Source of the DNA: Nitrospira sp.
GTDB lineage: Bacteria > Nitrospirota > Nitrospiria > Nitrospirales > Nitrospiraceae
DNA length: 64,000 nt
Assembly: GCA_030123625.1 (NCBI GenBank)
Contig: CP126121.1
Coordinates: forward strand, 1,714,179-1,778,178
Direction: 5' to 3'
Below, piece by piece: positions 1 through 64,000 of this stretch. Position 1 is the stretch's first letter; every line of letters starts with the position of its first letter. Below the pieces are notes generated by a model. The model worked only from the letters and a program-made list of their open reading frames with translations, was not told where the DNA came from and did no database searches. A program made the translations under genes and the position numbers.

Positions 1-855
1 CCGAACGGCGCAGGGAAAAGCACCACACTGCGCACGCTCATCACGTTGCTCCACCCGACATCGGGCACGGCGACCGTCATGGGTTACGACACGGTGCGCG
101 AGGCGGACCAGGTCCGAACCGTCATCGGGTACGTGCCGCAAGAACGGGCGATCGACCGGTTCCTCACGGGGCGGGAGCACCTTCAATTGCTGGGCGCACT
201 CTATCATTTGACGAAGGAGGAAGCGGCCAAACGGATCGGCGAGCTGCTTAAACTGGTTGACTTGGAGGCCCATGCGGACCGGCCTGCCAAGACCTATTCA
301 GGAGGCATGAAGCGCAAGCTCGACATTGCCTGCGGACTGCTGCCGGACCCCAAAATCTTGTTTCTCGACGAGCCGACGCTCGGCCTTGATGTACAAAGCC
401 GTCTCCGAATTTGGGAATACATCCGAATGCTCAAGGCCCGTGGGATGACGGTCGTGATGACGACGAACTATCTGGATGAGGCCGATCAACTCTGCGATCG
501 ACTCGCCATTATCGACGGCGGCAAGATCAAGACGCAGGGCGCTCCGGCTGAACTCAAGATCGCTCTTGGCGGAGATATCGTATCCTTGACTCTGAAAGAG
601 ACCGATCGAATTCCTTCCTTGGAATCCGATCTGAAGGGCAAGCCTGCGATCAAAGCCGTGCGTGGGACTGCAAAAGGCTTGGATATCAGAGTGGAATCCC
701 CGGAAAAGGCCTTACCCACCATTCTCCAATCGGCCAATCGATTAGGTTGCGGTATCGAGTTTATTCAATACAACCGCCCGCGTTTGGACGACGTGTTTAT
801 CGCGCATACGGGGCGGGCCATCACCGAAACAATCACTGAAGGCGAGTCGGAATAG
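1..855 (+). CDS. ABC transporter ATP-binding protein, DrrA-like (5' end cut by window)
   Basis: ATPase subunit of an ABC-2 type exporter acting at the inner face of the cytoplasmic membrane. The reading frame is open from base 1, so the true start lies outside the window. The first visible residues already form the Walker A loop (PNGAGKSTT). The ABC signature YSGGMKRKLD (bases about 295-324) and Walker B ILFLDEPTLGLD (about 355-390) follow in the normal order, then a 100-residue C-terminal extension as in the daunorubicin-resistance DrrA / DUF4162 group. The permease gene starts 14 bases downstream, so the two form one transporter operon. The substrate cannot be told from sequence; lipid, polysaccharide or drug export are all possible. 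Confidence 0.93.
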   Translation, partial: PNGAGKSTTLRTLITLLHPTSGTATVMGYDTVREADQVRTVIGYVPQERAIDRFLTGREHLQLLGALYHLTKEEAAKRIGELLKLVDLEAHADRPAKTYSGGMKRKLDIACGLLPDPKILFLDEPTLGLDVQSRLRIWEYIRMLKARGMTVVMTTNYLDEADQLCDRLAIIDGGKIKTQGAPAELKIALGGDIVSLTLKETDRIPSLESDLKGKPAIKAVRGTAKGLDIRVESPEKALPTILQSANRLGCGIEFIQYNRPRLDDVFIAHTGRAITETITEGESE

Positions 856-869
856 GGCAAAGGAATCAC

Positions 870-1649
870 GTGGCGCGTTATTGGCAAGAAATCAGCGCAT
901 TGACGATGCGGTGGGTTCGGCGGTTGAGCCGGGAAAGATTCAGCATGCTGTTCACGTTGGTGCAACCGATGCTGTTCTGGCTCATCTTCTTCGGCAACCT
1001 GTTTCAACGTGCCGCGGATACACAGGTCATGCAGGCTCCCAACTACATCAGCTTCCTCGCGGCCGGTGTCGTCGTCATGACGGTCCTGAACAACGGCCTC
1101 GCCGGGGGCGTCGACCTGCTCTTCGATAAGGAAAACGGGTTCCTCGAACGGTTGATGTCCACGCCGATTCATCGGACCTCGGTCATTCTGAGCCGCTTTA
1201 TCTTCGTCATGGCGATTACGTCGATGCAGGTCCTGGTGATTCTTGGTGTGTCGTATCTCTTCGGTGTTCATCCCGCGACGGGGATCCTCGGCGTGGCGAC
1301 AATCTTGCTGATCGGGATGATGTTCGGAGTCGGCCTGACGTCCATCTCCATGGCAATGGCCTTCTCCGTGAAAAGCCACGGGGATTTCTTCTCCGTATTG
1401 GGATTTCTTTCGCTGCCGATGATTTTCCTCAGCTCCGCGTTGGTTCCGTTGACGGCGATGCCGGGTTGGATGAGTTTTCTTGCGCAATTCAACCCAATGA
1501 CCTGGGCCATCGATGCGGTGCGGCCTCTCATTTTGTCAGGCTGGACCGAAGCCTTGCCGCACGTAGGAATGGTGGTCTTGGTCATGCTCGTGTTCGATGC
1601 CCTCTGTCTGTACGGCGGGGCCAAGGCATTCCGCCGTGCCATGGGGTAA
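870..1649 (+). CDS. ABC-2 type transporter permease, DrrB-like
   Basis: Integral membrane partner of the preceding ATPase. The 259-residue product begins with a short cytoplasmic segment and has about six hydrophobic segments, including LVQPMLFWLIFFGNLF near residue 32 and several in the C-terminal half, the usual ABC-2 permease plan. The chosen GTG start at 870 is preceded by an AAAGGA ribosome-binding site and follows the ATPase stop by 14 bases. The conserved phrase FLERLMSTPIHR in the first cytoplasmic loop is typical of DrrB-type permeases. No periplasmic adaptor or outer-membrane channel gene follows, so it probably works as a simple two-component exporter. Confidence 0.92.
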   Translation: MARYWQEISALTMRWVRRLSRERFSMLFTLVQPMLFWLIFFGNLFQRAADTQVMQAPNYISFLAAGVVVMTVLNNGLAGGVDLLFDKENGFLERLMSTPIHRTSVILSRFIFVMAITSMQVLVILGVSYLFGVHPATGILGVATILLIGMMFGVGLTSISMAMAFSVKSHGDFFSVLGFLSLPMIFLSSALVPLTAMPGWMSFLAQFNPMTWAIDAVRPLILSGWTEALPHVGMVVLVMLVFDALCLYGGAKAFRRAMG

Positions 1650-1751
1650 CCTCACATGAACCGTGGATCGCTTGACTGACGCCGAAATCCGTCAGATCAT
1701 TATCTTCATGCCGCCACACGTCAGCCTGTGAACGACGGAGAGTCGTAGGAT

Positions 1752-2609
1752 ATGATCCCCGAAAATCAAATTCGCGCGCTTATTCGCCTCCTTTCCGATG
1801 AGGACGACCGAATCGTCCGCACCATCAGCGGGAGACTCATCGATATCGGCCCATCGGCTGTTCCGCTTCTCCAAGAAGCGGAAATCGAGCAGCCGGAGAT
1901 GGCCGATCGCATCGCTTCCGTGCTCGAGGAAATCCGAGGAAGCAAGCTGGAGGATGAACTGGCCGGCCTGGCGGCCCTCTCGGACGATGCCATGAGCCTG
2001 GAAGCCGGCGCGTTTATGATCGCTCGTTATGCCTATCCCGCGCTCGACGTCGCTCGCTATTGTGAACAGCTCGATATCATGGCAGGCGAAGTTCGAGCAC
2101 GTATCGGCCATCGAGCGTCCGGAGAAGAAGTCGTCAACGCACTCAACCGCTACCTATTTACTGAACAGGGGTTTAAGGGAAATACCAAAAATTACTATGA
2201 GATTGAGAACAGCTATCTCAATTGCGTCATGGACCGGCGAGTCGGCATTCCTATCAGCCTCTCGGCGGTCTACCTCTTGATCGGACAGCGTTTGGAGCTT
2301 CCGCTGTTCGGTATCGGCATGCCGGGGCATTTCCTGGTGAAGTACGAGTCCAATCGATACAAGATCTTCATCGACTGTTTCAACGGCGGAGCCTTGCTGA
2401 CCGAAAAAAACTGCGCCCGTTTTCTGACCGAAGCCGGCTACGGGTTCGACGATAAGTATTTGCAAAAAAGTCCGGTTCGAGCGATTCTGTCTCGCATGCT
2501 CAAGAACCTTTTGGCCATTTACTCCAAGGCGGGTGACGAAGGAAAGACCGTACGCCTGACCAAGTTCATCGAAATTCTCGGCGGGACTCTCCGCGAAGAA
2601 GGGCTTTAG
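1752..2609 (+). CDS. SirB1-family (transglutaminase-like) protein
   Basis: A 285-residue cytoplasmic protein of the SirB1/UPF0162 group, whose fold resembles transglutaminases (Transglut_core2). The recognisable family block lies at about residues 155-200: a tract equivalent to NCVMDRRVGIPISLSAVY, then GMPGHFLVKY. The N-terminal 90 residues form a helical, HEAT-like region (RIVRTISGRLIDIGPSAVP). Tail helices follow (LKNLLAIYSKAGDEGK), as in homologues where they resemble a TPR. The biochemical role of the family is not settled. Its stop codon abuts the stop of the convergent hydrolase gene with no spacer, so there is no room for a separate terminator. Confidence 0.8.
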   Translation: MIPENQIRALIRLLSDEDDRIVRTISGRLIDIGPSAVPLLQEAEIEQPEMADRIASVLEEIRGSKLEDELAGLAALSDDAMSLEAGAFMIARYAYPALDVARYCEQLDIMAGEVRARIGHRASGEEVVNALNRYLFTEQGFKGNTKNYYEIENSYLNCVMDRRVGIPISLSAVYLLIGQRLELPLFGIGMPGHFLVKYESNRYKIFIDCFNGGALLTEKNCARFLTEAGYGFDDKYLQKSPVRAILSRMLKNLLAIYSKAGDEGKTVRLTKFIEILGGTLREEGL

Positions 2610-3365
2610 CTAGACCGGAATCGTCAGCAGATCCTTCCCTCTCCAAATCTTTCCCCCATACTGCTTCCCTGCTTGGGCTCTGACGTCGTACCGATCCGCA
2701 ATCGGATAGAAATGCGAGAGGACCAGTTGACCGATGTCGGCCTCCTTCGCCACCTGACCGCACTGTCCTGCGTGGAGATGAGCAGGACCTGGTCGATTGG
2801 CCGGAAACGAACAATCGAGTACGGCAAGATCGGCATCGGTGCAAAGCCGGACGAGTGCATCGCAATACTGTGAGTCTCCCGAGTACACGATCGCCTTCCC
2901 TCGATATTCAATCCGATAGCCGACCGATGAGAGATCGGGAACATGGACCACGGGCTTAGGAACGATACGGGTGTCTCCGATCATGAAAGGTTTGTCGGAT
3001 ACCTCTTTGAAGATGACGCGGAATGGCGCCGGAGAAAAACTTGGGAAACTGTCCATAATGGCCCGCAAAAGCGGAATGGCGCCTTTCGGGCCGATCAGGG
3101 TCATCCCCGGACGATGGCCTCCTCCGTACTTGGCATAGATCACCGCGTCGAAAAAAAAGGTGATGAAGTCGGAAAAGTGATCCGCGTGAAAATGGGAGAA
3201 TAAAATATGCGTGATCCGGTGTCTGTTTACTCCGGTTTTGATGAGGTTCATCAGCGTACGCGGGCCGAAATCCAGCAGAATGCGCTGATCAGTTCGCACC
3301 AGATATCCAGCCGCTGCTCTGGTGGGATGCACATTGGTGCCGGAGCCGAGAATAGTAAGGCGCAT
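2610..3365 (-). CDS. MBL-fold metal-dependent hydrolase, RNase Z-like
   Basis: A 251-residue metallo-beta-lactamase-fold hydrolase. The zinc-binding motif HFHADH is present (in ILFSHFHADHFSDF, about residue 57), with further metal-ligand regions at VVHVPDLSS, YSGDSQYCD and VLSHFYPIAD. The layout matches the RNase Z / phosphodiesterase branch (LRLTILGSGT-like start, here MRLTILGSGTNVHP). The long exosite arm of true tRNase Z is not obvious, so a general phosphodiesterase or arylsulfatase-like role is equally possible. It lies downstream of the large cyclase gene on the same strand (17-base gap) and is probably cotranscribed with it. Confidence 0.85.
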   Translation of the reverse strand: MRLTILGSGTNVHPTRAAAGYLVRTDQRILLDFGPRTLMNLIKTGVNRHRITHILFSHFHADHFSDFITFFFDAVIYAKYGGGHRPGMTLIGPKGAIPLLRAIMDSFPSFSPAPFRVIFKEVSDKPFMIGDTRIVPKPVVHVPDLSSVGYRIEYRGKAIVYSGDSQYCDALVRLCTDADLAVLDCSFPANRPGPAHLHAGQCGQVAKEADIGQLVLSHFYPIADRYDVRAQAGKQYGGKIWRGKDLLTIPV

Positions 3366-3382
3366 GGATTGAACAGATATGG

Positions 3383-6300
3383 TTACGAAGCTGCGTTCAG
3401 TTGATCAAGAATTGTTTGAGCTTCAATGCGGTCAGGATTCGCATCGTGTGTGCCAAACCTGGAAAGGATTGCGTTCAAAATCCCCTTAGCTGTATCCGAT
3501 CTGTTTCGTTTCCGCAAGAGCCTTGCCAGGCTCGTCATGGCTCGAAGCTCAAGCATTTTTGCATGCTGCCCTTGCGCGATCTTCACGGCTTCAGCAAAAC
3601 ACTGCTCCGCCGCAGAGACGGCCGGCTCGGCTTGTTCCTGCAACAGTTCCCCTTTCAACCGAAGCAGTTCCGCTTGCCAAAACCATTCCCCCCGAGTAAG
3701 GGCGACGTTCTGCGCCTCGGATATTGCGCTTAACCCTTCATCAATGCGTTTCTTACGCAAATAGAGTTCCGCAAGTAACGCCAAGGTATAGGTATTATTG
3801 AGACTGGCATTCGCCGCTTGCGTAGCGGAAAGTCCGTTCACTAATTTGGCAAGGCCTTCTTCTCGACCTTTTTTGGACAGAGCCCAACCTTGAGAGGACA
3901 TCGCCCAGGCCAACCCCACCTCGAACGAGTATTTGGTCGAAATGGCAACGGCCTCCTCAGCGAGACTCAGCGTTCGATCTGCGTCGCGAAGCGTAGAGGA
4001 GATCCAGCACACAGTCCCTAACGTAAACGCCAGCGTGAAAGGGTGTTCCAACTTTCTTGCCATGTCGATGGCTTCCTGCAACAGCGTTTCGACCTGATCA
4101 ACCTCACCCAATATCCATAGCGTTCTGCCCAGCATAATTCTCGCGGTAATGCCGGGATCCTGAGCATAGGGGAGAACTTGTAAACGGTGTCGAGAGGGAT
4201 CATACAGGGACTTGGCACTCAACAAATGGGCTTTGGCCTCATCAAAACGGCCAAGGAAGGAGTAGGTCGAGCCGGCACTCTCGTGAGCGCGAATCAGCAG
4301 ATCCGGATTTTGCGCTCGCTTCGCCAGGGACAAGAGTTGTTCTGCCAGATCGCATGCCGTTGCGAGAGGCCCTCTAACGAGATGAAAGACCCACAGCCCC
4401 CACACTGCGAGAAAATAATGCTCCGAGCCGCTTTTCTCATGGGAAAGCTCCCTTGCCCTCAGATAATTATGCTCAATCTCCTCAGACGCATATCCCTTCA
4501 CCGTGACCATAGGAGCTCCGCGCGCGATGAGGAGTTCCAACTCCAAGGCATCACGCTCTGTACCTTCCGGTAAATCTTTCAGCAATGCCAAGGCGCTATT
4601 GAAATGGTTCAGCGCTTCCACATTGGCCGACCGCTCTGCGTCTCTTCGGGCTGCAAGACGCCAATACGTGACGGCCGGACAGGTCAAGCCTGCCTGTTCA
4701 AAGTGGTAAGCCAGGAGTTCCGGTTCAAACTGTGCGCGCTCGGGAAAAGATCCTTCCAGTGTTTCGGCAATGCGGGCATGGAGGAGTCGGCGAGATTTCT
4801 TCGGGAGCGTGTTGTAGGCTGCTTCTTGGACGAGCATATGCTTAAACCGATATCGCGAAAGCGATCGTTCGCCCTCTTGTACGATGAGCCCGGAAGCGAC
4901 GAACAAATCGAGGGCATTGTTGAGTTGGTTGTCCGTCACGTTGGCGGTGGCCCGCAGCAGCTCATAGGTGAATTCCCGTCCGATTGCCGCTCCAATCTGA
5001 ACAATTTCCTTGATCGGCCCCAAGCGATCCACTCGTTCCATGAGCAACGCCTGCAGACTATCCGGAATAGCCATTTCCTTTAACGGTGCCTTGAGGATAA
5101 ATGAGTCGGTTCCCTCCGCCAGCAACCCCGTCTCCAGCAGATTTTCCGTCAACTCTTCGATATACAACGGTATGCCGTCGGTCTTTGTCAGAATCGCCTG
5201 CTGCACCTCCTGCGGCAACGGCTTTCCTCCGGTCATCGTGGCGATCAGCTCGGCGCTCTGCCGGCGCGGAAGCCGACTCAACGTCAAAAACGTGACGTGA
5301 CTGTATTCCACCCAAACAGGCTTGAAGTCAGGCCGAAAGGTGACCAGCACCAACACACGCATGTGTCTGATCCGGTCGATGATTCGCGTCATGAGATCCC
5401 GCGTTGTTGGATCGAGCCAATGAGCATCTTCCACGATGAGCAAGACGGGGAATCGATCCGCCAGCCTTTGCAGATACTGCACGAGCGCTTCGAGGGTCAT
5501 GTCTTTGCGTTTGTCGGGCGACACGTTCCCGAGCCGGTTCTTCTCATCTCCTTGAATCAAGAGGAGATCCGCGAGCAGGACAAGCGTGACAGGGTCGTTG
5601 AGCCCGCTGTCGGCCATCACAACCTCAAGCTTATGCAATTGTTCAGAAATTCCCTCCTCACCGCTCAACCTCGCTGCCTGCCTCAGATACATAGTGGCCG
5701 GATAGAGCGCGGTATTGGTATGGTGTGGGGAGCACTGAAATTGGATCATCTCGTAATGGTCCCCGGCAAGCCGATCACATACATATCGGACCAGTCGAGA
5801 CTTGCCGATGCCGGCCTCGCCGCAAAGAAGGACGACTTGTCCTTCTCCCTCCACAGCTTCGCGCCAACGACCCAAAAGAAGCGCCGTTTCGTGCTCTCGG
5901 CCTATGAAATTGGTCAATCGCCGGGACCGATAGGACTCGAATCGGCTGGCCGAAGGCTTGCTTCCCAGAACTTGCCAGACCTGGGCCGGCAATGTGAACC
6001 CTTTGAGAGAAACCGTTCTCTGATCCGCAAACTCGAACTCATTCCCGACAAGACGCTTCGTCGAGGAATCGATGATTAATTGATTCGGCGCCGCGAGGGC
6101 CTGCAGGCGGGCGGCCAGATTCGGAGTTTCACCGAATACCGACCGCTCCTTGGCGGTGTCCTGTCCGATCATTTCCCCGACAATGACGCGGCCTGTCGCA
6201 ATTCCGACTCGTATCGCAATTTCACATTCCTGAGACGAAGGATGATCGCGTAAACAGGTTCTCGCCAATTCCAGTATGGTCAGGCCGGCATGGATCGCTC

Positions 6301-6793
6301 GTTCCGCATCGTGTTCATGAGCATGCGGGTACCCAAAATACGCCAACAATCCGTCACCCATGTATTTGGCGATATAGCCGTTGAATTGCTCCACCGCTTT
6401 GCCGCAGGCATCCAAAAACCGTCGGATGACCTCTTGAAAATCCTCAGGGTCTAACCGACAAGCCAACGCTGTTGAACCCACAAGGTCACAAAACATGACG
6501 GTCAATTGCCGTCGTTCTGCTTGATCTCGACTAGAAACGGACGCCGTTGTGTCCTTCGCGGTGGAAATCGCTACAGCGGCCGCCGTATCGCCCTCATTGG
6601 GGTGAGACAATTGCGCGATGGCGCGCAAGAGTTGTTTTCGATGGCCAAGCACAATGCCCATCGACACCAAATCGCCGTCATTCAGCTCAGGCAAGACATC
6701 CCATGTGATGGCATTCTGCTCGAACAGTTCTCGATAGCGGTCAAGACCAAGCCGCTCCAGCCATGCAGCGACGGGATCACTCATGATGAACAT
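3383..6793 (-). CDS. SAM domain / class III nucleotidyl cyclase / AAA ATPase / TPR signalling protein
   Basis: A 1136-residue multidomain protein. Residues about 5-65 form a SAM (sterile alpha motif) domain, beginning VAAWLERLGLDRY. Residues about 95-270 are a class III adenylate/guanylate cyclase domain with both metal-binding aspartates (D103 in FCDLVGST, D147 in YMGDGLLAYFG). Residues about 293-560 are an AAA_16-type ATPase with P-loop GEAGIGKS (325-332) and Walker B VLLIVEDAHWLD. The rest, to the C terminus, is helical TPR-like repeats. This plan is known from large bacterial cyclases, but the substrate and trigger are unknown. ATG codons at 6793 and 6784 are both possible starts; neither has a clear ribosome-binding site. 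Cytoplasmic, no signal peptide. Confidence 0.9.
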   Translation of the reverse strand: MFIMSDPVAAWLERLGLDRYRELFEQNAITWDVLPELNDGDLVSMGIVLGHRKQLLRAIAQLSHPNEGDTAAAVAISTAKDTTASVSSRDQAERRQLTVMFCDLVGSTALACRLDPEDFQEVIRRFLDACGKAVEQFNGYIAKYMGDGLLAYFGYPHAHEHDAERAIHAGLTILELARTCLRDHPSSQECEIAIRVGIATGRVIVGEMIGQDTAKERSVFGETPNLAARLQALAAPNQLIIDSSTKRLVGNEFEFADQRTVSLKGFTLPAQVWQVLGSKPSASRFESYRSRRLTNFIGREHETALLLGRWREAVEGEGQVVLLCGEAGIGKSRLVRYVCDRLAGDHYEMIQFQCSPHHTNTALYPATMYLRQAARLSGEEGISEQLHKLEVVMADSGLNDPVTLVLLADLLLIQGDEKNRLGNVSPDKRKDMTLEALVQYLQRLADRFPVLLIVEDAHWLDPTTRDLMTRIIDRIRHMRVLVLVTFRPDFKPVWVEYSHVTFLTLSRLPRRQSAELIATMTGGKPLPQEVQQAILTKTDGIPLYIEELTENLLETGLLAEGTDSFILKAPLKEMAIPDSLQALLMERVDRLGPIKEIVQIGAAIGREFTYELLRATANVTDNQLNNALDLFVASGLIVQEGERSLSRYRFKHMLVQEAAYNTLPKKSRRLLHARIAETLEGSFPERAQFEPELLAYHFEQAGLTCPAVTYWRLAARRDAERSANVEALNHFNSALALLKDLPEGTERDALELELLIARGAPMVTVKGYASEEIEHNYLRARELSHEKSGSEHYFLAVWGLWVFHLVRGPLATACDLAEQLLSLAKRAQNPDLLIRAHESAGSTYSFLGRFDEAKAHLLSAKSLYDPSRHRLQVLPYAQDPGITARIMLGRTLWILGEVDQVETLLQEAIDMARKLEHPFTLAFTLGTVCWISSTLRDADRTLSLAEEAVAISTKYSFEVGLAWAMSSQGWALSKKGREEGLAKLVNGLSATQAANASLNNTYTLALLAELYLRKKRIDEGLSAISEAQNVALTRGEWFWQAELLRLKGELLQEQAEPAVSAAEQCFAEAVKIAQGQHAKMLELRAMTSLARLLRKRNRSDTAKGILNAILSRFGTHDANPDRIEAQTILDQLNAAS

Positions 6794-7039
6794 TCACACG
6801 AGAACCATGGGTTAGGGCTTCTTGCAGCTGATGAAGCATTGATCGATAATGATCGCTATGGCCGACAGTGCTTCCGCCACCAGGACAGGTCATCGCTCCA
6901 TTGTCCGACACATAGAGTATCGATTCGTCTGCATCGGCATGTCGGTAATCGCCTATCTGTTCGAGAGAGTGATTCTACGTTCGATTAAGAGCAGCGACGC
7001 GAAACCTTGATCCCGACACACGACGAATGGAATGAGTCC

Positions 7040-9124
7040 TCAACGTCCGCGTATCAGATCAAGGATCAATCCGACAGTGAGCAGCCCGGCGACGATGCCG
7101 AACGTGATCGGTATCCAGCCGGCGACCGTCGTTGACGCGACGGTGAACCCGCTGGCAAGAATACTTGCCGCAGCAGTCAGACCCAATGTCAGACGCCGCC
7201 CTGTCCTGCGGACCATCTCCTCGAGTGAATTGGCTTGGAAATTGACGACAAGCTTCTGGCCGGGGCGGGCGCCGATGAGATGTTCTATGGCCTCGATCAC
7301 CCGTTCGGCCCGTACCTTCAGTTTTTGCGACTGATAGAGGAGCGCTTTGGGATCCAGCGCGACCCCCATGCGTTTGATCATGACGCGCGTCAAAAACTTC
7401 CCTGCGACGTCATACGGATCGAGCTTTGGATCGAGATGGGCCGTCGCGAGTTGCACCTGGGCGAGCGCCTTCGCGGCGAGCGTGAGCGAGGCGGGCAACG
7501 GGACGCCGTGGCGAAAGCCGATCGTGCTCATTTCTTGAAGCAGCGGTCCGATCTGCATCTCAGCCAGAGCCGCCTTGCGATATTTCGCCATGACTTCTCC
7601 GATCTCACTTTGAAACCGTGGTACATCCAGATCATTGCGGTCGAGAGCACCCGTCATCATCAGTGTGACCTCGCTGAGGAAAACCACGTCCTCCTTCCAT
7701 AGCGCCATCAGCAACAACAAGAGATGCTCGCGCACATTGGCATCGACGGCGCCGACCATCCCGAAATCGAGCATGTAGATACGGTTCTTCCACCACATCA
7801 GATTGCCAGGATGAGGATCGGCATGGAAGAAGCCATCGACGATGATTTGTTTGTAGTAACTTTCCAAGAGCTGACGGGCCGCCTCGATACGCTCCGGGCC
7901 TTCCGGCGCCTGTGTGACCGGGACACCTTGAATCTCCTCCATCACCAAGAGCCGGGATGTCGATAGTTGGTGGTGCACGGAAGGAACGGCCAAATGGTCA
8001 TAGTCTGCGAGTACCGTTTGCATTCGATCGATGTTTTCGATTTCTTGATGAAAGTCGAGTTCACGGTGGAGCGATGTAGAGAGATGTTTGAAGACGGCTT
8101 CCATATTCACGATTTGGTTGAGGGCCGGGCGTTGCCCGACTTTCTGAGCGAATATTTCCAGCAGGGCAAGATCTTGTTCAATGTCGGCACGAGCCGTGGG
8201 CCGTTGAACTTTGATGACGACACGGTCACCGCTCTCGAGCATGGCCCGATGGACTTGTGCGATCGTGCCGGCGGCAAGCGGCTTTGTATCGATGGATTCA
8301 AACACGTCCTCCCACGGCACCCCTAACTCTTGCTCGGCGACCTGCACGACCTCACTCTCGGCCATGGGAGGGACATGACTCTGCAACATGGCGAGTTCAT
8401 CGATGTATTCCGGCGGGAGGAGGTCCGGCCGCGTCGACAATACTTGTCCAAGTTTCGAGAAGGTCGGCCCCAATTCCTCCAGAGCAGCCCGTAGGCGCTG
8501 AGCTTGCTGACGGCGAATGGAAATATTCGATGTCTCCGGTTGGCTAAACAGTTCTTTCAAGCCGTGCTTTGCCATCACCCTGGCGATGTGCGCGGCTCGG
8601 GCCCCCAGACGTGGTTCAGCGACGTGAGATTCCGCATGTGGCTTATAGATGCTCGCGAATTCTGGACCCGCCCCATCCACCGCTGACTGTGTATTCGCGA
8701 TAACAACGGTGCAGCGGGAATTGTGGCTGATACGGTTCGGAACATTCCCGAGCAAAAATTGCTTTCTGCCGGCCATTCCGGAATTACCCACAACCAGGAC
8801 ATCGATGGCTTCCCGTTCGGCGGCCCGGACGATCGCCGATGCCGGATCACGGTCAATGACGGCGAGGGAATGGCCGCGCTCTCCGGCGATCTCCTTCACA
8901 AAATGAGTCAGTTCGTCATGGGCGGCCGCGGCCCGTGTCTGCTCGGCTGCGCCGAATTCGGTGGTGGCCGGGTGTTGCGGAAGGATGACTTGTATCACGA
9001 ACAGTTCTGCACCGTAGCGGTCGGCGAACTCAGCGGCCCACCGGACGGCATGATCCGCCGTTTTGGATCGGTCCGTCCCGACCATCACGCGTCGTACAGT
9101 GTGGTTCTGAGGACGATTCTCCAT
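7040..9124 (-). CDS. Universal stress protein fused to ABC1/UbiB-family kinase-like protein
   Basis: About 694 residues. The N-terminal 140 are a UspA domain (starts VRRVMVGTDRSKTADHAVRW, with the nucleotide-binding GNSGMAGRKQFLLGNV pattern). From about residue 190 onward it is an ABC1/UbiB atypical kinase: KLGQVLSTRPDLLPPEY (KxGQ motif), an alanine-rich loop variant AAGTIAQVH, VVIKVQRP lysine, FFHADPHPGNLMW and YMLDFGMVG (metal-binding Asp). Two C-terminal hydrophobic segments anchor it, as in UbiB. UbiB proteins support ubiquinone or other isoprenoid-lipid metabolism. I chose ATG 9124 because upstream in-frame starts are only TTG (9190). The Usp fusion is unusual and suggests stress-sensing input. 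Confidence 0.87.
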   Translation of the reverse strand: MENRPQNHTVRRVMVGTDRSKTADHAVRWAAEFADRYGAELFVIQVILPQHPATTEFGAAEQTRAAAAHDELTHFVKEIAGERGHSLAVIDRDPASAIVRAAEREAIDVLVVGNSGMAGRKQFLLGNVPNRISHNSRCTVVIANTQSAVDGAGPEFASIYKPHAESHVAEPRLGARAAHIARVMAKHGLKELFSQPETSNISIRRQQAQRLRAALEELGPTFSKLGQVLSTRPDLLPPEYIDELAMLQSHVPPMAESEVVQVAEQELGVPWEDVFESIDTKPLAAGTIAQVHRAMLESGDRVVIKVQRPTARADIEQDLALLEIFAQKVGQRPALNQIVNMEAVFKHLSTSLHRELDFHQEIENIDRMQTVLADYDHLAVPSVHHQLSTSRLLVMEEIQGVPVTQAPEGPERIEAARQLLESYYKQIIVDGFFHADPHPGNLMWWKNRIYMLDFGMVGAVDANVREHLLLLLMALWKEDVVFLSEVTLMMTGALDRNDLDVPRFQSEIGEVMAKYRKAALAEMQIGPLLQEMSTIGFRHGVPLPASLTLAAKALAQVQLATAHLDPKLDPYDVAGKFLTRVMIKRMGVALDPKALLYQSQKLKVRAERVIEAIEHLIGARPGQKLVVNFQANSLEEMVRRTGRRLTLGLTAAASILASGFTVASTTVAGWIPITFGIVAGLLTVGLILDLIRGR

Positions 9125-9278
9125 ACTCCCTGCCGACCTTACCGACAATGATCGCCAAAGAGTATGACTATTGCCGCAATTGCATGTCAATTATGTGGCG
9201 ATGGAAGAGAGGCTCGGAACGTCGAGCGGTGTCTATTCGTTGACGGCCAATCGATTGCGTCCGTATGATCCTTCACCT

Positions 9279-9914
9279 ATGTCGAACCGTCATGAACAAG
9301 GTCAGATCAATCCAGCCCTGCTTGTGGTTTTGATCGGGCTCATCGTAACCGGAGTATGGGTCTGGAAACGGTTATCGCCCGATACACAAGACTATATCGT
9401 CGATCAGGCTGTACCGATGACCGCCGTGGGCCTTGCGCTGGCCGTCCTATTGTTCATTCCGATCCGAGCATTGCGTCGGCATCAGGCGAGATCACGCGAG
9501 CGAACCAGACTCCTGTCACTGTTCGAACGGGAAACCGTTCAGGAGAAGAGGCGCGATCTCGCCTTCGCCTTGCTTGAAACCAATGAATATCGCATTGATG
9601 GCCTCGAGGCAGCCGTGCCGGCTTTGAAGGAGGTATTCGTCGCGGCCCTGCAACGAGCGTTGGGTGATAAACAGCATCGCATCAGAGGAATGGCCGCCAG
9701 TTATCTGGGGGTGTTGCAAGATCCATCGGTAGTGCCGCTGCTGGTCAAGGCTTTGGAAGATGACCATGCCTACGTGCGGTCCTGTGCGGCCTTAGGCTTG
9801 GGACGATTGCGAGCAACGGAAACGCGCGAGCGACTGAAGGTCGTTATGGAACAAGATTGGGATCAAACCGTCAGAAGCAGAGCGAGGGAAGCGCTGGAAC
9901 GAATGCGGGAGTAA
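9279..9914 (+). CDS. HEAT-repeat membrane protein
   Basis: A 211-residue protein with two N-terminal membrane segments (LLVVLIGLIVTGVWVW and AVGLALAVLLFIPIRAL), followed by a cytoplasmic domain of HEAT repeats. The clearest repeat units are RIRGMAASYLGVLQDPSVV, then YVRSCAALGLGRL, then TVRSRAREALERM. I take the ATG at 9279 (MSNRHEQGQ) because the in-frame extension upstream is not conserved-looking and reaches back into the control region of the divergent Usp-UbiB gene. HEAT repeats suggest a protein-protein scaffold. The partner is unknown. Confidence 0.75.
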   Translation: MSNRHEQGQINPALLVVLIGLIVTGVWVWKRLSPDTQDYIVDQAVPMTAVGLALAVLLFIPIRALRRHQARSRERTRLLSLFERETVQEKRRDLAFALLETNEYRIDGLEAAVPALKEVFVAALQRALGDKQHRIRGMAASYLGVLQDPSVVPLLVKALEDDHAYVRSCAALGLGRLRATETRERLKVVMEQDWDQTVRSRAREALERMRE

Positions 9915-10030
9915 AAGCTACTCGCCTGGGACTATCATCTGATCGTAGCTGATAAACCAACCACTTCCGTTTTCATAATTTATTCATGAGTGTCCGCCTC
10001 TGATCCAGCGTCGTGCCTGAAACCCAATTC

Positions 10031-10342
10031 TTACGAATCACACCCTCCCCATTTGGGGAGCCCACAGTACACACAGTACCTGGCATGAATGTTGGTGTAC
10101 CACCATCTGCTACAATACTCGTCACCGCATCGTGGGCATAGCCAGGCTTGTACATACTGCTTGCTGAATACACAGGCCAGGAACCATGAAATGCCTACTA
10201 CATAAACCGGAGTGTCTGAATCAAAAAGCCAGGCAAGCGAAAGGCCAAGAATGCTCGCACCGGGAACATAAGTGAGCCATACGATCCAGAGAATCCCGAT
10301 CCTCCTCTTATAATCATCCCATTGTTCTTTGTAAGTCTGCAT
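10031..10342 (-). CDS. Small membrane protein with C-terminal zinc ribbon
   Basis: About 103 residues from the ATG at 10342. A basic, aromatic N terminus (QTYKEQWDDYKRR) leads into two membrane segments (GILWIVWLTYVPGASILG and YVVGISWFLACVFS). A compact zinc-ribbon-like C terminus follows with CPRCGDEYC and CVYCG. A TTG at 10387 could extend the N terminus by 15 residues. I do not recognise a named family; proteins of this plan are usually annotated as hypothetical. It is transcribed away from the hicBA pair. Confidence 0.6.
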   Translation of the reverse strand: MQTYKEQWDDYKRRIGILWIVWLTYVPGASILGLSLAWLFDSDTPVYVVGISWFLACVFSKQYVQAWLCPRCGDEYCSRWWYTNIHARYCVYCGLPKWGGCDS

Positions 10343-10621
10343 GCTGTAAAGGTTCTCGCGCAGAATGGGTGTATACGGTGTATACAATTAAGGTTGCGGC
10401 TGGCAACAGACCATCTCTAGCTTATCTCAACCCAGTTCCACGATCCCCGCTTGAATTGTATGCGATTTAAGCAAGATGACAAGCCAAGACGATGTGCCTG
10501 ACGGAAGGCCTATTACCCACAGTTCACCATGAATTATTGACTCTTCTCGACTTTGCACCGAACCATCACGTAAGATGACCCCAAAAGAAGAAGTCACTGT
10601 TTTTTGCGAAAGAGTGTCACG

Positions 10622-10852
10622 ATGGAACGGATCGTCAATCTACACATCGAAAAGCTTCCTGAAGGTATGTACCTCGCGACATCGGATGCCATACAAGGTC
10701 TCGTGGCGCAGGGGCGGACGATTCAAGAAACGATCGACATCGCTCGTGATGTCGCTAAGAAAATCCTTGAAGCCAAACTCGAACGTGATGGAGATTCCTC
10801 GCTCCCACCTGCCTGCGATGAATTCGATTACCCCCTCATCGTCAATGCCTGA
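10622..10852 (+). CDS. hicB: HicB-family antitoxin (first hicBA pair)
   Basis: A 76-residue protein matching the short HicB-like/DUF1902 antitoxins. It has a partial RNase-H-like fold with the pattern YLATSDAIQGLVAQGRT followed by a helix (IQETIDIARDVAKKIL). It should bind and neutralise the toxin encoded immediately downstream, whose ATG shares one base with this gene's TGA. ATG 10622 is chosen; an in-frame GTG/ATG six codons earlier adds only unstructured residues. The antitoxin precedes the toxin, the reverse of the classical hicAB order but common in this subfamily. Confidence 0.85.
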   Translation: MERIVNLHIEKLPEGMYLATSDAIQGLVAQGRTIQETIDIARDVAKKILEAKLERDGDSSLPPACDEFDYPLIVNA

Positions 10853-11079
10853 TGGGACGATTGGCTGGGTTCCGATACCGTGAGATCATTCAACGATTGA
10901 AAAGCCTTGGGTTTCAGTTTGACCGACAGGCTGCCGGTAGTCATGAAATCTGGTTCAACCCTTCCACTCGCAGGTACACGACCATTCCCAATCATCCGGG
11001 CGACATGCCCGAAGGCACCCTCCGCGCCATCTTAAAACAGGCTGGAGTAGTTCCAGAGCGATTTCTTGAAGCAAAATAG
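10852..11079 (+). CDS. hicA: HicA-family toxin (first hicBA pair)
   Basis: A 75-residue HicA/YcfA-like mRNA interferase with a double-stranded-RNA-binding-like fold. It has the helix YREIIQRLKSLGF, then the catalytic-histidine motif AAGSHEIWF (His31) and the strand RRYTTIPNHPGDMPEGTL ending in the helix LRAILKQAGV. Translation is coupled to hicB through a one-base TGATG overlap. The motif residues are intact, so the toxin is likely active. No mobile-element genes flank the pair. Confidence 0.9.
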   Translation: MGRLAGFRYREIIQRLKSLGFQFDRQAAGSHEIWFNPSTRRYTTIPNHPGDMPEGTLRAILKQAGVVPERFLEAK

Positions 11080-11150
11080 TAAAAACCTGTTTGGAAATTC
11101 CATCATTTGAAGTCAGGTTAGCCGGCTCGCGATGCGGCTCGTGGCTTGGT

Positions 11151-11990
11151 CTACTTCTGAACCCACTCAATCACGGCAATCTCAGGCCGGCAGTTCAAAC
11201 GAAACGGAAGAAAGGACCAACCTATCCCTCGGTTGACGTACAACCTGTGCCGGCCCGATTTGTGCCAGCCCGCCACGCGACCATTACATCCAGGAGGAAG
11301 CCAGAAGGTGGGAATTCCCGGCACTCTCCACTGTCCGCCGTGACTGTGCCCGCAAAGAATCAAGTCAATGGCATGATGGTCTTCCACATAGTCGAGAATG
11401 TTGGGGGCATGGGCCAGAAGCAACGTAAAGCGTGAGTCGGCGCGAGGCGGCACACATCGAAGATCCGCACGATGAAGCGAGGGATCATCGACGCCGACGA
11501 TTGCGAGTTCTCCTTTTTCCGCTGAAACGATGACACGTTGGTTCACCAGCAGCGTGATCTTGTGCCGATCGGCAAGTTCGGAAAATTGTGACACAGGTAC
11601 TCCGCTATAATGGTCGTGATTGCCCAATGTCACGTACAGGGGTGCAATGGCGCGCAGCTGTTCTAGGAATCGAAAGAGATGCGGCAGACCTTCCGGTACG
11701 TTGAGCAGATCACCCGTGATGAAAATCCAGTCCGGACGAAGATTCTCCACGTTCTGTACAATGCGATTGTGACGCGGACAATATCGGTCAATATGCAGAT
11801 CAGTTATATGGACGGCACGTCGACCAGCGAGCACACCATGCACTTGAGTGTGGCGCGTCAGCTCATGGTCAGAAAGACCGAATTCCCAGTCTGGGACTAG
11901 GCTGAACAGCCGGTAGAGGGGATGGCCTAGGCAGTGTCCGATGAAGGCGCGTACGCGATCAGGCCATGACGACATACGCCGCGTGCTCAT
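11151..11990 (-). CDS. Metallophosphoesterase, YaeI-like
   Basis: A 279-residue calcineurin-like phosphoesterase. All dimetal-site motifs are in order: ITDLHIDRYCPRHN (DxH), FITGDLL (GD), LGNHDHYSG (GNHD), LLAHAPNI (H) and LCGHSHGGQW (GHxH). The arrangement resembles the YaeI/YkuE group of membrane-associated phosphodiesterases that act on lipid-linked substrates, although the N terminus here has only a short hydrophobic stretch (FIGHCLGHPLYRLFSLVP). ATG 11990 is used. The gene stands alone on this strand, divergent from truD. Confidence 0.9.
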   Translation of the reverse strand: MSTRRMSSWPDRVRAFIGHCLGHPLYRLFSLVPDWEFGLSDHELTRHTQVHGVLAGRRAVHITDLHIDRYCPRHNRIVQNVENLRPDWIFITGDLLNVPEGLPHLFRFLEQLRAIAPLYVTLGNHDHYSGVPVSQFSELADRHKITLLVNQRVIVSAEKGELAIVGVDDPSLHRADLRCVPPRADSRFTLLLAHAPNILDYVEDHHAIDLILCGHSHGGQWRVPGIPTFWLPPGCNGRVAGWHKSGRHRLYVNRGIGWSFLPFRLNCRPEIAVIEWVQK

Positions 11991-12113
11991 TTCCCACTTG
12001 TGATTGGCCTAATCGCTCCCACATGGACTAGAAAAGTATATCATGGTCATTCTTCCCGACGGATTTGACGATAGAATTCAGCAGCGAGCGGTTCTTTCAC
12101 CGCGCAGGGGCAT

Positions 12114-13160
12114 GTGATGCAAGCAATTGAACCCTTTCTCACAAGCAACCTTCCCGGTATCGGTGGACAAATCCGCACCACGCCCGAAGACTTTCAAGTC
12201 GAAGAACGGCCGCTTTATCTCCCATGCGGGGAAGGGGAACATGTCTATGTCACGATTACGAAGCGTAACCTTTCCACACCGGATCTCGTCCGCCGGCTCT
12301 CGTCATCATTGAGAATCAAGGCACAGTCAATCGGTGTCGCGGGACTCAAGGACGCACGAGCGGTCACCACACAAATGGTATCCCTACAAGGAGTCGCACC
12401 AGATCAGATTTCCGGCTTGAAGATTGATGACAGACTCCTGAGCCTGCGGATACTCGGCCGCCATCGCAATCGGTTACGAACCGGCCATCACTCCGGCAAT
12501 CGCTTCCGCTTAGTCATCCGCGATGTCGCCGATCACGCAGCTGAAACCGTGCCGGCCGTCCTTCGACAGCTCAGCACGCGCGGCGTGCCGAACTATTTCG
12601 GACCACAGCGGCAAGGGAAGGACGGTGACAACCATCGCATCGGCGCGATATTGCTGCATGATACGCGGCGGCGTGAAAAAATGAGTCGGGCCACCCGCAT
12701 TTGGTATCTCAACGCCTATCAATCATTCCTGTTCAATCGGATACTCGCACGTAGAATCGACCGTCTCGACAAGGTTATCGCCGGAGATTGGGCCATGAAG
12801 TCGGACAATGGCGCCTGTTTTCAAGTCGAGGATGCCGAGAAAGAACAATCGCGAGCGGATCGTTTCGAAATCAGCCCGACAGGCATCCTCTTTGGTTCGC
12901 GGGTATCCTGGGCAAACGGCGAGCCCGGTCGAATCGAGGAGGCGGTCATTACAGAAGCAGGGGCAACGAAGGATAATCTTGTCGCAGCCGCCAAGGCTTG
13001 CGGATTCCGTGGCGAGCGGAGAGCGCTTCGCATTCCCCTCGCTGAACTTGAATGGTCGCTACACGGCTCCATCCTTGTCCTGTCCTTTAGTCTCCCCCCC
13101 GGCGCCTACGCCACAAGCGTACTCCGAGAACTGATGAAAGCATCCTCCCCGAACTCTTAG
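12114..13160 (+). CDS. truD: tRNA pseudouridine(13) synthase TruD
   Basis: A 348-residue TruD enzyme that isomerises U13 in tRNA. The catalytic aspartate lies in GVAGLKDARAVT (Asp80 counted from the GTG, 79 from the ATG at 12117). The downstream family blocks RHRNRLRTGHHSGNRF, VPNYFGPQRQG and WYLNAYQSFLFN are all present, as is the TruD-specific insertion domain between them. The length is normal for the family. The gene sits 68 bases upstream of the arginine-catabolism pair but has no evident functional link to it. Confidence 0.96.
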   Translation: MMQAIEPFLTSNLPGIGGQIRTTPEDFQVEERPLYLPCGEGEHVYVTITKRNLSTPDLVRRLSSSLRIKAQSIGVAGLKDARAVTTQMVSLQGVAPDQISGLKIDDRLLSLRILGRHRNRLRTGHHSGNRFRLVIRDVADHAAETVPAVLRQLSTRGVPNYFGPQRQGKDGDNHRIGAILLHDTRRREKMSRATRIWYLNAYQSFLFNRILARRIDRLDKVIAGDWAMKSDNGACFQVEDAEKEQSRADRFEISPTGILFGSRVSWANGEPGRIEEAVITEAGATKDNLVAAAKACGFRGERRALRIPLAELEWSLHGSILVLSFSLPPGAYATSVLRELMKASSPNS

Positions 13161-13228
13161 TTCCTCTCACTTTCTTTCCCTCCCCGCCACAGGTGGTAAA
13201 ATATGATCACATTCAGTGAGCGCCGACG

Positions 13229-14473
13229 ATGAATCACTACCAAGAAAGCGTGTACCTTCAAGGGCACATCATCGACTCTCTCATGCTCGCCAAGGTGCTC
13301 GATCTCATCCTGATGATGGGGGGAACCTTCGACCTGGAGGACGTCTACATCGGCAAGACCAGGGAGGAAGCATCTCATGTCCGTATTCGGATCCGAACCG
13401 TCTCAAGAACGCTTTTGGACGACATTCTAAGGGCGATTCAACCTCACGGCGCCTCGATCGAACGTGAAGCAGACTGCCGAATCGACCATGCACCTGCCGA
13501 CGGGGTGTTACCGGATGATTTCTACGCCACGACCCATCTTCCCACCCAGATCCGGCTCAACGGCCGATGGTTGGACGTGGACAGGATCGAGATGGACCTG
13601 GCCATCGTGGTGAATGAGCAGGGTTCAGTTGCACATGCCGTTCCCATGGGCGAAGTCCGTCGAGGAAATCGAATCGTAGTCGGCCGAGAAGGGGTGCGTA
13701 TCATTCCCCTGCAGCGTCCGCACGAACGAGATGTCTTCGGATTCATGGAGTCTCAGGTCTCGGCAGAACGGCCCCATGGCCATATCATCGCGGACATCGC
13801 AACTCGGATGCGTCAATTGAGAGAGCGGCATAGGCAAGACCAGGCCGATTCACACGTCTTGCTGGCCGGTGGACCAGCCATCATCCATGCCGGTGGGCGA
13901 GAGGCACTGACCTGGCTGATCGAACAGGGATTTATTCATATCCTGTTTTGCGGGAATGCCTTGGCGGCACATGACATGGAAGCCGATCTGTTCGGCACGT
14001 CGCTCGGCTATGGGCTCACAGCCGGACGCGCAGTCCCGCACGGCCATGAGCACCATTTGCGGACCATCAACCGAATTCGGGGCGTCGGCAGTATTGAGGC
14101 GGCGGTCACATCGGGAATAATCAAGCAGGGAATCATGGCGGCTTGTATACGGCAAGGCGTGCCGGTGGTCATGTCCGGCACGATTCGCGATGACGGCCCC
14201 TTGCCCGGGGTGATCACGGATTCCGTTCTGGCACAACGTGCGATGCGGGCCTTGATTCCCGGCGTCGGACTCGCTCTTCTCGTCGCCTCGACGTTGCATT
14301 CCGTGGCGACGGGTAATCTTCTGCCGGCAACCGTTCCCACGGTCTGTGTAGACGTCAATCCATCGGTCCCCACCAAGCTGGCCGACCGCGGAAGCTTTCA
14401 GGCGGTCGGCCTCGTCATGGATGCGGCCTCGTTTCTTTCGGAACTCGCGAGGGTGTTGGGGAGGGCGACATGA
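13229..14473 (+). CDS. LOR/SDH-type ornithine cyclodeaminase (TIGR00300 family; C-terminal half of AgrE-like enzyme)
   Basis: A 414-residue protein of the TIGR00300 / LOR-SDH family. Residues 1-100 carry the LOR/SDH conserved domain (YQESVYLQGHIIDSLMLAKV, then VRIRIRTVS). The C-terminal half is the nucleotide-binding part (VLLAGGPAIIHAGGREALTW; DLFGTSLGYGLTAGRAVPHG). In cyanobacterial AgrE the same domain follows an arginine dihydrolase domain and converts ornithine to proline plus ammonia. Here it is a separate gene whose stop overlaps the start of the dihydrolase gene by four bases (ATGA), so translation is coupled. ATG 13229 is used; an ATG at 13201 is in another frame. Function is inferred from family and from the partner. 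Confidence 0.85.
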   Translation: MNHYQESVYLQGHIIDSLMLAKVLDLILMMGGTFDLEDVYIGKTREEASHVRIRIRTVSRTLLDDILRAIQPHGASIEREADCRIDHAPADGVLPDDFYATTHLPTQIRLNGRWLDVDRIEMDLAIVVNEQGSVAHAVPMGEVRRGNRIVVGREGVRIIPLQRPHERDVFGFMESQVSAERPHGHIIADIATRMRQLRERHRQDQADSHVLLAGGPAIIHAGGREALTWLIEQGFIHILFCGNALAAHDMEADLFGTSLGYGLTAGRAVPHGHEHHLRTINRIRGVGSIEAAVTSGIIKQGIMAACIRQGVPVVMSGTIRDDGPLPGVITDSVLAQRAMRALIPGVGLALLVASTLHSVATGNLLPATVPTVCVDVNPSVPTKLADRGSFQAVGLVMDAASFLSELARVLGRAT

Positions 14474-15270
14474 GCCGCATCCTTGTCTGTCCGCCGGATT
14501 TTTTCGGAGTTGAGTATGAGATCAATCCCTGGATGCGACTTGCCAATCGCGTGGATCATGGACGGGCGGTGCGACAGTGGCATGAATTGACACGCGTGCT
14601 TGAACAAGACCTTGGCGTCATTCTCGAACGAATGACTCCCATTCCGGGGTTGCCCGATCTCGTATTTACGGCCAATGCCGGCATCGTGGTCGGACGAACC
14701 GCCGTCGTGAGTCGCTTCCGGTATCCTGAACGGCAACGAGAAGAAGTTCACTTTGAGAATTGGTTTCGGAAGCATGGCTATGAGGTGATGACGCTAGAAG
14801 CAGGCCTTCATTTTGAAGGCGCGGGAGATTTCCTGGGCTTCCCGGAATATTGGTTCGGCGGATATCGACAGCGATCGGATATCCGCGTCTTCCCGATTCT
14901 CAGTGAGCGTTTTCACCGAGAAATTATTCCGCTCGAACTCGTCGATAGCCGCTTCTATCATCTGGATACTTGCTTCTGCCCCTTGAGCGGCGGCGAGCTT
15001 CTGTATTTCCCCGCTGCATTTGATAGCTATGGCAGGACAGCGATCGCAGAACGTGTTCCGGACAAACTGCGCCTCGCCGTCCCGGAAGATGAAGCCTTGA
15101 AATTCGCCTGCAATGCCGTCTGCGTCGAGAAACACGTCGTCCTCCCTGCCGAATGCCCCGCGACTCAGGCTTGGCTTCGCATAAGAGGGTATGAAACCCA
15201 CCCGGTTCAGCTCGATGAGTTTATGAGGTCGGGCGGCTCGGCTAAATGCCTCACGCTGATGCTGGATTGA
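14470..15270 (+). CDS. Arginine dihydrolase / amidinotransferase-family protein (N-terminal half of AgrE/ArgZ-like enzyme)
   Basis: A 266-residue guanidino-modifying enzyme. Catalytic residues of the fold are visible: Glu116 in HFEGAGDFL, His164 in FYHLDTCFCPL and Cys260 in GGSAKCLTL near the C terminus. Asn69 in VFTANAG sits where the cyanobacterial arginine dihydrolases ArgZ/AgrE have the asparagine reported to favour hydrolysis of arginine to ornithine, CO2 and two ammonia. Plain arginine deiminases and dimethylargininases differ there. The length equals the N-terminal half of AgrE. Together with the overlapping upstream gene it should give arginine to ornithine to proline with release of ammonia. 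Confidence 0.85.
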   Translation: MSRILVCPPDFFGVEYEINPWMRLANRVDHGRAVRQWHELTRVLEQDLGVILERMTPIPGLPDLVFTANAGIVVGRTAVVSRFRYPERQREEVHFENWFRKHGYEVMTLEAGLHFEGAGDFLGFPEYWFGGYRQRSDIRVFPILSERFHREIIPLELVDSRFYHLDTCFCPLSGGELLYFPAAFDSYGRTAIAERVPDKLRLAVPEDEALKFACNAVCVEKHVVLPAECPATQAWLRIRGYETHPVQLDEFMRSGGSAKCLTLMLD

Positions 15271-15361
15271 GAGAATCATTGGTCAACGGTCATTGGTCGC
15301 TGTCCAGGGAGCGGGCGGAATGGCTCTTACCTAAGACCCATGACGAACGGCTATCGACCGC

Positions 15362-15721
15362 TCATTTTTTTCTGAACAAAAACGCGCCGTACAGGCCGGC
15401 AATCGCAATCGTGACAAGTTCAATCGTCAGAAGCATGCGGCTCACGACGGCTTCTGGAGCGGGAGGAGAAAGAATGAAATACATGCCGAGAAACTCAGGT
15501 GTTTGAGTCGGCGGAGTTTCCCATGGAGGAAAGAGCACGGCCAGAATCAGGACCACGACCATTCCGTAGAGCACCGTGAGATTGAGTTGGTCCGGTGTCG
15601 CGTCAGTATGATGTTGAGAAGTCAACGGACTATCCGGTAAACCGTCGAGCCGCCGACCGCATTGGATACAGAAGCGGTTGATCTCCGGTTGTGACCGGCT
15701 ACAGGCGGGACAGACTTGCAT
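15362..15721 (-). CDS. Zinc-ribbon membrane protein, hypothetical
   Basis: About 119 residues from ATG 15721, which has an AGGGA ribosome-binding site ten bases upstream; an ATG at 15745 would add eight residues. The N terminus is a four-cysteine zinc ribbon (CPAC, 13 residues, CIQCG). A polar linker follows, then two membrane segments (LTVLYGMVVVLILAVLF and ELVTIAIAGLYGAFLF). The C terminus is RKK. The family is not recognised. Its plan, zinc ribbon plus two membrane spans, mirrors the protein at 10031-10342 but in the opposite order. Confidence 0.6.
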   Translation of the reverse strand: MQVCPACSRSQPEINRFCIQCGRRLDGLPDSPLTSQHHTDATPDQLNLTVLYGMVVVLILAVLFPPWETPPTQTPEFLGMYFILSPPAPEAVVSRMLLTIELVTIAIAGLYGAFLFRKK

Positions 15722-15867
15722 CCTTGCGCATTCCCTGTATGCCATACATACATGAAAATGTCCTAAAGATGCTAGAGGGAAGGATCACGTCAGATGCGCT
15801 CACATGGTGCGCTCTCCGTCATGGGTGAACTGACATTGAGAAACTGAGATGAATGGCTTCCAATTCG

Positions 15868-15898
15868 TTGACAGGCGCTCGATAGCTCCTTATATAAT
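15868..15898 (+). promoter_or_regulatory. Sigma-70 promoter for gpsA-larB
   Basis: A perfect -35 box TTGACA (15868-15873) is followed after 17 bases by TATATA and after 19 bases by TATAAT (15893-15898). It points toward gpsA, giving a leader of roughly 120-150 bases. This is the clearest housekeeping-type promoter in the window. Confidence 0.6.
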
Positions 15899-15945
15899 CC
15901 GCCGTCCTGAATGGATGGGTGATGCTTCGCCATGAGGCTTGGCCC

Positions 15946-16038
15946 ACATTATTCATGAGCGCTTCTGCTGCAATCGCCTCTTCGCCGTTGCGACAAGCCT
16001 GGCCGCGCAATTTCGCGACGTATCGTCATGAATAATGT
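15946..16038 (+). repeat. 13-bp inverted repeat in the gpsA leader
   Basis: ACATTATTCATGA at 15946-15958 is an exact reverse complement of TCATGAATAATGT at 16026-16038, with a 67-base GC-rich loop. It lies between the sigma-70 promoter and gpsA and contains the ATG at 16028. In the transcript it could form a long-loop stem that hides that codon. Function unknown. Confidence 0.55.
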
Positions 16039-16051
16039 AGGTTCATCGCTT

Positions 16052-17074
16052 ATGTCGACCACGATCAACAAGATCGGCGTTATTGGAGCCGGAGCATGGG
16101 GCACAGCTCTGGCAAAACACCTGGCCGAGAAGGGGCTGGAGGTTCGTCTCTGGGCCTACGAGCCCCATGTCGTCAACGCTATCAATACCTCTCATGAAAA
16201 TCCGGTCTTCCTCAAAGACGTCCTTCTTCCTCGAAGTTTGACGGCTACCTCCTCACTCGTAGAGGCCGTCACGAACCGCGATGGAGTTCTGTTTGCCGTT
16301 CCTTCGCACCTCACTCGATCCCTGTTGCATCAGTTGGCACCCTGCCTTTCCGGTCCCCTGCCGTTCGTGTGTGCAACCAAAGGCATTGAGGAAAACACGG
16401 CCAAGCTGATGACCCAGGTCATGGAGGACGAGTTGCCGCCGTTCGTGCATCGCTCCTTTATGGTGCTTTCAGGACCGAGCTTTGCGTCGGAACTCAGCGC
16501 AGGCCTCCCCACGGCCGTATGTCTGGCCGGGTCCGATGAGCAATTGGTGAGGCAGTTTCAACGCGCGTTGATGACGCCCGTATTTCGGGTATACGCGGAC
16601 ACAGATGTCATCGGCGTTCAACTCGGCGGGGCCCTCAAGAATGTGATGGCGCTGGCCGCCGGTGTAATCGACGGTCTGGACCTCGGACTCAATGCCCGTG
16701 CGGCGCTCATTACTCGCGGCCTGGCTGAAAGCATCCGACTGGGCGTGGCAATGGGAGCTGATTCTCGCACGTTCTATGGACTTTCCGGGGTCGGCGATCT
16801 GGTACTGACCTGTACGGGCACACTCAGCCGGAACCATTGGGTAGGAGTTCGGCTCGGCAAGGGAGAAAAGCTGAAGACGATATTGGCCGGAATGCAGGCT
16901 GTCGCAGAAGGTGTTCGGACGAGTCGTGCGGCCCTCACGTTGGCCCGCCGCTATCGGATCGATATGCCGATCATTCAGGAAATCAACGCCGTCCTCTATG
17001 ACGATAAATCCTGTCGAAAAGCCGTCAGTGATTTGATGGAACGGGATGCGAAACCGGAGAAGGGATGGGCATGA
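16052..17074 (+). CDS. gpsA: Glycerol-3-phosphate dehydrogenase [NAD(P)+]
   Basis: Reduces dihydroxyacetone phosphate to sn-glycerol 3-phosphate for phospholipid synthesis in the cytoplasm. The N-terminal Rossmann motif GVIGAGAWGTALAKHL, the block FVCATKGIE and the substrate-binding lysine region LKNVMALAAGVIDGLDLG are all present. About 340 residues is normal for GpsA. I prefer the ATG at 16052 (MSTTINKIG) over the ATG at 16028, because 16028 lies inside the leader inverted repeat and adds residues not typical of the family; neither has a strong ribosome-binding site. It overlaps larB by four bases. Confidence 0.95.
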   Translation: MSTTINKIGVIGAGAWGTALAKHLAEKGLEVRLWAYEPHVVNAINTSHENPVFLKDVLLPRSLTATSSLVEAVTNRDGVLFAVPSHLTRSLLHQLAPCLSGPLPFVCATKGIEENTAKLMTQVMEDELPPFVHRSFMVLSGPSFASELSAGLPTAVCLAGSDEQLVRQFQRALMTPVFRVYADTDVIGVQLGGALKNVMALAAGVIDGLDLGLNARAALITRGLAESIRLGVAMGADSRTFYGLSGVGDLVLTCTGTLSRNHWVGVRLGKGEKLKTILAGMQAVAEGVRTSRAALTLARRYRIDMPIIQEINAVLYDDKSCRKAVSDLMERDAKPEKGWA

Positions 17075-17859
17075 ATCCGGAAGGGCTCGAACGGCTGTTA
17101 CAACAGATCCGTCACGGACACGTGACGGTAGAACAGGCGCTTCAGCGCTTACGATCATTGCCTTTCGAGGATCTGGGCTTTGCTTCGCTCGATCATCATC
17201 GATCGTTACGGCAGGGATTCCCCGAGGTGATCTTGTGTGAGGGAAAAACCACGGCGCAGGTCATCGCCATCGCTCGGGCACTCATCAAGAAACAGGGGCC
17301 GTTTCTGGCGACTCGTGCCGACCCATCGGTCGCGCGTGCCATTCGCCGTCTGGATCGGCGAGCGCAGCACTATCCCGATGCGCGTATTGTGGCGATTCGC
17401 CCATCCAGGCAGACACGACACGGACATATACTCGTCGTCACCGCGGGAACTGCGGACCTGCCCGTGGCGGAAGAAGCCCGTGTGACCGCAGAAGTGATGG
17501 GAAGCCATGTCGAGCGGCTGTATGATGTCGGTGTCGCGGGTATTCACCGGTTGCTCGGAAAGAAAGAGCGGCTGTTCGATGCGCGGGTCATCATTGTTGC
17601 GGCCGGTATGGACGGCGTCCTGCCGAGTGTGGTGGGAGGCTTGGTCCACTGCCCCGTCATTGCCGTGCCGACCAGCCGAGGCTATGGCGCGAGTTTCGGA
17701 GGAGTCGCTGCACTGCTGACGATGCTCAATTCCTGCGCGGCCGGTGTGGGAGTGCTGAATATCGACAACGGATTCGGCGCGGCCTGCCTCGCGCATCGGA
17801 TCAATATGTTGGGTTCCGGCCGAGACGAGCGGGAAACGCGCGACAAGCGAGAAAAGTGA
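17071..17859 (+). CDS. larB: Nickel-pincer cofactor biosynthesis protein LarB
   Basis: About 262 residues. LarB carboxylates the pyridinium ring of nicotinic acid adenine dinucleotide, the first step of the nickel-pincer nucleotide cofactor used by lactate racemase and related LarA enzymes. The helical N terminus (LERLLQQIRHGHVTVEQALQRL) and the C-terminal PurE-like carboxylase fold (VVTAGTADLPVAEEA, IIVAAGMDGVLPSVVGGLV, AVPTSRGYGASFGG) are clear. ATG 17071 makes a four-base ATGA overlap with gpsA and has AAGGG at proper spacing; ATG 17065 is an alternative. larC follows within 0.8 kb, but larE and larA are not in the window. Confidence 0.93.
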   Translation: MNPEGLERLLQQIRHGHVTVEQALQRLRSLPFEDLGFASLDHHRSLRQGFPEVILCEGKTTAQVIAIARALIKKQGPFLATRADPSVARAIRRLDRRAQHYPDARIVAIRPSRQTRHGHILVVTAGTADLPVAEEARVTAEVMGSHVERLYDVGVAGIHRLLGKKERLFDARVIIVAAGMDGVLPSVVGGLVHCPVIAVPTSRGYGASFGGVAALLTMLNSCAAGVGVLNIDNGFGAACLAHRINMLGSGRDERETRDKREK

Positions 17860-17925
17860 GAGGCCGAACATGTGACGGCCTCCATCCCACGCAACGCGCG
17901 CCTGTCTTGCACGTCCTGCTGAGTC

Positions 17926-18474
17926 TTATTTCACTTCCAGTATGCCGCGCTTGGGCCAAGCGACCATCACGGTGCGCAACCCCTTTTCGCCGTTTGCCAA
18001 CAACTTGGTCCGCACCTCATACGAATAGGTGCCCACCCCGGCAAGTTGCTTGCGGTGATCCTGCCCGTCCCAAGCAAGCTCGACAGATACCCTCGACCGT
18101 TCCAGTTCCCCGTTTCCCGATGGAATGAGAACAGGCTGCCGATGCGTGAGAAATCGGAGCGAGGTCTTCGAAGGCGAACTAATCAGCGAAGTCACCTCCA
18201 AAATCGCGGATCCATCCATGTCTTTCGGAAGCTGTACCGTGACGGAAAACTGAAGAGGCCCGTTTCCCAGGATATACGGGGTCGGTGCAATGTCCAGGGC
18301 GACGATTTTGAGCTCGGGCTCGGGCCTGGGAACGCGGGAAGATTTTACCTTTGAAAGACTGTCGGCCGGGGAGAACGCGGTCAGGCACCCGCAAAGAGTG
18401 AGAAACACGAGCAGGAGTTTCGCACGATGGAGATTGTTTGAAGTTTTCAACGAAAACACCGAACCAGCTTCCAT
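17926..18474 (-). CDS. Predicted exported lipoprotein, hypothetical
   Basis: A 182-residue protein with a signal peptide (LLLVFLTLCGCLTAFS) ending in a possible lipobox cysteine. The mature part is rich in beta-strand patterns (LQFSVTVQLPKDM, SVELAWDGQD, YSYEVRTKLL) and ends in VAWPKRGILEVK. It resembles an immunoglobulin-like or FlgD-Ig-like extracytoplasmic domain, but I cannot name a family. It is transcribed against larB and larC and sits between them. Confidence 0.6.
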   Translation of the reverse strand: MEAGSVFSLKTSNNLHRAKLLLVFLTLCGCLTAFSPADSLSKVKSSRVPRPEPELKIVALDIAPTPYILGNGPLQFSVTVQLPKDMDGSAILEVTSLISSPSKTSLRFLTHRQPVLIPSGNGELERSRVSVELAWDGQDHRKQLAGVGTYSYEVRTKLLANGEKGLRTVMVAWPKRGILEVK

Positions 18475-18654
18475 GGGTGAGGATGGCGCATTGGCCGCGA
18501 GGCACGGTCAGTGGAACTCAATCGCATTGTTAGGGGGATAACATAGCATCCCCGGGGTGTCAACGAAGTGTCGACAATGAACCAACGATTGCCGTTCGGC
18601 AACACGTTTGGGTAAGATGTCCGGTCTTTTTACGTGGAACGAACGAGGAACTCG

Positions 18655-19869
18655 GTGGGTCGGCATCTGCACTTCGATTGTTTCTCCGGCGTCAGTGGAG
18701 ACATGATCCTGGGCGCGCTGGTCAGCGCCGGGCTTTCGTGGACAGATTTGATGAACGGACTCAAACGCCTACGGCTCAGCGGGTACCGATTGCGGAAGCG
18801 TGAGGTGCATCGTGGCGCGCTTCCGGCGATCAAGGTCGACGTGATCGTTCAACAGGGGTTCCAACGGCCGTTGACGCTCTCCCGTATCCGAAAGATCCTT
18901 GCCGGCAGCACGCTGCCCGGTCCGGTCAAGGAACGGAGCCGATCGGTCTTCGATCGACTGGCTGAAGCGGAAAGTCTTGCCCATCGAGTCGATGTGACGG
19001 AGGTTCATTTTCATGAAGTGGGAGTTGTGGATTCGTTGATCGATGTCGTCGGAGGCGTGCTGGGTTGCCATCTTTTGAATGCGACCCGCATCACGTCGTC
19101 CCCCATCAATGTCGGGACCGGTTCCATTCAGACTTCACACGGGCTCTTACCCGTTCCAGGACCCGCTGTGGCGGTGCTGGCCAAGGGGATCCCGATCTAC
19201 GCCGACGGTCCGCGCTGCGAGCTCGCCACCCCCACCGGGGTTGCGCTGCTTCGAACATTGGCGTCGGAATTCTGCCCTCTGCCGGTCATGAAAAGCATGG
19301 CGGTAGGCTATGGAGCCGGCGACCGTAATCCGGACGAGTGGCCCAACGCTTTGCGGGTGTTTCTGGAGGAAGAGTCCGCGTCGGAGACACAGTCGACCGA
19401 GCGAGTGATACAGATTGAAACGAATCTCGACGACCTCAATCCACAGACCTACGAACACATCATGGAACAGCTCTTTCAGGTCGGTGCTGTCGATGTCGTA
19501 CTGGCTCCCGTCGTCATGAAGAAAGGCCGACCGGGAGTCATGTTGAGCTGCCTGGCCGCTGAAGATCGCACGGATGCCGTGCTCGAAGTCCTCTTCCAGG
19601 AAACGACGACGATCGGAGTACGCCTTCACGAAGTACGCCGACGGATCCTCCCCCGGCGATTCGTCCCTGTCACGATTCAGGGTGGAGTCGTTCGCATGAA
19701 AGTCGCCGAGGTCGGCGCCGGCTGGGAAAAAGCAGCCCCTGAATATGAGGACTGTAAGGCCATCGCAACACGAACGGGTCGTCCTCTCAAAACAGTTATG
19801 GAGGAAGCCGTGCTGGCCTATCGGCGTGGGATCCGGAACAGAACGCGTCACCGGCGAGGCCGGGCGTGA
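18655..19869 (+). CDS. larC: Nickel-pincer cofactor biosynthesis protein LarC (nickel insertase)
   Basis: About 404 residues. LarC inserts nickel into the dithio-pyridinium nucleotide made by LarB and LarE. The N-terminal hallmark HLHFDCFSGVSGDMILGAL, the HEVG block (EVHFHEVGVVDSLIDVVG) and the C-terminal domain (IQIETNLDDLNPQTYEHIM, GRPGVMLSCL) are complete. The GTG at 18655 has GAGGA nine bases upstream, so it is preferred to the GTG at 18634. The gene is one continuous frame, unlike the lactobacillar larC, which needs a programmed frameshift. It overlaps the downstream exchanger gene by four bases (GTGA). Confidence 0.93.
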   Translation: MGRHLHFDCFSGVSGDMILGALVSAGLSWTDLMNGLKRLRLSGYRLRKREVHRGALPAIKVDVIVQQGFQRPLTLSRIRKILAGSTLPGPVKERSRSVFDRLAEAESLAHRVDVTEVHFHEVGVVDSLIDVVGGVLGCHLLNATRITSSPINVGTGSIQTSHGLLPVPGPAVAVLAKGIPIYADGPRCELATPTGVALLRTLASEFCPLPVMKSMAVGYGAGDRNPDEWPNALRVFLEEESASETQSTERVIQIETNLDDLNPQTYEHIMEQLFQVGAVDVVLAPVVMKKGRPGVMLSCLAAEDRTDAVLEVLFQETTTIGVRLHEVRRRILPRRFVPVTIQGGVVRMKVAEVGAGWEKAAPEYEDCKAIATRTGRPLKTVMEEAVLAYRRGIRNRTRHRRGRA

Positions 19870-20867
19870 CCGTTCTGTACTACGTTCTCCTCTTTCTCCT
19901 CTCCGTCGCGGTCACGCTCGGTGGCTGCGCGATCTTTACCAATGCCATTGAATGGTTGGGCAAGCGGCTGGGTATCTCCGAGGGCGCCGTCGGCAGTATC
20001 TTTGCCGCCATCGGCACGACGCTGCCTGAAACCTCAATCCCGATCATTGCGATTTTCTTCGGCGAAAGCCGCGAAGAGGTGGAGGTCGGCTTGGGAGCCA
20101 TCTTAGGCGCGCCGTTCATGCTCAGCACGCTGGTGTTGCCCATGTTGGCCGTGCTTCTGCTGCTCTATGCACGAGCCGGTAAGCGGACCGCCCGATTTCA
20201 GCTCAACTATCGGGAAGTGCTGATGGACCTCACGTTTTTTATGATCGGATATTTTGTCGCTTTGGGTTGCGCCTTCGTGCCCTCCAGGCTGATTCATCTC
20301 ATCGCGGCCGGTGTATTGATCTGTTTGTATGTTTACTACATGAAGCTCAAATTCGAACCGGCGGGTGGTGAAGAAGGGAGTGAACTCGAGCCGTTGATTT
20401 TCGACAAGGCCGCTGCCATACCATCATCTGCGATGATCGGGGTTCAAGCCCTCTTGGGTCTAGGAGGGTTGATAGTGGGCGCTCATTTGTTCGTCATGGC
20501 CGCAGAGTCGATGGCCGGTTTATTCGCGATGTCGCCGCTGATTTTAGCGCTGCTCATCGCACCGCTCGCCACGGAGCTGCCGGAGATGTCCAACAGCTTT
20601 CTGTGGCTCTATCGCAAAAAAGACCGACTCGCCGTGGCCAATGTCACAGGGGCCATGGTTTTTCAAGGTACCTTCCCGGTCGCTCTGGGGTTGGTCGGAA
20701 CCGAATGGTCGATCGCGCCATCGGCATTGACCACCATGATCGTGGCCGTGCAGGCGGTGGGACTTTGCCTCCTGCAGATTTTGATCGGAGGCCGGTGGCG
20801 GCCGTGGCTGCTCGCCGCCGGCGCTCTTTTTTATATCGGCTATACGGTGCATCTCTATGTCAATTGA
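19866..20867 (+). CDS. Sodium/calcium exchanger (CaCA) superfamily membrane protein
   Basis: A 333-residue cation antiporter with about ten membrane spans arranged as two inverted halves. The alpha-repeat signatures are visible in AVGSIFAAIGTTLPETSIPI (first half) and LILALLIAPLATELPEMSNS (second half), each with the conserved proline-glutamate pair that binds the cation. The ion could be Ca2+ or Mn2+. The GTG start overlaps larC by four bases and the 3' end overlaps pdxA by 11 bases, so it belongs to the larC-pdxA-rsmA transcript. A link to nickel handling is possible but unproven. Confidence 0.88.
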   Translation: MTVLYYVLLFLLSVAVTLGGCAIFTNAIEWLGKRLGISEGAVGSIFAAIGTTLPETSIPIIAIFFGESREEVEVGLGAILGAPFMLSTLVLPMLAVLLLLYARAGKRTARFQLNYREVLMDLTFFMIGYFVALGCAFVPSRLIHLIAAGVLICLYVYYMKLKFEPAGGEEGSELEPLIFDKAAAIPSSAMIGVQALLGLGGLIVGAHLFVMAAESMAGLFAMSPLILALLIAPLATELPEMSNSFLWLYRKKDRLAVANVTGAMVFQGTFPVALGLVGTEWSIAPSALTTMIVAVQAVGLCLLQILIGGRWRPWLLAAGALFYIGYTVHLYVN

Positions 20868-21939
20868 GTCGCGATCACCTCGCACACGTTCCTCATCCTC
20901 CAAACTCCCCTTGCTGGGAATCACGATGGGAGACCCGGCCGGTATCGGTCCGGAAGTGATCGCCAAGGCTCTGTCCGGAGCTCACCTGCACAATATTTGC
21001 CGATCGATCGTGATCGGATCGCTTCCTGTCATGGAGCGAACGATCAAGGCACTGAAGCTCAAACTCAACATCGTTCGAGTTCACGGTCATGAAACGACGG
21101 CGCCGCGGAGAGGAACGGTGGCCGTGTTGGATCCGCTGGAGACACCGTTGAGGACATTCAAGCCTGGTATCGCAGCAGCGGAGACCGGTGCCGCTTCTGT
21201 CGCCTTTATCAAGAAAGCCGTCGAACTGGCTCAGATCGGCTGTATCGAGGGAATGGTGACGGCGCCCATCAATAAGGAAGCCATCAATATGGCCGGCTGC
21301 CGGTACCCGGGCCATACCGAATTGTTGGCCGATCTCACTCACGTGCGCGAGTCGGGCATGATGATTGTGGGCGGGCCGTTACGCATCATGTTCGTCACGA
21401 CACATGTCGCGATCCGAGATCTTGCGTTGCTGCTGACTCAAGCAAAAATTGAAAAGGCGATTCGTCTGGCTCAATCGGCGTTGACGACGCTGTTCGGCAT
21501 CAAACGCCCCAGGATAGGAGTAGCTGCCCTCAATCCCCATGCCGGTGAGCATGGATTGTTCGGCGATGAGGAAGCTCGAATAATTCTTCCAGCCGCCCGT
21601 GCGGCCCGGCAGGAAGGCATTCTGGCCAGTGACCCTCTGCCGGCTGATACCCTATTCGGGAAAGCCGCGAAAGGGTCGTTTGACGGTGTCGTCGCCCTCT
21701 ACCACGATCAGGGTCTCATTCCTCTAAAGCTGGTTGCCTTCGGCACATGCGTCAATCTTACCGTAGGCTTGCCTATCATCCGCACCTCAGTAGATCATGG
21801 AACAGCTTTTGATATCGTCGGACAGGGCATCGCCGATCCCGGAAGTCTGGTTGCAGCCGTCAAGCTGGCCGCCGGGATCGCTCGGAATAGAACGGCGGCA
21901 ACATCAAGCAGGACGAAACGAGCCGGACGTGTCGCCTGA
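20857..21939 (+). CDS. pdxA: 4-hydroxythreonine-4-phosphate dehydrogenase PdxA
   Basis: A 360-residue enzyme of the pyridoxal 5'-phosphate pathway (DXP-dependent branch). It oxidises 4-phosphohydroxy-L-threonine in the cytoplasm. Start block LLGITMGDPAGIGPEVIAKA, metal-binding histidines in PGHTELLADL, NPHAGEHGLFGDEE and LYHDQGLIPLK, and the end block RTSVDHGTAFDIVG are all present. The last 18 residues (RNRTAATSSRTKRAGRV) are a basic tail beyond the usual end. ATG 20857 lies within the end of the exchanger gene. Confidence 0.96.
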   Translation: MSIESRSPRTRSSSSKLPLLGITMGDPAGIGPEVIAKALSGAHLHNICRSIVIGSLPVMERTIKALKLKLNIVRVHGHETTAPRRGTVAVLDPLETPLRTFKPGIAAAETGAASVAFIKKAVELAQIGCIEGMVTAPINKEAINMAGCRYPGHTELLADLTHVRESGMMIVGGPLRIMFVTTHVAIRDLALLLTQAKIEKAIRLAQSALTTLFGIKRPRIGVAALNPHAGEHGLFGDEEARIILPAARAARQEGILASDPLPADTLFGKAAKGSFDGVVALYHDQGLIPLKLVAFGTCVNLTVGLPIIRTSVDHGTAFDIVGQGIADPGSLVAAVKLAAGIARNRTAATSSRTKRAGRVA

Positions 21940-21940
21940 T

Positions 21941-22246
21941 ATGTCGAAGGGCCTTGCCATCATCCGGCAGCAGATTGATGAATTGGAGACCCTTGAGAAA
22001 CAGACTCTTCAAGACCTGAACACCGTCGCCGGGGCGGAACGATTGGCAAAATGGAAAGTGCGCACGGTGGCTCTTCTCTCCAATACCGTCGGACCTCTGG
22101 AAGGACAGGCGTTCGCCCGTATCCAGCCGGGACCGGCGTTCACCAACGACTTTGTCGAAGAGTTTACGGATCTCGTGGAATGTTATCGCTCGCCGCTCAT
22201 GATACTCGCCAAGCGATTGTCCCAGATTCCTCCAACCGGGCGTTGA
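21941..22246 (+). CDS. Hypothetical small helical protein
   Basis: A 101-residue protein beginning at the ATG right after the pdxA stop and ending two bases before the rsmA GTG. It is predicted to be mostly helical with a coiled-coil-like start (IIRQQIDELETLEKQTLQDL). No family is recognised. Its tight placement between pdxA and rsmA argues that it is a real, translationally coupled gene rather than spacer. Confidence 0.6.
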   Translation: MSKGLAIIRQQIDELETLEKQTLQDLNTVAGAERLAKWKVRTVALLSNTVGPLEGQAFARIQPGPAFTNDFVEEFTDLVECYRSPLMILAKRLSQIPPTGR

Positions 22247-22248
22247 GT

Positions 22249-23070
22249 GTGGACTCTCCTCTTCCCCCTGCAGCGATCAAACGTCTTGGACAGAATTTTC
22301 TCATTGATCCCAACATTATCCGTAAAATCGTCTCGCTGGCCGAGCTGACCCCGACCGATACCGTTCTGGAAATCGGGCCAGGGCGCGGCATTCTCACAGA
22401 AGCGCTTTGTTATACCGCCGGCCATGTGACGGCGATCGAGATCGATCCACGGCTCTATGCGTACCTGACTGAACGACAGCCCAGGTTTTCGAATCTCACA
22501 CTCGTCCTCGACGATGCGATGACCTATCCGATCGAGCACCTTCCGAGCGGCACCATCGTCGTCGCGAATCTTCCATACTATTTGTCCACTCCTCTCCTCT
22601 TCCGGCTTCTCGACCAGCGCGACCGTTTCCCCCGCATGGTGCTTATGCTGCAAAATGAGGTCGTCGATCGATTGGTCGCGAAACCCGATCGCTCCGACTA
22701 CGGAGTGCTTTCAGTCCTGGCCCAGTATGCGGCGGAAATCACGAAAGTATTCCGAGTCTCCGCGCAGTGTTTCAGACCAAGACCGGAAGTCGACTCTGCC
22801 GTGGTTCTGCTGAAGACCAAGCACCAGAGAGCGCTGGACCGGGAGGAAGAGCCTAAATTTTCCGCGCTCGTGAAAGCCGCCTTCGCCCACCGCCGTAAAA
22901 CACTGGTCAATTCGCTGAAAGATGAGGGATACGAGCAGAAACCGGTGGCAGCAGCATTGAATTCCCTCTCGCTCTCTCCCTCCACCCGTGCGGAGACCCT
23001 TTCCATCGCGCAATTCATCGAATTGACCCGCCGCATATACGGGACAGGCTTCTCGAGCCTCCGCCAATGA
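22249..23070 (+). CDS. rsmA: 16S rRNA (adenine1518/1519-N6)-dimethyltransferase
   Basis: RsmA (KsgA) dimethylates two adjacent adenines in the 3' hairpin of 16S rRNA during small-subunit assembly. The protein of about 273 residues shows the start IKRLGQNFLIDPNIIRKIV, the AdoMet-binding LEIGPGRGILTEAL, and the catalytic NLPYYLSTPLLF (N-L-P-Y). The GTG start at 22249 gives the family's usual N terminus. Longer in-frame extensions would run through the preceding gene and are rejected. It is the last gene of the larC-pdxA transcript and converges on the ZorB-like gene. Confidence 0.96.
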   Translation: MDSPLPPAAIKRLGQNFLIDPNIIRKIVSLAELTPTDTVLEIGPGRGILTEALCYTAGHVTAIEIDPRLYAYLTERQPRFSNLTLVLDDAMTYPIEHLPSGTIVVANLPYYLSTPLLFRLLDQRDRFPRMVLMLQNEVVDRLVAKPDRSDYGVLSVLAQYAAEITKVFRVSAQCFRPRPEVDSAVVLLKTKHQRALDREEEPKFSALVKAAFAHRRKTLVNSLKDEGYEQKPVAAALNSLSLSPSTRAETLSIAQFIELTRRIYGTGFSSLRQ

Positions 23071-23100
23071 CAACCGCCGACATGGTGTGAGCTCGGCATG

Positions 23101-23733
23101 CTACGCCGGCCGCATGTGGATCTTGAAAATGACGCGTCGGCTCTTATCGCGGTCAGGTTGTCCGACATCATCGCGTAGGAGGTTCTGCTCTCCACGCCCG
23201 TTCGCCGTGGCTTTCCGCAAGAAGCAGTCATACGCCCAAGGAAGCTTCTCGCGAATTACTTCCAAGCTTTTCGCCAGTACGGCAAAAGAGCGTTCCTGAC
23301 TGAGTTTCAGATTGCGTATATCGTCGCCCAAATCGTCAGTGTACCCCTCAATGACAAAGGCCTCCACTTCTTGCTCTGTAGGTCCGCAAGCGATTGATGC
23401 GTAGTGAGGCATGGCCTCGGACAAGAAGGTTTCGGCGGCAGGAAGTAACCTGCTCTTGCCGAACTCAAAGTTGATCGCCGCATCCGGCACCGTGATCGTG
23501 TGGACGCTCGGGCTTTTGGCTTCCAGTGGTGGACGGCGTGGGTCAACGCTCGGCGCCATGTCCGTCGGTGTGGCACGGTCCCCGGCGGGATCGGCATGTT
23601 TGTCTTGAACGCGGGTCACATAGGCCACGAGCAAGAGAATGAAGATGACGGCGAGCGAGGTCATCAGATCTGCAACCCCGCTCGTCACCACAGCAGAACC
23701 GTCACGAGAGTCCTGCGCGAAGATCGGCCTCAT
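23101..23733 (-). CDS. ZorB-like (MotB/OmpA) inner-membrane protein
   Basis: A 210-residue protein with one N-terminal membrane span (ADLMTSLAVIFILLLVAYV) whose leading aspartate matches the ion-conducting Asp of MotB, TolR and ZorB. A proline-rich periplasmic linker is followed by an OmpA-like peptidoglycan-binding domain (residues about 85-205: INFEFGKSRLLPAAETFLSE, IEGYTDD, KLSQERSFAVL). It overlaps the ZorA-like gene by four bases (ATGA), so the two are made together. ZorB is the stator part of Zorya anti-phage systems, but no effector gene is beside it here. Confidence 0.78.
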   Translation of the reverse strand: MRPIFAQDSRDGSAVVTSGVADLMTSLAVIFILLLVAYVTRVQDKHADPAGDRATPTDMAPSVDPRRPPLEAKSPSVHTITVPDAAINFEFGKSRLLPAAETFLSEAMPHYASIACGPTEQEVEAFVIEGYTDDLGDDIRNLKLSQERSFAVLAKSLEVIREKLPWAYDCFLRKATANGRGEQNLLRDDVGQPDRDKSRRVIFKIHMRPA

Positions 23734-24947
23734 TCCCTTCGTTGCCTCCGTGCCGTTTCCGGATTATGATCATTATTTGCCTGATGTATAGGTTCTGTCG
23801 TGGCGGTTGTCTTGTCCCTGAGTTCCTGAAGCATCGCTTCGATCTCCGATTGGGACAGCTGGACCGGAGCGCATTGTTCCTTAAGGGAGCGGTTGAGATC
23901 GTGAATGGCTTCCAGCAAGGGATTCATCAGGGGCCTTAACGCCCGCTGGACCTCGTGGCCGATTTCCCCGGCCACATCATCGAACTTCATCGGTGAACGT
24001 TTGGAATTCAACGCCGTGAGCGCCTGAGAGGCGGCGTGTAGAGCCTCGACGGTAGCTCCGAGGCGCTGCTGCACGACCTCTACAAGCTGATGTGCGACAT
24101 CGTTTCGGACGGGAGTGACGATGGTCGTCGGAGGTCCGTTCGCCGACGAGGAAACGGAGGGAGGTTGATCGGCGGCTTTCTGAGGAAACATTTCATCCAA
24201 GAGAGAAACGCACTCCCGGTGCCGGTTGTCCAGCCGATGCCAGAGAGAATTTTCGAGGAGCGTGAACGCATTGGCGCACGCCAAGCCGACGATGGATGTG
24301 ACGAACTTTCCTGAGAGCCCGTTGATCAGTCCTTGGATTCCATCGATCTCCGACCCATTCGCATGGAGTTTGCTGAGCCCGATTAAAATAGCAAGAAAGG
24401 TAAACATCAAACCCATACCCGTCATGAAACCGGGAAGCTGCCGGTAAAAACGGACATTGAGATGGGCGGCGCAGAGAGAGTCGAATGAGAAAAAATCGCT
24501 TGCAGAGCGCTGACTGTGGACGGTCGGCTCAAGAAACCAGGCGGATTGCTCCACCGCGAGTGTCTTGCGGTATGAAAGCCAGTCTCTGGCAAAAGCCTGC
24601 TCTGACCGTACCGCACGATCCAATGCTTGTAAATCATCGAGATCGCGCCGCGTTTCCGCCGACTCATCAGGACGCGCCCGCTTTTTCGCCAAACTCGGAA
24701 TGACAAGCCAATCCTTGGAAATTTGTCGCCGTGCCAAGACGAGAGGCGCGACGGACGATTGAAAGCGCGACAACGTCCGTTGAATGTGTAATAGACCTCG
24801 GACCAGCACCGCGCTATGCCAGAGACAAAGAGCGAGGATACCTGCGGCACCGAGCCAGCTCAGCATCGGACTCTGAAGCCCGCCGACCACCGTCACGTCG
24901 CGCGTGAGCCATTCCCAAAAGGCAGTGAACGAATCCAATTCATCCAT
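23730..24947 (-). CDS. ZorA-like (MotA/TolQ/ExbB) proton-channel protein
   Basis: A 405-residue membrane protein. One span lies near residues 29-53 (LSWLGAAGILALCLWHSAVL). After a cytoplasmic loop come the paired spans of the MotA/TolQ/ExbB/ZorA fold: FMTGMGLMFTFLAILIGLSKL and GKFVTSIVGLACANAFTLLE. The C-terminal 120 residues are helical (VVQQRLGATVEALHAASQAL), much shorter than the long tail of classical ZorA. The start has GAGG eight bases upstream. The ZorB-like partner overlaps its 3' end. Alternative reading: a novel MotAB-like energy-transducing stator unrelated to defence. Confidence 0.78.
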   Translation of the reverse strand: MDELDSFTAFWEWLTRDVTVVGGLQSPMLSWLGAAGILALCLWHSAVLVRGLLHIQRTLSRFQSSVAPLVLARRQISKDWLVIPSLAKKRARPDESAETRRDLDDLQALDRAVRSEQAFARDWLSYRKTLAVEQSAWFLEPTVHSQRSASDFFSFDSLCAAHLNVRFYRQLPGFMTGMGLMFTFLAILIGLSKLHANGSEIDGIQGLINGLSGKFVTSIVGLACANAFTLLENSLWHRLDNRHRECVSLLDEMFPQKAADQPPSVSSSANGPPTTIVTPVRNDVAHQLVEVVQQRLGATVEALHAASQALTALNSKRSPMKFDDVAGEIGHEVQRALRPLMNPLLEAIHDLNRSLKEQCAPVQLSQSEIEAMLQELRDKTTATTEPIHQANNDHNPETARRQRRE

Positions 24948-25264
24948 CGGACGGACCTCGCCGGAGACCCAAACGCCGTTCTCAACAAGAGCAACGTTCG
25001 ATCGTGTCCCTCAACTTCTGTGCCAGAGAAGGATGCGGGAAATTGCCGCGAATCGCTATGCTGCCGAGATAGCGCCTTAATCAGGATGGAAATTTTTGCC
25101 GAGAAGGAGGCAATTTTGGCAGGGATCTTCCTCTCTCTACGGTCCAGTCTCTACGGTCGACGAAAAAATTTGTCCTCCAGTCGATTGATGGCCGGCTTTC
25201 ATGTTATGGTTTGGTATACCGATTTCTGGAATCACTGATGATCTCCAAAAAAGAGACGGTTCTC

Positions 25265-25606
25265 ATGCGCTCAAGAGCACGATTGAGTCGACTGACTGGA
25301 ATGATGTGTATGTTGTGCCTGGTAACAGGATGCGCAAGCGAATTTTCCGTCTTCAGCGCGTCCGGAGAACCGCTCTTGATTTCACGTCGGGGGTACACAG
25401 CCGATGAATGTACCGGAATGGTGAAAGAAGACGCCGCTCGCATGGGCGTCACATTGCGGTATGTTTATATACGAGGAAATACCGTCGGTCGTTCACTGTT
25501 ATGGCCCTTTGAGCCGGGGTACGCTTGCGAGGCGGCGATCGGCCCACCGCAAGGTCCAATCGGTGCCTACCCTGGTAGCCCCCATGTCATTATGCATGGC
25601 TCATGA
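25265..25606 (+). CDS. Small predicted lipoprotein
   Basis: About 113 residues from ATG 25265. A signal peptide ends in the lipobox LVTGC, giving an acylated cysteine about residue 23. The mature part (about 90 residues) holds a DECTGMVKEDAARMGVT helix and a C-terminal Gly/Pro-rich end. ATG codons at 25238 and 25211 are in frame, but the later one gives the better signal peptide. No family recognised. Outer-membrane anchoring is likely but not certain. Confidence 0.6.
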   Translation: MRSRARLSRLTGMMCMLCLVTGCASEFSVFSASGEPLLISRRGYTADECTGMVKEDAARMGVTLRYVYIRGNTVGRSLLWPFEPGYACEAAIGPPQGPIGAYPGSPHVIMHGS

Positions 25607-25769
25607 CTCCATTGTTCACCTCCCGCTCTTTTCTCCATTAAATTGGCACACCACAAACGCCGATGCTCTCACCTCGTTCCTCCAAGTTGGTGGGATCACG
25701 AGTGACCTGCCTCGTCTGCATGTGCGAATGCCCCATCGACAGGCGAGTGTTTTTCTCCCATGAAGCCTC

Positions 25770-25793
25770 GGACCTGCTGAAAATAGCAGGTCC
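25770..25793 (+). terminator. Strong hairpin upstream of the GGDEF gene (possible terminator or attenuator)
   Basis: GGACCTGCT (25770-25778) pairs perfectly with AGCAGGTCC (25785-25793) over a six-base loop. There is no long T tract after either arm, so a simple intrinsic terminator is not assured. It could end transcription of the lipoprotein gene or shape the leader of the regulator gene. Confidence 0.35.
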
Positions 25794-25897
25794 TACTTCG
25801 GCGATTCTCTTGTTGATTCAGGGCCTTCCGCTATACTTATCCTGTGCGTGACGTAGTGGTCAGGAGGGACAAGGGAGGAGCTCTGGCCCGGAGCGCA

Positions 25898-26824
25898 ATG
25901 ATCAAAATCTTATTAGTCGAAGACAACGACATCGATGCGCGTCTAACCAAGGACATCTTGGCGGAATGGGGCACGAAAGAATTCGATATCCTCCATGTGA
26001 CTTGTTTGAATGACGCCGTTGCACGGCTGGCCCGTGCCCGCTTCGATGCCGTCCTCTTGGATCTGTCACTTCCTGACGGCTACGGGCTTTCAACAGTACG
26101 CCAAATGCAAGCCGCGAATCCTACAATCGCCATCATCGTGCTGAGCGGACTCAATGATCAGACGCTCGCGTTACAAGCTGTCCAGAATGGTGCACAGGAT
26201 TACCTCATCAAGGGACAGGGGCAGTCTGAGCTATTGGCCCGCTCCATCCGGTATGCCATTGAACGAAAACGGGCTGAAGAACGGCTGACCTATCTTGCTC
26301 AATACGATCAGCTGACGGGCCTGGTGAACCGCACCTTGTTTCGTGATCGCCTTATCCAAGCCATGGCGCGCAGCAAACGGCTCCAACAGCCTCTCGGGCT
26401 CATGCTGCTCGATCTCGATCAATTCAAACCGGTGAACGATACCATGGGCCACAATGTCGGTGATCAGCTTTTGAAGGCCGTCGCGGAACGGCTTCAAGAG
26501 TGTGTGCGCGAAGTGGACACGGTCGCCCGCATGGGAGGAGATGAGTTCACGATTATCCTCGAAGGCCTGACGTGCGAAGAGGACATCACGCTTGTCGCAC
26601 AGCGAATCACCCAGTTACTGGCGGAACCATTCCACCTTGGGGAGCACAGAGCTTCGATCGGAGTCAGTATCGGTATTACCGTCTACCCGACCGATGATCA
26701 CGAAGTCGATGAGCTCTTAAAGCATGCCGATGCCGCCATGTATCGGGCCAAGCAGCAGGGAGGAAGTTCATTTCAGTTCCACATTCCACATGATTCGACT
26801 TCCCCCACCCGCTTGAATTCATGA
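25898..26824 (+). CDS. Response regulator with GGDEF diguanylate cyclase domain
   Basis: About 308 residues. A receiver domain (residues 1-125) has the acidic pair EDND, the phospho-acceptor aspartate in VLLDLSLPDGYG and the lysine in YLIKGQG. It is followed by a GGDEF domain (residues about 140-305) with intact signature MGGDEF, the DLDQFKPVND metal/substrate motif and the C-terminal GVSIGITVYP. It should make cyclic di-GMP when phosphorylated. No EAL domain is present and no sensor kinase is adjacent. ATG 25898 is chosen because it opens the canonical receiver strand IKILLVEDND. Confidence 0.93.
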   Translation: MIKILLVEDNDIDARLTKDILAEWGTKEFDILHVTCLNDAVARLARARFDAVLLDLSLPDGYGLSTVRQMQAANPTIAIIVLSGLNDQTLALQAVQNGAQDYLIKGQGQSELLARSIRYAIERKRAEERLTYLAQYDQLTGLVNRTLFRDRLIQAMARSKRLQQPLGLMLLDLDQFKPVNDTMGHNVGDQLLKAVAERLQECVREVDTVARMGGDEFTIILEGLTCEEDITLVAQRITQLLAEPFHLGEHRASIGVSIGITVYPTDDHEVDELLKHADAAMYRAKQQGGSSFQFHIPHDSTSPTRLNS

Positions 26825-26857
26825 TCACCTCCCTCCTTCGTCGATTTTCGGCTGTTG

Positions 26858-27649
26858 TCATCGGCCGATCTGCGCAAGCGGTTGATCCGAGATTGAATAC
26901 GCGCCCATAAGATTCGGTTCAAGCCGATTCATCGTAGACAGGGCTGGCAGCGTCGGGTTGGGATGCGAATCGGGTGTCATGACGATGCCCCAGTGCTGAT
27001 TGTTGCGACAGACATTATCGACAAGCAATCCTTCGGCGTGCTGGAACAAGAGAATGCCGCTCAGCATGTTGTCTTCACACTGATTCCGCACCAGTTCCGG
27101 GCGACTGCCCGGATCACGAACCGCGATGCCAAAATGGTGATTCTCCACGCAGCGATTGTCGGCCACTCGCGGTTGAGCGCCCGCGAAGACGAAAATGCCC
27201 GACTCCCGGTTGCGACACACTTCGTTGTCGGTGAATGCGACACGACATTCCGGCCCATACAACACCACTCCCGACAAGATGCCTTCCATCGCTCGGCACT
27301 GCGTGATGATGCAGGTGGAGTTGAGGATATTGAGTGCCGAATGCTGGTCGCTGCCGACATAGCGGAACGTGATGCCGGTAATCCATCCCTCCGGTACTTC
27401 TTGTAGATACAGCGGCCCGCCACGCCGACAGAAGATGTGGACCTTATCCCGTCCGGCACCGACAAGCCGCACCGGTCGTTGAGTGACGACCAGCTTATCC
27501 TCATAGATTCCAGGACGGATATAGACCTGGTCCGATTTACCGACATCCTTCAGTGCCGCACTTGGAGTCGGATAACAGAGTCGATCGGCTCGATCGACAA
27601 TCAATGTTCGGCCGCCCAAGGGGTTGGCCGGAATGGCCTCTTCACCCAC
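26858..27649 (-). CDS. Right-handed parallel beta-helix protein
   Basis: A 263-residue protein of repeated short strands typical of the pectate-lyase-like/NosD/DUF1565 beta-helix fold: VYIRPGIYEDKLVVTQRPV, then units such as NSTCIITQCRAMEG, CRVAFTDNEVCRNRESG, PRVADNRCVENHHFG, PELVRNQCEDNMLSG and LLVDNVCRNNQHWG. Every turn carries a cysteine or asparagine, suggesting stacked ladders. No signal peptide is visible, so it is probably cytoplasmic. The GTG start at 27649 is preceded by GAGGAGC. The substrate is unknown. Confidence 0.75.
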   Translation of the reverse strand: MGEEAIPANPLGGRTLIVDRADRLCYPTPSAALKDVGKSDQVYIRPGIYEDKLVVTQRPVRLVGAGRDKVHIFCRRGGPLYLQEVPEGWITGITFRYVGSDQHSALNILNSTCIITQCRAMEGILSGVVLYGPECRVAFTDNEVCRNRESGIFVFAGAQPRVADNRCVENHHFGIAVRDPGSRPELVRNQCEDNMLSGILLFQHAEGLLVDNVCRNNQHWGIVMTPDSHPNPTLPALSTMNRLEPNLMGAYSISDQPLAQIGR

Positions 27650-27920
27650 GATACGCTCCTCGTGAGATGTTTTTTGTTTTCTTACGATCTACGCGGGAAG
27701 CGGGCTCATTACATACCGAAATCTCAGATTAAGGGATTTGAACCACTTTGTACAAACCTGTGTCTTCATCTACACGCCCCTCGAAAACCTCAAGACCGAC
27801 GGCTTCCGTGATCGAGCAAAATCCTGTTTTCTCAGCGTTTCTCGTTCGTGAGTATTCGTCGCTCTGGCACACCGATTGCGTAATCACCTCGGCTGCCATA
27901 TGAGAAGATGGAGGTCTGTT

Positions 27921-28412
27921 ATGTTCCGCACATGTATCGGAATCCTCATGCTGCTATGTATCTTCTTCTCGGTCGGCCAGTCCTTGGCTACTCCTACTCA
28001 GCGGCAGGATACGACCCGCCGATTATACGATCGCGTCATGGATGAATTTAAGCACCGCGACTACGAAGCGGCGATGGCAGGTTTTCGATTTTTCATTGAG
28101 CTGCATCGCCAATCATCCTTGGCAGCCAATGCGCAATATTGGATCGGAGAATGTCAATATCGGATGGGACGATATCGGGACGCGCTCAAGTCGTTCTATG
28201 ACGTCGTGTCCAATTACCCGCTCAGCCCAAAATTGGCGGCTTCCACACTGAAGCTCGGCCAGACCTATACGAAACTGGGTGATCACGAGACGGCACGGCT
28301 CATGTTCGACCGAGTGGTGGATCAATACCCGGATAGCCAGGAAGCAGAAGTCGCTCGCAAAGCCGTGGAGACAAGCCCGAGTGTCGAAGACGCAACGAAT
28401 CAATCGCCGTAG
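27921..28412 (+). CDS. YbgF/CpoB-like TPR periplasmic protein
   Basis: About 163 residues. The signal peptide (FRTCIGILMLLCIFFSVGQSLA) is followed by three tetratricopeptide repeats (RRLYDRVMDEFKHRDYEAAM, AQYWIGECQYRMGRYRDALKS, LKLGQTYTKLGDHETARLMF). This is the C-terminal TPR part of CpoB (YbgF), which coordinates the Tol-Pal system with cell-wall synthesis, but the N-terminal coiled coil of true CpoB is missing and no tol genes are near. ATG 27921 is chosen for its GGAGG site seven bases upstream. Confidence 0.78.
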   Translation: MFRTCIGILMLLCIFFSVGQSLATPTQRQDTTRRLYDRVMDEFKHRDYEAAMAGFRFFIELHRQSSLAANAQYWIGECQYRMGRYRDALKSFYDVVSNYPLSPKLAASTLKLGQTYTKLGDHETARLMFDRVVDQYPDSQEAEVARKAVETSPSVEDATNQSP

Positions 28413-28554
28413 GAGACATCCTGTTTTGATGAAAGAAGATCGCTCCCTACCGCAATCGTCATGACCACTAGCACCTTTGCCGGTCCAGCTCAGCCGGCCT
28501 GTGTGCCTGCTAATAGTTTCAAGCTCTGTACGCTCAAAACTCAGAAGGGGACCG

Positions 28555-29166
28555 ATGACAATGTGGATCTCATTATCGACAAACAGTCAAACCCATTACT
28601 GGAGAATGATCCTGGTATGCCTGCTTTGTACTTCATGTGACTTGGGCGGTACGAACGTTATTCCGGAAGAGGTTCCCGAGGTTCCCATGGAGCACGCGAG
28701 TCATAATGACTGTCCGAATGTCAGTGGGACCTATAAATTGTATGGGGATGCACTACCCGGGATGCCTCCGTATTTCATGTTCATAAATTCTGGATTGGCC
28801 TTGGATGATATGTTGGGGCTGGACCTCAACGTGCCAGGCCGATGGCCCACGAGTGAGATTCACGTGGTGCAGACCGACCCTCACAGGATATCGGTCAGGA
28901 TCGTTGGGTCTTCAGAGACAAAGACCGGGCAGCTTCAACCAGGGGATAAGGTGTGGTGCAAAGACCATCGGCTTACTATTGAGCGTCTCGTGGACACCAT
29001 AGGGGAGGCGACCACCGGGCGGGCGCTCATTATTCATCAACTTGAATTGGCACAGGACGGGGCGCTCATTGTGAGGACAGAGATACGAGGGGCAACCAGA
29101 TTTCTATTCTTCTATATTAAGGATCCGACAGAATTGTATGGAGCAAGATTTCAGGCCGTACAATAG
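28555..29166 (+). CDS. Predicted lipoprotein, hypothetical
   Basis: A 203-residue exported protein. The signal peptide ends with the lipobox LLCTSCDLGG. The mature part begins with a Pro/Glu-rich spacer (IPEEVPEVPMEHASHN). It then has CPNVSGTYKLYGDALPGM and a beta-rich body (RISVRIVGSSETKTGQL, LIIHQLELAQDGALIVRTEI), resembling a small lipocalin-like or META-type barrel, which I cannot name. ATG 28555 has AAGGGG five bases upstream and is clearly favoured over an in-frame GTG-type start at 28477. Confidence 0.6.
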   Translation: MTMWISLSTNSQTHYWRMILVCLLCTSCDLGGTNVIPEEVPEVPMEHASHNDCPNVSGTYKLYGDALPGMPPYFMFINSGLALDDMLGLDLNVPGRWPTSEIHVVQTDPHRISVRIVGSSETKTGQLQPGDKVWCKDHRLTIERLVDTIGEATTGRALIIHQLELAQDGALIVRTEIRGATRFLFFYIKDPTELYGARFQAVQ

Positions 29167-29449
29167 AGTGAGAAACTTGGACCGTCGAATAAAAAGGGTC
29201 TGGAATCTTTATTTAGACGTCTTGCAACGACATACTTGCTTGCCCATTGCGTCCGGCGCAATCCTGTAGACCACCAAGATCCTCCTCGGAGCTCCAGGCC
29301 GCCAGCACAATCACTGAATATTCATGGCAAGCCTGTCCGATGGTGCCGTATAATTAGACCCATATGTTCAATGAAAATGTGAGGATTTGGCGATTTGGCC
29401 TTAATCTTCACATAAGGGGCATAGTGGGCTTGTTGGTGGAGGTGCACTG

Positions 29450-29668
29450 ATGAAAACGTTTTCCGCCTATGTGGAGTGGGATCCTGAAGCAAAATTATAT
29501 GTGGGGGTGATCCCCGGTATTCCGGGAGCCCATAGCCAAGGACGAACGCTTGATGAACTTCACGAGAATTTGAAAGAAGTGATCACGCTATGTGTGGAAG
29601 AGTATCAGGGCAACCTGGATGATTTGCCCCGCTTTGTCGGCTTGCAGCAGATTGATGTCGCCGTATGA
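29450..29668 (+). CDS. hicB: HicB-family antitoxin (second hicBA pair)
   Basis: A 72-residue HicB antitoxin with the classical pattern YVEWDPEAKLYVGVIPGIPGAHSQGRTLDEL. It has a strong GGAGGTG ribosome-binding site before ATG 29450. A TATAAT at 29349-29354 with TGGCAA 17 bases upstream may be its promoter. The short N-terminal HicB domain has no C-terminal DNA-binding domain visible here, so operator binding may be weak or done by the complex. It overlaps its toxin by four bases. Confidence 0.9.
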   Translation: MKTFSAYVEWDPEAKLYVGVIPGIPGAHSQGRTLDELHENLKEVITLCVEEYQGNLDDLPRFVGLQQIDVAV

Positions 29669-29985
29669 CGCGGCTGAGCGTGGTTGATGCGAAGACGATG
29701 GAGCGAGTGTTGCTCGCACTTGGCTTCCACGTCATTCGTCAGAAGGGCAGTCATGTCTTCTATCGACATCCCGACGGCCAAACGACCACGGTCCCACATC
29801 ACCCGGGCCGAGATCTCGCCCGGCCACTCATCCGAGAGGTCCTACGCGAGATTGAGTTGAACCCTGAACAGTTTCGGGACTTTTGGGTACGCTCTAGTTC
29901 ACCCACCTCAGTCTACGTTGAAGCAGTCAACAGCTTCCTGTTAGAGATGCGGCAGTCTCTGTACGTCACAGACAGTCATAGCTGA
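29665..29985 (+). CDS. hicA: HicA-family toxin with C-terminal extension (second hicBA pair)
   Basis: A 106-residue HicA. The toxin core (residues 1-75) carries VDAKTMERVLLALGFHVIRQ and the catalytic histidine in KGSHVFYRHPDG (His30), followed by TTTVPHHPGRDLARPLIREV. The usual end would be near ELNPEQFRDFW (about residue 75). The extra 27-30 residues (SPTSVYVEAVNSFLLEM and on) are unlike typical HicA and may be read-through or lineage-specific. Start ATG 29665 overlaps the antitoxin stop as ATGA. Confidence 0.88.
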   Translation: MTRLSVVDAKTMERVLLALGFHVIRQKGSHVFYRHPDGQTTTVPHHPGRDLARPLIREVLREIELNPEQFRDFWVRSSSPTSVYVEAVNSFLLEMRQSLYVTDSHS

Positions 29986-30129
29986 AAGTTGCGTGTGGTG
30001 GATCGACACACCATGGGATAGCCATACCTAAGAGTCATTGGACAAGGAACACTTCATGAACTCGAAGTACCCTTTTTATAAAAATCCTGCTGCCGTCCTG
30101 GTGTCCCACCTGCCAAGCAGCCTTCGTCG

Positions 30130-30636
30130 TTATTCCTCTTCGGCTAATCCCAGTCGAGCGGTGAGATCGGGCAGCGAATGGCTTTGCTTCGGCTGTAACT
30201 TCGTCAGCTTGATTCCCGCCGCGTCGAGCACTGTCTCGATGACGTGCTGCCGTTCCGCCTGATGAGGTTGCATGGATTCATGCTCTATCTGCACGACCTG
30301 TTCGACGCGGCATGATCCAGGATGGACCAAGACAAAATCGACTCGTTTGAGCGCGATCCGGTGCAAAATATCGGAACGCATCTTTTCCCCAGCTTCGACT
30401 TCTATGAAAGACCATAACGGCACCTGACTAAACACGAGGTAGCGCTCCTGGACGGCCATTTGCAGGAGGCTATACAACGCGATCTCCTCTTTCTCGAGCA
30501 ATGGGATAGAGCCGATGGTGACGCCCGGAGGAATGGCAAGCAGCGATGTCTGCTTCTTTCTTCGGCGCGCGTTCCTCAGATAGCGCCAAAGACCGACGAT
30601 CGCGGCAATGACCGCACCGACCAACAGAATTTTCAT
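30130..30636 (-). CDS. DUF2726 domain protein
   Basis: A 168-residue membrane-anchored protein. It starts with a hydrophobic segment (ILLVGAVIAAIVGLWRYL) and a basic stretch (RRRKK). A DUF2726 domain follows, with residues VDFVLVHPGSCRVEQVVQIEHES that fit the restriction-endonuclease-like core proposed for the family. It overlaps the anmK stop by four bases and is transcribed from the same promoter. Function unknown; a nuclease fold without proven activity. Confidence 0.7.
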   Translation of the reverse strand: MKILLVGAVIAAIVGLWRYLRNARRRKKQTSLLAIPPGVTIGSIPLLEKEEIALYSLLQMAVQERYLVFSQVPLWSFIEVEAGEKMRSDILHRIALKRVDFVLVHPGSCRVEQVVQIEHESMQPHQAERQHVIETVLDAAGIKLTKLQPKQSHSLPDLTARLGLAEEE

Positions 30637-31832
30637 CTCTTCTTACTTCCGCCTTTACGCGACCGCAGCCGCTCATACCAGTGCGGGCCGCTTGGGACGA
30701 TGCAACCCAATAACCGTGGGGCCGCCGCTCCCGTAACCGATGGCACGTTCCCGCACTGTTCCATGACGGTTTGGTACGCGAGAACGGCAAACGCCACCGA
30801 TTCCAGCGCCTTACTGTCCCAACCGTGGGACTCGAATGAGGTGACCGGCACGGGAGCAAAGATCTCCGTTAAATATCCCATGATCGCTCGGTTCTTGACA
30901 CCGCCTCCGCCCACGATCACGTCATCGATTCCTTCCTTGATCCACCGCCTGGCCGTACCGACCGCTTCGGCAGTCCAGCGGCTACAGGTTGCCAGAAGAT
31001 CTTCGACCGATAGCCGACGTGTTTGTTGCCAACTGAGTAATTCATCCAGCATCTTCGCGCCGAACGCCTCACGCCCCGTCGATTTTGGAGGCGCCTGAGA
31101 AAGATACGGATGGGCAAGAAGTTTGGCGAGTAATCGTGAATCGACCCGGCCTTTGGCTGCCAAACGTCCCTCGCGGTCCATCGAGGCTCGACCATTCGTG
31201 GTGCGGGACATGATTCCATCAAGAACCATATTTGCCGGCCCCGTGTCGAATGCGACGAGGTCCTCCGTGCCTGATCCGCGGGGAAGGTAGGTGACGTTGC
31301 TGATACCGCCAAGATTCACGATAAGTCTGGCGCGGCGTACATGTCGAAACAGCAGCGCATGGACTCCTGGCGTAAGCGGCGCCCCCTGTCCACCGGCCGC
31401 AATGTCGCGCGGACGGAAATCGGCGACGGTCGTAATCCCGGTACGTTCGGCAATCACGGCCGGCTCAGCGATTTGCAATGTGGAACGTATGGCGCCGACA
31501 CGTGTATCTTTGATGCCATGCGGCAGATGGTGCACCGTTTGGCCATGAGATCCGATCAGATCGACGTTCTCAGGAGACCATTGAGCCGACCGAATGACTC
31601 CCAAGGCGGCGTCTGCGAACCATTCGCCTAGGAGCGCGTTCAGATGGCAAATATCCGCCACCGTTCCGGAAACCGATGCGGAGAGAATTCGTTGCTGCAA
31701 CGAACGAGGATAAGGAAGCGAATGAAACGCCGCCATCTCGACGTGGAGGCCGGCTTTTCGACGGACGATGGTGACCAGCGCCGCATCGACCCCGTCCGCT
31801 GAAGTTCCTGACATCAATCCGACAACGTTCAT
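30633..31832 (-). CDS. anmK: Anhydro-N-acetylmuramic acid kinase
   Basis: AnmK phosphorylates and opens 1,6-anhydro-N-acetylmuramic acid to MurNAc-6-phosphate during peptidoglycan recycling. The nucleotide-binding start MNVVGLMSGTSADGVDAALV and the middle blocks DLIGSHGQTVHHLP, VADFRPRDIAAGGQGAPL and VNLGGISNVTYLP, with GGGGVKNRAIM near the C terminus, are intact over about 399 residues. ATG 31832 has AAAGGA nine bases upstream and is preferred to the TTG/ATG extension to 31913. No murQ or amg gene is near. Confidence 0.94.
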   Translation of the reverse strand: MNVVGLMSGTSADGVDAALVTIVRRKAGLHVEMAAFHSLPYPRSLQQRILSASVSGTVADICHLNALLGEWFADAALGVIRSAQWSPENVDLIGSHGQTVHHLPHGIKDTRVGAIRSTLQIAEPAVIAERTGITTVADFRPRDIAAGGQGAPLTPGVHALLFRHVRRARLIVNLGGISNVTYLPRGSGTEDLVAFDTGPANMVLDGIMSRTTNGRASMDREGRLAAKGRVDSRLLAKLLAHPYLSQAPPKSTGREAFGAKMLDELLSWQQTRRLSVEDLLATCSRWTAEAVGTARRWIKEGIDDVIVGGGGVKNRAIMGYLTEIFAPVPVTSFESHGWDSKALESVAFAVLAYQTVMEQCGNVPSVTGAAAPRLLGCIVPSGPHWYERLRSRKGGSKKR

Positions 31833-31983
31833 CTCCAGTATCCTTTCACCACCCGCACGAATACTGCGTGGTTCACGGTGTGCTACGCTAATCGAACTTT
31901 GGTGTATGGTCAAGGAGCGAATGGACAGGGCCTAACAGGATGTTGAAAAAGGCCGCATTGGCATTCCCCCAAGACACAGCCAC

Positions 31984-32064
31984 CTCACCGACTCGGCGGC
32001 GTCCACAAACGTGAAGAGATTCGGACACTGCCGGCTCACCGACTCGCCGGCGCGCACAGACGTG
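31984..32064 (+). repeat. Direct repeat of 30 bases, period 51
   Basis: Two copies (31984-32013 and 32035-32064) share CTCACCGACTCG and then CGGCG at matching positions, with four mismatches over 30 bases. They lie in the 225-base gap between anmK and the metal-binding protein gene. Just before them, at 31935-31957, is the sequence CAGGATGTTGAAAAAGGCCG, close to the left end of the palindromic element at 42434. The gap otherwise shows no gene. Confidence 0.45.
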
Positions 32065-32138
32065 GCGCTCTTTATTCATCGCGCCGTGCGTCTCATTATT
32101 CTCCGCGTCGCGGACCTCGTTGACACCGGAATACGCGG

Positions 32139-33089
32139 ATGATACCGTCCCCGCCGATGTTTCCGGTCAACCATGTGCGGAAGTCGCCTGCCTTTTCTCT
32201 CCTTGCCGTGCTGGTCGGTTTCCTGACCCCCGTCGGCGCCATGACGGAAGCTCGCGATCCGATTCCTGTGGTGGTCACTATTCCCGTCCTGAAGGATTTG
32301 GCGGAACAAGTCGGTGGCCCTCATGTGCGAGTCACCTCTTTGTTGAGCGGCTACGAGAACGAGCACACCTATTCGCCCAAGCCTACCGATCTGGTCGCGG
32401 TCCGGAAAGCCAAGCTGTTGTTGGAAATCGGTATGGGACTCGAGGTCTGGGTTTCGTCGCTGGTGAAGAACGCGGGAGGCCGATCACTACGCGTGATCAC
32501 GACGTCCCAAGGAGTAGAGCTGATTCGAGACGGCACTGACGTTCATGAAGGGAGACATCATGAAGGGGAAACCGGGAATCCGCACATCTGGCTGGACCCG
32601 GAGAATGCCGCCATCATGCTGCACCACATTACCGACGCCCTCATTGAAGTAGACCCGAGCCACACGGCAGAATTTCGAACCAATCAAACGGCTTTTCTCC
32701 AACGGCTGGGACAGTTGCAAAATGAACTGTTCGCGCGTACTCAGCGGCTATCCAACCGGCGTTTCATCGCCCATCATCCGGCTTGGCCCTATTTGGCAAA
32801 GCGATTCAACCTCGACATTGTCGGCACGATTCAGATGCAGTCGGGTACAGAGCCATCTGCCCTTCACTTGCAATCCCTCATCGACAAGATAAGAAAGGAG
32901 AATATCAGAGTTATCGCCTCCGAGGTTCAACTCAGCCAACGACTGCCGGAGCTGCTGGCGAGAGAAACCAAGGCCCACGTCGTCGTCTTGACGACGATGC
33001 CTGGCGGTTTGGCGGGAACCGAGACCTACCTCGACATGCTTCGCCATGATGTGCTCCAATTAGCCGGTGCGTTGGAAACGACCTCGTAG
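32139..33089 (+). CDS. Metal ABC transporter substrate-binding protein (ZnuA-like)
   Basis: A 316-residue periplasmic cluster A-I binding protein for zinc or manganese. The signal peptide is SPAFSLLAVLVGFLTPVGAM. The first metal ligand region is YENEHTYSPKPTD. A histidine-rich loop follows (DVHEGRHHEGETGNPHIWLD), the other typical ligand region, and then the family motif HHPAWPYLAKRFNL. A His-rich loop favours zinc. It is followed after 38 bases by the ATPase gene. Its permease is not adjacent but 7.7 kb downstream. ATG 32139 is used; ATG 32157 is possible. Confidence 0.88.
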   Translation: MIPSPPMFPVNHVRKSPAFSLLAVLVGFLTPVGAMTEARDPIPVVVTIPVLKDLAEQVGGPHVRVTSLLSGYENEHTYSPKPTDLVAVRKAKLLLEIGMGLEVWVSSLVKNAGGRSLRVITTSQGVELIRDGTDVHEGRHHEGETGNPHIWLDPENAAIMLHHITDALIEVDPSHTAEFRTNQTAFLQRLGQLQNELFARTQRLSNRRFIAHHPAWPYLAKRFNLDIVGTIQMQSGTEPSALHLQSLIDKIRKENIRVIASEVQLSQRLPELLARETKAHVVVLTTMPGGLAGTETYLDMLRHDVLQLAGALETTS

Positions 33090-33127
33090 CCATTATCGTC
33101 TTACCGCCGGAAGGAGCTTCGGATCCT

Positions 33128-33919
33128 GTGTCTGACCCCCGCGAGCCTATTATCCGTTTCGACCACGCCTCCTTTGGATTTCCTGGGCTCATCGCGCTCA
33201 AAGATATTTCGTTGGCCATCTATGAAGGTGAGTTCGTGGGGGTCATCGGCCCAAACGGATCAGGCAAGACGACGCTGTGTCGCGCTGTCCTGGGACTTCT
33301 CGCTCCGGTGGAGGGCCATCTTCATATCTTCGACTGTGCCTGTGACGAACTCCGCTGCCACCATCGCGCCAAAATCGGCTACCTTCCGCAGAAAGGAGTC
33401 GTCGATCGGAATTTTCCGGTGACGGTCTTCGAAACGGTCATGATGGGTCGTTATGGAGCACTGGGCCTGTTCAAGCGCCCAGGAAGGAAGGATCGTGACA
33501 TCGCGATGGAGGCGCTGGCTCAGGTCGGAATGGATTCTCACAAGGATCATGCTCTCGGTCAGCTGTCCGGCGGCCAGCAACAACGCGTTTTCATCGCCAG
33601 GGCGCTGGCCCAGCAACCCAAGGTCTTGATATTGGACGAACCGACGACCGGTCTGGATATCACCACTCAACACAGTGTCATTGAGTTAGTACAGCACCTC
33701 CATGACGAACTCAAACTTACGGTCCTCCTTATTACGCACGACATTAATATGATCCGCTCACGGGTGGATCGGTTGGTTCTTCTCAAGACCAGACTCTTCG
33801 CCGCAGCATCTCCTGCTGAAGTTCTTAAACCCGAAATTCTTCACCAGGTGTACGGCAAAGACCTCGTTATTACAGAGAAGGATCTCGTCATCGTCGAAGA
33901 TTACCACCATCACCACTAA
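33128..33919 (+). CDS. Metal ABC transporter ATP-binding protein (ZnuC-like)
   Basis: A 263-residue ATPase with Walker A GPNGSGKTT, signature LSGGQQQRVFIARAL and Walker B VLILDEPTTGLD. It belongs to the zinc/manganese importer family, as does its neighbour. The C terminus ends YHHHH, a terminal histidine cluster found in some metal-handling ATPases. Start is a GTG at 33128 (VSDPREPI). It ends 151 bases before the convergent metallothionein gene. Confidence 0.92.
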   Translation: MSDPREPIIRFDHASFGFPGLIALKDISLAIYEGEFVGVIGPNGSGKTTLCRAVLGLLAPVEGHLHIFDCACDELRCHHRAKIGYLPQKGVVDRNFPVTVFETVMMGRYGALGLFKRPGRKDRDIAMEALAQVGMDSHKDHALGQLSGGQQQRVFIARALAQQPKVLILDEPTTGLDITTQHSVIELVQHLHDELKLTVLLITHDINMIRSRVDRLVLLKTRLFAAASPAEVLKPEILHQVYGKDLVITEKDLVIVEDYHHHH

Positions 33920-34070
33920 TCAGATTGATGGTATCACACAGCCAGCCCTACACCACCCGTTGGGAAACGATTCCTCTTATGCATGAGCTGAATTTTAACA
34001 GGGCCATCCCTCTTTACTCTGTACAACGTAATCGCTACCGAGCGAGTATTAACTTGTTAGACCCGCAAAA

Positions 34071-34214
34071 TTACCTGGAGGTTTGACAACCCGGATGGTT
34101 ACAGGGGCAAGTACTTCCCTCCGTTCGGACATTGCGGCATTCGTCAGAGCAGAATTCTTTTCCAGCTTGAGCGAAACATTTACACTGAGGATGGGCGCAT
34201 TTCTTCTCAGTCAT
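34071..34214 (-). CDS. Small metallothionein
   Basis: A 47-residue, cysteine-rich protein. Eight cysteines at 6, 11, 13, 22, 26, 36, 38 and 43 and two histidines at 8 and 40 form the pattern of bacterial zinc metallothioneins (SmtA/BmtA type): CxHPxCxC, then C-x3-C, then CPCNHPGC. The ATG at 34214 is preceded by a near-perfect AGGAGG at correct spacing. The codons are uninterrupted to TAA. The gene stands convergent to the zinc-type transporter ATPase, so it is probably part of zinc or copper buffering. It is below the usual length cut-off of gene callers. Confidence 0.9.
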   Translation of the reverse strand: MTEKKCAHPQCKCFAQAGKEFCSDECRNVRTEGSTCPCNHPGCQTSR

Positions 34215-34327
34215 GATTGCCTCCTAGCTCGCGTTACTTTTGCGTGAGACAATCGATTCGAGAACTAGGGAAACACCTTGGACATTGTCTGAAGCGCATC
34301 ATCCAACCGCGCCCCTGTAATTCTTTG

Positions 34328-34507
34328 CTAACCTTCCACTCCAGCGTTTTGTTGCCCACGGGCGGTTTCCTTTCGCGCGCCGTCACTATATATTGAGCAT
34401 ATGTTGTCCAGAAGATAACGGCTCGGCAGCAGGTGGCTAACGTCATGCCTTATTGCGACGGTTCTCCAGAATCCACATTCTTTCTCACTAGCTATGTTTT
34501 TCGACAT
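34328..34507 (-). CDS. Possible small hypothetical protein
   Basis: A 59-residue open frame starting at ATG 34507 with GGAGGATC upstream, beginning SKNIASEKECGFWRTVAIR. No family is recognised, and another frame over the same bases is also open. Stretches of both frames look protein-like, so this may be a broken gene. The intergenic span 34215-34687 holds nothing else I can support. Confidence 0.25.
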   Translation of the reverse strand: MSKNIASEKECGFWRTVAIRHDVSHLLPSRYLLDNICSIYSDGARKETARGQQNAGVEG

Positions 34508-34687
34508 GGCTATGATCCTCCACAAGCTCATTGAGTTTCTCCTCCAGCAGGCTGGTTAACACAACCTCAAACGGTTGAGTGGATGGTAAGAGTGCGCCGT
34601 GGGCTTCAGGCGGCGAGCCTGCTGTTCTGGTGACCGTCCTCTTTGTGTACTTTCTGTGTACGTTCGAAACATTCCAGGATGGCGATC

Positions 34688-35110
34688 ATGTTGAAACGCA
34701 TAGGCAGTTCTATTCCCTTGCTCTTTGTCGTAGTAGTCGGCTGTACCATGTTCTCGAAGTCGGCCATGCCGCTTCGCATCCATGACATCCATATCAATGG
34801 ACGGGACTCCATAAATCCTGCGGAATTGTATGCGGTCATCGGTGAAGAAATTCGGTGGCACAACGACCTCTTGGCCCCGATCTATCTCGGATTTCTGGGT
34901 GTTCAGCCAATGCAACAGGTAGGTTGTGAAAGGGGGTTCAAGACATGGTACGGAGCGATGAAGGATATTGTAAGGATTCCAGCAGGTCAGTATGTCAGCT
35001 TGTGTTTTCTCCAGTCTCGAATGGTCCGATACAACATCTGGACGGATATTGCAGACCCCGTCCATTCGATGAGTCCGACAGCGGTCATTCATCTCGACGA
35101 AGCGGCATGA
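34688..35110 (+). CDS. Secreted cupredoxin-like lipoprotein
   Basis: About 140 residues. A signal peptide ends at the lipobox VVVVGC, so the protein should be lipid-anchored at Cys19. The mature part has AVIGEEIRWHNDLLAPIYLG, reminiscent of the first strands and His ligand of cupredoxins, and later PAGQYVSLCFLQS, where a copper cysteine could lie. The full ligand set is not clear, so this is a fold-level guess. ATG 34688 has AGGA nine bases upstream. It is followed 41 bases later by a second secreted protein with a stronger copper-site motif. Confidence 0.6.
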   Translation: MLKRIGSSIPLLFVVVVGCTMFSKSAMPLRIHDIHINGRDSINPAELYAVIGEEIRWHNDLLAPIYLGFLGVQPMQQVGCERGFKTWYGAMKDIVRIPAGQYVSLCFLQSRMVRYNIWTDIADPVHSMSPTAVIHLDEAA

Positions 35111-35151
35111 TGGTGAGGAGATTATTCACAACCTTGTGTAAGGAGGCAGCG

Positions 35152-36105
35152 ATGAAAATGACTGTCCGCCAAAAGTTTATCGTCGTGTGTGCGTATGGGC
35201 TCAGTCTTGTATCGGTGCCGGACATGAGAGCCTATGAAGAAATTCCTATTGCCGATAGCGGCTCGCTTTCGGGTACCGTCCAGCTCGAAGGCAAAGTACC
35301 GATGCCGAAGGGGTACAATCTCACGACCGCGCCGGACCCAGTCTACTGCGGGCGGATTTCCGACGGCAAAGGGTGGCGATTACTGCAACCCTTTGATGCC
35401 GGACCGAATGGGGAATTTCGCCGCGTGGTTGTGTATCTTGAGGGAATCGACAAGGGGAAACCTTTCGAAGACTATACGCCGCCGAGGATCGAAGCCATTG
35501 ATTGCCGATTTCTGCCGTTTATCAATGTCGTGCGCGACCAGCACGATGTCCTCGTCGTGAACATGGACCCTGCCATGCACGACGTTCAAGCCTATGAGAC
35601 CTCGAATTTAGGGCCTCGCGTCTTGTTCAATGTTCCATTGCCGATCAGTCAACGCTATCCTCATGAAGCCGGATTGAGCACGCGTGTTCACACGCACTAC
35701 GAAGGGAAGACCGTCACGCAATCGGTCAAGATGACGAGAGACCGGAAGATTTTCAGCATGCAATGCGGTTTCCATCCATACATGGAGAGCTGGGCATTGG
35801 TCGCAGATCATCCATACTATGCCGTGGCCGATCATGAAGGACGGTTCGAGTTGAGCGGTATCCCGCCCGGGACCTATCAGGTGAAGGTCTGGCATCCCTA
35901 TGTCAGGGAAGACATTGCGCAGACGATCGCGATTGAACCGAATAAGCAGACGAGCATTGCGTTGAAGGTCGAGGCGCCGAGCGGACGCCTCTATGCCAAC
36001 CAAATGGTCGAGAATGCCTATGCTCGGTTCACCATTACCGAGGACGTGCAGCGTCAAATCCTACCGACCGTGGAAAAGCAAAGCATCACCGTAGACCAGG
36101 AATAG
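35152..36105 (+). CDS. Secreted cupredoxin-like / carboxypeptidase-regulatory-like domain protein
   Basis: A 317-residue exported protein with a perfect AAGGAGG before ATG 35152. The signal peptide ends near MRAYEEIP. The body contains the sequence QCGFHPYM, giving Cys205, His208 and Met211, the spacing of a type-1 copper centre, with His143 (in AMHDV) as candidate fourth ligand. The C-terminal region (residues about 225-285) carries SGIPPGTYQVKVWHPY, typical of carboxypeptidase-regulatory-like domains. A copper-binding periplasmic electron carrier or sensor is plausible; similar proteins are reported in nitrite oxidisers, but the match is by pattern only. Confidence 0.72.
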   Translation: MKMTVRQKFIVVCAYGLSLVSVPDMRAYEEIPIADSGSLSGTVQLEGKVPMPKGYNLTTAPDPVYCGRISDGKGWRLLQPFDAGPNGEFRRVVVYLEGIDKGKPFEDYTPPRIEAIDCRFLPFINVVRDQHDVLVVNMDPAMHDVQAYETSNLGPRVLFNVPLPISQRYPHEAGLSTRVHTHYEGKTVTQSVKMTRDRKIFSMQCGFHPYMESWALVADHPYYAVADHEGRFELSGIPPGTYQVKVWHPYVREDIAQTIAIEPNKQTSIALKVEAPSGRLYANQMVENAYARFTITEDVQRQILPTVEKQSITVDQE

Positions 36106-36252
36106 GGAGAGTATAAAAGTCCTGGGTCTCTGTTCCAAGACTGTCAGCGTCGATGCGATCGATTTAGACCACGTGGCACGCATGGTCCATTTTGGCAACC
36201 TCAGCGGCGCAAGACCGAAGTAGACGGACTGGATTCCCACGTCCCCGTTTCA

Positions 36253-36996
36253 TCACTGAGCCTCGAAGAAGCGGATGGCGGTGAGCAATTCGGGGAACTG
36301 GTAAATAATATAATCCGGTTTGACGCCTTCTTTCTCCGCCAGGCCTTGGTTTGATTTGCAAAAGACCGTGGTCATCCCGACTCTCTTCGCTCCATACACA
36401 TCGCGATACATATCATTGCCTACAAACAGCACCTCGGACGGTGTCATCTTCATGGCAGTCAATGCGTCCGTGAACAGGCGTTCGTGTGGCTTACGGACGC
36501 CGACGTCTCCCGAGATGATGATCGGGTCGAAATATCCGGCGAGCCCGACGGTGTTCAGCTCGGGAACGGCATAAGCGGTCTGCCCATCGGAAACGATGGC
36601 CAGATGATAGTTCTGATGCAGCTGCCGGATGGTGTCCACCACGCCGGGATAGGGCTGTAACCGAAAACGTGAGGCGGCGCGGTACGTCTCGGCCAGCAGT
36701 CTCGGGAGTTGCTCCAGCTTCTGAGGCGACAGGCCGCGTGTAAAGTCCGTCGCGTACTGCGTAAGGATCGTATGGAAGATGCCGATAGCATCAAATTCGG
36801 GGTGCCGCCCCTCACGGGCCGCGCGTTGCTCCTTCATGATCTGGAAATAGAGCTCCTTCACGACATGCGGTTCGAGCACAATGCCTTGATAGGAGAGCAT
36901 GTTGCTCAGGATTCGATAGATCTCATCGTGCCCCTCATTGGTGTGAATATCCGTCAGCGTGCCATTGATATCGAAAATAATCCCTTTGACCTGCAT
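36253..36996 (-). CDS. HAD-superfamily hydrolase
   Basis: A 247-residue HAD-fold protein. Motif I is FDINGTLTD, so the second catalytic aspartate of DxD is replaced by Asn. Motif II lies near SDGQTAY, motif III (lysine) in GVRKPHERLF and motif IV in VGNDMYRDVYGA. Loss of the general acid/base Asp usually lowers or changes phosphatase activity. The cap domain is helical (residues 15-130). Its ATG abuts the stop of the upstream phosphotransferase gene, so they form an operon. Confidence 0.85.
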   Translation of the reverse strand: MQVKGIIFDINGTLTDIHTNEGHDEIYRILSNMLSYQGIVLEPHVVKELYFQIMKEQRAAREGRHPEFDAIGIFHTILTQYATDFTRGLSPQKLEQLPRLLAETYRAASRFRLQPYPGVVDTIRQLHQNYHLAIVSDGQTAYAVPELNTVGLAGYFDPIIISGDVGVRKPHERLFTDALTAMKMTPSEVLFVGNDMYRDVYGAKRVGMTTVFCKSNQGLAEKEGVKPDYIIYQFPELLTAIRFFEAQ

Positions 36997-38007
36997 CTAC
37001 AGGGCCCTCAAACAGGCTGCTGCCTCATGGATCAGGCGATGACGATAGTCGTGGTCGATCCACTGGTTTCGCGCGATGCGTAATAACGTCATGCCGAGGT
37101 AAAATGGGGTCCTTCCCGTGATCGATTGAAAGGCGCGATCGCGGTCGGGGAAGTGGCAGGCATATTCCCACAGAAAGTGGCCGATGAAGGGCTCAGCGGC
37201 GTCCTTCTTGCCGGTGGCCCGCAGAAAGAAATGCGTTAATTCGCCGGCGATGCGGCCGGTATCAAACACGCGATCCGCATGCTTGGCTCGCTCCAGATCG
37301 AACGCCATGACTTGTAATCCGTCCCCAATCAGGAAGTTTTCCGGGGTCGCGTCCCCATGCACGAGAACCTGCTGGTCTTCCCACATCCGCGTCTGATGAC
37401 GCCACTGGTCACGCAGCCAGTATAATTCGCCTCTCTCGTCTTTTTCGAATGCGCGGATGTCCTGCAGCCGGTGAATAAGGCGGTCCAGATATGCGCAGTC
37501 TTGGTGGAAGTCCACCCCCACGCCGTTGGCCGTTCGGTTGTGGAACGAAGCCAAGAAATACGCGAGGGCGGTGAGTGCATGATACAGTGTCCCGTGGTCC
37601 CCGCTCTGAATCACTCGCCGGATCACGTCGCTGAGTAATTCTCCCTCACAGTATTCGGTGATGAGCAGAGCGTTCATCGCGTACTGGCGGCCCAGCGGTC
37701 TTACGACATGGTGGGGGTAGCCTATCAGCCCGTAATCGCGCATCATGCAGAGACTGTCGAATTCGCGTGTCAGGCGGGAGCTTGCCTTTCCGGCGTCGTT
37801 CTTTTTGGAGGAGAGAAAAAACTTGCCGATGACCTTGGTGTTGGTCGCGCGGTCTTCATACAGGTACACATCGTGTGAGCCATTGAGCCGGAAGACACGG
37901 TATCCCGAATGACGTGAGGCAGGGCCGATCTGCGGCTGAATGGCATGCTGGAGATACGCGTGCAATGGATCGTGTTGTGGGAGTTTCCCCAGATAAGTTC
38001 TGTGCAT
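36997..38007 (-). CDS. Aminoglycoside-phosphotransferase-like kinase
   Basis: A 336-residue protein of the APH/choline-kinase fold: VIGKFF around the ATP-binding lysine, ITEYCEG as hinge, and the catalytic loop VHGDATPENFLIGDGLQVMAFDLERAK (Asp and Asn, then the metal Asp). The family phosphorylates small hydroxyls such as choline, homoserine, fructosamine or hexoses. It is followed immediately by the HAD gene, so the pair may phosphorylate and dephosphorylate a common metabolite. ATG 38007 is chosen. Confidence 0.85.
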   Translation of the reverse strand: MHRTYLGKLPQHDPLHAYLQHAIQPQIGPASRHSGYRVFRLNGSHDVYLYEDRATNTKVIGKFFLSSKKNDAGKASSRLTREFDSLCMMRDYGLIGYPHHVVRPLGRQYAMNALLITEYCEGELLSDVIRRVIQSGDHGTLYHALTALAYFLASFHNRTANGVGVDFHQDCAYLDRLIHRLQDIRAFEKDERGELYWLRDQWRHQTRMWEDQQVLVHGDATPENFLIGDGLQVMAFDLERAKHADRVFDTGRIAGELTHFFLRATGKKDAAEPFIGHFLWEYACHFPDRDRAFQSITGRTPFYLGMTLLRIARNQWIDHDYRHRLIHEAAACLRAL

Positions 38008-38202
38008 CGTCGTGGTAGGCAGAGTGGAATCACCTCTCCAATTATCCCAGGAAAAGGGGACGTGTCGGAAGGAATAAGTTGGGTCGAATCGTCGAATCTA
38101 ATATCTTAGGGACCGGTGGTTCTCCTAGTTCTCTAACTTGGCTTGCCGGATATTCTAGATGCCTTTTCAATTTACCAAGAAATTTACCAAGGAGGTCAGA
38201 CC

Positions 38203-38307
38203 ATGCCTGGTAAAGCTGATATCGTCACCTACATTATCCTTGGAGCATTTGCCCTGGCTATTATTGTCTTCGCGATGATGAATACGGGGTATAAAGGGCC
38301 GGGCTAA
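38203..38307 (+). CDS. 34-residue single-span membrane peptide
   Basis: An uninterrupted small gene (ATG 38203 to TAA 38307) with the near-perfect ribosome-binding site AAGGAGGT seven bases upstream. The product starts MPGKADIVTY, has a hydrophobic segment of about 18 residues (IILGAFALAIIVFAMM) and ends NTGYKGPG. The plan (short polar head, one span, Gly-rich tail) suits a small subunit or assembly factor of a membrane complex. No family is recognised. Just upstream the motif TTTACCAAG is repeated. Confidence 0.65.
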   Translation: MPGKADIVTYIILGAFALAIIVFAMMNTGYKGPG

Positions 38308-38569
38308 AGAGAAATTTACGCTTCGCGGCTCCATTACACAGTAACGGCTTGCAAGTCTCAGCACGCTTCCGACACAGAGGGATGTTCTGCGCCATGATCT
38401 CATGGTCTCCGGTGTAGTGCCATATACCCCTCAATCAATTTATTCACAACCGACGTCATTGCGGGGCGTCTCAGTTCGTACGCTGCAACGTCGTCGTATG
38501 GGCCTGGTCCGTCACATAGGTTTGACCATGTCGCCAGCCATCATTGGAAATGGAGGAAAGACCTTGCCG

Positions 38570-39532
38570 CTAGGCCCGTGCTCTGAGCTCTCGTACGCCT
38601 CGGCCAATTTTGTGCCGGATGAGGGTTCGCAATGTCACCCCATTGGCATAGCCGACCTGTGCAGCAATCTGGTCCACGCTGTGGTCACTGGTCTGTAGTA
38701 AATGGACGGCGCGCTCGACGCGAAGGTCCTGAAAGTATGCAAGCGGCGATTTCCCGATCACGGCGTGCAGTCGACGCGTCAGGGTTCGTGGACTTGTTGC
38801 CACGGCACGGGCGGCTTCATGGAGCGAGAAGCCGTCACTCAAACGGCGGCGAGCCCACCGTTCGAATTGCTCCACACACGGATCTGCGTGCGCCAGGTGG
38901 TCGGGAATGGCGAAGGTCGCTTGCATCGGTCTTGGGTCAACCACGAGGTAGCGGGCCGTCAGCGCCGCCAGTGCGGGACTACGGCGACGCACGAGCCACA
39001 AGGCCAGATCGAGGTGGGCCAGCGCGGCGCCGGCAGTGATGAAAGATGACGAGTGGACAATCATACGCGACTCGTCCAGCACCACCTGCGGATACCGTTC
39101 ACGAAAGAAGGGAGCCAGCCACCAGGAAGTCGTCGCATGATGACCGTTGAGCAGTGAAGTCCCTGCAAGGATAAATGTGCCTGTGCAGGCTGCCCCAAGC
39201 AAGGTGCCTCGCTGGAACCATCGCCGCAGGAGACTCTGTGCGTCCATTATCTCTCGTCGCTCGAGCATGATGCGCAAGGCATCGGGCATCTTCGCCCCCA
39301 CGGCAGGGACTAGGACGACATCGGGACGAGCAAGTCCCGTCGCTGGTTTTGCCGGGATCGAGAGGCCGTGACTCGTGGTCACGCGTGAGCGGACGCCCAC
39401 GATGGTGACATCGAAACGCGTCGTCAATGCCTTCGAGGAGGCTGCGAGTTCATTCGCCACACTGAAGGTGTCAAGAAGGGTCGATAAGCCAGTATCGAAG
39501 GTGTCCTGAAGTGCCAAGAGGTAAATTCGCAT
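38570..39532 (-). CDS. GlxA-type AraC-family transcriptional regulator
   Basis: A 320-residue regulator. Residues 1-190 form a DJ-1/PfpI-like amidotransferase-fold domain (LALQDTFDTGLSTLLDTFSV, GAACTGTFILAGTSLLNGHHATTSWWL), and residues about 215-310 form an AraC-type double HTH (SLHEAARAVATSPRTLTRRL, SVDQIAAQVGYANGVTLRTLI). The cysteine of the PfpI nucleophile position sits in AACTG. It diverges from the monooxygenase and DoxX genes and probably regulates them. A perfect inverted repeat lies between the two (39551-39568). Confidence 0.9.
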   Translation of the reverse strand: MRIYLLALQDTFDTGLSTLLDTFSVANELAASSKALTTRFDVTIVGVRSRVTTSHGLSIPAKPATGLARPDVVLVPAVGAKMPDALRIMLERREIMDAQSLLRRWFQRGTLLGAACTGTFILAGTSLLNGHHATTSWWLAPFFRERYPQVVLDESRMIVHSSSFITAGAALAHLDLALWLVRRRSPALAALTARYLVVDPRPMQATFAIPDHLAHADPCVEQFERWARRRLSDGFSLHEAARAVATSPRTLTRRLHAVIGKSPLAYFQDLRVERAVHLLQTSDHSVDQIAAQVGYANGVTLRTLIRHKIGRGVRELRARA

Positions 39533-39550
39533 GGCTAGAATTGTAGCATA

Positions 39551-39568
39551 ATTGGCATTCTTGCCAAT
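39551..39568. promoter_or_regulatory. Candidate operator for the GlxA-type regulator
   Basis: ATTGGCA and TGCCAAT form a perfect 7-bp inverted repeat around TTCT, in the 104-base divergent region between the regulator and the monooxygenase gene. Confidence 0.45.
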
Positions 39569-39636
39569 AGACCTTACTTAGTTCACACGCTAGGATGCGC
39601 ACAGCAATGCAGTCAACTTCAGAAAGGATGGAGACC

Positions 39637-39939
39637 ATGGTACGAGTAGCATTGTTAGTGCGGTTGCAGGCTAAACCAGGGAAGGAAAGCGAAGTGGCTC
39701 GTTTTCTCGAAGATGGCCTTGCCTTAGCGAATCAGGAAGCCGCCACGCCGATTTGGTTTGCCCTTAAATTTGGACCTGCTGAATTTGGCATCTTTGACGC
39801 GTTTGCCGATGAAGCAGGGCGTAAGGCGCATCTGGGGGGACAAATTGCGGCAGCACTGATGGCAAAGGCTCCAGATTTGTTGGCTCAACCACCACAGATC
39901 GAACAAGTCGATGTGCTCGCTGCGAAGATTTCGCACTAA
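39637..39939 (+). CDS. Putative quinol monooxygenase (ABM domain)
   Basis: About 100 residues. An antibiotic-biosynthesis-monooxygenase (dimeric alpha+beta barrel) domain: VALLVRLQAKPGKESEVARFL, then ATPIWFALKFGPAEFGIFDAF, then the helix HLGGQIAAALMAKAPDLL. Such proteins oxidise quinols or bind small aromatic or electrophilic molecules. ATG 39637 is taken as start; ATG 39628 and 39607 are in frame. Control by the divergent GlxA regulator is likely. Confidence 0.82.
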   Translation: MVRVALLVRLQAKPGKESEVARFLEDGLALANQEAATPIWFALKFGPAEFGIFDAFADEAGRKAHLGGQIAAALMAKAPDLLAQPPQIEQVDVLAAKISH

Positions 39940-40069
39940 GCGGACCGAGTGCTACGACAAGGTCGCCGATGGCCAGACGACGCAGTTGAGCGCAGCAGAG
40001 CTTCGACCGCGATAGCGCCAATAATGATCTTCACGTGGTTCGACCCGAGCACAAATTTAGAAGTTTCAT

Positions 40070-40561
40070 ATGACGAAATATGCACACTGGGTCCCCATTC
40101 CACTGCGGCTGATCGTTGGTTACGGATTCATGGCACACGGGTATGCGAAGGTCCTCAAAGGGCCGGAGCGTTTTGTCGATATCGTACATGCCATGGGAGT
40201 TCCAATGCCCGAACTCATGGCGTGGGCGACTATCATTATTGAGCTCGTAAGTGGATTGGCCGTCCTGCTCGGTGCGTTTGTGCTGGTGTTCAGCATTCCT
40301 ATGGCGATCATCTTGCTGGTCGCTGCGTGTACCGTTCATCTGCCTTACGGATTTAGTTCGATCAAACTGCAAACAGTGACGGCGACGGGTGCTCAGTTCG
40401 GTCAACCTGGGTACGAATCTGCCATTCTGTACCTGGCGTGTCTGGCCGCTCTTGTGTTATGGGAAGCAGGGCCATATTCGATCGATTCATGGCGCGCAGC
40501 TCTCAAGACATCCGCTCATCATTCCTTGTTAAAAAGTTCTTCTCATAGAAAGGAAAACTGA
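40070..40561 (+). CDS. DoxX-family membrane protein
   Basis: A 163-residue DoxX/DoxD-like protein with four membrane spans (VPIPLRLIVGYGFMAHGYAK, AWATIIIELVSGLAVLLGAF, LVFSIPMAIILLVAACTV, ILYLACLAALVLWEAGPYS). The family motif G(Y)GKLx appears as HGYAKVLKGPERF. DoxX proteins are often placed beside oxidoreductases that respond to oxidative or thiol stress. Here it follows the monooxygenase and may share its transcript. Confidence 0.85.
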   Translation: MTKYAHWVPIPLRLIVGYGFMAHGYAKVLKGPERFVDIVHAMGVPMPELMAWATIIIELVSGLAVLLGAFVLVFSIPMAIILLVAACTVHLPYGFSSIKLQTVTATGAQFGQPGYESAILYLACLAALVLWEAGPYSIDSWRAALKTSAHHSLLKSSSHRKEN

Positions 40562-40816
40562 GTGACATTTGTGAAACCCGATATGAGCTTGTAATTGGAG
40601 AGGGCTCTATACGGTTTCAATGCATCAACGCTACAGCCAACTGGCTCAATTCCGCTCGCACATACTCTTGACCTCTTGGAACTTCCGCAAATAGTCCCAT
40701 CAAATGGTCGCAATGGTCTTGCCTATCGTACCGGTTCTAGCCCAGTATATGTTCGTCTCGAACGGCCGCGATCCCGTGATCCTGTATAAGAACTGAGGCT
40801 GTTTTAATAGGTCGGC

Positions 40817-41647
40817 ATGCTCGATCTTCTCGCCTACGATTTCATGCAACGGTCTCTTCTCGCCGCCGCGATGGTGGGTGGGCTTTGCTCGGTCATCGGC
40901 GTGTTTGTGGTCCTGCGGGGATTGGCGTTTGTCGGCGCCGGGACGTCGCATGCTGCGTTCGCCGGTGTGGCACTCGGCTACTTGATGGGATGGCCGCCAT
41001 TGCTGCCGGCCATTGTGTTCGGCCTTGCGACGGTCTGGATTACCGGGTGGGTCGAAGAACGTGGCCGAATGAAACTGGATGTTTCAATCGGCATTCTTTA
41101 TACCACGACTATGGCACTGGGCATTCTCTTTATCGGACTGATGAAGACCTACAATGCCGAAGTGTACGGATATTTATTCGGCAGTGTGCTATCGGTCACT
41201 CCTGAGGAACTGCAGATCATCGGTGCGTTGAGTGTGCTCGTATTGGGACTCCTTCTGCTGTTTGCCAAAGAACTCTATTTCATCGCTTTCGATCAAGAAA
41301 TGGCCGAAGCGTCAGGCGTGCCCGCACGACAGATATTTTTTCTCCTCCTGACATTGGTCGCTCTGACGGTGGTCGTCTCACTGAAAACTGTGGGAGCCAT
41401 CTTGGTATTTGCCATGATTCTGATTCCCGCCTCGACCGCCTACCAACTCACTCATAGCCTTGCCGCACTGACTCTCTATTCCGCAGCGATTGGAATCCTG
41501 ACCTCGGTCGCCGGCGTTATAATTTCCGCGTTCTGGGACATCCCTTCCGGGCCCGCAATAGTTCTATTGGCGACCACCATCTTTTTTATCGCCGTCTTTT
41601 TGTCGCCGAAGCGGATGAGGCGTACGCAGTTCGTTCATTCTCATTAG
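40817..41647 (+). CDS. Metal ABC transporter permease (ZnuB-like)
   Basis: A 276-residue permease with about eight spans, of the ABC-3 family: AAAMVGGLCSVIGVFVVLRGL, AFVGAGTSHAAFAGVALGYL and LFAKELYFIAFDQEMAEASG are family blocks. It should pair with the binding protein and ATPase at 32139-33919, but lies 6.9 kb downstream of the ATPase with unrelated genes between. ATG 40817 is used. There is no other ABC-3 permease in the window. Confidence 0.9.
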   Translation: MLDLLAYDFMQRSLLAAAMVGGLCSVIGVFVVLRGLAFVGAGTSHAAFAGVALGYLMGWPPLLPAIVFGLATVWITGWVEERGRMKLDVSIGILYTTTMALGILFIGLMKTYNAEVYGYLFGSVLSVTPEELQIIGALSVLVLGLLLLFAKELYFIAFDQEMAEASGVPARQIFFLLLTLVALTVVVSLKTVGAILVFAMILIPASTAYQLTHSLAALTLYSAAIGILTSVAGVIISAFWDIPSGPAIVLLATTIFFIAVFLSPKRMRRTQFVHSH

Positions 41648-41803
41648 GTATCTTGTTCCATTATTCTGATAATGCTATTTGTATGGCACAACCACCGTCC
41701 AACGTCATGCTATCGTTCTTCCTAGTGCAAGAAGAGATGGCGGCAAGGACCATTTATTCCATTGGACTTCGATGAGAAAGTCGAGCACGAGAGGAGACAT
41801 CTC

Positions 41804-42433
41804 ATGCACAAGCACACGTTCCGAGCGGCCGTAGTTGGGTTGGTGTTCACCGTCGGCGTCGCCCTATTCCCCCTTTCAAACGGCGCGCTCGCCGGAGAGT
41901 TCGGAGGGATAGAACCAGGCAAATGGATACTGGGCTTTCGAGCAGGATTTTCACCCCTGACCCAACAGCTCTCCCAAAACACCTCAACCTCGGTCGGACC
42001 GCTCGTCAATTTTCAAGGGTTGTACAGCGTGAACAACTGGCTCCTGGTTGGTATGATGCTCGAATGGGAGCGCCACGGAGTCAATATAGAGCGACCTGAC
42101 CTGGACCTGGGACATCAAGATACGGTATCGGTGCTGCCGACCCTGGAAGTACGACCGGTCAGATTAGGTCAAGTAATCCCATATGTGAACATGAGCTTCG
42201 GCGTAAACATCAATAGCTTCGGAGAAGACACGACCCTTAGCGTGAGCCCCAGCAATACCTTTGCTTGGCGGTTAGGGTGGGGAGCCGATTACAAGCTCAA
42301 TGAACGGTTTGCCCTCAATGCAGAATGGGCCTACAAGCGGAACGACGGCCATGCAACCATCAATGGATTACGGAATGATGACTGGAATGCATCCTCATTC
42401 GGCTTTCTCTTCGGCGGGAAGATGTTCTTCTAG
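41804..42433 (+). CDS. Outer-membrane beta-barrel protein
   Basis: About 209 residues. The signal peptide (AAVVGLVFTVGVALFPLSNGALA) is cut before GEFGGIEPGKW. Alternating amphipathic strands follow (FRAGFSPL, VGPLVNFQGLYSVNNWLLVG, RLGWGADYKLNERFALNAEWAY) and the C terminus ends in a phenylalanine (GGKMFF), the outer-membrane insertion signal. This is an OmpW/OprF-like small barrel. ATG 41804 has GAGGAG eight bases upstream. The palindromic element starts directly after its stop codon. Confidence 0.78.
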   Translation: MHKHTFRAAVVGLVFTVGVALFPLSNGALAGEFGGIEPGKWILGFRAGFSPLTQQLSQNTSTSVGPLVNFQGLYSVNNWLLVGMMLEWERHGVNIERPDLDLGHQDTVSVLPTLEVRPVRLGQVIPYVNMSFGVNINSFGEDTTLSVSPSNTFAWRLGWGADYKLNERFALNAEWAYKRNDGHATINGLRNDDWNASSFGFLFGGKMFF

Positions 42434-42556
42434 CAGGCTGTTGAAAAAGTCCGCCAGCGGCGTTCTCGCGGCGCTCAAGGCCTCAACGTACCAACTACGT
42501 ACGCCTCGGCCTTTCGCTAGCTGCGGCCTTGCTGAACGACCTTTTTGACCAGCCTG
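42434..42556 (+). repeat. Palindromic repeat element (REP/MITE-like)
   Basis: The left end CAGGCTGTTGAAAAAGTC (42434-42451) pairs with the right end GACCTTTTTGACCAGCCTG (42538-42556) as an imperfect inverted repeat. The interior holds further palindromic parts. It starts exactly after the TAG of the barrel gene. A related fragment CAGGATGTTGAAAAAGGCC lies at 31937. No transposase is near. Confidence 0.6.
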
Positions 42557-42658
42557 CGGGCTTCCGAGGAAGAGTTCAGGACTTCTGGATCTCCTGCTTT
42601 GCTACGCTTGCAAAATAGCTTGTCAACATCCTCTGCTAAGAGACATGACCCAATGCTT

Positions 42659-43090
42659 TCACTCAAGCCGACTATCTTTGCTTCGACTCCAAACCATGCC
42701 GGTCTGCTCTTTTGAGCTGAAACCAAGCTTTTCATAAAAACCAGGCCGCCTGGTACAGAGCCAAAAGAGTTCCACCTTCTTGAGACGCGTGTGATTGAGG
42801 ATACGCCGGACGATTTCAGTCCCGATGCCTTGTTTTTGGTAGGCCTGGTCGACGATCACATCCCAGATCGTTGCGCGATAGATAAAGTCGGTGAGTACTC
42901 GGCCGAACCCGATGAGACGATCTCCATCCCAAGCACAAAGCGTCAGGTCGGTATGACATAGCATTTCCTTCGCATCATCGAGGGATCGGCCCTTGGCCCA
43001 TGGGGCTTGCTGGAACAGCCTCAGGAGCTGAGAGGCGTCAGGGGGTTCGTTATGGGAGTAAATGACGCCGGACTTGAGGGTTGGAGGCAT
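42659..43090 (-). CDS. GNAT-family N-acetyltransferase
   Basis: A 143-residue GNAT acetyltransferase with the acetyl-CoA binding loop VDQAYQKQGIGTEIVRRIL (Q/RxxGxG/A as QKQGIG) and the following strand LFWLCTRRPGFYEKLGF. It is about the minimum length for the fold. The substrate is unknown. ATG 43090 is used. Confidence 0.85.
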   Translation of the reverse strand: MPPTLKSGVIYSHNEPPDASQLLRLFQQAPWAKGRSLDDAKEMLCHTDLTLCAWDGDRLIGFGRVLTDFIYRATIWDVIVDQAYQKQGIGTEIVRRILNHTRLKKVELFWLCTRRPGFYEKLGFSSKEQTGMVWSRSKDSRLE

Positions 43091-43140
43091 CTTATACTAG
43101 AGTATCCTCCCGAATTGTCCTTGAGTGTACGGGGAAACCG

Positions 43141-43320
43141 ATGTCAACGCAAGTCCGAACCTGTCCGAAGTGCTTCCAACTCATGTGGCTAAAGGCGGAT
43201 GAGTACGAGGTGATCGACGATGAAACCGTTCGAGCGAAGTGCCCTCACTGCGGGAGCACGGCTCGCTTTAAACTCGTCACCGTCGGCGCGAACGCATTAG
43301 GGCCAAAAATGGGACACTGA
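43141..43320 (+). CDS. Small zinc-ribbon protein (MJ0042-like)
   Basis: A 59-residue protein with a four-cysteine zinc ribbon: CPKC near the N terminus and CPHCG after a 24-residue strand-rich spacer, in the MJ0042-type pattern VRTCPKCFQLMWLKADEYEV. ATG 43141 follows a short leader. It diverges from the GNAT gene. Function unknown; possibly nucleic-acid or protein binding. Confidence 0.7.
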   Translation: MSTQVRTCPKCFQLMWLKADEYEVIDDETVRAKCPHCGSTARFKLVTVGANALGPKMGH

Positions 43321-43405
43321 GTGAGAACAATGGTCGATGGGAAATGGTGGATGTGGATACCCTAGAGATACATGAACCATTTACCATTCATCATTACATT
43401 GGCTT

Positions 43406-43828
43406 CTACATGCCGCCGCCCGCGCCGTCCAACTCCGGCTTATTGCCTGGAAGGACTTTGTGTAGAGCGACGCGGTATTCTCTAAGCCGCTTTTCGTCCA
43501 TTCGTCCCATCTCAATTTCATTATCCCGCTGCATTCGTTCCAAATGATCCAATGCTGAGAGAAGCGGTTGAACGGCCCCGAGGAGGTTCCCGATTTCAAA
43601 CGCCTCCAGAGATGACACCAACGATTCATTCAGCGCCTTATATGGAGTTCCGGCATTCTGGCTTCGGGCACGGGAGACGATGGTTTCATAGCTATCGACC
43701 GCCTCAAAAGAAGGTTTCAGGCCCGACGACAGTGCGCTCAAGTGGACAATGGGTGGAAGCTTGGCGGCATAGGACTTGAGATGAGCCGTTAATCCTCCCA
43801 CGGCATCAAGTACTTCGGTGGTCAGCAT
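43406..43828 (-). CDS. Hypothetical helical protein
   Basis: A 140-residue, largely helical protein ending in GAGGGM. No family is recognised. Its start overlaps the stop of the upstream pseudouridine synthase gene by seven bases, so translation is probably coupled and the gene is likely real. The helix AVQPLLSALDHLERMQRDNE is the clearest segment. Confidence 0.6.
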   Translation of the reverse strand: MLTTEVLDAVGGLTAHLKSYAAKLPPIVHLSALSSGLKPSFEAVDSYETIVSRARSQNAGTPYKALNESLVSSLEAFEIGNLLGAVQPLLSALDHLERMQRDNEIEMGRMDEKRLREYRVALHKVLPGNKPELDGAGGGM

Positions 43829-44826
43829 GCATCCTCGCCAATGTACATGTCGGCGGCCGGTCCACGTGACTCCTTCCTCCCGGGGATAAGGAACTGTTCA
43901 AGCGCACGCATCACCTGTTCCATATCGCTAGGCATCAGCCTCGTGAAATCTTCCACACCCCCCGTCCCCGGATGAGTGAAGCCAAGGGTTCTGGCATGGA
44001 GCATCACCCGAGGAATCTCTACTTGGCCGATCATACACACTTTTCTCCCTCCATACGTGTGATCCCCTAGAATGGGATGTCCCAAGGAGGTGAGGTGAAC
44101 CCGGAGCTGGTGAGTGCGGCCGGTTCGCGGGTAAAGCAGCACATGGGCGGCCACTCTTCCATACCGCCGCTCCACCACGTACTCCGTCACCGATTCCTTA
44201 GGGCTGGTCGTTTTCGACGAAAATTTCTTCCGGTCTTTGATGTCCCGACCGATAGCCAGTTCGATCAGTCCTCGGCCTTTCTTGGGAACGCCCCAGACCA
44301 ATGCCTCGTAAACCCTGGTGATGGTATGGAGCTTGAATTGCGCTGCAAGAGCACGATGTGCCGTATCGGTCTTGGTAATCACCATGATGCCGGACGTTTC
44401 TTTGTCCAGGCGGTGGACGAGGCCTGGCCGCTCTTTCCCTCCAATGGTCGAAATGGTTCCACCCGACGTCTGAAAATGATGCAGCAGTGCGTTGACAAGC
44501 GTACCGGTCCAGTTCCCTGGGGCAGGGTGGACGACAATCCCGGGCGGCTTATTCAAGACCAAAAGAGACTCATCCTCGAACAGAACTTCAAGAGGAATAG
44601 CCTCCCCCTTGATCGAAAGGGGCTCCGGCTTCGGCACGTCCATGGTGATCTTATCGCCGGGTTTGATTTTGTGGCTCGGCTTGACCATCTGATCGTTGAT
44701 GCGGATGCGCCCGAGCTCGATCAGGCGCTGCAACGCCGAGCGTGAGACATCCCGTTCCCGATTGGCGAGAAAGAGATCCAGCCGTTTGGGCTGTTCTCCC
44801 GCGGTGATGATAAATTCCGTAATCAT
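43822..44826 (-). CDS. rluD: RluD-family 23S rRNA pseudouridine synthase
   Basis: A 334-residue RluA/RluD-type enzyme. An N-terminal S4 RNA-binding domain (SRSALQRLIELGRIRINDQM) precedes the catalytic domain with VHRLDKETSGIMVITKT, whose Asp is the catalytic residue, and HQLRVHLTSLGHPILGDHTY. RluD modifies helix 69 of 23S rRNA; other RluA members modify other sites, so the exact target is unproven. ATG 44826 is the natural start. The C-terminal tail of about 40 residues is longer than usual. Confidence 0.88.
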   Translation of the reverse strand: MITEFIITAGEQPKRLDLFLANRERDVSRSALQRLIELGRIRINDQMVKPSHKIKPGDKITMDVPKPEPLSIKGEAIPLEVLFEDESLLVLNKPPGIVVHPAPGNWTGTLVNALLHHFQTSGGTISTIGGKERPGLVHRLDKETSGIMVITKTDTAHRALAAQFKLHTITRVYEALVWGVPKKGRGLIELAIGRDIKDRKKFSSKTTSPKESVTEYVVERRYGRVAAHVLLYPRTGRTHQLRVHLTSLGHPILGDHTYGGRKVCMIGQVEIPRVMLHARTLGFTHPGTGGVEDFTRLMPSDMEQVMRALEQFLIPGRKESRGPAADMYIGEDAC

Positions 44827-45103
44827 GAGCGAGTACGCTACTAAAGAGCATCGGCCAAATGCAATTGGAGAGAGCGTTGGTTTGCTTCTTTCGTAACGGA
44901 GGGCCATATTCTCAGCGGAGGCGAAGCCGCTCAGCCGGGAAAACGACGAAGAGCACGAATTCTATCTCATCTATTCTCAAGGGACGGGGTAGAGCATCTG
45001 CTCAACGCACTTCCTCGTGATACCAGAACTTCACGTGAAAATTGCTCCGATACGTCTTTGGAGGTCTGCTTCGGAATGGAAGATCGACGACAGTTCTCTG
45101 TGT

Positions 45104-46090
45104 TTACTTCGACTCCGAGAGAAGAGGGTCTTCCGATTGGCCGGCGGCATGCACGACAACTTGTCGCCGGCGGAAAATCGCAAGCGCACGCTGTCCGGCA
45201 TCGTCCGCCTCTTGATGCTGCCCGAGCGCTTCATACAGAGAAGCCAGCAGCGCCCATGACGCCGCCTCGCCGGATGAATCGCGCGACGATTGATAGAGAG
45301 TCGCCGCACGCTTCGCCGATCCTATTCCTTTCTCCTGTTGGCCGATGGCGCCATAGATCACGGACATGCGGTAGCGCAACACTGCCTCCATGCCGGCTTG
45401 AGGCCTTTGCTCGACCACGGCAAGTGCCCGTTCGTAATACTGCTTCGCCGCATCAGGCTCATCCATGATCCAACGGGCATCACCGAATGCAAGCAATGCA
45501 GCGAGTATCTGGTCGTTGTCCTGGCGGTTGCTGGCATCCTTGAGTGCCTGTTCAAGAAACCGGAGTCCTTCTTGGGTCAACCCGTCACTGATGCGTAGGA
45601 GCCCGAGTTGTATCCTTGCCGAAATGACCCCTTGGACGTTGCGCGACCGGCTGTATCGGTCCACCGCTCGTTCAAACAAGCGGCCGGCTTCTTCTCGCGA
45701 CCCTAACCAGGCAGAGACTTTTCCGAGCGCCAACAGCGCATCTCCATGAGCGGAGCCGGCGGGAACTTTTGAGAAGAGCGCCAAGGCGTCGCGAAGCTGC
45801 GCGGCGGCGGCTTCTCTCCGGCCCTGTCGTTCGAGAATCGAACCGATCCTTGTCAAGGCTGTGGCTTCGCCTTGCCGCTGTTTGGTCGCGTGGAACGATT
45901 CGCGTGCTTGTTCATAGTAGGTAAAGGCTTCCGCAAGGTGGTTCTGTACGTCATGGATTTCGCCGATTCGGAGCAACTCGTTACCCGTCAATGTCGTGGT
46001 CGAAGATACCGGCTGAATGAGCCACAGCTCGTCGAGCGACCACGCGTTGGATGAAAGAACGAGAGTCACAAGGAGGAGGAACGGAATCAC
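45104..46090 (-). CDS. Exported TPR-repeat protein
   Basis: A 328-residue protein with a signal peptide (IPFLLLVTLVLSSNAWS). At least seven tetratricopeptide repeats follow (NELLRIGEIHDVQNHLAEA, ATALTRIGSILERQGRREAA, DALLALGKVSAWLGSREEAG, ASWALLASLYEALGQHQEAD and others). It is probably a periplasmic scaffold. A GTG start at 46090 is needed; no in-frame ATG is close. Partners are unknown. Confidence 0.75.
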   Translation of the reverse strand: MIPFLLLVTLVLSSNAWSLDELWLIQPVSSTTTLTGNELLRIGEIHDVQNHLAEAFTYYEQARESFHATKQRQGEATALTRIGSILERQGRREAAAAQLRDALALFSKVPAGSAHGDALLALGKVSAWLGSREEAGRLFERAVDRYSRSRNVQGVISARIQLGLLRISDGLTQEGLRFLEQALKDASNRQDNDQILAALLAFGDARWIMDEPDAAKQYYERALAVVEQRPQAGMEAVLRYRMSVIYGAIGQQEKGIGSAKRAATLYQSSRDSSGEAASWALLASLYEALGQHQEADDAGQRALAIFRRRQVVVHAAGQSEDPLLSESK

Positions 46091-46477
46091 AGCATACCCT
46101 ACCGCTCCCGCGTCTCATCGGTCAAATATGTGGAGGTATGTAATCGTACCTCGGACTCCTGCTCACAATATTGAACAACACGCATACCGGAGAGTATGCT
46201 TCTGTGTCGCATGACTGTGTGGGCGCGTCAGGTCATGAGAGTAAGGGAACGGGGCCATGTCTTTGGTACCTTCCCACGATTGCTTGCCCCCCAGGAAACC
46301 CGCCGGTAACACCGGCGTACCTAGTGATCCGCACAGTTTCATCCGACCCTTCCGATCCGCTCATGTTATTTCTCCACTGACACAACGATTTCTCATTGTT
46401 GACACCGGCGTCATTCATCTGCTCGCGGGATGCGACCGGACAACCGATCACTCCGCGCGCACAACAAGGAGGTATCT
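46091..46477. other. Intergenic region with a perfect palindrome
   Basis: No gene is seen in this 387-base gap between divergent genes. It contains CGCCGGT-AAC-ACCGGCG (46301-46317), a perfect 7-bp hairpin, and TTGACA at 46399, which lacks a clear -10 box. Confidence 0.5.
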
Positions 46478-47086
46478 ATGACATTCTCCCAAAGAATGCT
46501 GTGGGGAGCTGCTCTGTTGGTATTGGCAATAGGAGGCGCGATTGTCCTGTACCCGGCTCTCACCTTGCCGGGGACCACATCGATTTGTCTGTCGATGGAC
46601 ACGGTAGCCGACTACATCCATGCCGTCATCGAGGCTGACCGAGATTCGTATACCAGGCATGTCGTGGAACGCATGCAAGCGAAAGGGATCGTCGTCGCCT
46701 CGGAAAACTGGGAAGATATGCACACCTTGCCCCTGCCGGCCCAATTTCTATTGGAATCCGGGCGGCACCTCGATAAGAAGGGCATAGGCGTCCAGTACCG
46801 GCTGATCAGCTTGTGGCCAATCAACAAGCGAAATGTCGCGACAACTCCCCTCCAAAGTATTGCGCTCGGTACTATTGTGACTCAACCCAACCATCCCTTC
46901 ACCGGGGTCACGAAGGTCGGCAACACCCGTTATTATGAAGCGGTGTATCCCGATCTGGCCGTCACTCAGGCCTGTATCGGCTGCCATAATGCCCATCCCG
47001 ACAGCCCGAAGCGAGACTTCAAGATTAATGATGTCATGGGTGCGATCGTGATCAGTATTCAGTTGGGACCCGGTTTTCCTGGATAG
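46478..47086 (+). CDS. DUF3365 (Tll0287-like) c-type haem protein
   Basis: A 202-residue exported protein with a perfect AAGGAGG before ATG 46478. An N-terminal membrane anchor (MLWGAALLVLAIGGAIVLY) is followed by a DUF3365 sensory fold (helical start, then ENWEDMHTLPLPAQFLLESG and LISLWPINKRN). A single haem-binding site CIGCHNAHPDSPK lies near residue 170. Single-haem DUF3365 proteins are periplasmic redox or gas sensors, or electron carriers. No partner kinase domain is attached. Confidence 0.85.
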   Translation: MTFSQRMLWGAALLVLAIGGAIVLYPALTLPGTTSICLSMDTVADYIHAVIEADRDSYTRHVVERMQAKGIVVASENWEDMHTLPLPAQFLLESGRHLDKKGIGVQYRLISLWPINKRNVATTPLQSIALGTIVTQPNHPFTGVTKVGNTRYYEAVYPDLAVTQACIGCHNAHPDSPKRDFKINDVMGAIVISIQLGPGFPG

Positions 47087-47325
47087 AGAATCTGACCGCC
47101 ATCCAGTCATGGGTGTAATCGTGGGCAGCATTCAGTTGGGACAGCCACGGCGGCCACTGAATGCCTATGGACCCTTGAGAAATCGCACAACCCAGTAATC
47201 AGCATTCTTGACCGGCGGAGTGATCTCAGCTCTGTCGGTCAGGCGCAATGGAATGCCGGATGGTCTATGCATTAGGAGGCTGCATAACGTAGGAATGCAA
47301 GTCATGCAGCGAGAGAATTGATAGT

Positions 47326-47748
47326 TTAGGCGTGGCCGGTCTTTCTTGTCCGTTCCGCGATCTTTTTGCGGAGACGAGCCTTTTCGAGACTGATCTGGGC
47401 TTCTTTGACTTCGGACGGCAAGCCGCCAGCTTGCAGGCGCCGCTCCGCCTCTGCGACTTTGGCAGTAGCCCGTTCCACATCGATGTCTTCAGCCTTTTCC
47501 GCAATTTCCGCCATGACGGTGACTTTGGTCGGTGTGACTTCGGCAAAGCCCCATAGTACGGCCATGGAATGAGCCTGACCATCGGCACGATAACGAAGTT
47601 CGCCGATGCGAAGGGTTGACAAGAAATGGCAGTGACCGGGAAGCACGCCGAACTCTCCTTCAGACCCAGGGGCAATAACCTCATCCACCTGCAGGCTCAG
47701 CAGCAGCTTCTCCGGCGTCACGACCTCCAATAAAATCTTCCCCGCCAT
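47326..47748 (-). CDS. atpC: F1 ATP synthase epsilon subunit
   Basis: A 140-residue epsilon subunit of the F1 central stalk. The N-terminal beta-sandwich (LEVVTPEKLLLSLQVDEVIAP, GEFGVLPGHCHFLSTLRIG) and the C-terminal helical hairpin (ATAKVAEAERRLQAG, AQISLEKARLRKKI) are complete. It is the last gene of the atpHAGDC operon. It lies 126 bases after atpD, a larger gap than usual for this pair. Confidence 0.95.
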   Translation of the reverse strand: MAGKILLEVVTPEKLLLSLQVDEVIAPGSEGEFGVLPGHCHFLSTLRIGELRYRADGQAHSMAVLWGFAEVTPTKVTVMAEIAEKAEDIDVERATAKVAEAERRLQAGGLPSEVKEAQISLEKARLRKKIAERTRKTGHA

Positions 47749-47874
47749 CTTTTTCTACCTCTTCCTAACACCCAGCGCGCAGTCGGGAGGGTTGATCTCA
47801 ATTGCGCGCATTGACCGAGCACATTCTTATCGTGCGCGGGCAGCGAGCAGGAGATCAACCCTTCCGAATTGCGC

Positions 47875-49410
<1,536 letters not shown>

Positions 49411-49413
49411 GTC

Positions 49414-50292
49414 TTACTTCAATGCTTCGGCGCCGCCGACGATATCCATGAGTTCTTTCGTAATCGCAGCCTGTCTGGTCTTGTTGTAGTAGAGCGTCAC
49501 TTTCTTGATGAGCTGACCGGCGTTGCGCGTCGCCCCATCCATGGCGGCCATACGGGCTCCGTGTTCGGCGGCCGCCGACTCCAGCAAAATCCGGTAGGCC
49601 TGCACTTGGAAATGCTTCGGCACCAGAGCGCTCAATAAGTCCGCCTCATCCGGCTCGTACAGATAACTGCCGCCGGTCGCCCCTTCCATTTGTGACGCAC
49701 CGAACTCAATCTGAGCATCGACAGGGAAGAGTTTTTCGACGATGACGCGTTGCTGAATGGCGGATTTGAATTCGTTGTACACGACGTACAGCTCGTCGAA
49801 CGCGCCCTTGACGAAGTTATCCGTGAGATCGCCGCCGATGTCGATCGCATGCTCGAAACTGAGTTTATCGAAGATGCCGGTCCACTCCTGACGGATGGGC
49901 CAACTGCGCCGTCTAAAATAGTCGCGCCCTTTGCGGCCGATGATGCTCAAATTCACGTGCAAGCCTCGAGATTCACACTGCCGGACGAATTCGGAACTCT
50001 TGCGGACGATGTTGCCGTTGAAACCGCCGCACAACCCGCGATCGCTCGTGACGACGAGCACCTCGACCTTTTTCCCCTCGCGTTTTTGCAGAAGCGGATG
50101 GGAAGAACGGTTCACGCGCCGGCTCAAATTGCTCAACACCCCGCGCATCTTATGGGCATAGGGACGCGCGGAAAGAATGCGATCCTGCGAGCGCTTGAGC
50201 TTCGCCGCGGCCACCATCTTCATGGCCTTGGTGATCTTCTGGGTATTCTTGAAAGCCGCTATTTTCCTGCGCAACGATTGAAGGCTTGGCAT
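49414..50292 (-). CDS. atpG: F1 ATP synthase gamma subunit
   Basis: A 292-residue central-shaft gamma subunit. Both coiled-coil ends are clear: LQSLRRKIAAFKNTQKITKA at the N terminus and AAEHGARMAAMDGATRNAGQ, then NKTRQAAITKELMDIVGGAE at the C terminus. The middle Rossmann-like domain begins VLVVTSDRGLCGGFNGNIV. ATG 50292 is used. It is preceded by a repeat-rich spacer to atpA. Confidence 0.97.
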   Translation of the reverse strand: MPSLQSLRRKIAAFKNTQKITKAMKMVAAAKLKRSQDRILSARPYAHKMRGVLSNLSRRVNRSSHPLLQKREGKKVEVLVVTSDRGLCGGFNGNIVRKSSEFVRQCESRGLHVNLSIIGRKGRDYFRRRSWPIRQEWTGIFDKLSFEHAIDIGGDLTDNFVKGAFDELYVVYNEFKSAIQQRVIVEKLFPVDAQIEFGASQMEGATGGSYLYEPDEADLLSALVPKHFQVQAYRILLESAAAEHGARMAAMDGATRNAGQLIKKVTLYYNKTRQAAITKELMDIVGGAEALK

Positions 50293-50299
50293 TGTATTC

Positions 50300-50392
50300 C
50301 ATCAGGACTGTGGACTGAGTGCTGAGGACTGAGGTTGCAACTAGGCTCCCCGCCGTCCACCTCAGTCCTGAGTCCTCGATACTCCAGTCCTA
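50300..50392 (-). repeat. CTGAGT-type repeats between atpA and atpG
   Basis: GGACTGAGTGCTGAGGACTG (about 50317-50336) faces CCTCAGTCCTGAGTCCTC (about 50360-50377), giving an imperfect stem-loop. The units are the same as those between atpG and atpD. Confidence 0.5.
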
Positions 50393-50395
50393 TGC

Positions 50396-51916
50396 TTACG
50401 ATTTCGCCCCGTACCCCATCTTCTGTTTGAAGGTCGCGATGATCTCTTTCAGGCGGCCGCCGACTTTGTCGTCGATCTTGCCGATGGTCGTAACTTCTTT
50501 TTTCAACTCCGGATGGTTCTGCTGGATGTAGTGGAGCAGATCGCCCTCGAACTGCTGCACCTTGTCCACCGGCACATCGTCGAGGAACCCGTTGACGCCC
50601 GCGTAGATCGAGAGGACCTGATCGGCCACCGGCATCGGTTTATACTGACCCTGCTTGAGCAATTCCACCATGCGCACACCGCGTGCGAGCTGCATCTGGG
50701 TCGCTTTATCCAGTTCGCTGCCGAATTGAGAGAACGCCGCCATTTCACGATACTGCGCGAGGTCCAACCGGAGCGTGCCGGCGACCTGTTTCATGGTCTT
50801 GATCTGCGCGGATCCTCCGACCCGGGAGACCGACAGACCGACATTAATCGCCGGACGGATACCGGAGTAAAAGAGATCGCTTCCCAGATAGATCTGACCG
50901 TCCGTGATCGAAATGACGTTCGTCGGAATGTAGGCCGATACGTCGCCTGCCTGTGTTTCGATGATGGGAAGCGCCGTGAGACTGCCCCCGCCCAGTTTGT
51001 CGCTCAGCTTGGCCGCGCGTTCGAGCAGCCGAGAGTGCAGATAGAAGACATCGCCCGGATAGGCTTCGCGACCCGGCGGCCGGCGGAGCAACAACGAAAG
51101 CTGACGGTAGGCGACCGCATGTTTGGACAAATCGTCATACACGATCAGCGCATGCTTGCCGTGGTCGCGGAAATACTCCCCGATCGCGGCGCCTGCGAAG
51201 GGCGCCAGAAATTGCATCGGCGCCGGGTCGCTGGCGCTGGCCGAGACGACCATGCTGTATTCCATGGCATGGTTTTCTTCCAGCGTCTTCACGACGCGGG
51301 CGACCGTCGAGCGCTTTTGACCGACGGCGACATAGATACAGAAGACATTCAAGCCTTTTTGATTGATGATCGTATCGACCGCAATCGCGGTCTTCCCGGT
51401 CTGGCGGTCACCGATGATCAATTCGCGCTGGCCGCGTCCGATGGGGATCATGGCGTCGATCGCCTTGATGCCGGTCTGCAGCGGCTCCCGAACGGATTGG
51501 CGGGTGTTCACGCCGGGTGCCACGACCTCGATGCGGGAGAAATGCTGCGACTTGATCGAGCCCTTGCCGTCGATCGGCTGACCGATGGCGTTCACGACGC
51601 GACCGATGAGTGCTTCGCCGACCGGAATTTCCGCGATACGGCCCGTCCGCTTGACCGGATCGCCTTCTTTGATGCCGACATCGTCGCCCATCAACACCGC
51701 GCCGACATTGTCTTCCTCGAGATTCAGCGCGATGCCGTAGAGACCGCCTGGGAATTCGAGCATCTCGCCGGCCATGGCTCCATCGAGGCCGTAAACCTTG
51801 GCGATGCCGTCGCCGACCTGAATGACGGACCCCGTTTCTTTGACATCGACTTGTTTATCGAAGCCCTTGATCTTCTCTTTGATGATCGCACTGATTTCTT
51901 CTGCCCTGATCTGCAT
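50396..51916 (-). CDS. atpA: F1 ATP synthase alpha subunit
   Basis: A 506-residue regulatory alpha subunit. Walker [16 protein letters not shown], the block [17 protein letters not shown] (here [12 protein letters not shown]) and the family signature [17 protein letters not shown] are intact. It starts ten bases after the atpH stop. The opposite strand also has a long open frame, which comes from codon bias and is not a gene. Confidence 0.97.
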
Positions 51917-51925
51917 GGCTACTCC

Positions 51926-52465
51926 TTATTCTCGCGTCAACAGGACTTGCAAATCATGCAAGCGACCTCGGACGGTGCTGTCGACCACCGTGCTGCCGAT
52001 GTGAATCTGCAAGCCGGCGAGGTGACCGGCGTCGGTCTGAAACGTCACATCGACTTCGCGCTTGAGCGTTTCGCGGAGGCTCGTCCTGATTCGATCTTGT
52101 TCTCCCGGTGAAAGAGTCGTGGCGGAAGAAACCCTCACCGGCTGCGTCCGTTTTGATTGATCGACCAATTTGCCGAATGCATCGGCGATTTCCGGCAGAA
52201 AGCCCACCCGATTCTTTTTCACCAACTGACCCAAAAACGCCTTACCGGCCGGAGGGCATCCCAACTTGTCGCCGAGCGCCGTCAGGACGGCGATTTTCTC
52301 CTCAACCCCGAACGCAGGGGAGGCCACCACGTGGCGAAGCTGAGCCGACTCCTTCATGGCCTGACCAAGGCCGGTGAGCGTCCCCCGCGTGGCTTCGATG
52401 GTTGATTGATCGAGGAGCTCGAAGAGGGCTTGAGCGTAACGTCGCGCAACTGTTGTCTTAATCAC
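51926..52465 (-). CDS. atpH: F1 ATP synthase delta subunit
   Basis: A 179-residue peripheral-stalk delta subunit. It begins TTVARRYAQALFELLDQSTI, has the helical N domain, and ends with the conserved GHLAGLQIHIGSTVVDSTVRGRL. It is the first gene of the operon in this window. No atpF, atpE or atpB gene precedes it, so the Fo genes must lie elsewhere. Confidence 0.94.
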   Translation of the reverse strand: MIKTTVARRYAQALFELLDQSTIEATRGTLTGLGQAMKESAQLRHVVASPAFGVEEKIAVLTALGDKLGCPPAGKAFLGQLVKKNRVGFLPEIADAFGKLVDQSKRTQPVRVSSATTLSPGEQDRIRTSLRETLKREVDVTFQTDAGHLAGLQIHIGSTVVDSTVRGRLHDLQVLLTRE

Positions 52466-52596
52466 CGTTCCAGATCCACATGCGTTATTTGGACAAACCT
52501 AAAGGGTTCGTGCGGGGCACGAAGCAGAGCTGGGGAAGGTAGCATTGAGACCTATGAGCTGTCAATACGAACGGCCACGGTCAGACAAAATGCTCA

Positions 52597-53100
52597 TTAA
52601 CGTACCGGTTCTTCCGTTTTGTTATTCTCCACTTGTGGCCGCTTAGAAACTTGTCCCCGACTTCTCCGGTAGTGCATCGCCACTTCCATCCGATTGCCGC
52701 ACGGCTGCATGCTGCACCAATTCCGCGTGTGATTCTTGGTCGTGTCTAAACAATACAGAAGACAGGCGGCGTTGGCGCATTTCTTGATGTAGCGCAAACG
52801 GCCCGAGCTGAGCAGGTCACTCGCCGATTCCAAAAGAGGGCCAAGAGCTCCACCGGTTGAATCGCTAGGGGATGGAAGCGTTGTTTAATGCCTCCTTTGG
52901 TCCGAACAAGCTTCTGGTAACCTGGACGTTGAGCCAAGACTTGATTTATTGTCTCAATAGCCGAATCGGGAATGGATCCGCGGGCTGCGAATCGCTCAAC
53001 TACGGCTCGAAACGTCGTACGAAGCGCCTTAGCCTCTTCAAATAGATGCGCATCATCAAACTCGAAGCATGGCGCGCAGCAAAAGCGGGCTCGGCACTAT
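52597..53100 (-). pseudogene. Frameshifted CGNR zinc-finger (ABATE-type) regulator
   Basis: Two frames together give one protein of the CGNR family. The first part (about 53090-52840) reads FDDAHLFEEAKALRTTFRAV, then GSIPDSAIETINQVLAQRPG, as in ABATE domains. The second part (52833-52597) carries the zinc finger: CANAACLLYC, 13 residues, CSMQPCGNRMEV. The switch of frame is near the TTTT run at about 52840. The N terminus also lacks a start in frame (TAG near 53100). A decayed or sequencing-error gene, formerly a transcription regulator divergent from the DUF1348 gene. Confidence 0.55.
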
Positions 53101-53165
53101 CAAGGAAATGACGAGTCGTTACTTCTTGCGATTGATACTCGCAAGCTTTACGTAGGAGGGCCCTT

Positions 53166-53645
53166 ATGTCATCGGATCCGAACAAGCGTCCCCCCTTCCC
53201 GCCGTTCACTCAAGAAACTGCCCTACAAAAAGTGCGCATGGCGGAGGATGCTTGGAATACGCGTGAACCCGAACAGGTATCGCTGGCCTACACAGTCGAT
53301 AGCGTATGGCGAAACCGTTCGGAATTCCTGACCGGCCGGGAGGCTATTGTGCGGTTCCTGGAGCGCAAGTGGAGCCAAGAGCTGGACTACCGCTTAATCA
53401 AAGAACTGTGGGCATACCAAGATAACCGAATCGCCGTGCGCTTCGCCTATGAGTGGCACGATGATTCCGGAAATTGGTTTCGATCTTATGGCAACGAAAA
53501 CTGGGAGTTCGATGGGGACGGTCTTATGCGTCGGCGTATCGCGAGCATCAACGATCTTCCTATTGCGGAATCGGAGCGGAAGTACCATTGGGCTCTGGGC
53601 CGACGCCCAAACGATCATCCCTCTCTTTCGGACCTCGGTTTCTAA
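53166..53645 (+). CDS. DUF1348 / SnoaL-like (NTF2-fold) protein
   Basis: A 159-residue small alpha+beta cone-barrel protein: [58 protein letters not shown], and the end [16 protein letters not shown]. These are the family blocks of DUF1348, whose function is unknown but which is often carried with stress-response or detoxification genes. ATG 53166 has GGAGGGCCC upstream. A strong terminator follows (53720). Confidence 0.85.
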
Positions 53646-53719
53646 GATCACTTGGGAGACCTGCTGAGTGCGGTACGCATTTGAGATGACGTGCACTAGG
53701 AATTGAGCGGCTACACGAG

Positions 53720-53755
53720 GGAAGGGGCTCTGCCTTCAGAGAGCCCCTTCCTTTT
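53720..53755 (+). terminator. Intrinsic terminator
   Basis: GGAAGGGGCTCT (53720-53731) pairs perfectly with AGAGCCCCTTCC (53740-53751) over an eight-base loop, followed by TTTT. It ends the DUF1348 gene on the plus strand; the minus strand lacks a T run after the hairpin. Confidence 0.8.
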
Positions 53756-53781
53756 GATTCTATAACGATGAGCCGGTTTTG

Positions 53782-54837
53782 TTACTTGATGATGACCTCG
53801 ACCCGGCGGTTCTTTGCCCGTCCCTCCGCCGTCTTGTTGCTCGCGACGGGGTTCGTCTCTCCATGGCCGGCCGCCGACAGATTGCCGGCCACTCCACCGT
53901 CCCGCAATGCCTGAGCAGCGCTTTCGGCTCTGGCATCCGAGAGTTCTTTATTGGATGGGAATTTCTTCTTCAACGCGCCTTTGATCGCCACATTGTCGGT
54001 ATAACCGGCTACATGGACGTGCTTTTCTGGGAAATCTTTGAGGACTCCGCCTACCCGCTGTAGGGCGTCCGTTCCGGCAGGCTGAAGTTGATCTTCACCG
54101 GAGCCGAAGAGATAGCCGGAAGCCAAGTTGATGAGAAGGCGCTCGCTGTTTAAATCAACCGTAATGTTCCCCTTGTCGATCTCAGGACGAAGGGCTCGGA
54201 TCAACCCGCGCTGTGCCTCTTGCAACTTCGCCGTTTCAGCGGACAAGTCGCCTCGAAGACCGGCGAGTTCTTTGTCACGATCGGCCAGCTGGCTTTCCAG
54301 ATCGGCCACACGTTGTTTCGCCGCCGCTAATTGCGCCTCCGACTCCGCCGCCAGCCGGTCATGATCCTCAATGTGCTGCCTCGCGGCAGCCAGTTCCTCG
54401 GCAAGCCGATCCTTGTCTCCTTGCGATTGGCTCAAGTCGCTTTGTGCCGCCGACAGCTGACTGGAAAGTCTCGAATCGCCGGCATCGGTATGTAGCGCAG
54501 CGATCTCTCGATCCCGATCCGCAAGTTGCCGCTCCAAGTCGCTGACGCGGCTGCTGAGAGCATCATTTTGCCTCCGTGCTGCTTCCAGTTCGTCAGCCGA
54601 CCGTTGACGGTCCTGCTCCAGAGCTGCAAGGCGGGCGGCCATCTCTTGCGAAGCATCGGGTGTCACGGCTTTCGCGGTGGATGGGCACCCGCCGGCTTTG
54701 TGGTAGCCGTACCAGTTTTTATCGATACAGACGGTAGGCTGCTTGATATACGTATTGGGATGCTGCTTGAGAGATGATGAACAACCCGCCAGAGCGACGA
54801 GGCCTGTCATCACTATCGCGATCATGAGCGTTCGCAT
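53782..54837 (-). CDS. OmpA-family lipoprotein with coiled-coil
   Basis: About 351 residues. A signal peptide with lipobox LVALAGC is followed by a cysteine pair around an exported start, then a long coiled coil (residues about 60-210: QEMAARLAALEQDRQRSADE and similar heptads, LESQLADRDKELAGLRGDLS). The C-terminal 120 residues form an OmpA peptidoglycan-binding domain (VHVAGYTDNVAIKGALKKKF, NKELSDARAESAAQALRDGG, AEGRAKNRRVEVII). ATG 54837 has GGAGAAGGAG upstream and is preferred to the earlier one at 54906. Probably a Pal-like link of outer membrane to the wall. Confidence 0.85.
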   Translation of the reverse strand: MRTLMIAIVMTGLVALAGCSSSLKQHPNTYIKQPTVCIDKNWYGYHKAGGCPSTAKAVTPDASQEMAARLAALEQDRQRSADELEAARRQNDALSSRVSDLERQLADRDREIAALHTDAGDSRLSSQLSAAQSDLSQSQGDKDRLAEELAAARQHIEDHDRLAAESEAQLAAAKQRVADLESQLADRDKELAGLRGDLSAETAKLQEAQRGLIRALRPEIDKGNITVDLNSERLLINLASGYLFGSGEDQLQPAGTDALQRVGGVLKDFPEKHVHVAGYTDNVAIKGALKKKFPSNKELSDARAESAAQALRDGGVAGNLSAAGHGETNPVASNKTAEGRAKNRRVEVIIK

Positions 54838-54905
54838 GGTGATCTCCTTCTCCTTAGGCGAAGTATACGTCTCGCCACTTCCTTGTTCCGGTGATCGCCG
54901 TCGCA

Positions 54906-55328
54906 TTATTGACGGCCCTTCAGCAGATCACGAATCTCCATCAATAGTTTCTCCTCATTCGTCGGCGGTGGCGGGACGGAAGGCGGCGGTGGCGGCGCCT
55001 CCTTCTTAAACCGGTTGATCTGTTTGACCAACATAAAAATAACGAAGGCGATAATGAGAAAGTCGAACACGCTTTGCAGAAAGACTCCATAATTAAGCGT
55101 TGGAGCCCCGGCAGCTTTCGCCGCGGCCAAGGAGGGGGGTGATGTTCGAGACAGATCGATGAACAGACTGGAGAAGTCCACTTTGCCCATCAGCAAGCCA
55201 AGAGGCGGCATCAGGACATCGCTGACGAGCGACGAGACGATTTTTCCGAACGCCCCACCGATGATGACGCCGATCGCCATATCCAGAACGTTCCCTTTCA
55301 TGGCGAACTCTTTGAATTCTTTCAGCAT
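54906..55328 (-). CDS. mscL: Large-conductance mechanosensitive channel
   Basis: A 140-residue MscL. The start [20 protein letters not shown] with the first span and the second span [20 protein letters not shown] are typical. The loop is proline- and alanine-rich, and the C-terminal helix ([12 protein letters not shown]) is present. It opens at high membrane tension on osmotic downshock. It lies 68 bases upstream of the OmpA lipoprotein start on the same strand. Confidence 0.95.
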
Positions 55329-55373
55329 GGTTCTCCTCCTCTGAGTAGCATCAGTGCGATATGGCCCACCAAC

Positions 55374-56471
55374 CTATCGTTTTCGGGTGGTGTCGAAGGC
55401 ATATCCCAACGTGAGCAAGTACAGATTGTCTGTTTTGGTCTTGCCGGCGAGCGGCCGATTGTCGTAGCGCGTGGTCACCTGAAACCCGCTCGTCAAACCA
55501 TCCAAGATCTTGAAGTGCATCGCATTATTCATCGTGAAATAGAACTCAGAGAAGTTTTGGAGGGACGGGAACATTTCGTCATCATGGTGCAGCGCGACCT
55601 TGCCATCGAACAACGGCCAATCCCATTTCATGGCTACCCGTCCGCGAAAACTAATCGTATCCGGGAGGGGGTCAATATGATCTTCATTGAAATAAGCCGG
55701 ACCGCCTTCAATGTAAAGTGTCATGTCTTTGAAAAGGCCGGTGAGATCTCCGCGATCGATCCATTGGTACCCCGGTCCGCTGGAGATCGAGGTCCGCAGT
55801 TTTATACCTTGAAATCGATCGTTTTCGAGATACACTGACTCATACCAGAAGAACCGTTTGGTAATAAAATGGTCCAACTTAATGGTTCCTCGAGCATTAC
55901 GAGTGATGAGGCTGCCGGCATTGTCGCCATAGACGTACCGGCCCAGTATGGTCAACCGGCGTTGTTCACTTCGAGCCACAAGGTCTCCCACCAGACTGAT
56001 ACTCCGAAGATGACTGTTTCCTGTTGCTTGTGAGTAGCTGGCATTCAAATTACCGGTATAGATGATCTGTGGTTGGACCAACGGATTCACTTGAGTCACC
56101 GAATCCATCGGCACGGTCATCATGCTTCCGGTCGACTCTGCTTTCAGTTTTATCATTCCTGGATCACTCTCTTCAGCAGTCCCGATCAGAACGATGCCCT
56201 CTTTTAAATGAAAGGGAATGGGATGAGTGATCCTCAGCTTATGGACCTCAGCCCATCTGACTTTGATGAGATCGTCCGCCATCGAACTCTTGATCTGTAA
56301 CAACCCACTCGTCATCTCCACCACTTCGCCATAAATCACACTGCCGTCGTTCAAGGTCACGACATCCACGGGCGAAATCGGTGTTGTCGGGATCGTTCCA
56401 TCATCGGCAAAGGCCGAATTCCCCACAATGCTAAAAGTCAACACGGCGACCAGCAGCACGAACGGCTTCAT
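55374..56471 (-). CDS. DUF481 outer-membrane protein
   Basis: A 365-residue exported protein. The signal peptide (FVLLVAVLTFSIVGNSAFA) is followed by a small SH3-like strand domain (TLNDGSVIYGEVVEMTSGLL), then a C-terminal barrel of DUF481 type (YTGNLNASYSQATGNSHLRS, ILGRYVYGDNAGSLITRNAR, DTISFRGRVAMKWDWPLFDG) ending in LLTLGYAFDTTRKR. The C terminus is not a classical phenylalanine. DUF481 proteins are thought to form outer-membrane barrels linked to salt or envelope stress. Confidence 0.8.
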   Translation of the reverse strand: MKPFVLLVAVLTFSIVGNSAFADDGTIPTTPISPVDVVTLNDGSVIYGEVVEMTSGLLQIKSSMADDLIKVRWAEVHKLRITHPIPFHLKEGIVLIGTAEESDPGMIKLKAESTGSMMTVPMDSVTQVNPLVQPQIIYTGNLNASYSQATGNSHLRSISLVGDLVARSEQRRLTILGRYVYGDNAGSLITRNARGTIKLDHFITKRFFWYESVYLENDRFQGIKLRTSISSGPGYQWIDRGDLTGLFKDMTLYIEGGPAYFNEDHIDPLPDTISFRGRVAMKWDWPLFDGKVALHHDDEMFPSLQNFSEFYFTMNNAMHFKILDGLTSGFQVTTRYDNRPLAGKTKTDNLYLLTLGYAFDTTRKR

Positions 56472-56593
56472 TCATCTCCTTCGTAATGCTAAGCACATAG
56501 GTAGGTCCGTCGGCCTTAGGTATAACTTGGTTTACCTCGATGCCGCAACAGATTGTTTGCCTGCATCACCAGCGACCTGAAAAGCCTGTCATT

Positions 56594-57325
56594 TTAGTGA
56601 TACAAGCCTTCAAACCCGTACGTGCCCTTTTCCAGATGTACATAATGTACATAGTAACGCACCGCCTCGGATCGCCTGGATATCTTCAAACGCTTGTAGA
56701 TCCTCTGCAAGCGAGCGGCAACAATATTCGGTGAAACATTCAGTCTTTTTGCAATTTCCTTATTCGTCTTCCCGGACGCCACCAGGGAAAGCAACCGAAG
56801 ATCGTCTTTCGAGCACTTACCATGGGTTCCTTCTTGCGTGGCCTCACCTCCATCCCGAACCCATGCGATCACGTGCTGAGTCAACCGATGGTCTATAATG
56901 GCCTCCCCGGTCGCAACGATTTCTATGCTCTTCACAACAACCTCGGCTGCGGCAGTCTTCAACAGGTACCCCTGTGCTCCAGCTAGAATGGCGGAGTGCA
57001 AGAGATCCTTATCGTCATGCGCCGTGAAAAAGAGGACACCAATGTTCAGACGTGACTCACGGATAGTTCTGCACAAGTCGATTCCGCTCGCTTGTCCCAC
57101 TCGTACCTCCAATACCACCACGTTCGGTCGATGAGTCTGGATTGCGGCCAGAGCCTCGGCTCGATTTTTTGCAACGCCGACAATATCAATGTGACTACTC
57201 TTCGAGAGAAATGTCTTGAGCCCATGAAGAGTCAGGATGGAATCATCAACCAGCAACACGCGAACCGGTTGACGTCGTCCCATCGAGTGCTCCATCCGGT
57301 GACTCCGGCTCTGCGAAGGTTCCAT
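56594..57325 (-). CDS. NarL/FixJ-family response regulator
   Basis: About 243 residues. The receiver domain has the acidic pair DD in LLVDDS and the lysine in YLLKTAAAE, but the expected phospho-aspartate position reads VVLEVRVGQAS, with glutamate at the Asp position. The C-terminal LuxR HTH is intact (RLLSLVASGKTNKEIAKRLN, VSPNIVAARLQRIYKRLKI). The Glu may mimic phosphorylation. No sensor kinase is adjacent. ATG 57325 is used; 57295 and 57283 are in frame. Confidence 0.88.
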   Translation of the reverse strand: MEPSQSRSHRMEHSMGRRQPVRVLLVDDSILTLHGLKTFLSKSSHIDIVGVAKNRAEALAAIQTHRPNVVVLEVRVGQASGIDLCRTIRESRLNIGVLFFTAHDDKDLLHSAILAGAQGYLLKTAAAEVVVKSIEIVATGEAIIDHRLTQHVIAWVRDGGEATQEGTHGKCSKDDLRLLSLVASGKTNKEIAKRLNVSPNIVAARLQRIYKRLKISRRSEAVRYYVHYVHLEKGTYGFEGLYH

Positions 57326-57759
57326 GGCTCAGCGTCGGTCAACCCGTACAAGATGTGTCGGTCTTCGTGAGAAATAAGCCGTCTTATGCACAAGTCTTTG
57401 CGCGATCATCTTGGAATTCTCTCCAACGGGGCCATGCACTTACTGGGAGCCGGCGCGTCGAATACTGTCAGCTCTCCCATCGACAGTGCTGAACCCTTAG
57501 AACAAGCTCCATGCCATGGTCCTGAAGAACGAAATTGTGTCAGGTAATCTAGGATTTCCGCCAAACTACTGAATGATTCGTGTCGCCCAGATTGTTTCAC
57601 CCTGACACAGCAGAGTGTCTTATGAGACAGGCAACGTAACGGATGAGACAATTAGAAAATGTGGTTATGGTCGGAGCAATCAACGCGAAGAAGAAGCCAG
57701 GTGCGATCGGTAATGAGCATGGCTCTTAGCTCATTAAGAGAAACGCTGACAGGTTTCGA
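57326..57759. other. Intergenic region, no gene seen
   Basis: A 434-base gap between two minus-strand genes. No small gene with a ribosome-binding site and no clear terminator was found. It probably holds the promoter for the response regulator gene. Confidence 0.5.
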
Positions 57760-59562
57760 TCACCTGGCGGGATGGATATTGAGTTCGATGAGACGCCGAT
57801 AGAACGTGGCCCTGCTGACTCCCAGCCGTCTGGCCGCCTCGGTCCGATTGCCTTTGGCATCGGAAAGGGCAGCGAGCAGTCGAGACTTCTCGTCCCGGTC
57901 CGTCAGCGGGATCCACACTGAAGGGCTCGATACTATGGAGCTTCCGGTAATCTCGGGCGGGAGATCAGCGGGGAGGAGCTCCTTTCCTTTACAGCTGATC
58001 ACGGCAAATTCGATGGCACTTTTCAACTCTCGCACATTTCCCGGCCATGGGTAGCTCATGAGAAAGCGGAGCGTGTCCGGACCCAATCGGTCGATGGTCT
58101 TTCCTGTGGCCGTGCAGATTTGGCCGAGGAATGAATGAGCGAGCAATGGAATGTCCTCGCGCCTCTCTCTGAGAGTCGGAAGCTGGATTCTGGCAATTCG
58201 TATACGATAGAAGAGGTCGGCTCTAAACGACCCACGGACGACATCTTCACTGAGGTTATGATGAGTAGCCGCGAGGACACGCACATCGACTTTGCGAGGC
58301 TTGGTTTCACCCAATCTGGTGATCTCTCTCTCTTGAAGGACGCGCAGGAGAGCCGTTTGCACCTGAGATGGAATATCCCCAATTTCGTCGAGAAACAAGG
58401 TACCGCCCGCTGCGGCTTCGAATAGTCCTTGCTGATCATGTATCGCTCCTGTAAAGGAACCGCGCTTATGACCGAAAAGCTGACTCGTCAGGATTGAATC
58501 GGTTAATCCCGCGCAATTGGCGGGGATAAACGGCTTATTCCTTCTCCCGCTGGCGGAGTGGATGGCTCGAGCGATTAATTCCTTCCCGGTTCCCGTTTCC
58601 CCTTCGATCAAGACAGTGGTATCGACTTGCGCGACATCGTGCACAAGTTGGTAAATTCGAAGCATCGCGGGACTCTTCCCCACGAGGTCATGAAACGAAG
58701 TCTGCTCGTTGAGCGCCCGGCGGAGTGTGTGGAGTTCTGTGTGGTCATTCAACACCACCATACGCCGACCTGGGTGACGCGGATCTCGATGGAGTTCCAT
58801 CTCAATCCAGCAGGGACAGGGTCTTTCGATGTAAACTGGACCGACCTTCCCGCCATGTGAGGGGACCCCGAGCATCTCTCGAATCGTCAACAGATCTTGT
58901 TTCTGAAGCGGAAGTGCCTGTTCCCATTGCCGACCGACCACATTCTCAGTAGCGAGTCCCAGCATCTCAAGTCCGCGATCGCTGACGAACGTGATATGTC
59001 CGTGTTCGTCCAAGATAAGGGCGGCAAGCTTAAGATGTTGGAGAAGAAGCAGCGCGTCGTCCTTTGTGCGTTCGCTGGCTTCAAGTTGACCCATCAGACG
59101 CGTCTCAGTCTTGCGGTGGTACTTCACGGCGATGTCTTCGGCGAGTGTACGTTCCCTGGCCCGTTGAACGATGTCCCTCATCTGCTCGAAGCGAGGACCC
59201 AGGCGCTCGATGAGTAACAACCTTCGGGAGCCGATCGACAGGACGGTGGCCTCCAGCGTCATCGTGCCACCCTGTCGATCGGACTCTGTCCATGCACCCG
59301 ACTTCTCAATCGTGCCGGACCTGCTCTCCCAAATGGAGTGAGCGTTGGCGAGATAATCCTGCAAGAAAGGCGAGCATCGGCTCAGATCCAATAGCGGACA
59401 GTTTGCAGGACCGAAGCACAGAGTCCACCAGTGAGGTGGGAGTCCTCGAAGCCGAAACTCCCCCGGATTCTCTCGCTCAAACACCGCGATATCGAGGGAA
59501 GATAGAACGTCATTAAACAGGGAATCGTCGGAAGGGCCGAAGTCCTCTTGTCTGCGTTTCAT
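57760..59562 (-). CDS. Sigma-54-dependent transcriptional activator with PAS domain
   Basis: A 600-residue enhancer-binding protein. An N-terminal sensory region (residues 1-165, unassigned) is followed by a PAS domain (about 173-285: LAALILDEHGHITFVSDRGL), the AAA+ domain (about 290-520, P-loop GETGTGKE, and GSFTGA in place of the usual GAFTGA) and a Fis-type HTH at the end (NRTEAARRLGVSRATFYRRL). It overlaps the GTPase gene by four bases and is the last gene of the envelope operon. It probably controls that operon or its targets. Confidence 0.92.
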   Translation of the reverse strand: MKRRQEDFGPSDDSLFNDVLSSLDIAVFERENPGEFRLRGLPPHWWTLCFGPANCPLLDLSRCSPFLQDYLANAHSIWESRSGTIEKSGAWTESDRQGGTMTLEATVLSIGSRRLLLIERLGPRFEQMRDIVQRARERTLAEDIAVKYHRKTETRLMGQLEASERTKDDALLLLQHLKLAALILDEHGHITFVSDRGLEMLGLATENVVGRQWEQALPLQKQDLLTIREMLGVPSHGGKVGPVYIERPCPCWIEMELHRDPRHPGRRMVVLNDHTELHTLRRALNEQTSFHDLVGKSPAMLRIYQLVHDVAQVDTTVLIEGETGTGKELIARAIHSASGRRNKPFIPANCAGLTDSILTSQLFGHKRGSFTGAIHDQQGLFEAAAGGTLFLDEIGDIPSQVQTALLRVLQEREITRLGETKPRKVDVRVLAATHHNLSEDVVRGSFRADLFYRIRIARIQLPTLRERREDIPLLAHSFLGQICTATGKTIDRLGPDTLRFLMSYPWPGNVRELKSAIEFAVISCKGKELLPADLPPEITGSSIVSSPSVWIPLTDRDEKSRLLAALSDAKGNRTEAARRLGVSRATFYRRLIELNIHPAR

Positions 59563-60080
59563 GAGCGGTCCGTGGCGAGCGAAGACGGATTCACCATCCG
59601 GGTGGCAAGCGTCACAAACAACTCTTCGACTCCTTGCCCCAACTTGGCGCTACCGAATAGGACGGGCCAGCCTCGTTCACGGAGTTGCTCGATCGCACAC
59701 TCATCGATCTCCCACTCGGATCGAACATCCGCCTTGTTAATGATCGAGATGAATGGAACCGTTCCTACCGTTCGTGCAGCGGTCTGTTGCAGAGCAAGCG
59801 CGGTATCCAACGTAACTTTTCTGGTGCCGTCCATGACCAAGATATAGCCGGAGGAGCCGCGAAGATATGAGTCGCGCACCCGTTGGAACTCGTCGTCCCC
59901 GTAGAGATCCCACAGCATCAGCATCACGTCTAGGTTGTCGACCGTGACACTTTTTTTCTCCACAGTCACGCCGATCGTCGTCTGGTAGTGATCTGAAAAC
60001 ACGTTGCTCACGAAGCGCCGCACCAGGCTTGTTTTGCCTACGCCGAATCCACCCAGCATGCAGATTTTCTTCTGCATCAT
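59559..60080 (-). CDS. Ras/Rab-like small GTPase
   Basis: A 173-residue P-loop GTPase: G1 GGFGVGKTS (10-18), G2 around Thr35 (YQTTIG), G3 WDLYGD (58-62), G4 NKAD (115-118) and G5 GSAKLG. In G3 the residue after DxxG is Asp62, not the catalytic Gln of Ras, so intrinsic hydrolysis may be weak or need a partner. It overlaps the OmpA-type gene by four bases at its 5' end and the sigma-54 activator by four bases at its 3' end. Cytoplasmic; no lipid-modification motif at the C terminus. Confidence 0.9.
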   Translation of the reverse strand: MMQKKICMLGGFGVGKTSLVRRFVSNVFSDHYQTTIGVTVEKKSVTVDNLDVMLMLWDLYGDDEFQRVRDSYLRGSSGYILVMDGTRKVTLDTALALQQTAARTVGTVPFISIINKADVRSEWEIDECAIEQLRERGWPVLFGSAKLGQGVEELFVTLATRMVNPSSLATDRS

Positions 60081-61843
60081 GGACGCGAAATCTCTTTACT
60101 ACCGGTCGATGGTACGAGCATGGCATGCAAGGACGCGATCCGCTGGCCGGTTGATTCCCCTTTGGACACGCGTTGCTTCACGCCAGGCACGATGCCTGCG
60201 GTGATGGTGGTTGAATGACCAAAGCGCTCGCCTTCGAGAATTGCCAGGACGGCGTCGGCTCGCGCCTTACTGAGCCGGATATTGATCGACTCCGGACCTG
60301 TCTCGTCGGCTGAGCCGAAGACTTCGAGCACCACCCGTTGACCTGATCGGGATGCCACTTGATCCAAATCTCGTAGTAGAGCCGCGACGGTACCAAGCGC
60401 GGCGCGTTGCGATGCTTCTACCGTCGACGAACCGGAACTAAAGTGAAGCACAACGCGATTGATCCTTTCGATGAGATCCGACGGCGTGACGAGGCCATCC
60501 TCGCGATAGCGGGAAATCCCTGGAACGAGGACAGCCAAACGTCTCGTCTCTCGGACCCACTCGCTCGAAGCAGAGCCGGTCGCGACCAGCGTCTCACCTT
60601 CAAGCGTCAGTTTGACGGTGCTGGGCGGTTGCAATATCGATTGAGCTCTAGTCGCGACCAGTTCAGAGTTCAGAGCATAATAGGGAGACCAAACAGCGGT
60701 CACAGTTGATGGATCGAGTCCTGCATCGATAACCATTCCCGATGGGTCTTTGGCTAAGGGGTCCCGCAACCCCTCTACGTGATAGCTTCCCCATCCCGAT
60801 CTGGCTACTGTGACGACGATTCCTGGTTCTGCCCGTAACTTAGTGAGCAGCTCCGACCATCGTGCGTGGGCTTGGTAGGCTATCCATCCCAACCAGACAG
60901 ACGCCGTCAATATGAGACCGGCAAGAATCCACATCTTGAACGTCCCGGCCGGCCGGGGCGATTCATGGTGAGCTTGTAAACAGCCTTCCAGGTGGGACTG
61001 TGTTGCCTTAAACGAGGCCGCGCCACCATCAAAGTCTACCAAGGCATCGGCATACTGAGCATGAATATCGTGCAGTGTTGCTCGGAAATCCTCTCTGAGG
61101 GTCGCCGGAGGAGCCCCTCGAATAACACCGGCCAAGTACGCATGAGACCCTTCTTCGATCCATACCGTCCAGTCCCCCACTTGAAAATGGTCGAGGGGTT
61201 GGTCCTGTGAGGCGCCGAACGAATCCCGCACAAAACTTTGAATCGCCGTCAACATGCCGGAAATCACATGCTGATCCTGCACGACTGCCGCATCGACAGT
61301 CACGTGGTGCAAGAGAAGTCCCGTCTTCCGATGGATGAGAAACACTTGTTCCACCCGATATCGCAGCGTATGAAGAAGCACGACCTCCGCGAAAGGTTTT
61401 CCTGTGCGCCAGGCTTCCAATCTCCAGCGAAGGCCGCGAACGGATAGGCTCTCGTTCAAAGACTGATTGAAGGACTGCATCATACTTTGTAGGGCACGCG
61501 CGATGGACTGCCGAATGGCCGGTCCCATGATTGGAGCGATGGCATCGACGATCGCCCGAGGCGATTTACGCACAGCCGCAGCCAATCCATCTTCGACATA
61601 GGGAGTCAAGACAGTTGACAACTGTCGGTCTTTCTCACCACGCACGGCGAACGCCTCGGGAAGCACACGGCCGACTTCATGAGGCTGAACCGACCGATTG
61701 TCGAGCCGTTCACGGAGTTCATCGAGCTGCGTCTGTTCCGGGGCCAGCAATAAGGTGCGAAGTTGAGTCCAGTCTTCGTCTAAAGACGTGAATCCTTCGG
61801 AAGGGGAAGAAGTGGGACGAGATCTATGCGGATCGCTGGGCAT
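60077..61843 (-). CDS. Membrane-anchored OmpA-domain protein with cytoplasmic N-terminal domain
   Basis: About 588 residues. Residues about 30-290 form a conserved cytoplasmic helical domain (DWTQLRTLLLAPEQTQLDEL, PIMGPAIRQSIARALQSMM, HTLRYRVEQVFLIHRKTGLL). One membrane span follows (near 307-328, MWILAGLILTASVWLGWIAY). A periplasmic BON-like stretch (410-445) and an OmpA peptidoglycan-binding domain (about 465-590: SADETGPESINIRLSKARAD) complete it. ATG 61843 is chosen (TTG 61855 possible). It overlaps the GTPase gene and follows the coiled-coil gene by 112 bases. The N-terminal domain may receive the GTPase. Confidence 0.85.
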   Translation of the reverse strand: MPSDPHRSRPTSSPSEGFTSLDEDWTQLRTLLLAPEQTQLDELRERLDNRSVQPHEVGRVLPEAFAVRGEKDRQLSTVLTPYVEDGLAAAVRKSPRAIVDAIAPIMGPAIRQSIARALQSMMQSFNQSLNESLSVRGLRWRLEAWRTGKPFAEVVLLHTLRYRVEQVFLIHRKTGLLLHHVTVDAAVVQDQHVISGMLTAIQSFVRDSFGASQDQPLDHFQVGDWTVWIEEGSHAYLAGVIRGAPPATLREDFRATLHDIHAQYADALVDFDGGAASFKATQSHLEGCLQAHHESPRPAGTFKMWILAGLILTASVWLGWIAYQAHARWSELLTKLRAEPGIVVTVARSGWGSYHVEGLRDPLAKDPSGMVIDAGLDPSTVTAVWSPYYALNSELVATRAQSILQPPSTVKLTLEGETLVATGSASSEWVRETRRLAVLVPGISRYREDGLVTPSDLIERINRVVLHFSSGSSTVEASQRAALGTVAALLRDLDQVASRSGQRVVLEVFGSADETGPESINIRLSKARADAVLAILEGERFGHSTTITAGIVPGVKQRVSKGESTGQRIASLHAMLVPSTGSKEISRP

Positions 61844-61955
61844 GTGGCACCGCAATCATGTTTCGAGCCACGTGGCGCATGGAGGCCGAAGCTCGGCTTG
61901 CTGTTACGAGAGACAGCGGGCCCATCATTGTGTTGAGTCAGACATGATCACCGAC

Positions 61956-62573
61956 TCATGTGCGATTGGAGTGTGCGTCATCGTCGGATAGCTGTTTGGA
62001 CGCTTTCATCAAAATCGCTGCGAGAGCAGTGCGACTTGTCTTCTCCGTACGAAGATCCTGCACGGCCCGATCAAGCGCTGACGTCGTCTCCGCGTGCCGA
62101 GCACGAACGTCCATGGCCAATTCACTCGTCCGTTCCGTCAACTGCTGCAGAACATGGGACTGCGCTTGACTCGCCTGTTTTTCGAGTTGATGTGCTTTTT
62201 CTTCGAGAGTCGCAGCTAGTCGGGTGAGATCCTGCGTCAGCTTTGTGACGGACTCTCCTCGTGCTTCCTGTTCTTTCGTCAGCCTGTTGGTCAGTGCGTC
62301 GACTTCTTTCTTGATGTAGAGCTCGAGGCTCTCAAACCGTCGCTTGAGATCGGAGCGGAGATCAGCGGCCTCACGGATCAAATGTTGTTCGAGTTGAGCA
62401 AACCGGCGGTCATGTTCGCGAGCCTGTGCGCCGAAGAGAATATCGCGAATCTTATCGAGATTTCCGCTTGCGGATCGATCATCAGGGTGTGGCGTTTCAC
62501 TGCTTTCCCCAAGACTCGTCGCCGGGTCTTCATGAGCAATCAGAGTTTGCTCTATGCGGCTTGATGTAGTCAT
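61956..62573 (-). CDS. Cytoplasmic coiled-coil protein
   Basis: A 205-residue protein without signal peptide or span. The conserved start LDKIRDILFGAQAREHDRRF (about residues 39-58) leads into a long coiled coil (LEQHLIREAADLRSDLKRRF, SLELYIKKEVDALTNRLTKE and on to about residue 175). It has an AGGAGG-type ribosome-binding site before ATG 62573 and heads the operon with the OmpA-type protein, GTPase and sigma-54 activator. Probably a scaffold for that system; function otherwise unknown. Confidence 0.75.
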   Translation of the reverse strand: MTTSSRIEQTLIAHEDPATSLGESSETPHPDDRSASGNLDKIRDILFGAQAREHDRRFAQLEQHLIREAADLRSDLKRRFESLELYIKKEVDALTNRLTKEQEARGESVTKLTQDLTRLAATLEEKAHQLEKQASQAQSHVLQQLTERTSELAMDVRARHAETTSALDRAVQDLRTEKTSRTALAAILMKASKQLSDDDAHSNRT

Positions 62574-62828
62574 CGCTTCACCTCCTCCCGAGATCGGGAG
62601 ATCACGAATATAACAATGACAAGCACCTCATTGTTCGGCATCCGGTTGTATGAGCGACCCGCTATTCGATTCGACGTCTGAAAATAGTGCGGTTCCCTTT
62701 CTGTGCATTACAATTAAGAGGAAACAGGGGTTCATCCTAGCACTGCGAGGCGTGATCAACAAGGCTGAATGTGCCGTGCCTGTAGGACGCTCAACAAAAG
62801 AGTACCGGACGTGAATAGCCGGAGGCTT

Positions 62829-63632
62829 CTATCCGTTCACCATGCGGACGGTAAGACTTGCAGAAGGAAGCGCGATGCCTCGTTCTTGAAATCGTTGAAG
62901 AATCAATTTGTTCAACTCGCCGTGAGTCGCACTGTAATTTGCCGCAGCCGTCCACGGTTCTACGGCAATAGCCACCGCCAGAGAGGACTCCCCAAGAGAT
63001 GACACTCCTACGGAAGGAACCGGATCTTTCATGACCGATGGGTGTCGATCAAGGACATCCCGGACTTGAACCATGGCCTCATCGAGATCCGCGTTCGGTG
63101 ACACGGGAATGGTCAAATGCAGTTGGCGGATTGTTCCGAAATTGTGCAAAATTTCTCCGACGATTTTCCGATTGGGGATGATGACGCGGGAACGATCCGC
63201 ATGCATCAGCGTCGTCGTGAAGATATCGATGACCACGACGTCACCGTGGACACCGAGCAACGAAATATGCTCGCCGACTTTATAGGGCTTGCTGAAGATG
63301 ATCGAGAGCCCGGCCATCACGTTGCTCAGCACACCTTGCAAGGCTAAACCGATACCCACTCCCGCGACTCCGAGGCCGGCAATCAGAGGGGCAATGGGCA
63401 CACCGAGCGTCTGGAGGGCGATCATTGCGGTAAACAGCATCACCACGATTTTGACGATGCGAACCAGAAGCAGCCGCAACGGAGGCTCAAGGGTCTGCCG
63501 TTCGAGCGCCTGCTGTGCAAAATTCCCCGCCCAGCGCGACGCCATGATGCCGGCGACAAGGATGCCGAAGGCGACCGCCGCCTGCAGGCCGTACTGCACG
63601 GCATAGTGAGTGAGCGTATCAACGACATTCAT
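62829..63632 (-). CDS. Small-conductance mechanosensitive channel (MscS family)
   Basis: A 267-residue MscS-type channel. The spans are near residues 14-32 and 50-75, and the pore-lining third span region is GLGVAGVGIGLALQGVLSNV, with the family block GLSIIFSKPYKVGEHISLLG. The C-terminal cytosolic beta and mixed domain is present (TIRQLHLTIPVSPNADLDEA). It is a second tension valve in the window, beside mscL 8 kb away. ATG 63632 is used. Confidence 0.92.
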   Translation of the reverse strand: MNVVDTLTHYAVQYGLQAAVAFGILVAGIMASRWAGNFAQQALERQTLEPPLRLLLVRIVKIVVMLFTAMIALQTLGVPIAPLIAGLGVAGVGIGLALQGVLSNVMAGLSIIFSKPYKVGEHISLLGVHGDVVVIDIFTTTLMHADRSRVIIPNRKIVGEILHNFGTIRQLHLTIPVSPNADLDEAMVQVRDVLDRHPSVMKDPVPSVGVSSLGESSLAVAIAVEPWTAAANYSATHGELNKLILQRFQERGIALPSASLTVRMVNG

Positions 63633-63706
63633 AGGATTATCTCCTCTAAAGGGTACCCATCTTTGACACGTCGATTCTGAACACTACGAGAATGTGGTGG
63701 TGGGCT

Positions 63707-64000
63707 CTATCGTCCGAAGAGTCCTTTCAGAAGCTCCTGTCCCTCTTTCTTCAAGTCCTCCGGTGTTTTGGTACCTTTGATCAACCCATCGACCGCTTCT
63801 TCCATCTTCTTCTGTACTTGTTGATGCACTTTTCCGGTTACACCTTTGAGATCCACTCCATAGGTCGGCGCCTGTGGGGTACCGGCAATCGTGAGCGGAA
63901 GGCTCAACCGGCCGTCTTTGACGGCAAGTTTCATGACAGGTGATCCGGCGGCGATCTTCTGACTCAGATCCTGTGACAGGGTGAGATTCACGGCAAGATT
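63707..64000 (-). CDS. AsmA-type envelope protein, C-terminal fragment
   Basis: The last 98 or so residues of a protein that continues beyond the right edge (the frame is open to base 64000). It contains VKDGRLSLPLTIAGTPQAPT and YGVDLKGVTGKVHQQVQKKM, then a helical end (EEAVDGLIKGTKTPEDLKKE), the pattern of the AsmA C-terminal domain. AsmA-like proteins span the periplasm and assist outer-membrane assembly or lipid transport. Identification rests on the tail alone. Confidence 0.6.
   Translation of the reverse strand, partial: NLAVNLTLSQDLSQKIAAGSPVMKLAVKDGRLSLPLTIAGTPQAPTYGVDLKGVTGKVHQQVQKKMEEAVDGLIKGTKTPEDLKKEGQELLKGLFGR

Follow-up and report, generated by a model that had tools for sequence, protein, structure and literature searches.

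A probable two-gene arginine catabolic module with a predicted nickel-pincer nucleotide-dependent ornithine cyclodeaminase in Nitrospira

Introduction

In the cyanobacterial proteins AgrE (Anabaena Alr4995) and ArgZ (Synechocystis Sll1336), arginine dihydrolase and ornithine cyclodeaminase are joined in a single protein, with the dihydrolase first. The chemistry of AgrE and the PutA step that follows it have been described for cyanobacteria (PMC8262935). Stand-alone cyclodeaminases of the TIGR00300 family are found in archaea, for example, Methanocaldococcus MJ1480 (chain 3c2q). These archaeal family members make proline for biosynthesis. In NCBIfam, TIGR00300 bears the name ‘ornithine cyclodeaminase, nickel-pincer nucleotide-dependent’; a non-exhaustive literature search yielded no link between the nickel-pincer nucleotide (NPN) and this cyclodeaminase, and the label is that of NCBIfam. 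The nickel-pincer enzymes of the LarA type, with which a cyclodeaminase of this kind is predicted to share a need for LarB, LarC, and LarE, are hydroxyacid racemases of a different family (PF09861). We found no published activity for any pair of separately encoded dihydrolase and cyclodeaminase, and no published description of such a split module, with likely NPN dependence, in the phylum Nitrospirota.

Results

An overlapping gene pair homologous to both halves of AgrE

The window, a stretch of 64,000 nucleotides from a Nitrospira sp. genome, carries two adjacent open frames on the plus strand that we assign to an ornithine cyclodeaminase of the TIGR00300 type (ORF A, positions 13229–14473, 414 aa) and a separate arginine dihydrolase of the ArgZ/AgrE type (ORF B, 14470–15270, 266 aa). 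Direct reading of the sequence confirms the adjacency and the ATGA overlap reported in the initial annotation: the stop codon of A and the start codon of B share positions 14470–14473. A ribosome-binding site, GGAGGG, is located about 5 bases 5' of the ORF B start, and we infer that translation of A and B is coupled via the overlap. A promoter scan of positions 13000–17200 produced no more promoter-like sites than expected by chance, and none 5' of A.

ORF A passes the curated TIGR00300 model (462 bits; cut-off 410.8) and contains the Pfam domain Saccharop_dh_N together with both ArgZ-like_C domains, the three that are present in the cyclodeaminase half of AgrE. It is homologous to 3c2q (312 bits) and to residues 288–693 of AgrE (304 bits). 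Like its archaeal homologs, A is a stand-alone TIGR00300 protein; unlike those, it is accompanied by an overlapping dihydrolase gene, in a genome that encodes both ProA and PutA. With AgrE and ArgZ, the pair shares end-to-end homology of both domains and conservation of the catalytic Asn, Glu, His, and Cys; the same two reactions are expected. We nevertheless do not file the pair as AgrE because it consists of two genes, with the cyclodeaminase first, even if it would be expected to work in an AgrE-like manner.

Two other reading frames in the window, both on the minus strand, deserve mention. At 7040–9190, a single open frame joins an apparent universal-stress-protein domain to a UbiB-type kinase, and at 23730–24947, a 405-aa protein shows weak matches to models of ZorA (Zorya defence system), all far below the cut-offs.

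ORF B groups with arginine dihydrolases

Profiles, catalytic residues, and a phylogenetic tree support the enzyme assignments of the initial annotation. In a PDB search, B matches the N-terminal domains of ArgZ (6jv0, E = 7.5e-71) and AgrE (6lrf, E = 1.4e-70). The residues originally adduced in favor of a dihydrolase, Asn69 and a Glu/His/Cys triad, are all in place (Asn69, Glu116, His164, and Cys260), and Asn69 aligns to Asn71 of ArgZ; in the ArgZ chains 6juz and 6jv1, Ser occupies the positions that match Asn69 and Cys260 of B. Across 105 homologs, His and Cys are conserved without exception, and the catalytic Asn is found in 103, with Asp present only in the two sequences of the DDAH/ADI type (L094 and L096).

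The phylogenetic comparison with AgrE and ArgZ that had been suggested as a check came out in favor of the dihydrolase. In the tree of the 105 homologs, from which agmatine deiminases were left out, one clade of 98 sequences (support 96/86) unites B with ArgZ, AgrE, and the remaining split dihydrolases, separate from the actinobacterial ‘ddaH’ proteins and from the Asp-type DDAH/ADI. The presence of Asn69 and the position outside the DDAH/ADI branches speak against B being a DDAH or arginine deiminase of that type. One identity named at the outset as contradicting the assignment, agmatine deiminase, is not represented among the Pfam or NCBIfam profile matches of B (E 0.001).

The curated cut-offs of the relevant family models are not reached by B, which scores 281 bits on the NCBIfam arginine dihydrolase model NF052232 (cut-off 450) and 235 bits on the mycobacterial dimethylargininase model (cut-off 300). 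The tested split homologs from other phyla are likewise below both cut-offs, with 278–285 bits on NF052232. The second score of B, not far under the cut-off, together with the catalytic Asn that the actinobacterial proteins also carry, could indicate that B is not a dihydrolase but an enzyme of the actinobacterial ‘ddaH’ type, acting as a dimethylargininase or an arginine deiminase. This seems highly improbable, given that B scores higher on the ArgZ/arginine dihydrolase models and is placed with ArgZ/AgrE in the tree; moreover, the mycobacterial gene itself overlaps the gene of an ornithine user and may encode a dihydrolase, too. In this mycobacterial locus (L090:2908–5024), the active site encoded by ‘ddaH’ is of the Asn type, and the overlapping gene is rocD (ornithine aminotransferase), a hint that the ‘dimethylargininase’ is actually an arginine dihydrolase. 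The actinobacterial ddaH-rocD pair resembles A-B in that the gene of an Asn-type guanidino hydrolase overlaps that of an ornithine-consuming enzyme, and differs in that this enzyme is an aminotransferase and the hydrolase belongs to a clade of its own.

Gene order and spread of the pair

Both A and B are present in 107 of the 147 genomes of the order, and the single genome with A but not B is incomplete; in the high-quality set, B is encoded by all 70 genomes that have A. Throughout Nitrospirales, A and B recur as adjacent genes in the same order, as they do, at about 50% identity, in the deeper families of Nitrospiria, which argues against a chance pairing. Relatives from the class match named Nitrospirota records, the dihydrolase of G379 being identical to that of a Nitrospirae MAG (L097). 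G434, from a further family within the phylum, has the two genes in this order as well.

We scanned one genome per species and took as a sample the 80 best dihydrolase loci, which represent Planctomycetota, Verrucomicrobiota, Chloroflexota, Omnitrophota, Methylomirabilota, Armatimonadota, Myxococcota, and other phyla, with a few Nitrospirota and no cyanobacteria. In 48 of these loci, mostly from other phyla, a separate cyclodeaminase gene lies just upstream of the dihydrolase gene, and no locus shows a fusion or a dihydrolase-first order; the others have no cyclodeaminase nearby, save for one fragment on the opposite strand. Hence, the initial description of the pair as split and order-swapped holds relative to cyanobacterial AgrE, but not as an oddity: an unusual arrangement is rejected, with more than half of the sampled loci outside cyanobacteria organized in the same way.

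In 31 of the 80 loci, mostly from Planctomycetota, the dihydrolase gene is without a cyclodeaminase gene within the flanks examined (up to 5 kb on each side); the recurrent neighbors are mostly reading frames on the opposite strand, and nothing telling was detected among them. One dihydrolase, from a Bacteroidales-labelled contig (L127), falls among those of Gemmataceae, which reflects either a wrongly binned contig or transfer.

The distances among A and among B proteins are correlated (Mantel r = 0.846; 0 of 999 permutations). Candidatus Methylomirabilis is placed with Omnitrophota in the A tree as well as in the B tree, as would be predicted for genes that move as a pair. A search of plasmids for the pair recovered only dihydrolase relatives without a cyclodeaminase, plus one distant cyclodeaminase.

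A predicted route from arginine to glutamate

We consider it likely that A and B comprise a two-protein arginine catabolic module that feeds into a PutA step and includes an NPN-dependent A, the activities and the cofactor being predicted from sequence comparisons. Under this scheme, B would hydrolyse the guanidino group of arginine twice, yielding ornithine, CO2, and two ammonia; A, with NPN supplied by LarB and LarC, encoded just downstream, and LarE, encoded elsewhere, would cyclise ornithine to proline with the release of a third ammonia; and PutA, encoded elsewhere in the genome, would then oxidise proline to glutamate. Each of the 70 high-quality genomes with A encodes PutA (p = 3e-5, kinship ignored). 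ProA matches were found in all 94 high-quality relatives, and a role of A as the sole source of proline is therefore rejected. The presence of PutA with A and of ProA throughout fits the conversion of arginine to proline to glutamate, the cyanobacterial AgrE-PutA route (PMC8262935).

We traced several cases of loss of A with retention of B. Two genomes, G056 and G011, apparently share one deletion of A, and G062 and G045 have other deletions, with different breakpoints; all four retain B with its catalytic residues. Between G056 and G011, the divergence of which appears to follow the common loss, dN/dS of B is 0.165. Purifying selection on B after the loss of A implies that B has a use without A, which might be, for example, the ornithine-ammonia cycle described for cyanobacteria (PMC8262935). 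In G034, B is broken and larC contains a stop.

The separate deletions of A and the continuing selection on an intact B are compatible with A and B being adjacent by inheritance only, with B acting in an ornithine-ammonia cycle and A making proline for biosynthesis. We find this distinctly unlikely: B is invariably present in the high-quality A-positive genomes, with PutA always alongside A, proline is already made by ProA, and the same pair occurs in the same order in many phyla. The joint catabolic module is thus the preferred reading.

The initial annotation further held that the release of ammonia matters in a nitrogen-cycling organism. The closed genome (4.69 Mb) carries two ammonia monooxygenase A genes (G000:C1:1659406–1660113 and 820033–820740), which point to a complete ammonia oxidiser (comammox) as the source. 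Among genomes of the genus, the cyclodeaminase occurs as often without ammonia monooxygenase (24/30) as with it (40/49; p = 1), which leaves a special role in nitrification without support. The module follows PutA and not ammonia oxidation.

The nickel-pincer nucleotide as the probable cofactor of A

Two genes of NPN synthesis that went unmentioned in the initial annotation are located 2–4 kb downstream of the A-B pair, on the same strand: larB (17065–17859; NF033503, 288 bits, cut-off 175), for the first enzyme of cofactor synthesis, and larC (18634–19869), for nickel insertion into the cofactor. The latter combines LarC1 and LarC2 within a single open frame and matches TIGR00299 (187 bits) and NF052512 (146 bits), both over the cut-off, as well as PF01969 (433 bits); larE is elsewhere in the genome. 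The end of gpsA (16028–17074) is overlapped by larB. Between B and gpsA-larB lies a gap of 758 bases that contains a conserved, oppositely oriented gene, so that larBC and the A-B pair are not clearly one operon. Their linkage is limited to one family (f1); in a closed genome of another family (f3), the distance is about 146 kb.

Searches in which the controls gave matches show that neither this genome nor any of the 147 relatives has LarA; larB, larC, and larE are therefore present with no LarA to account for them, the GSU2086 family being a possible other user. LarB is found in 69 of the 70 high-quality A-positive genomes vs 17 of the 24 A-negative ones (p = 0.0002); the association p-values given here and below ignore kinship and, the genomes being related, overstate independence, and presence or absence in MAGs, taken from hand-transcribed tables, depends on completeness. 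In one MAG, G003, internal deletions have left only end fragments of A, of larB, and of larC, within a stretch without N in which truD, B, gpsA, pdxA, ksgA, and other genes are intact around the deletions. Chance would hardly account for three separate deletions that all affect functionally linked genes, but this is a single case. The presence of larBCE, the absence of LarA, and the joint loss lend independent support to the NPN-dependent label of NCBIfam; as judged from these comparisons, A most likely depends on NPN made by LarB, LarC, and LarE.

Alternatively, the pathway could operate as proposed with A using NAD+, and LarBCE would serve another enzyme, such as a member of the GSU2086 family. 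The Rossmann-like fold of A (PF21570) is consistent with NAD+, and LarB is kept in relatives without A, most of which carry GSU2086: among the A-negative high-quality genomes, LarB is present in 14/16 with GSU2086 vs 3/8 without it (p = 0.02). However, among the GSU2086-negative high-quality genomes, LarB goes with A (11/11 vs 3/8 without A; p = 0.005), the genome with the joint deletion of A, larB, and larC itself lacks GSU2086, and NCBIfam names TIGR00300 as NPN-dependent. The use of NAD+ appears rather unlikely to us, and we favor NPN as the cofactor of A.

The GSU2086 family weakly resembles both the cyclodeaminase and deoxyhypusine synthase. It scores over the cut-off in 115 of the 147 relatives and goes with LarB where the cyclodeaminase is missing: 14 of the 17 high-quality genomes with LarB and without A carry GSU2086. 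In this genome (G000:C1:2655542–2656456, minus strand) and at L075:6522–7511, the gene is in a stretch with gmhA-like and rfaE/hldE-like genes. A tentative and, in our estimate, doubtful extension of the NPN model is that Nitrospirales make NPN, without LarA, for two families, the cyclodeaminase and GSU2086, the latter an unrecognised user. If this holds, GSU2086 would represent a novel type of NPN-using enzyme. The remaining three of the 17 genomes (G108, G117, and G122) are nearly complete and have LarB but no LarA, TIGR00300, or GSU2086 match; these could be explained by a further NPN user, by recent loss, or by an overlooked gene.

Discussion

The enzymes themselves are of known kinds, and the split module in this phylum, with its likely NPN dependence, is a variant. 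Judging by the sampled loci, the fused cyanobacterial AgrE seems to be the exceptional form of a module that is widespread as two genes and that standard family models leave unnamed as a dihydrolase. Separate genes permit independent loss, and several Nitrospira relatives retain the dihydrolase alone. Whether the cyclodeaminase family runs on the nickel-pincer nucleotide becomes testable, and the comparative evidence points that way.
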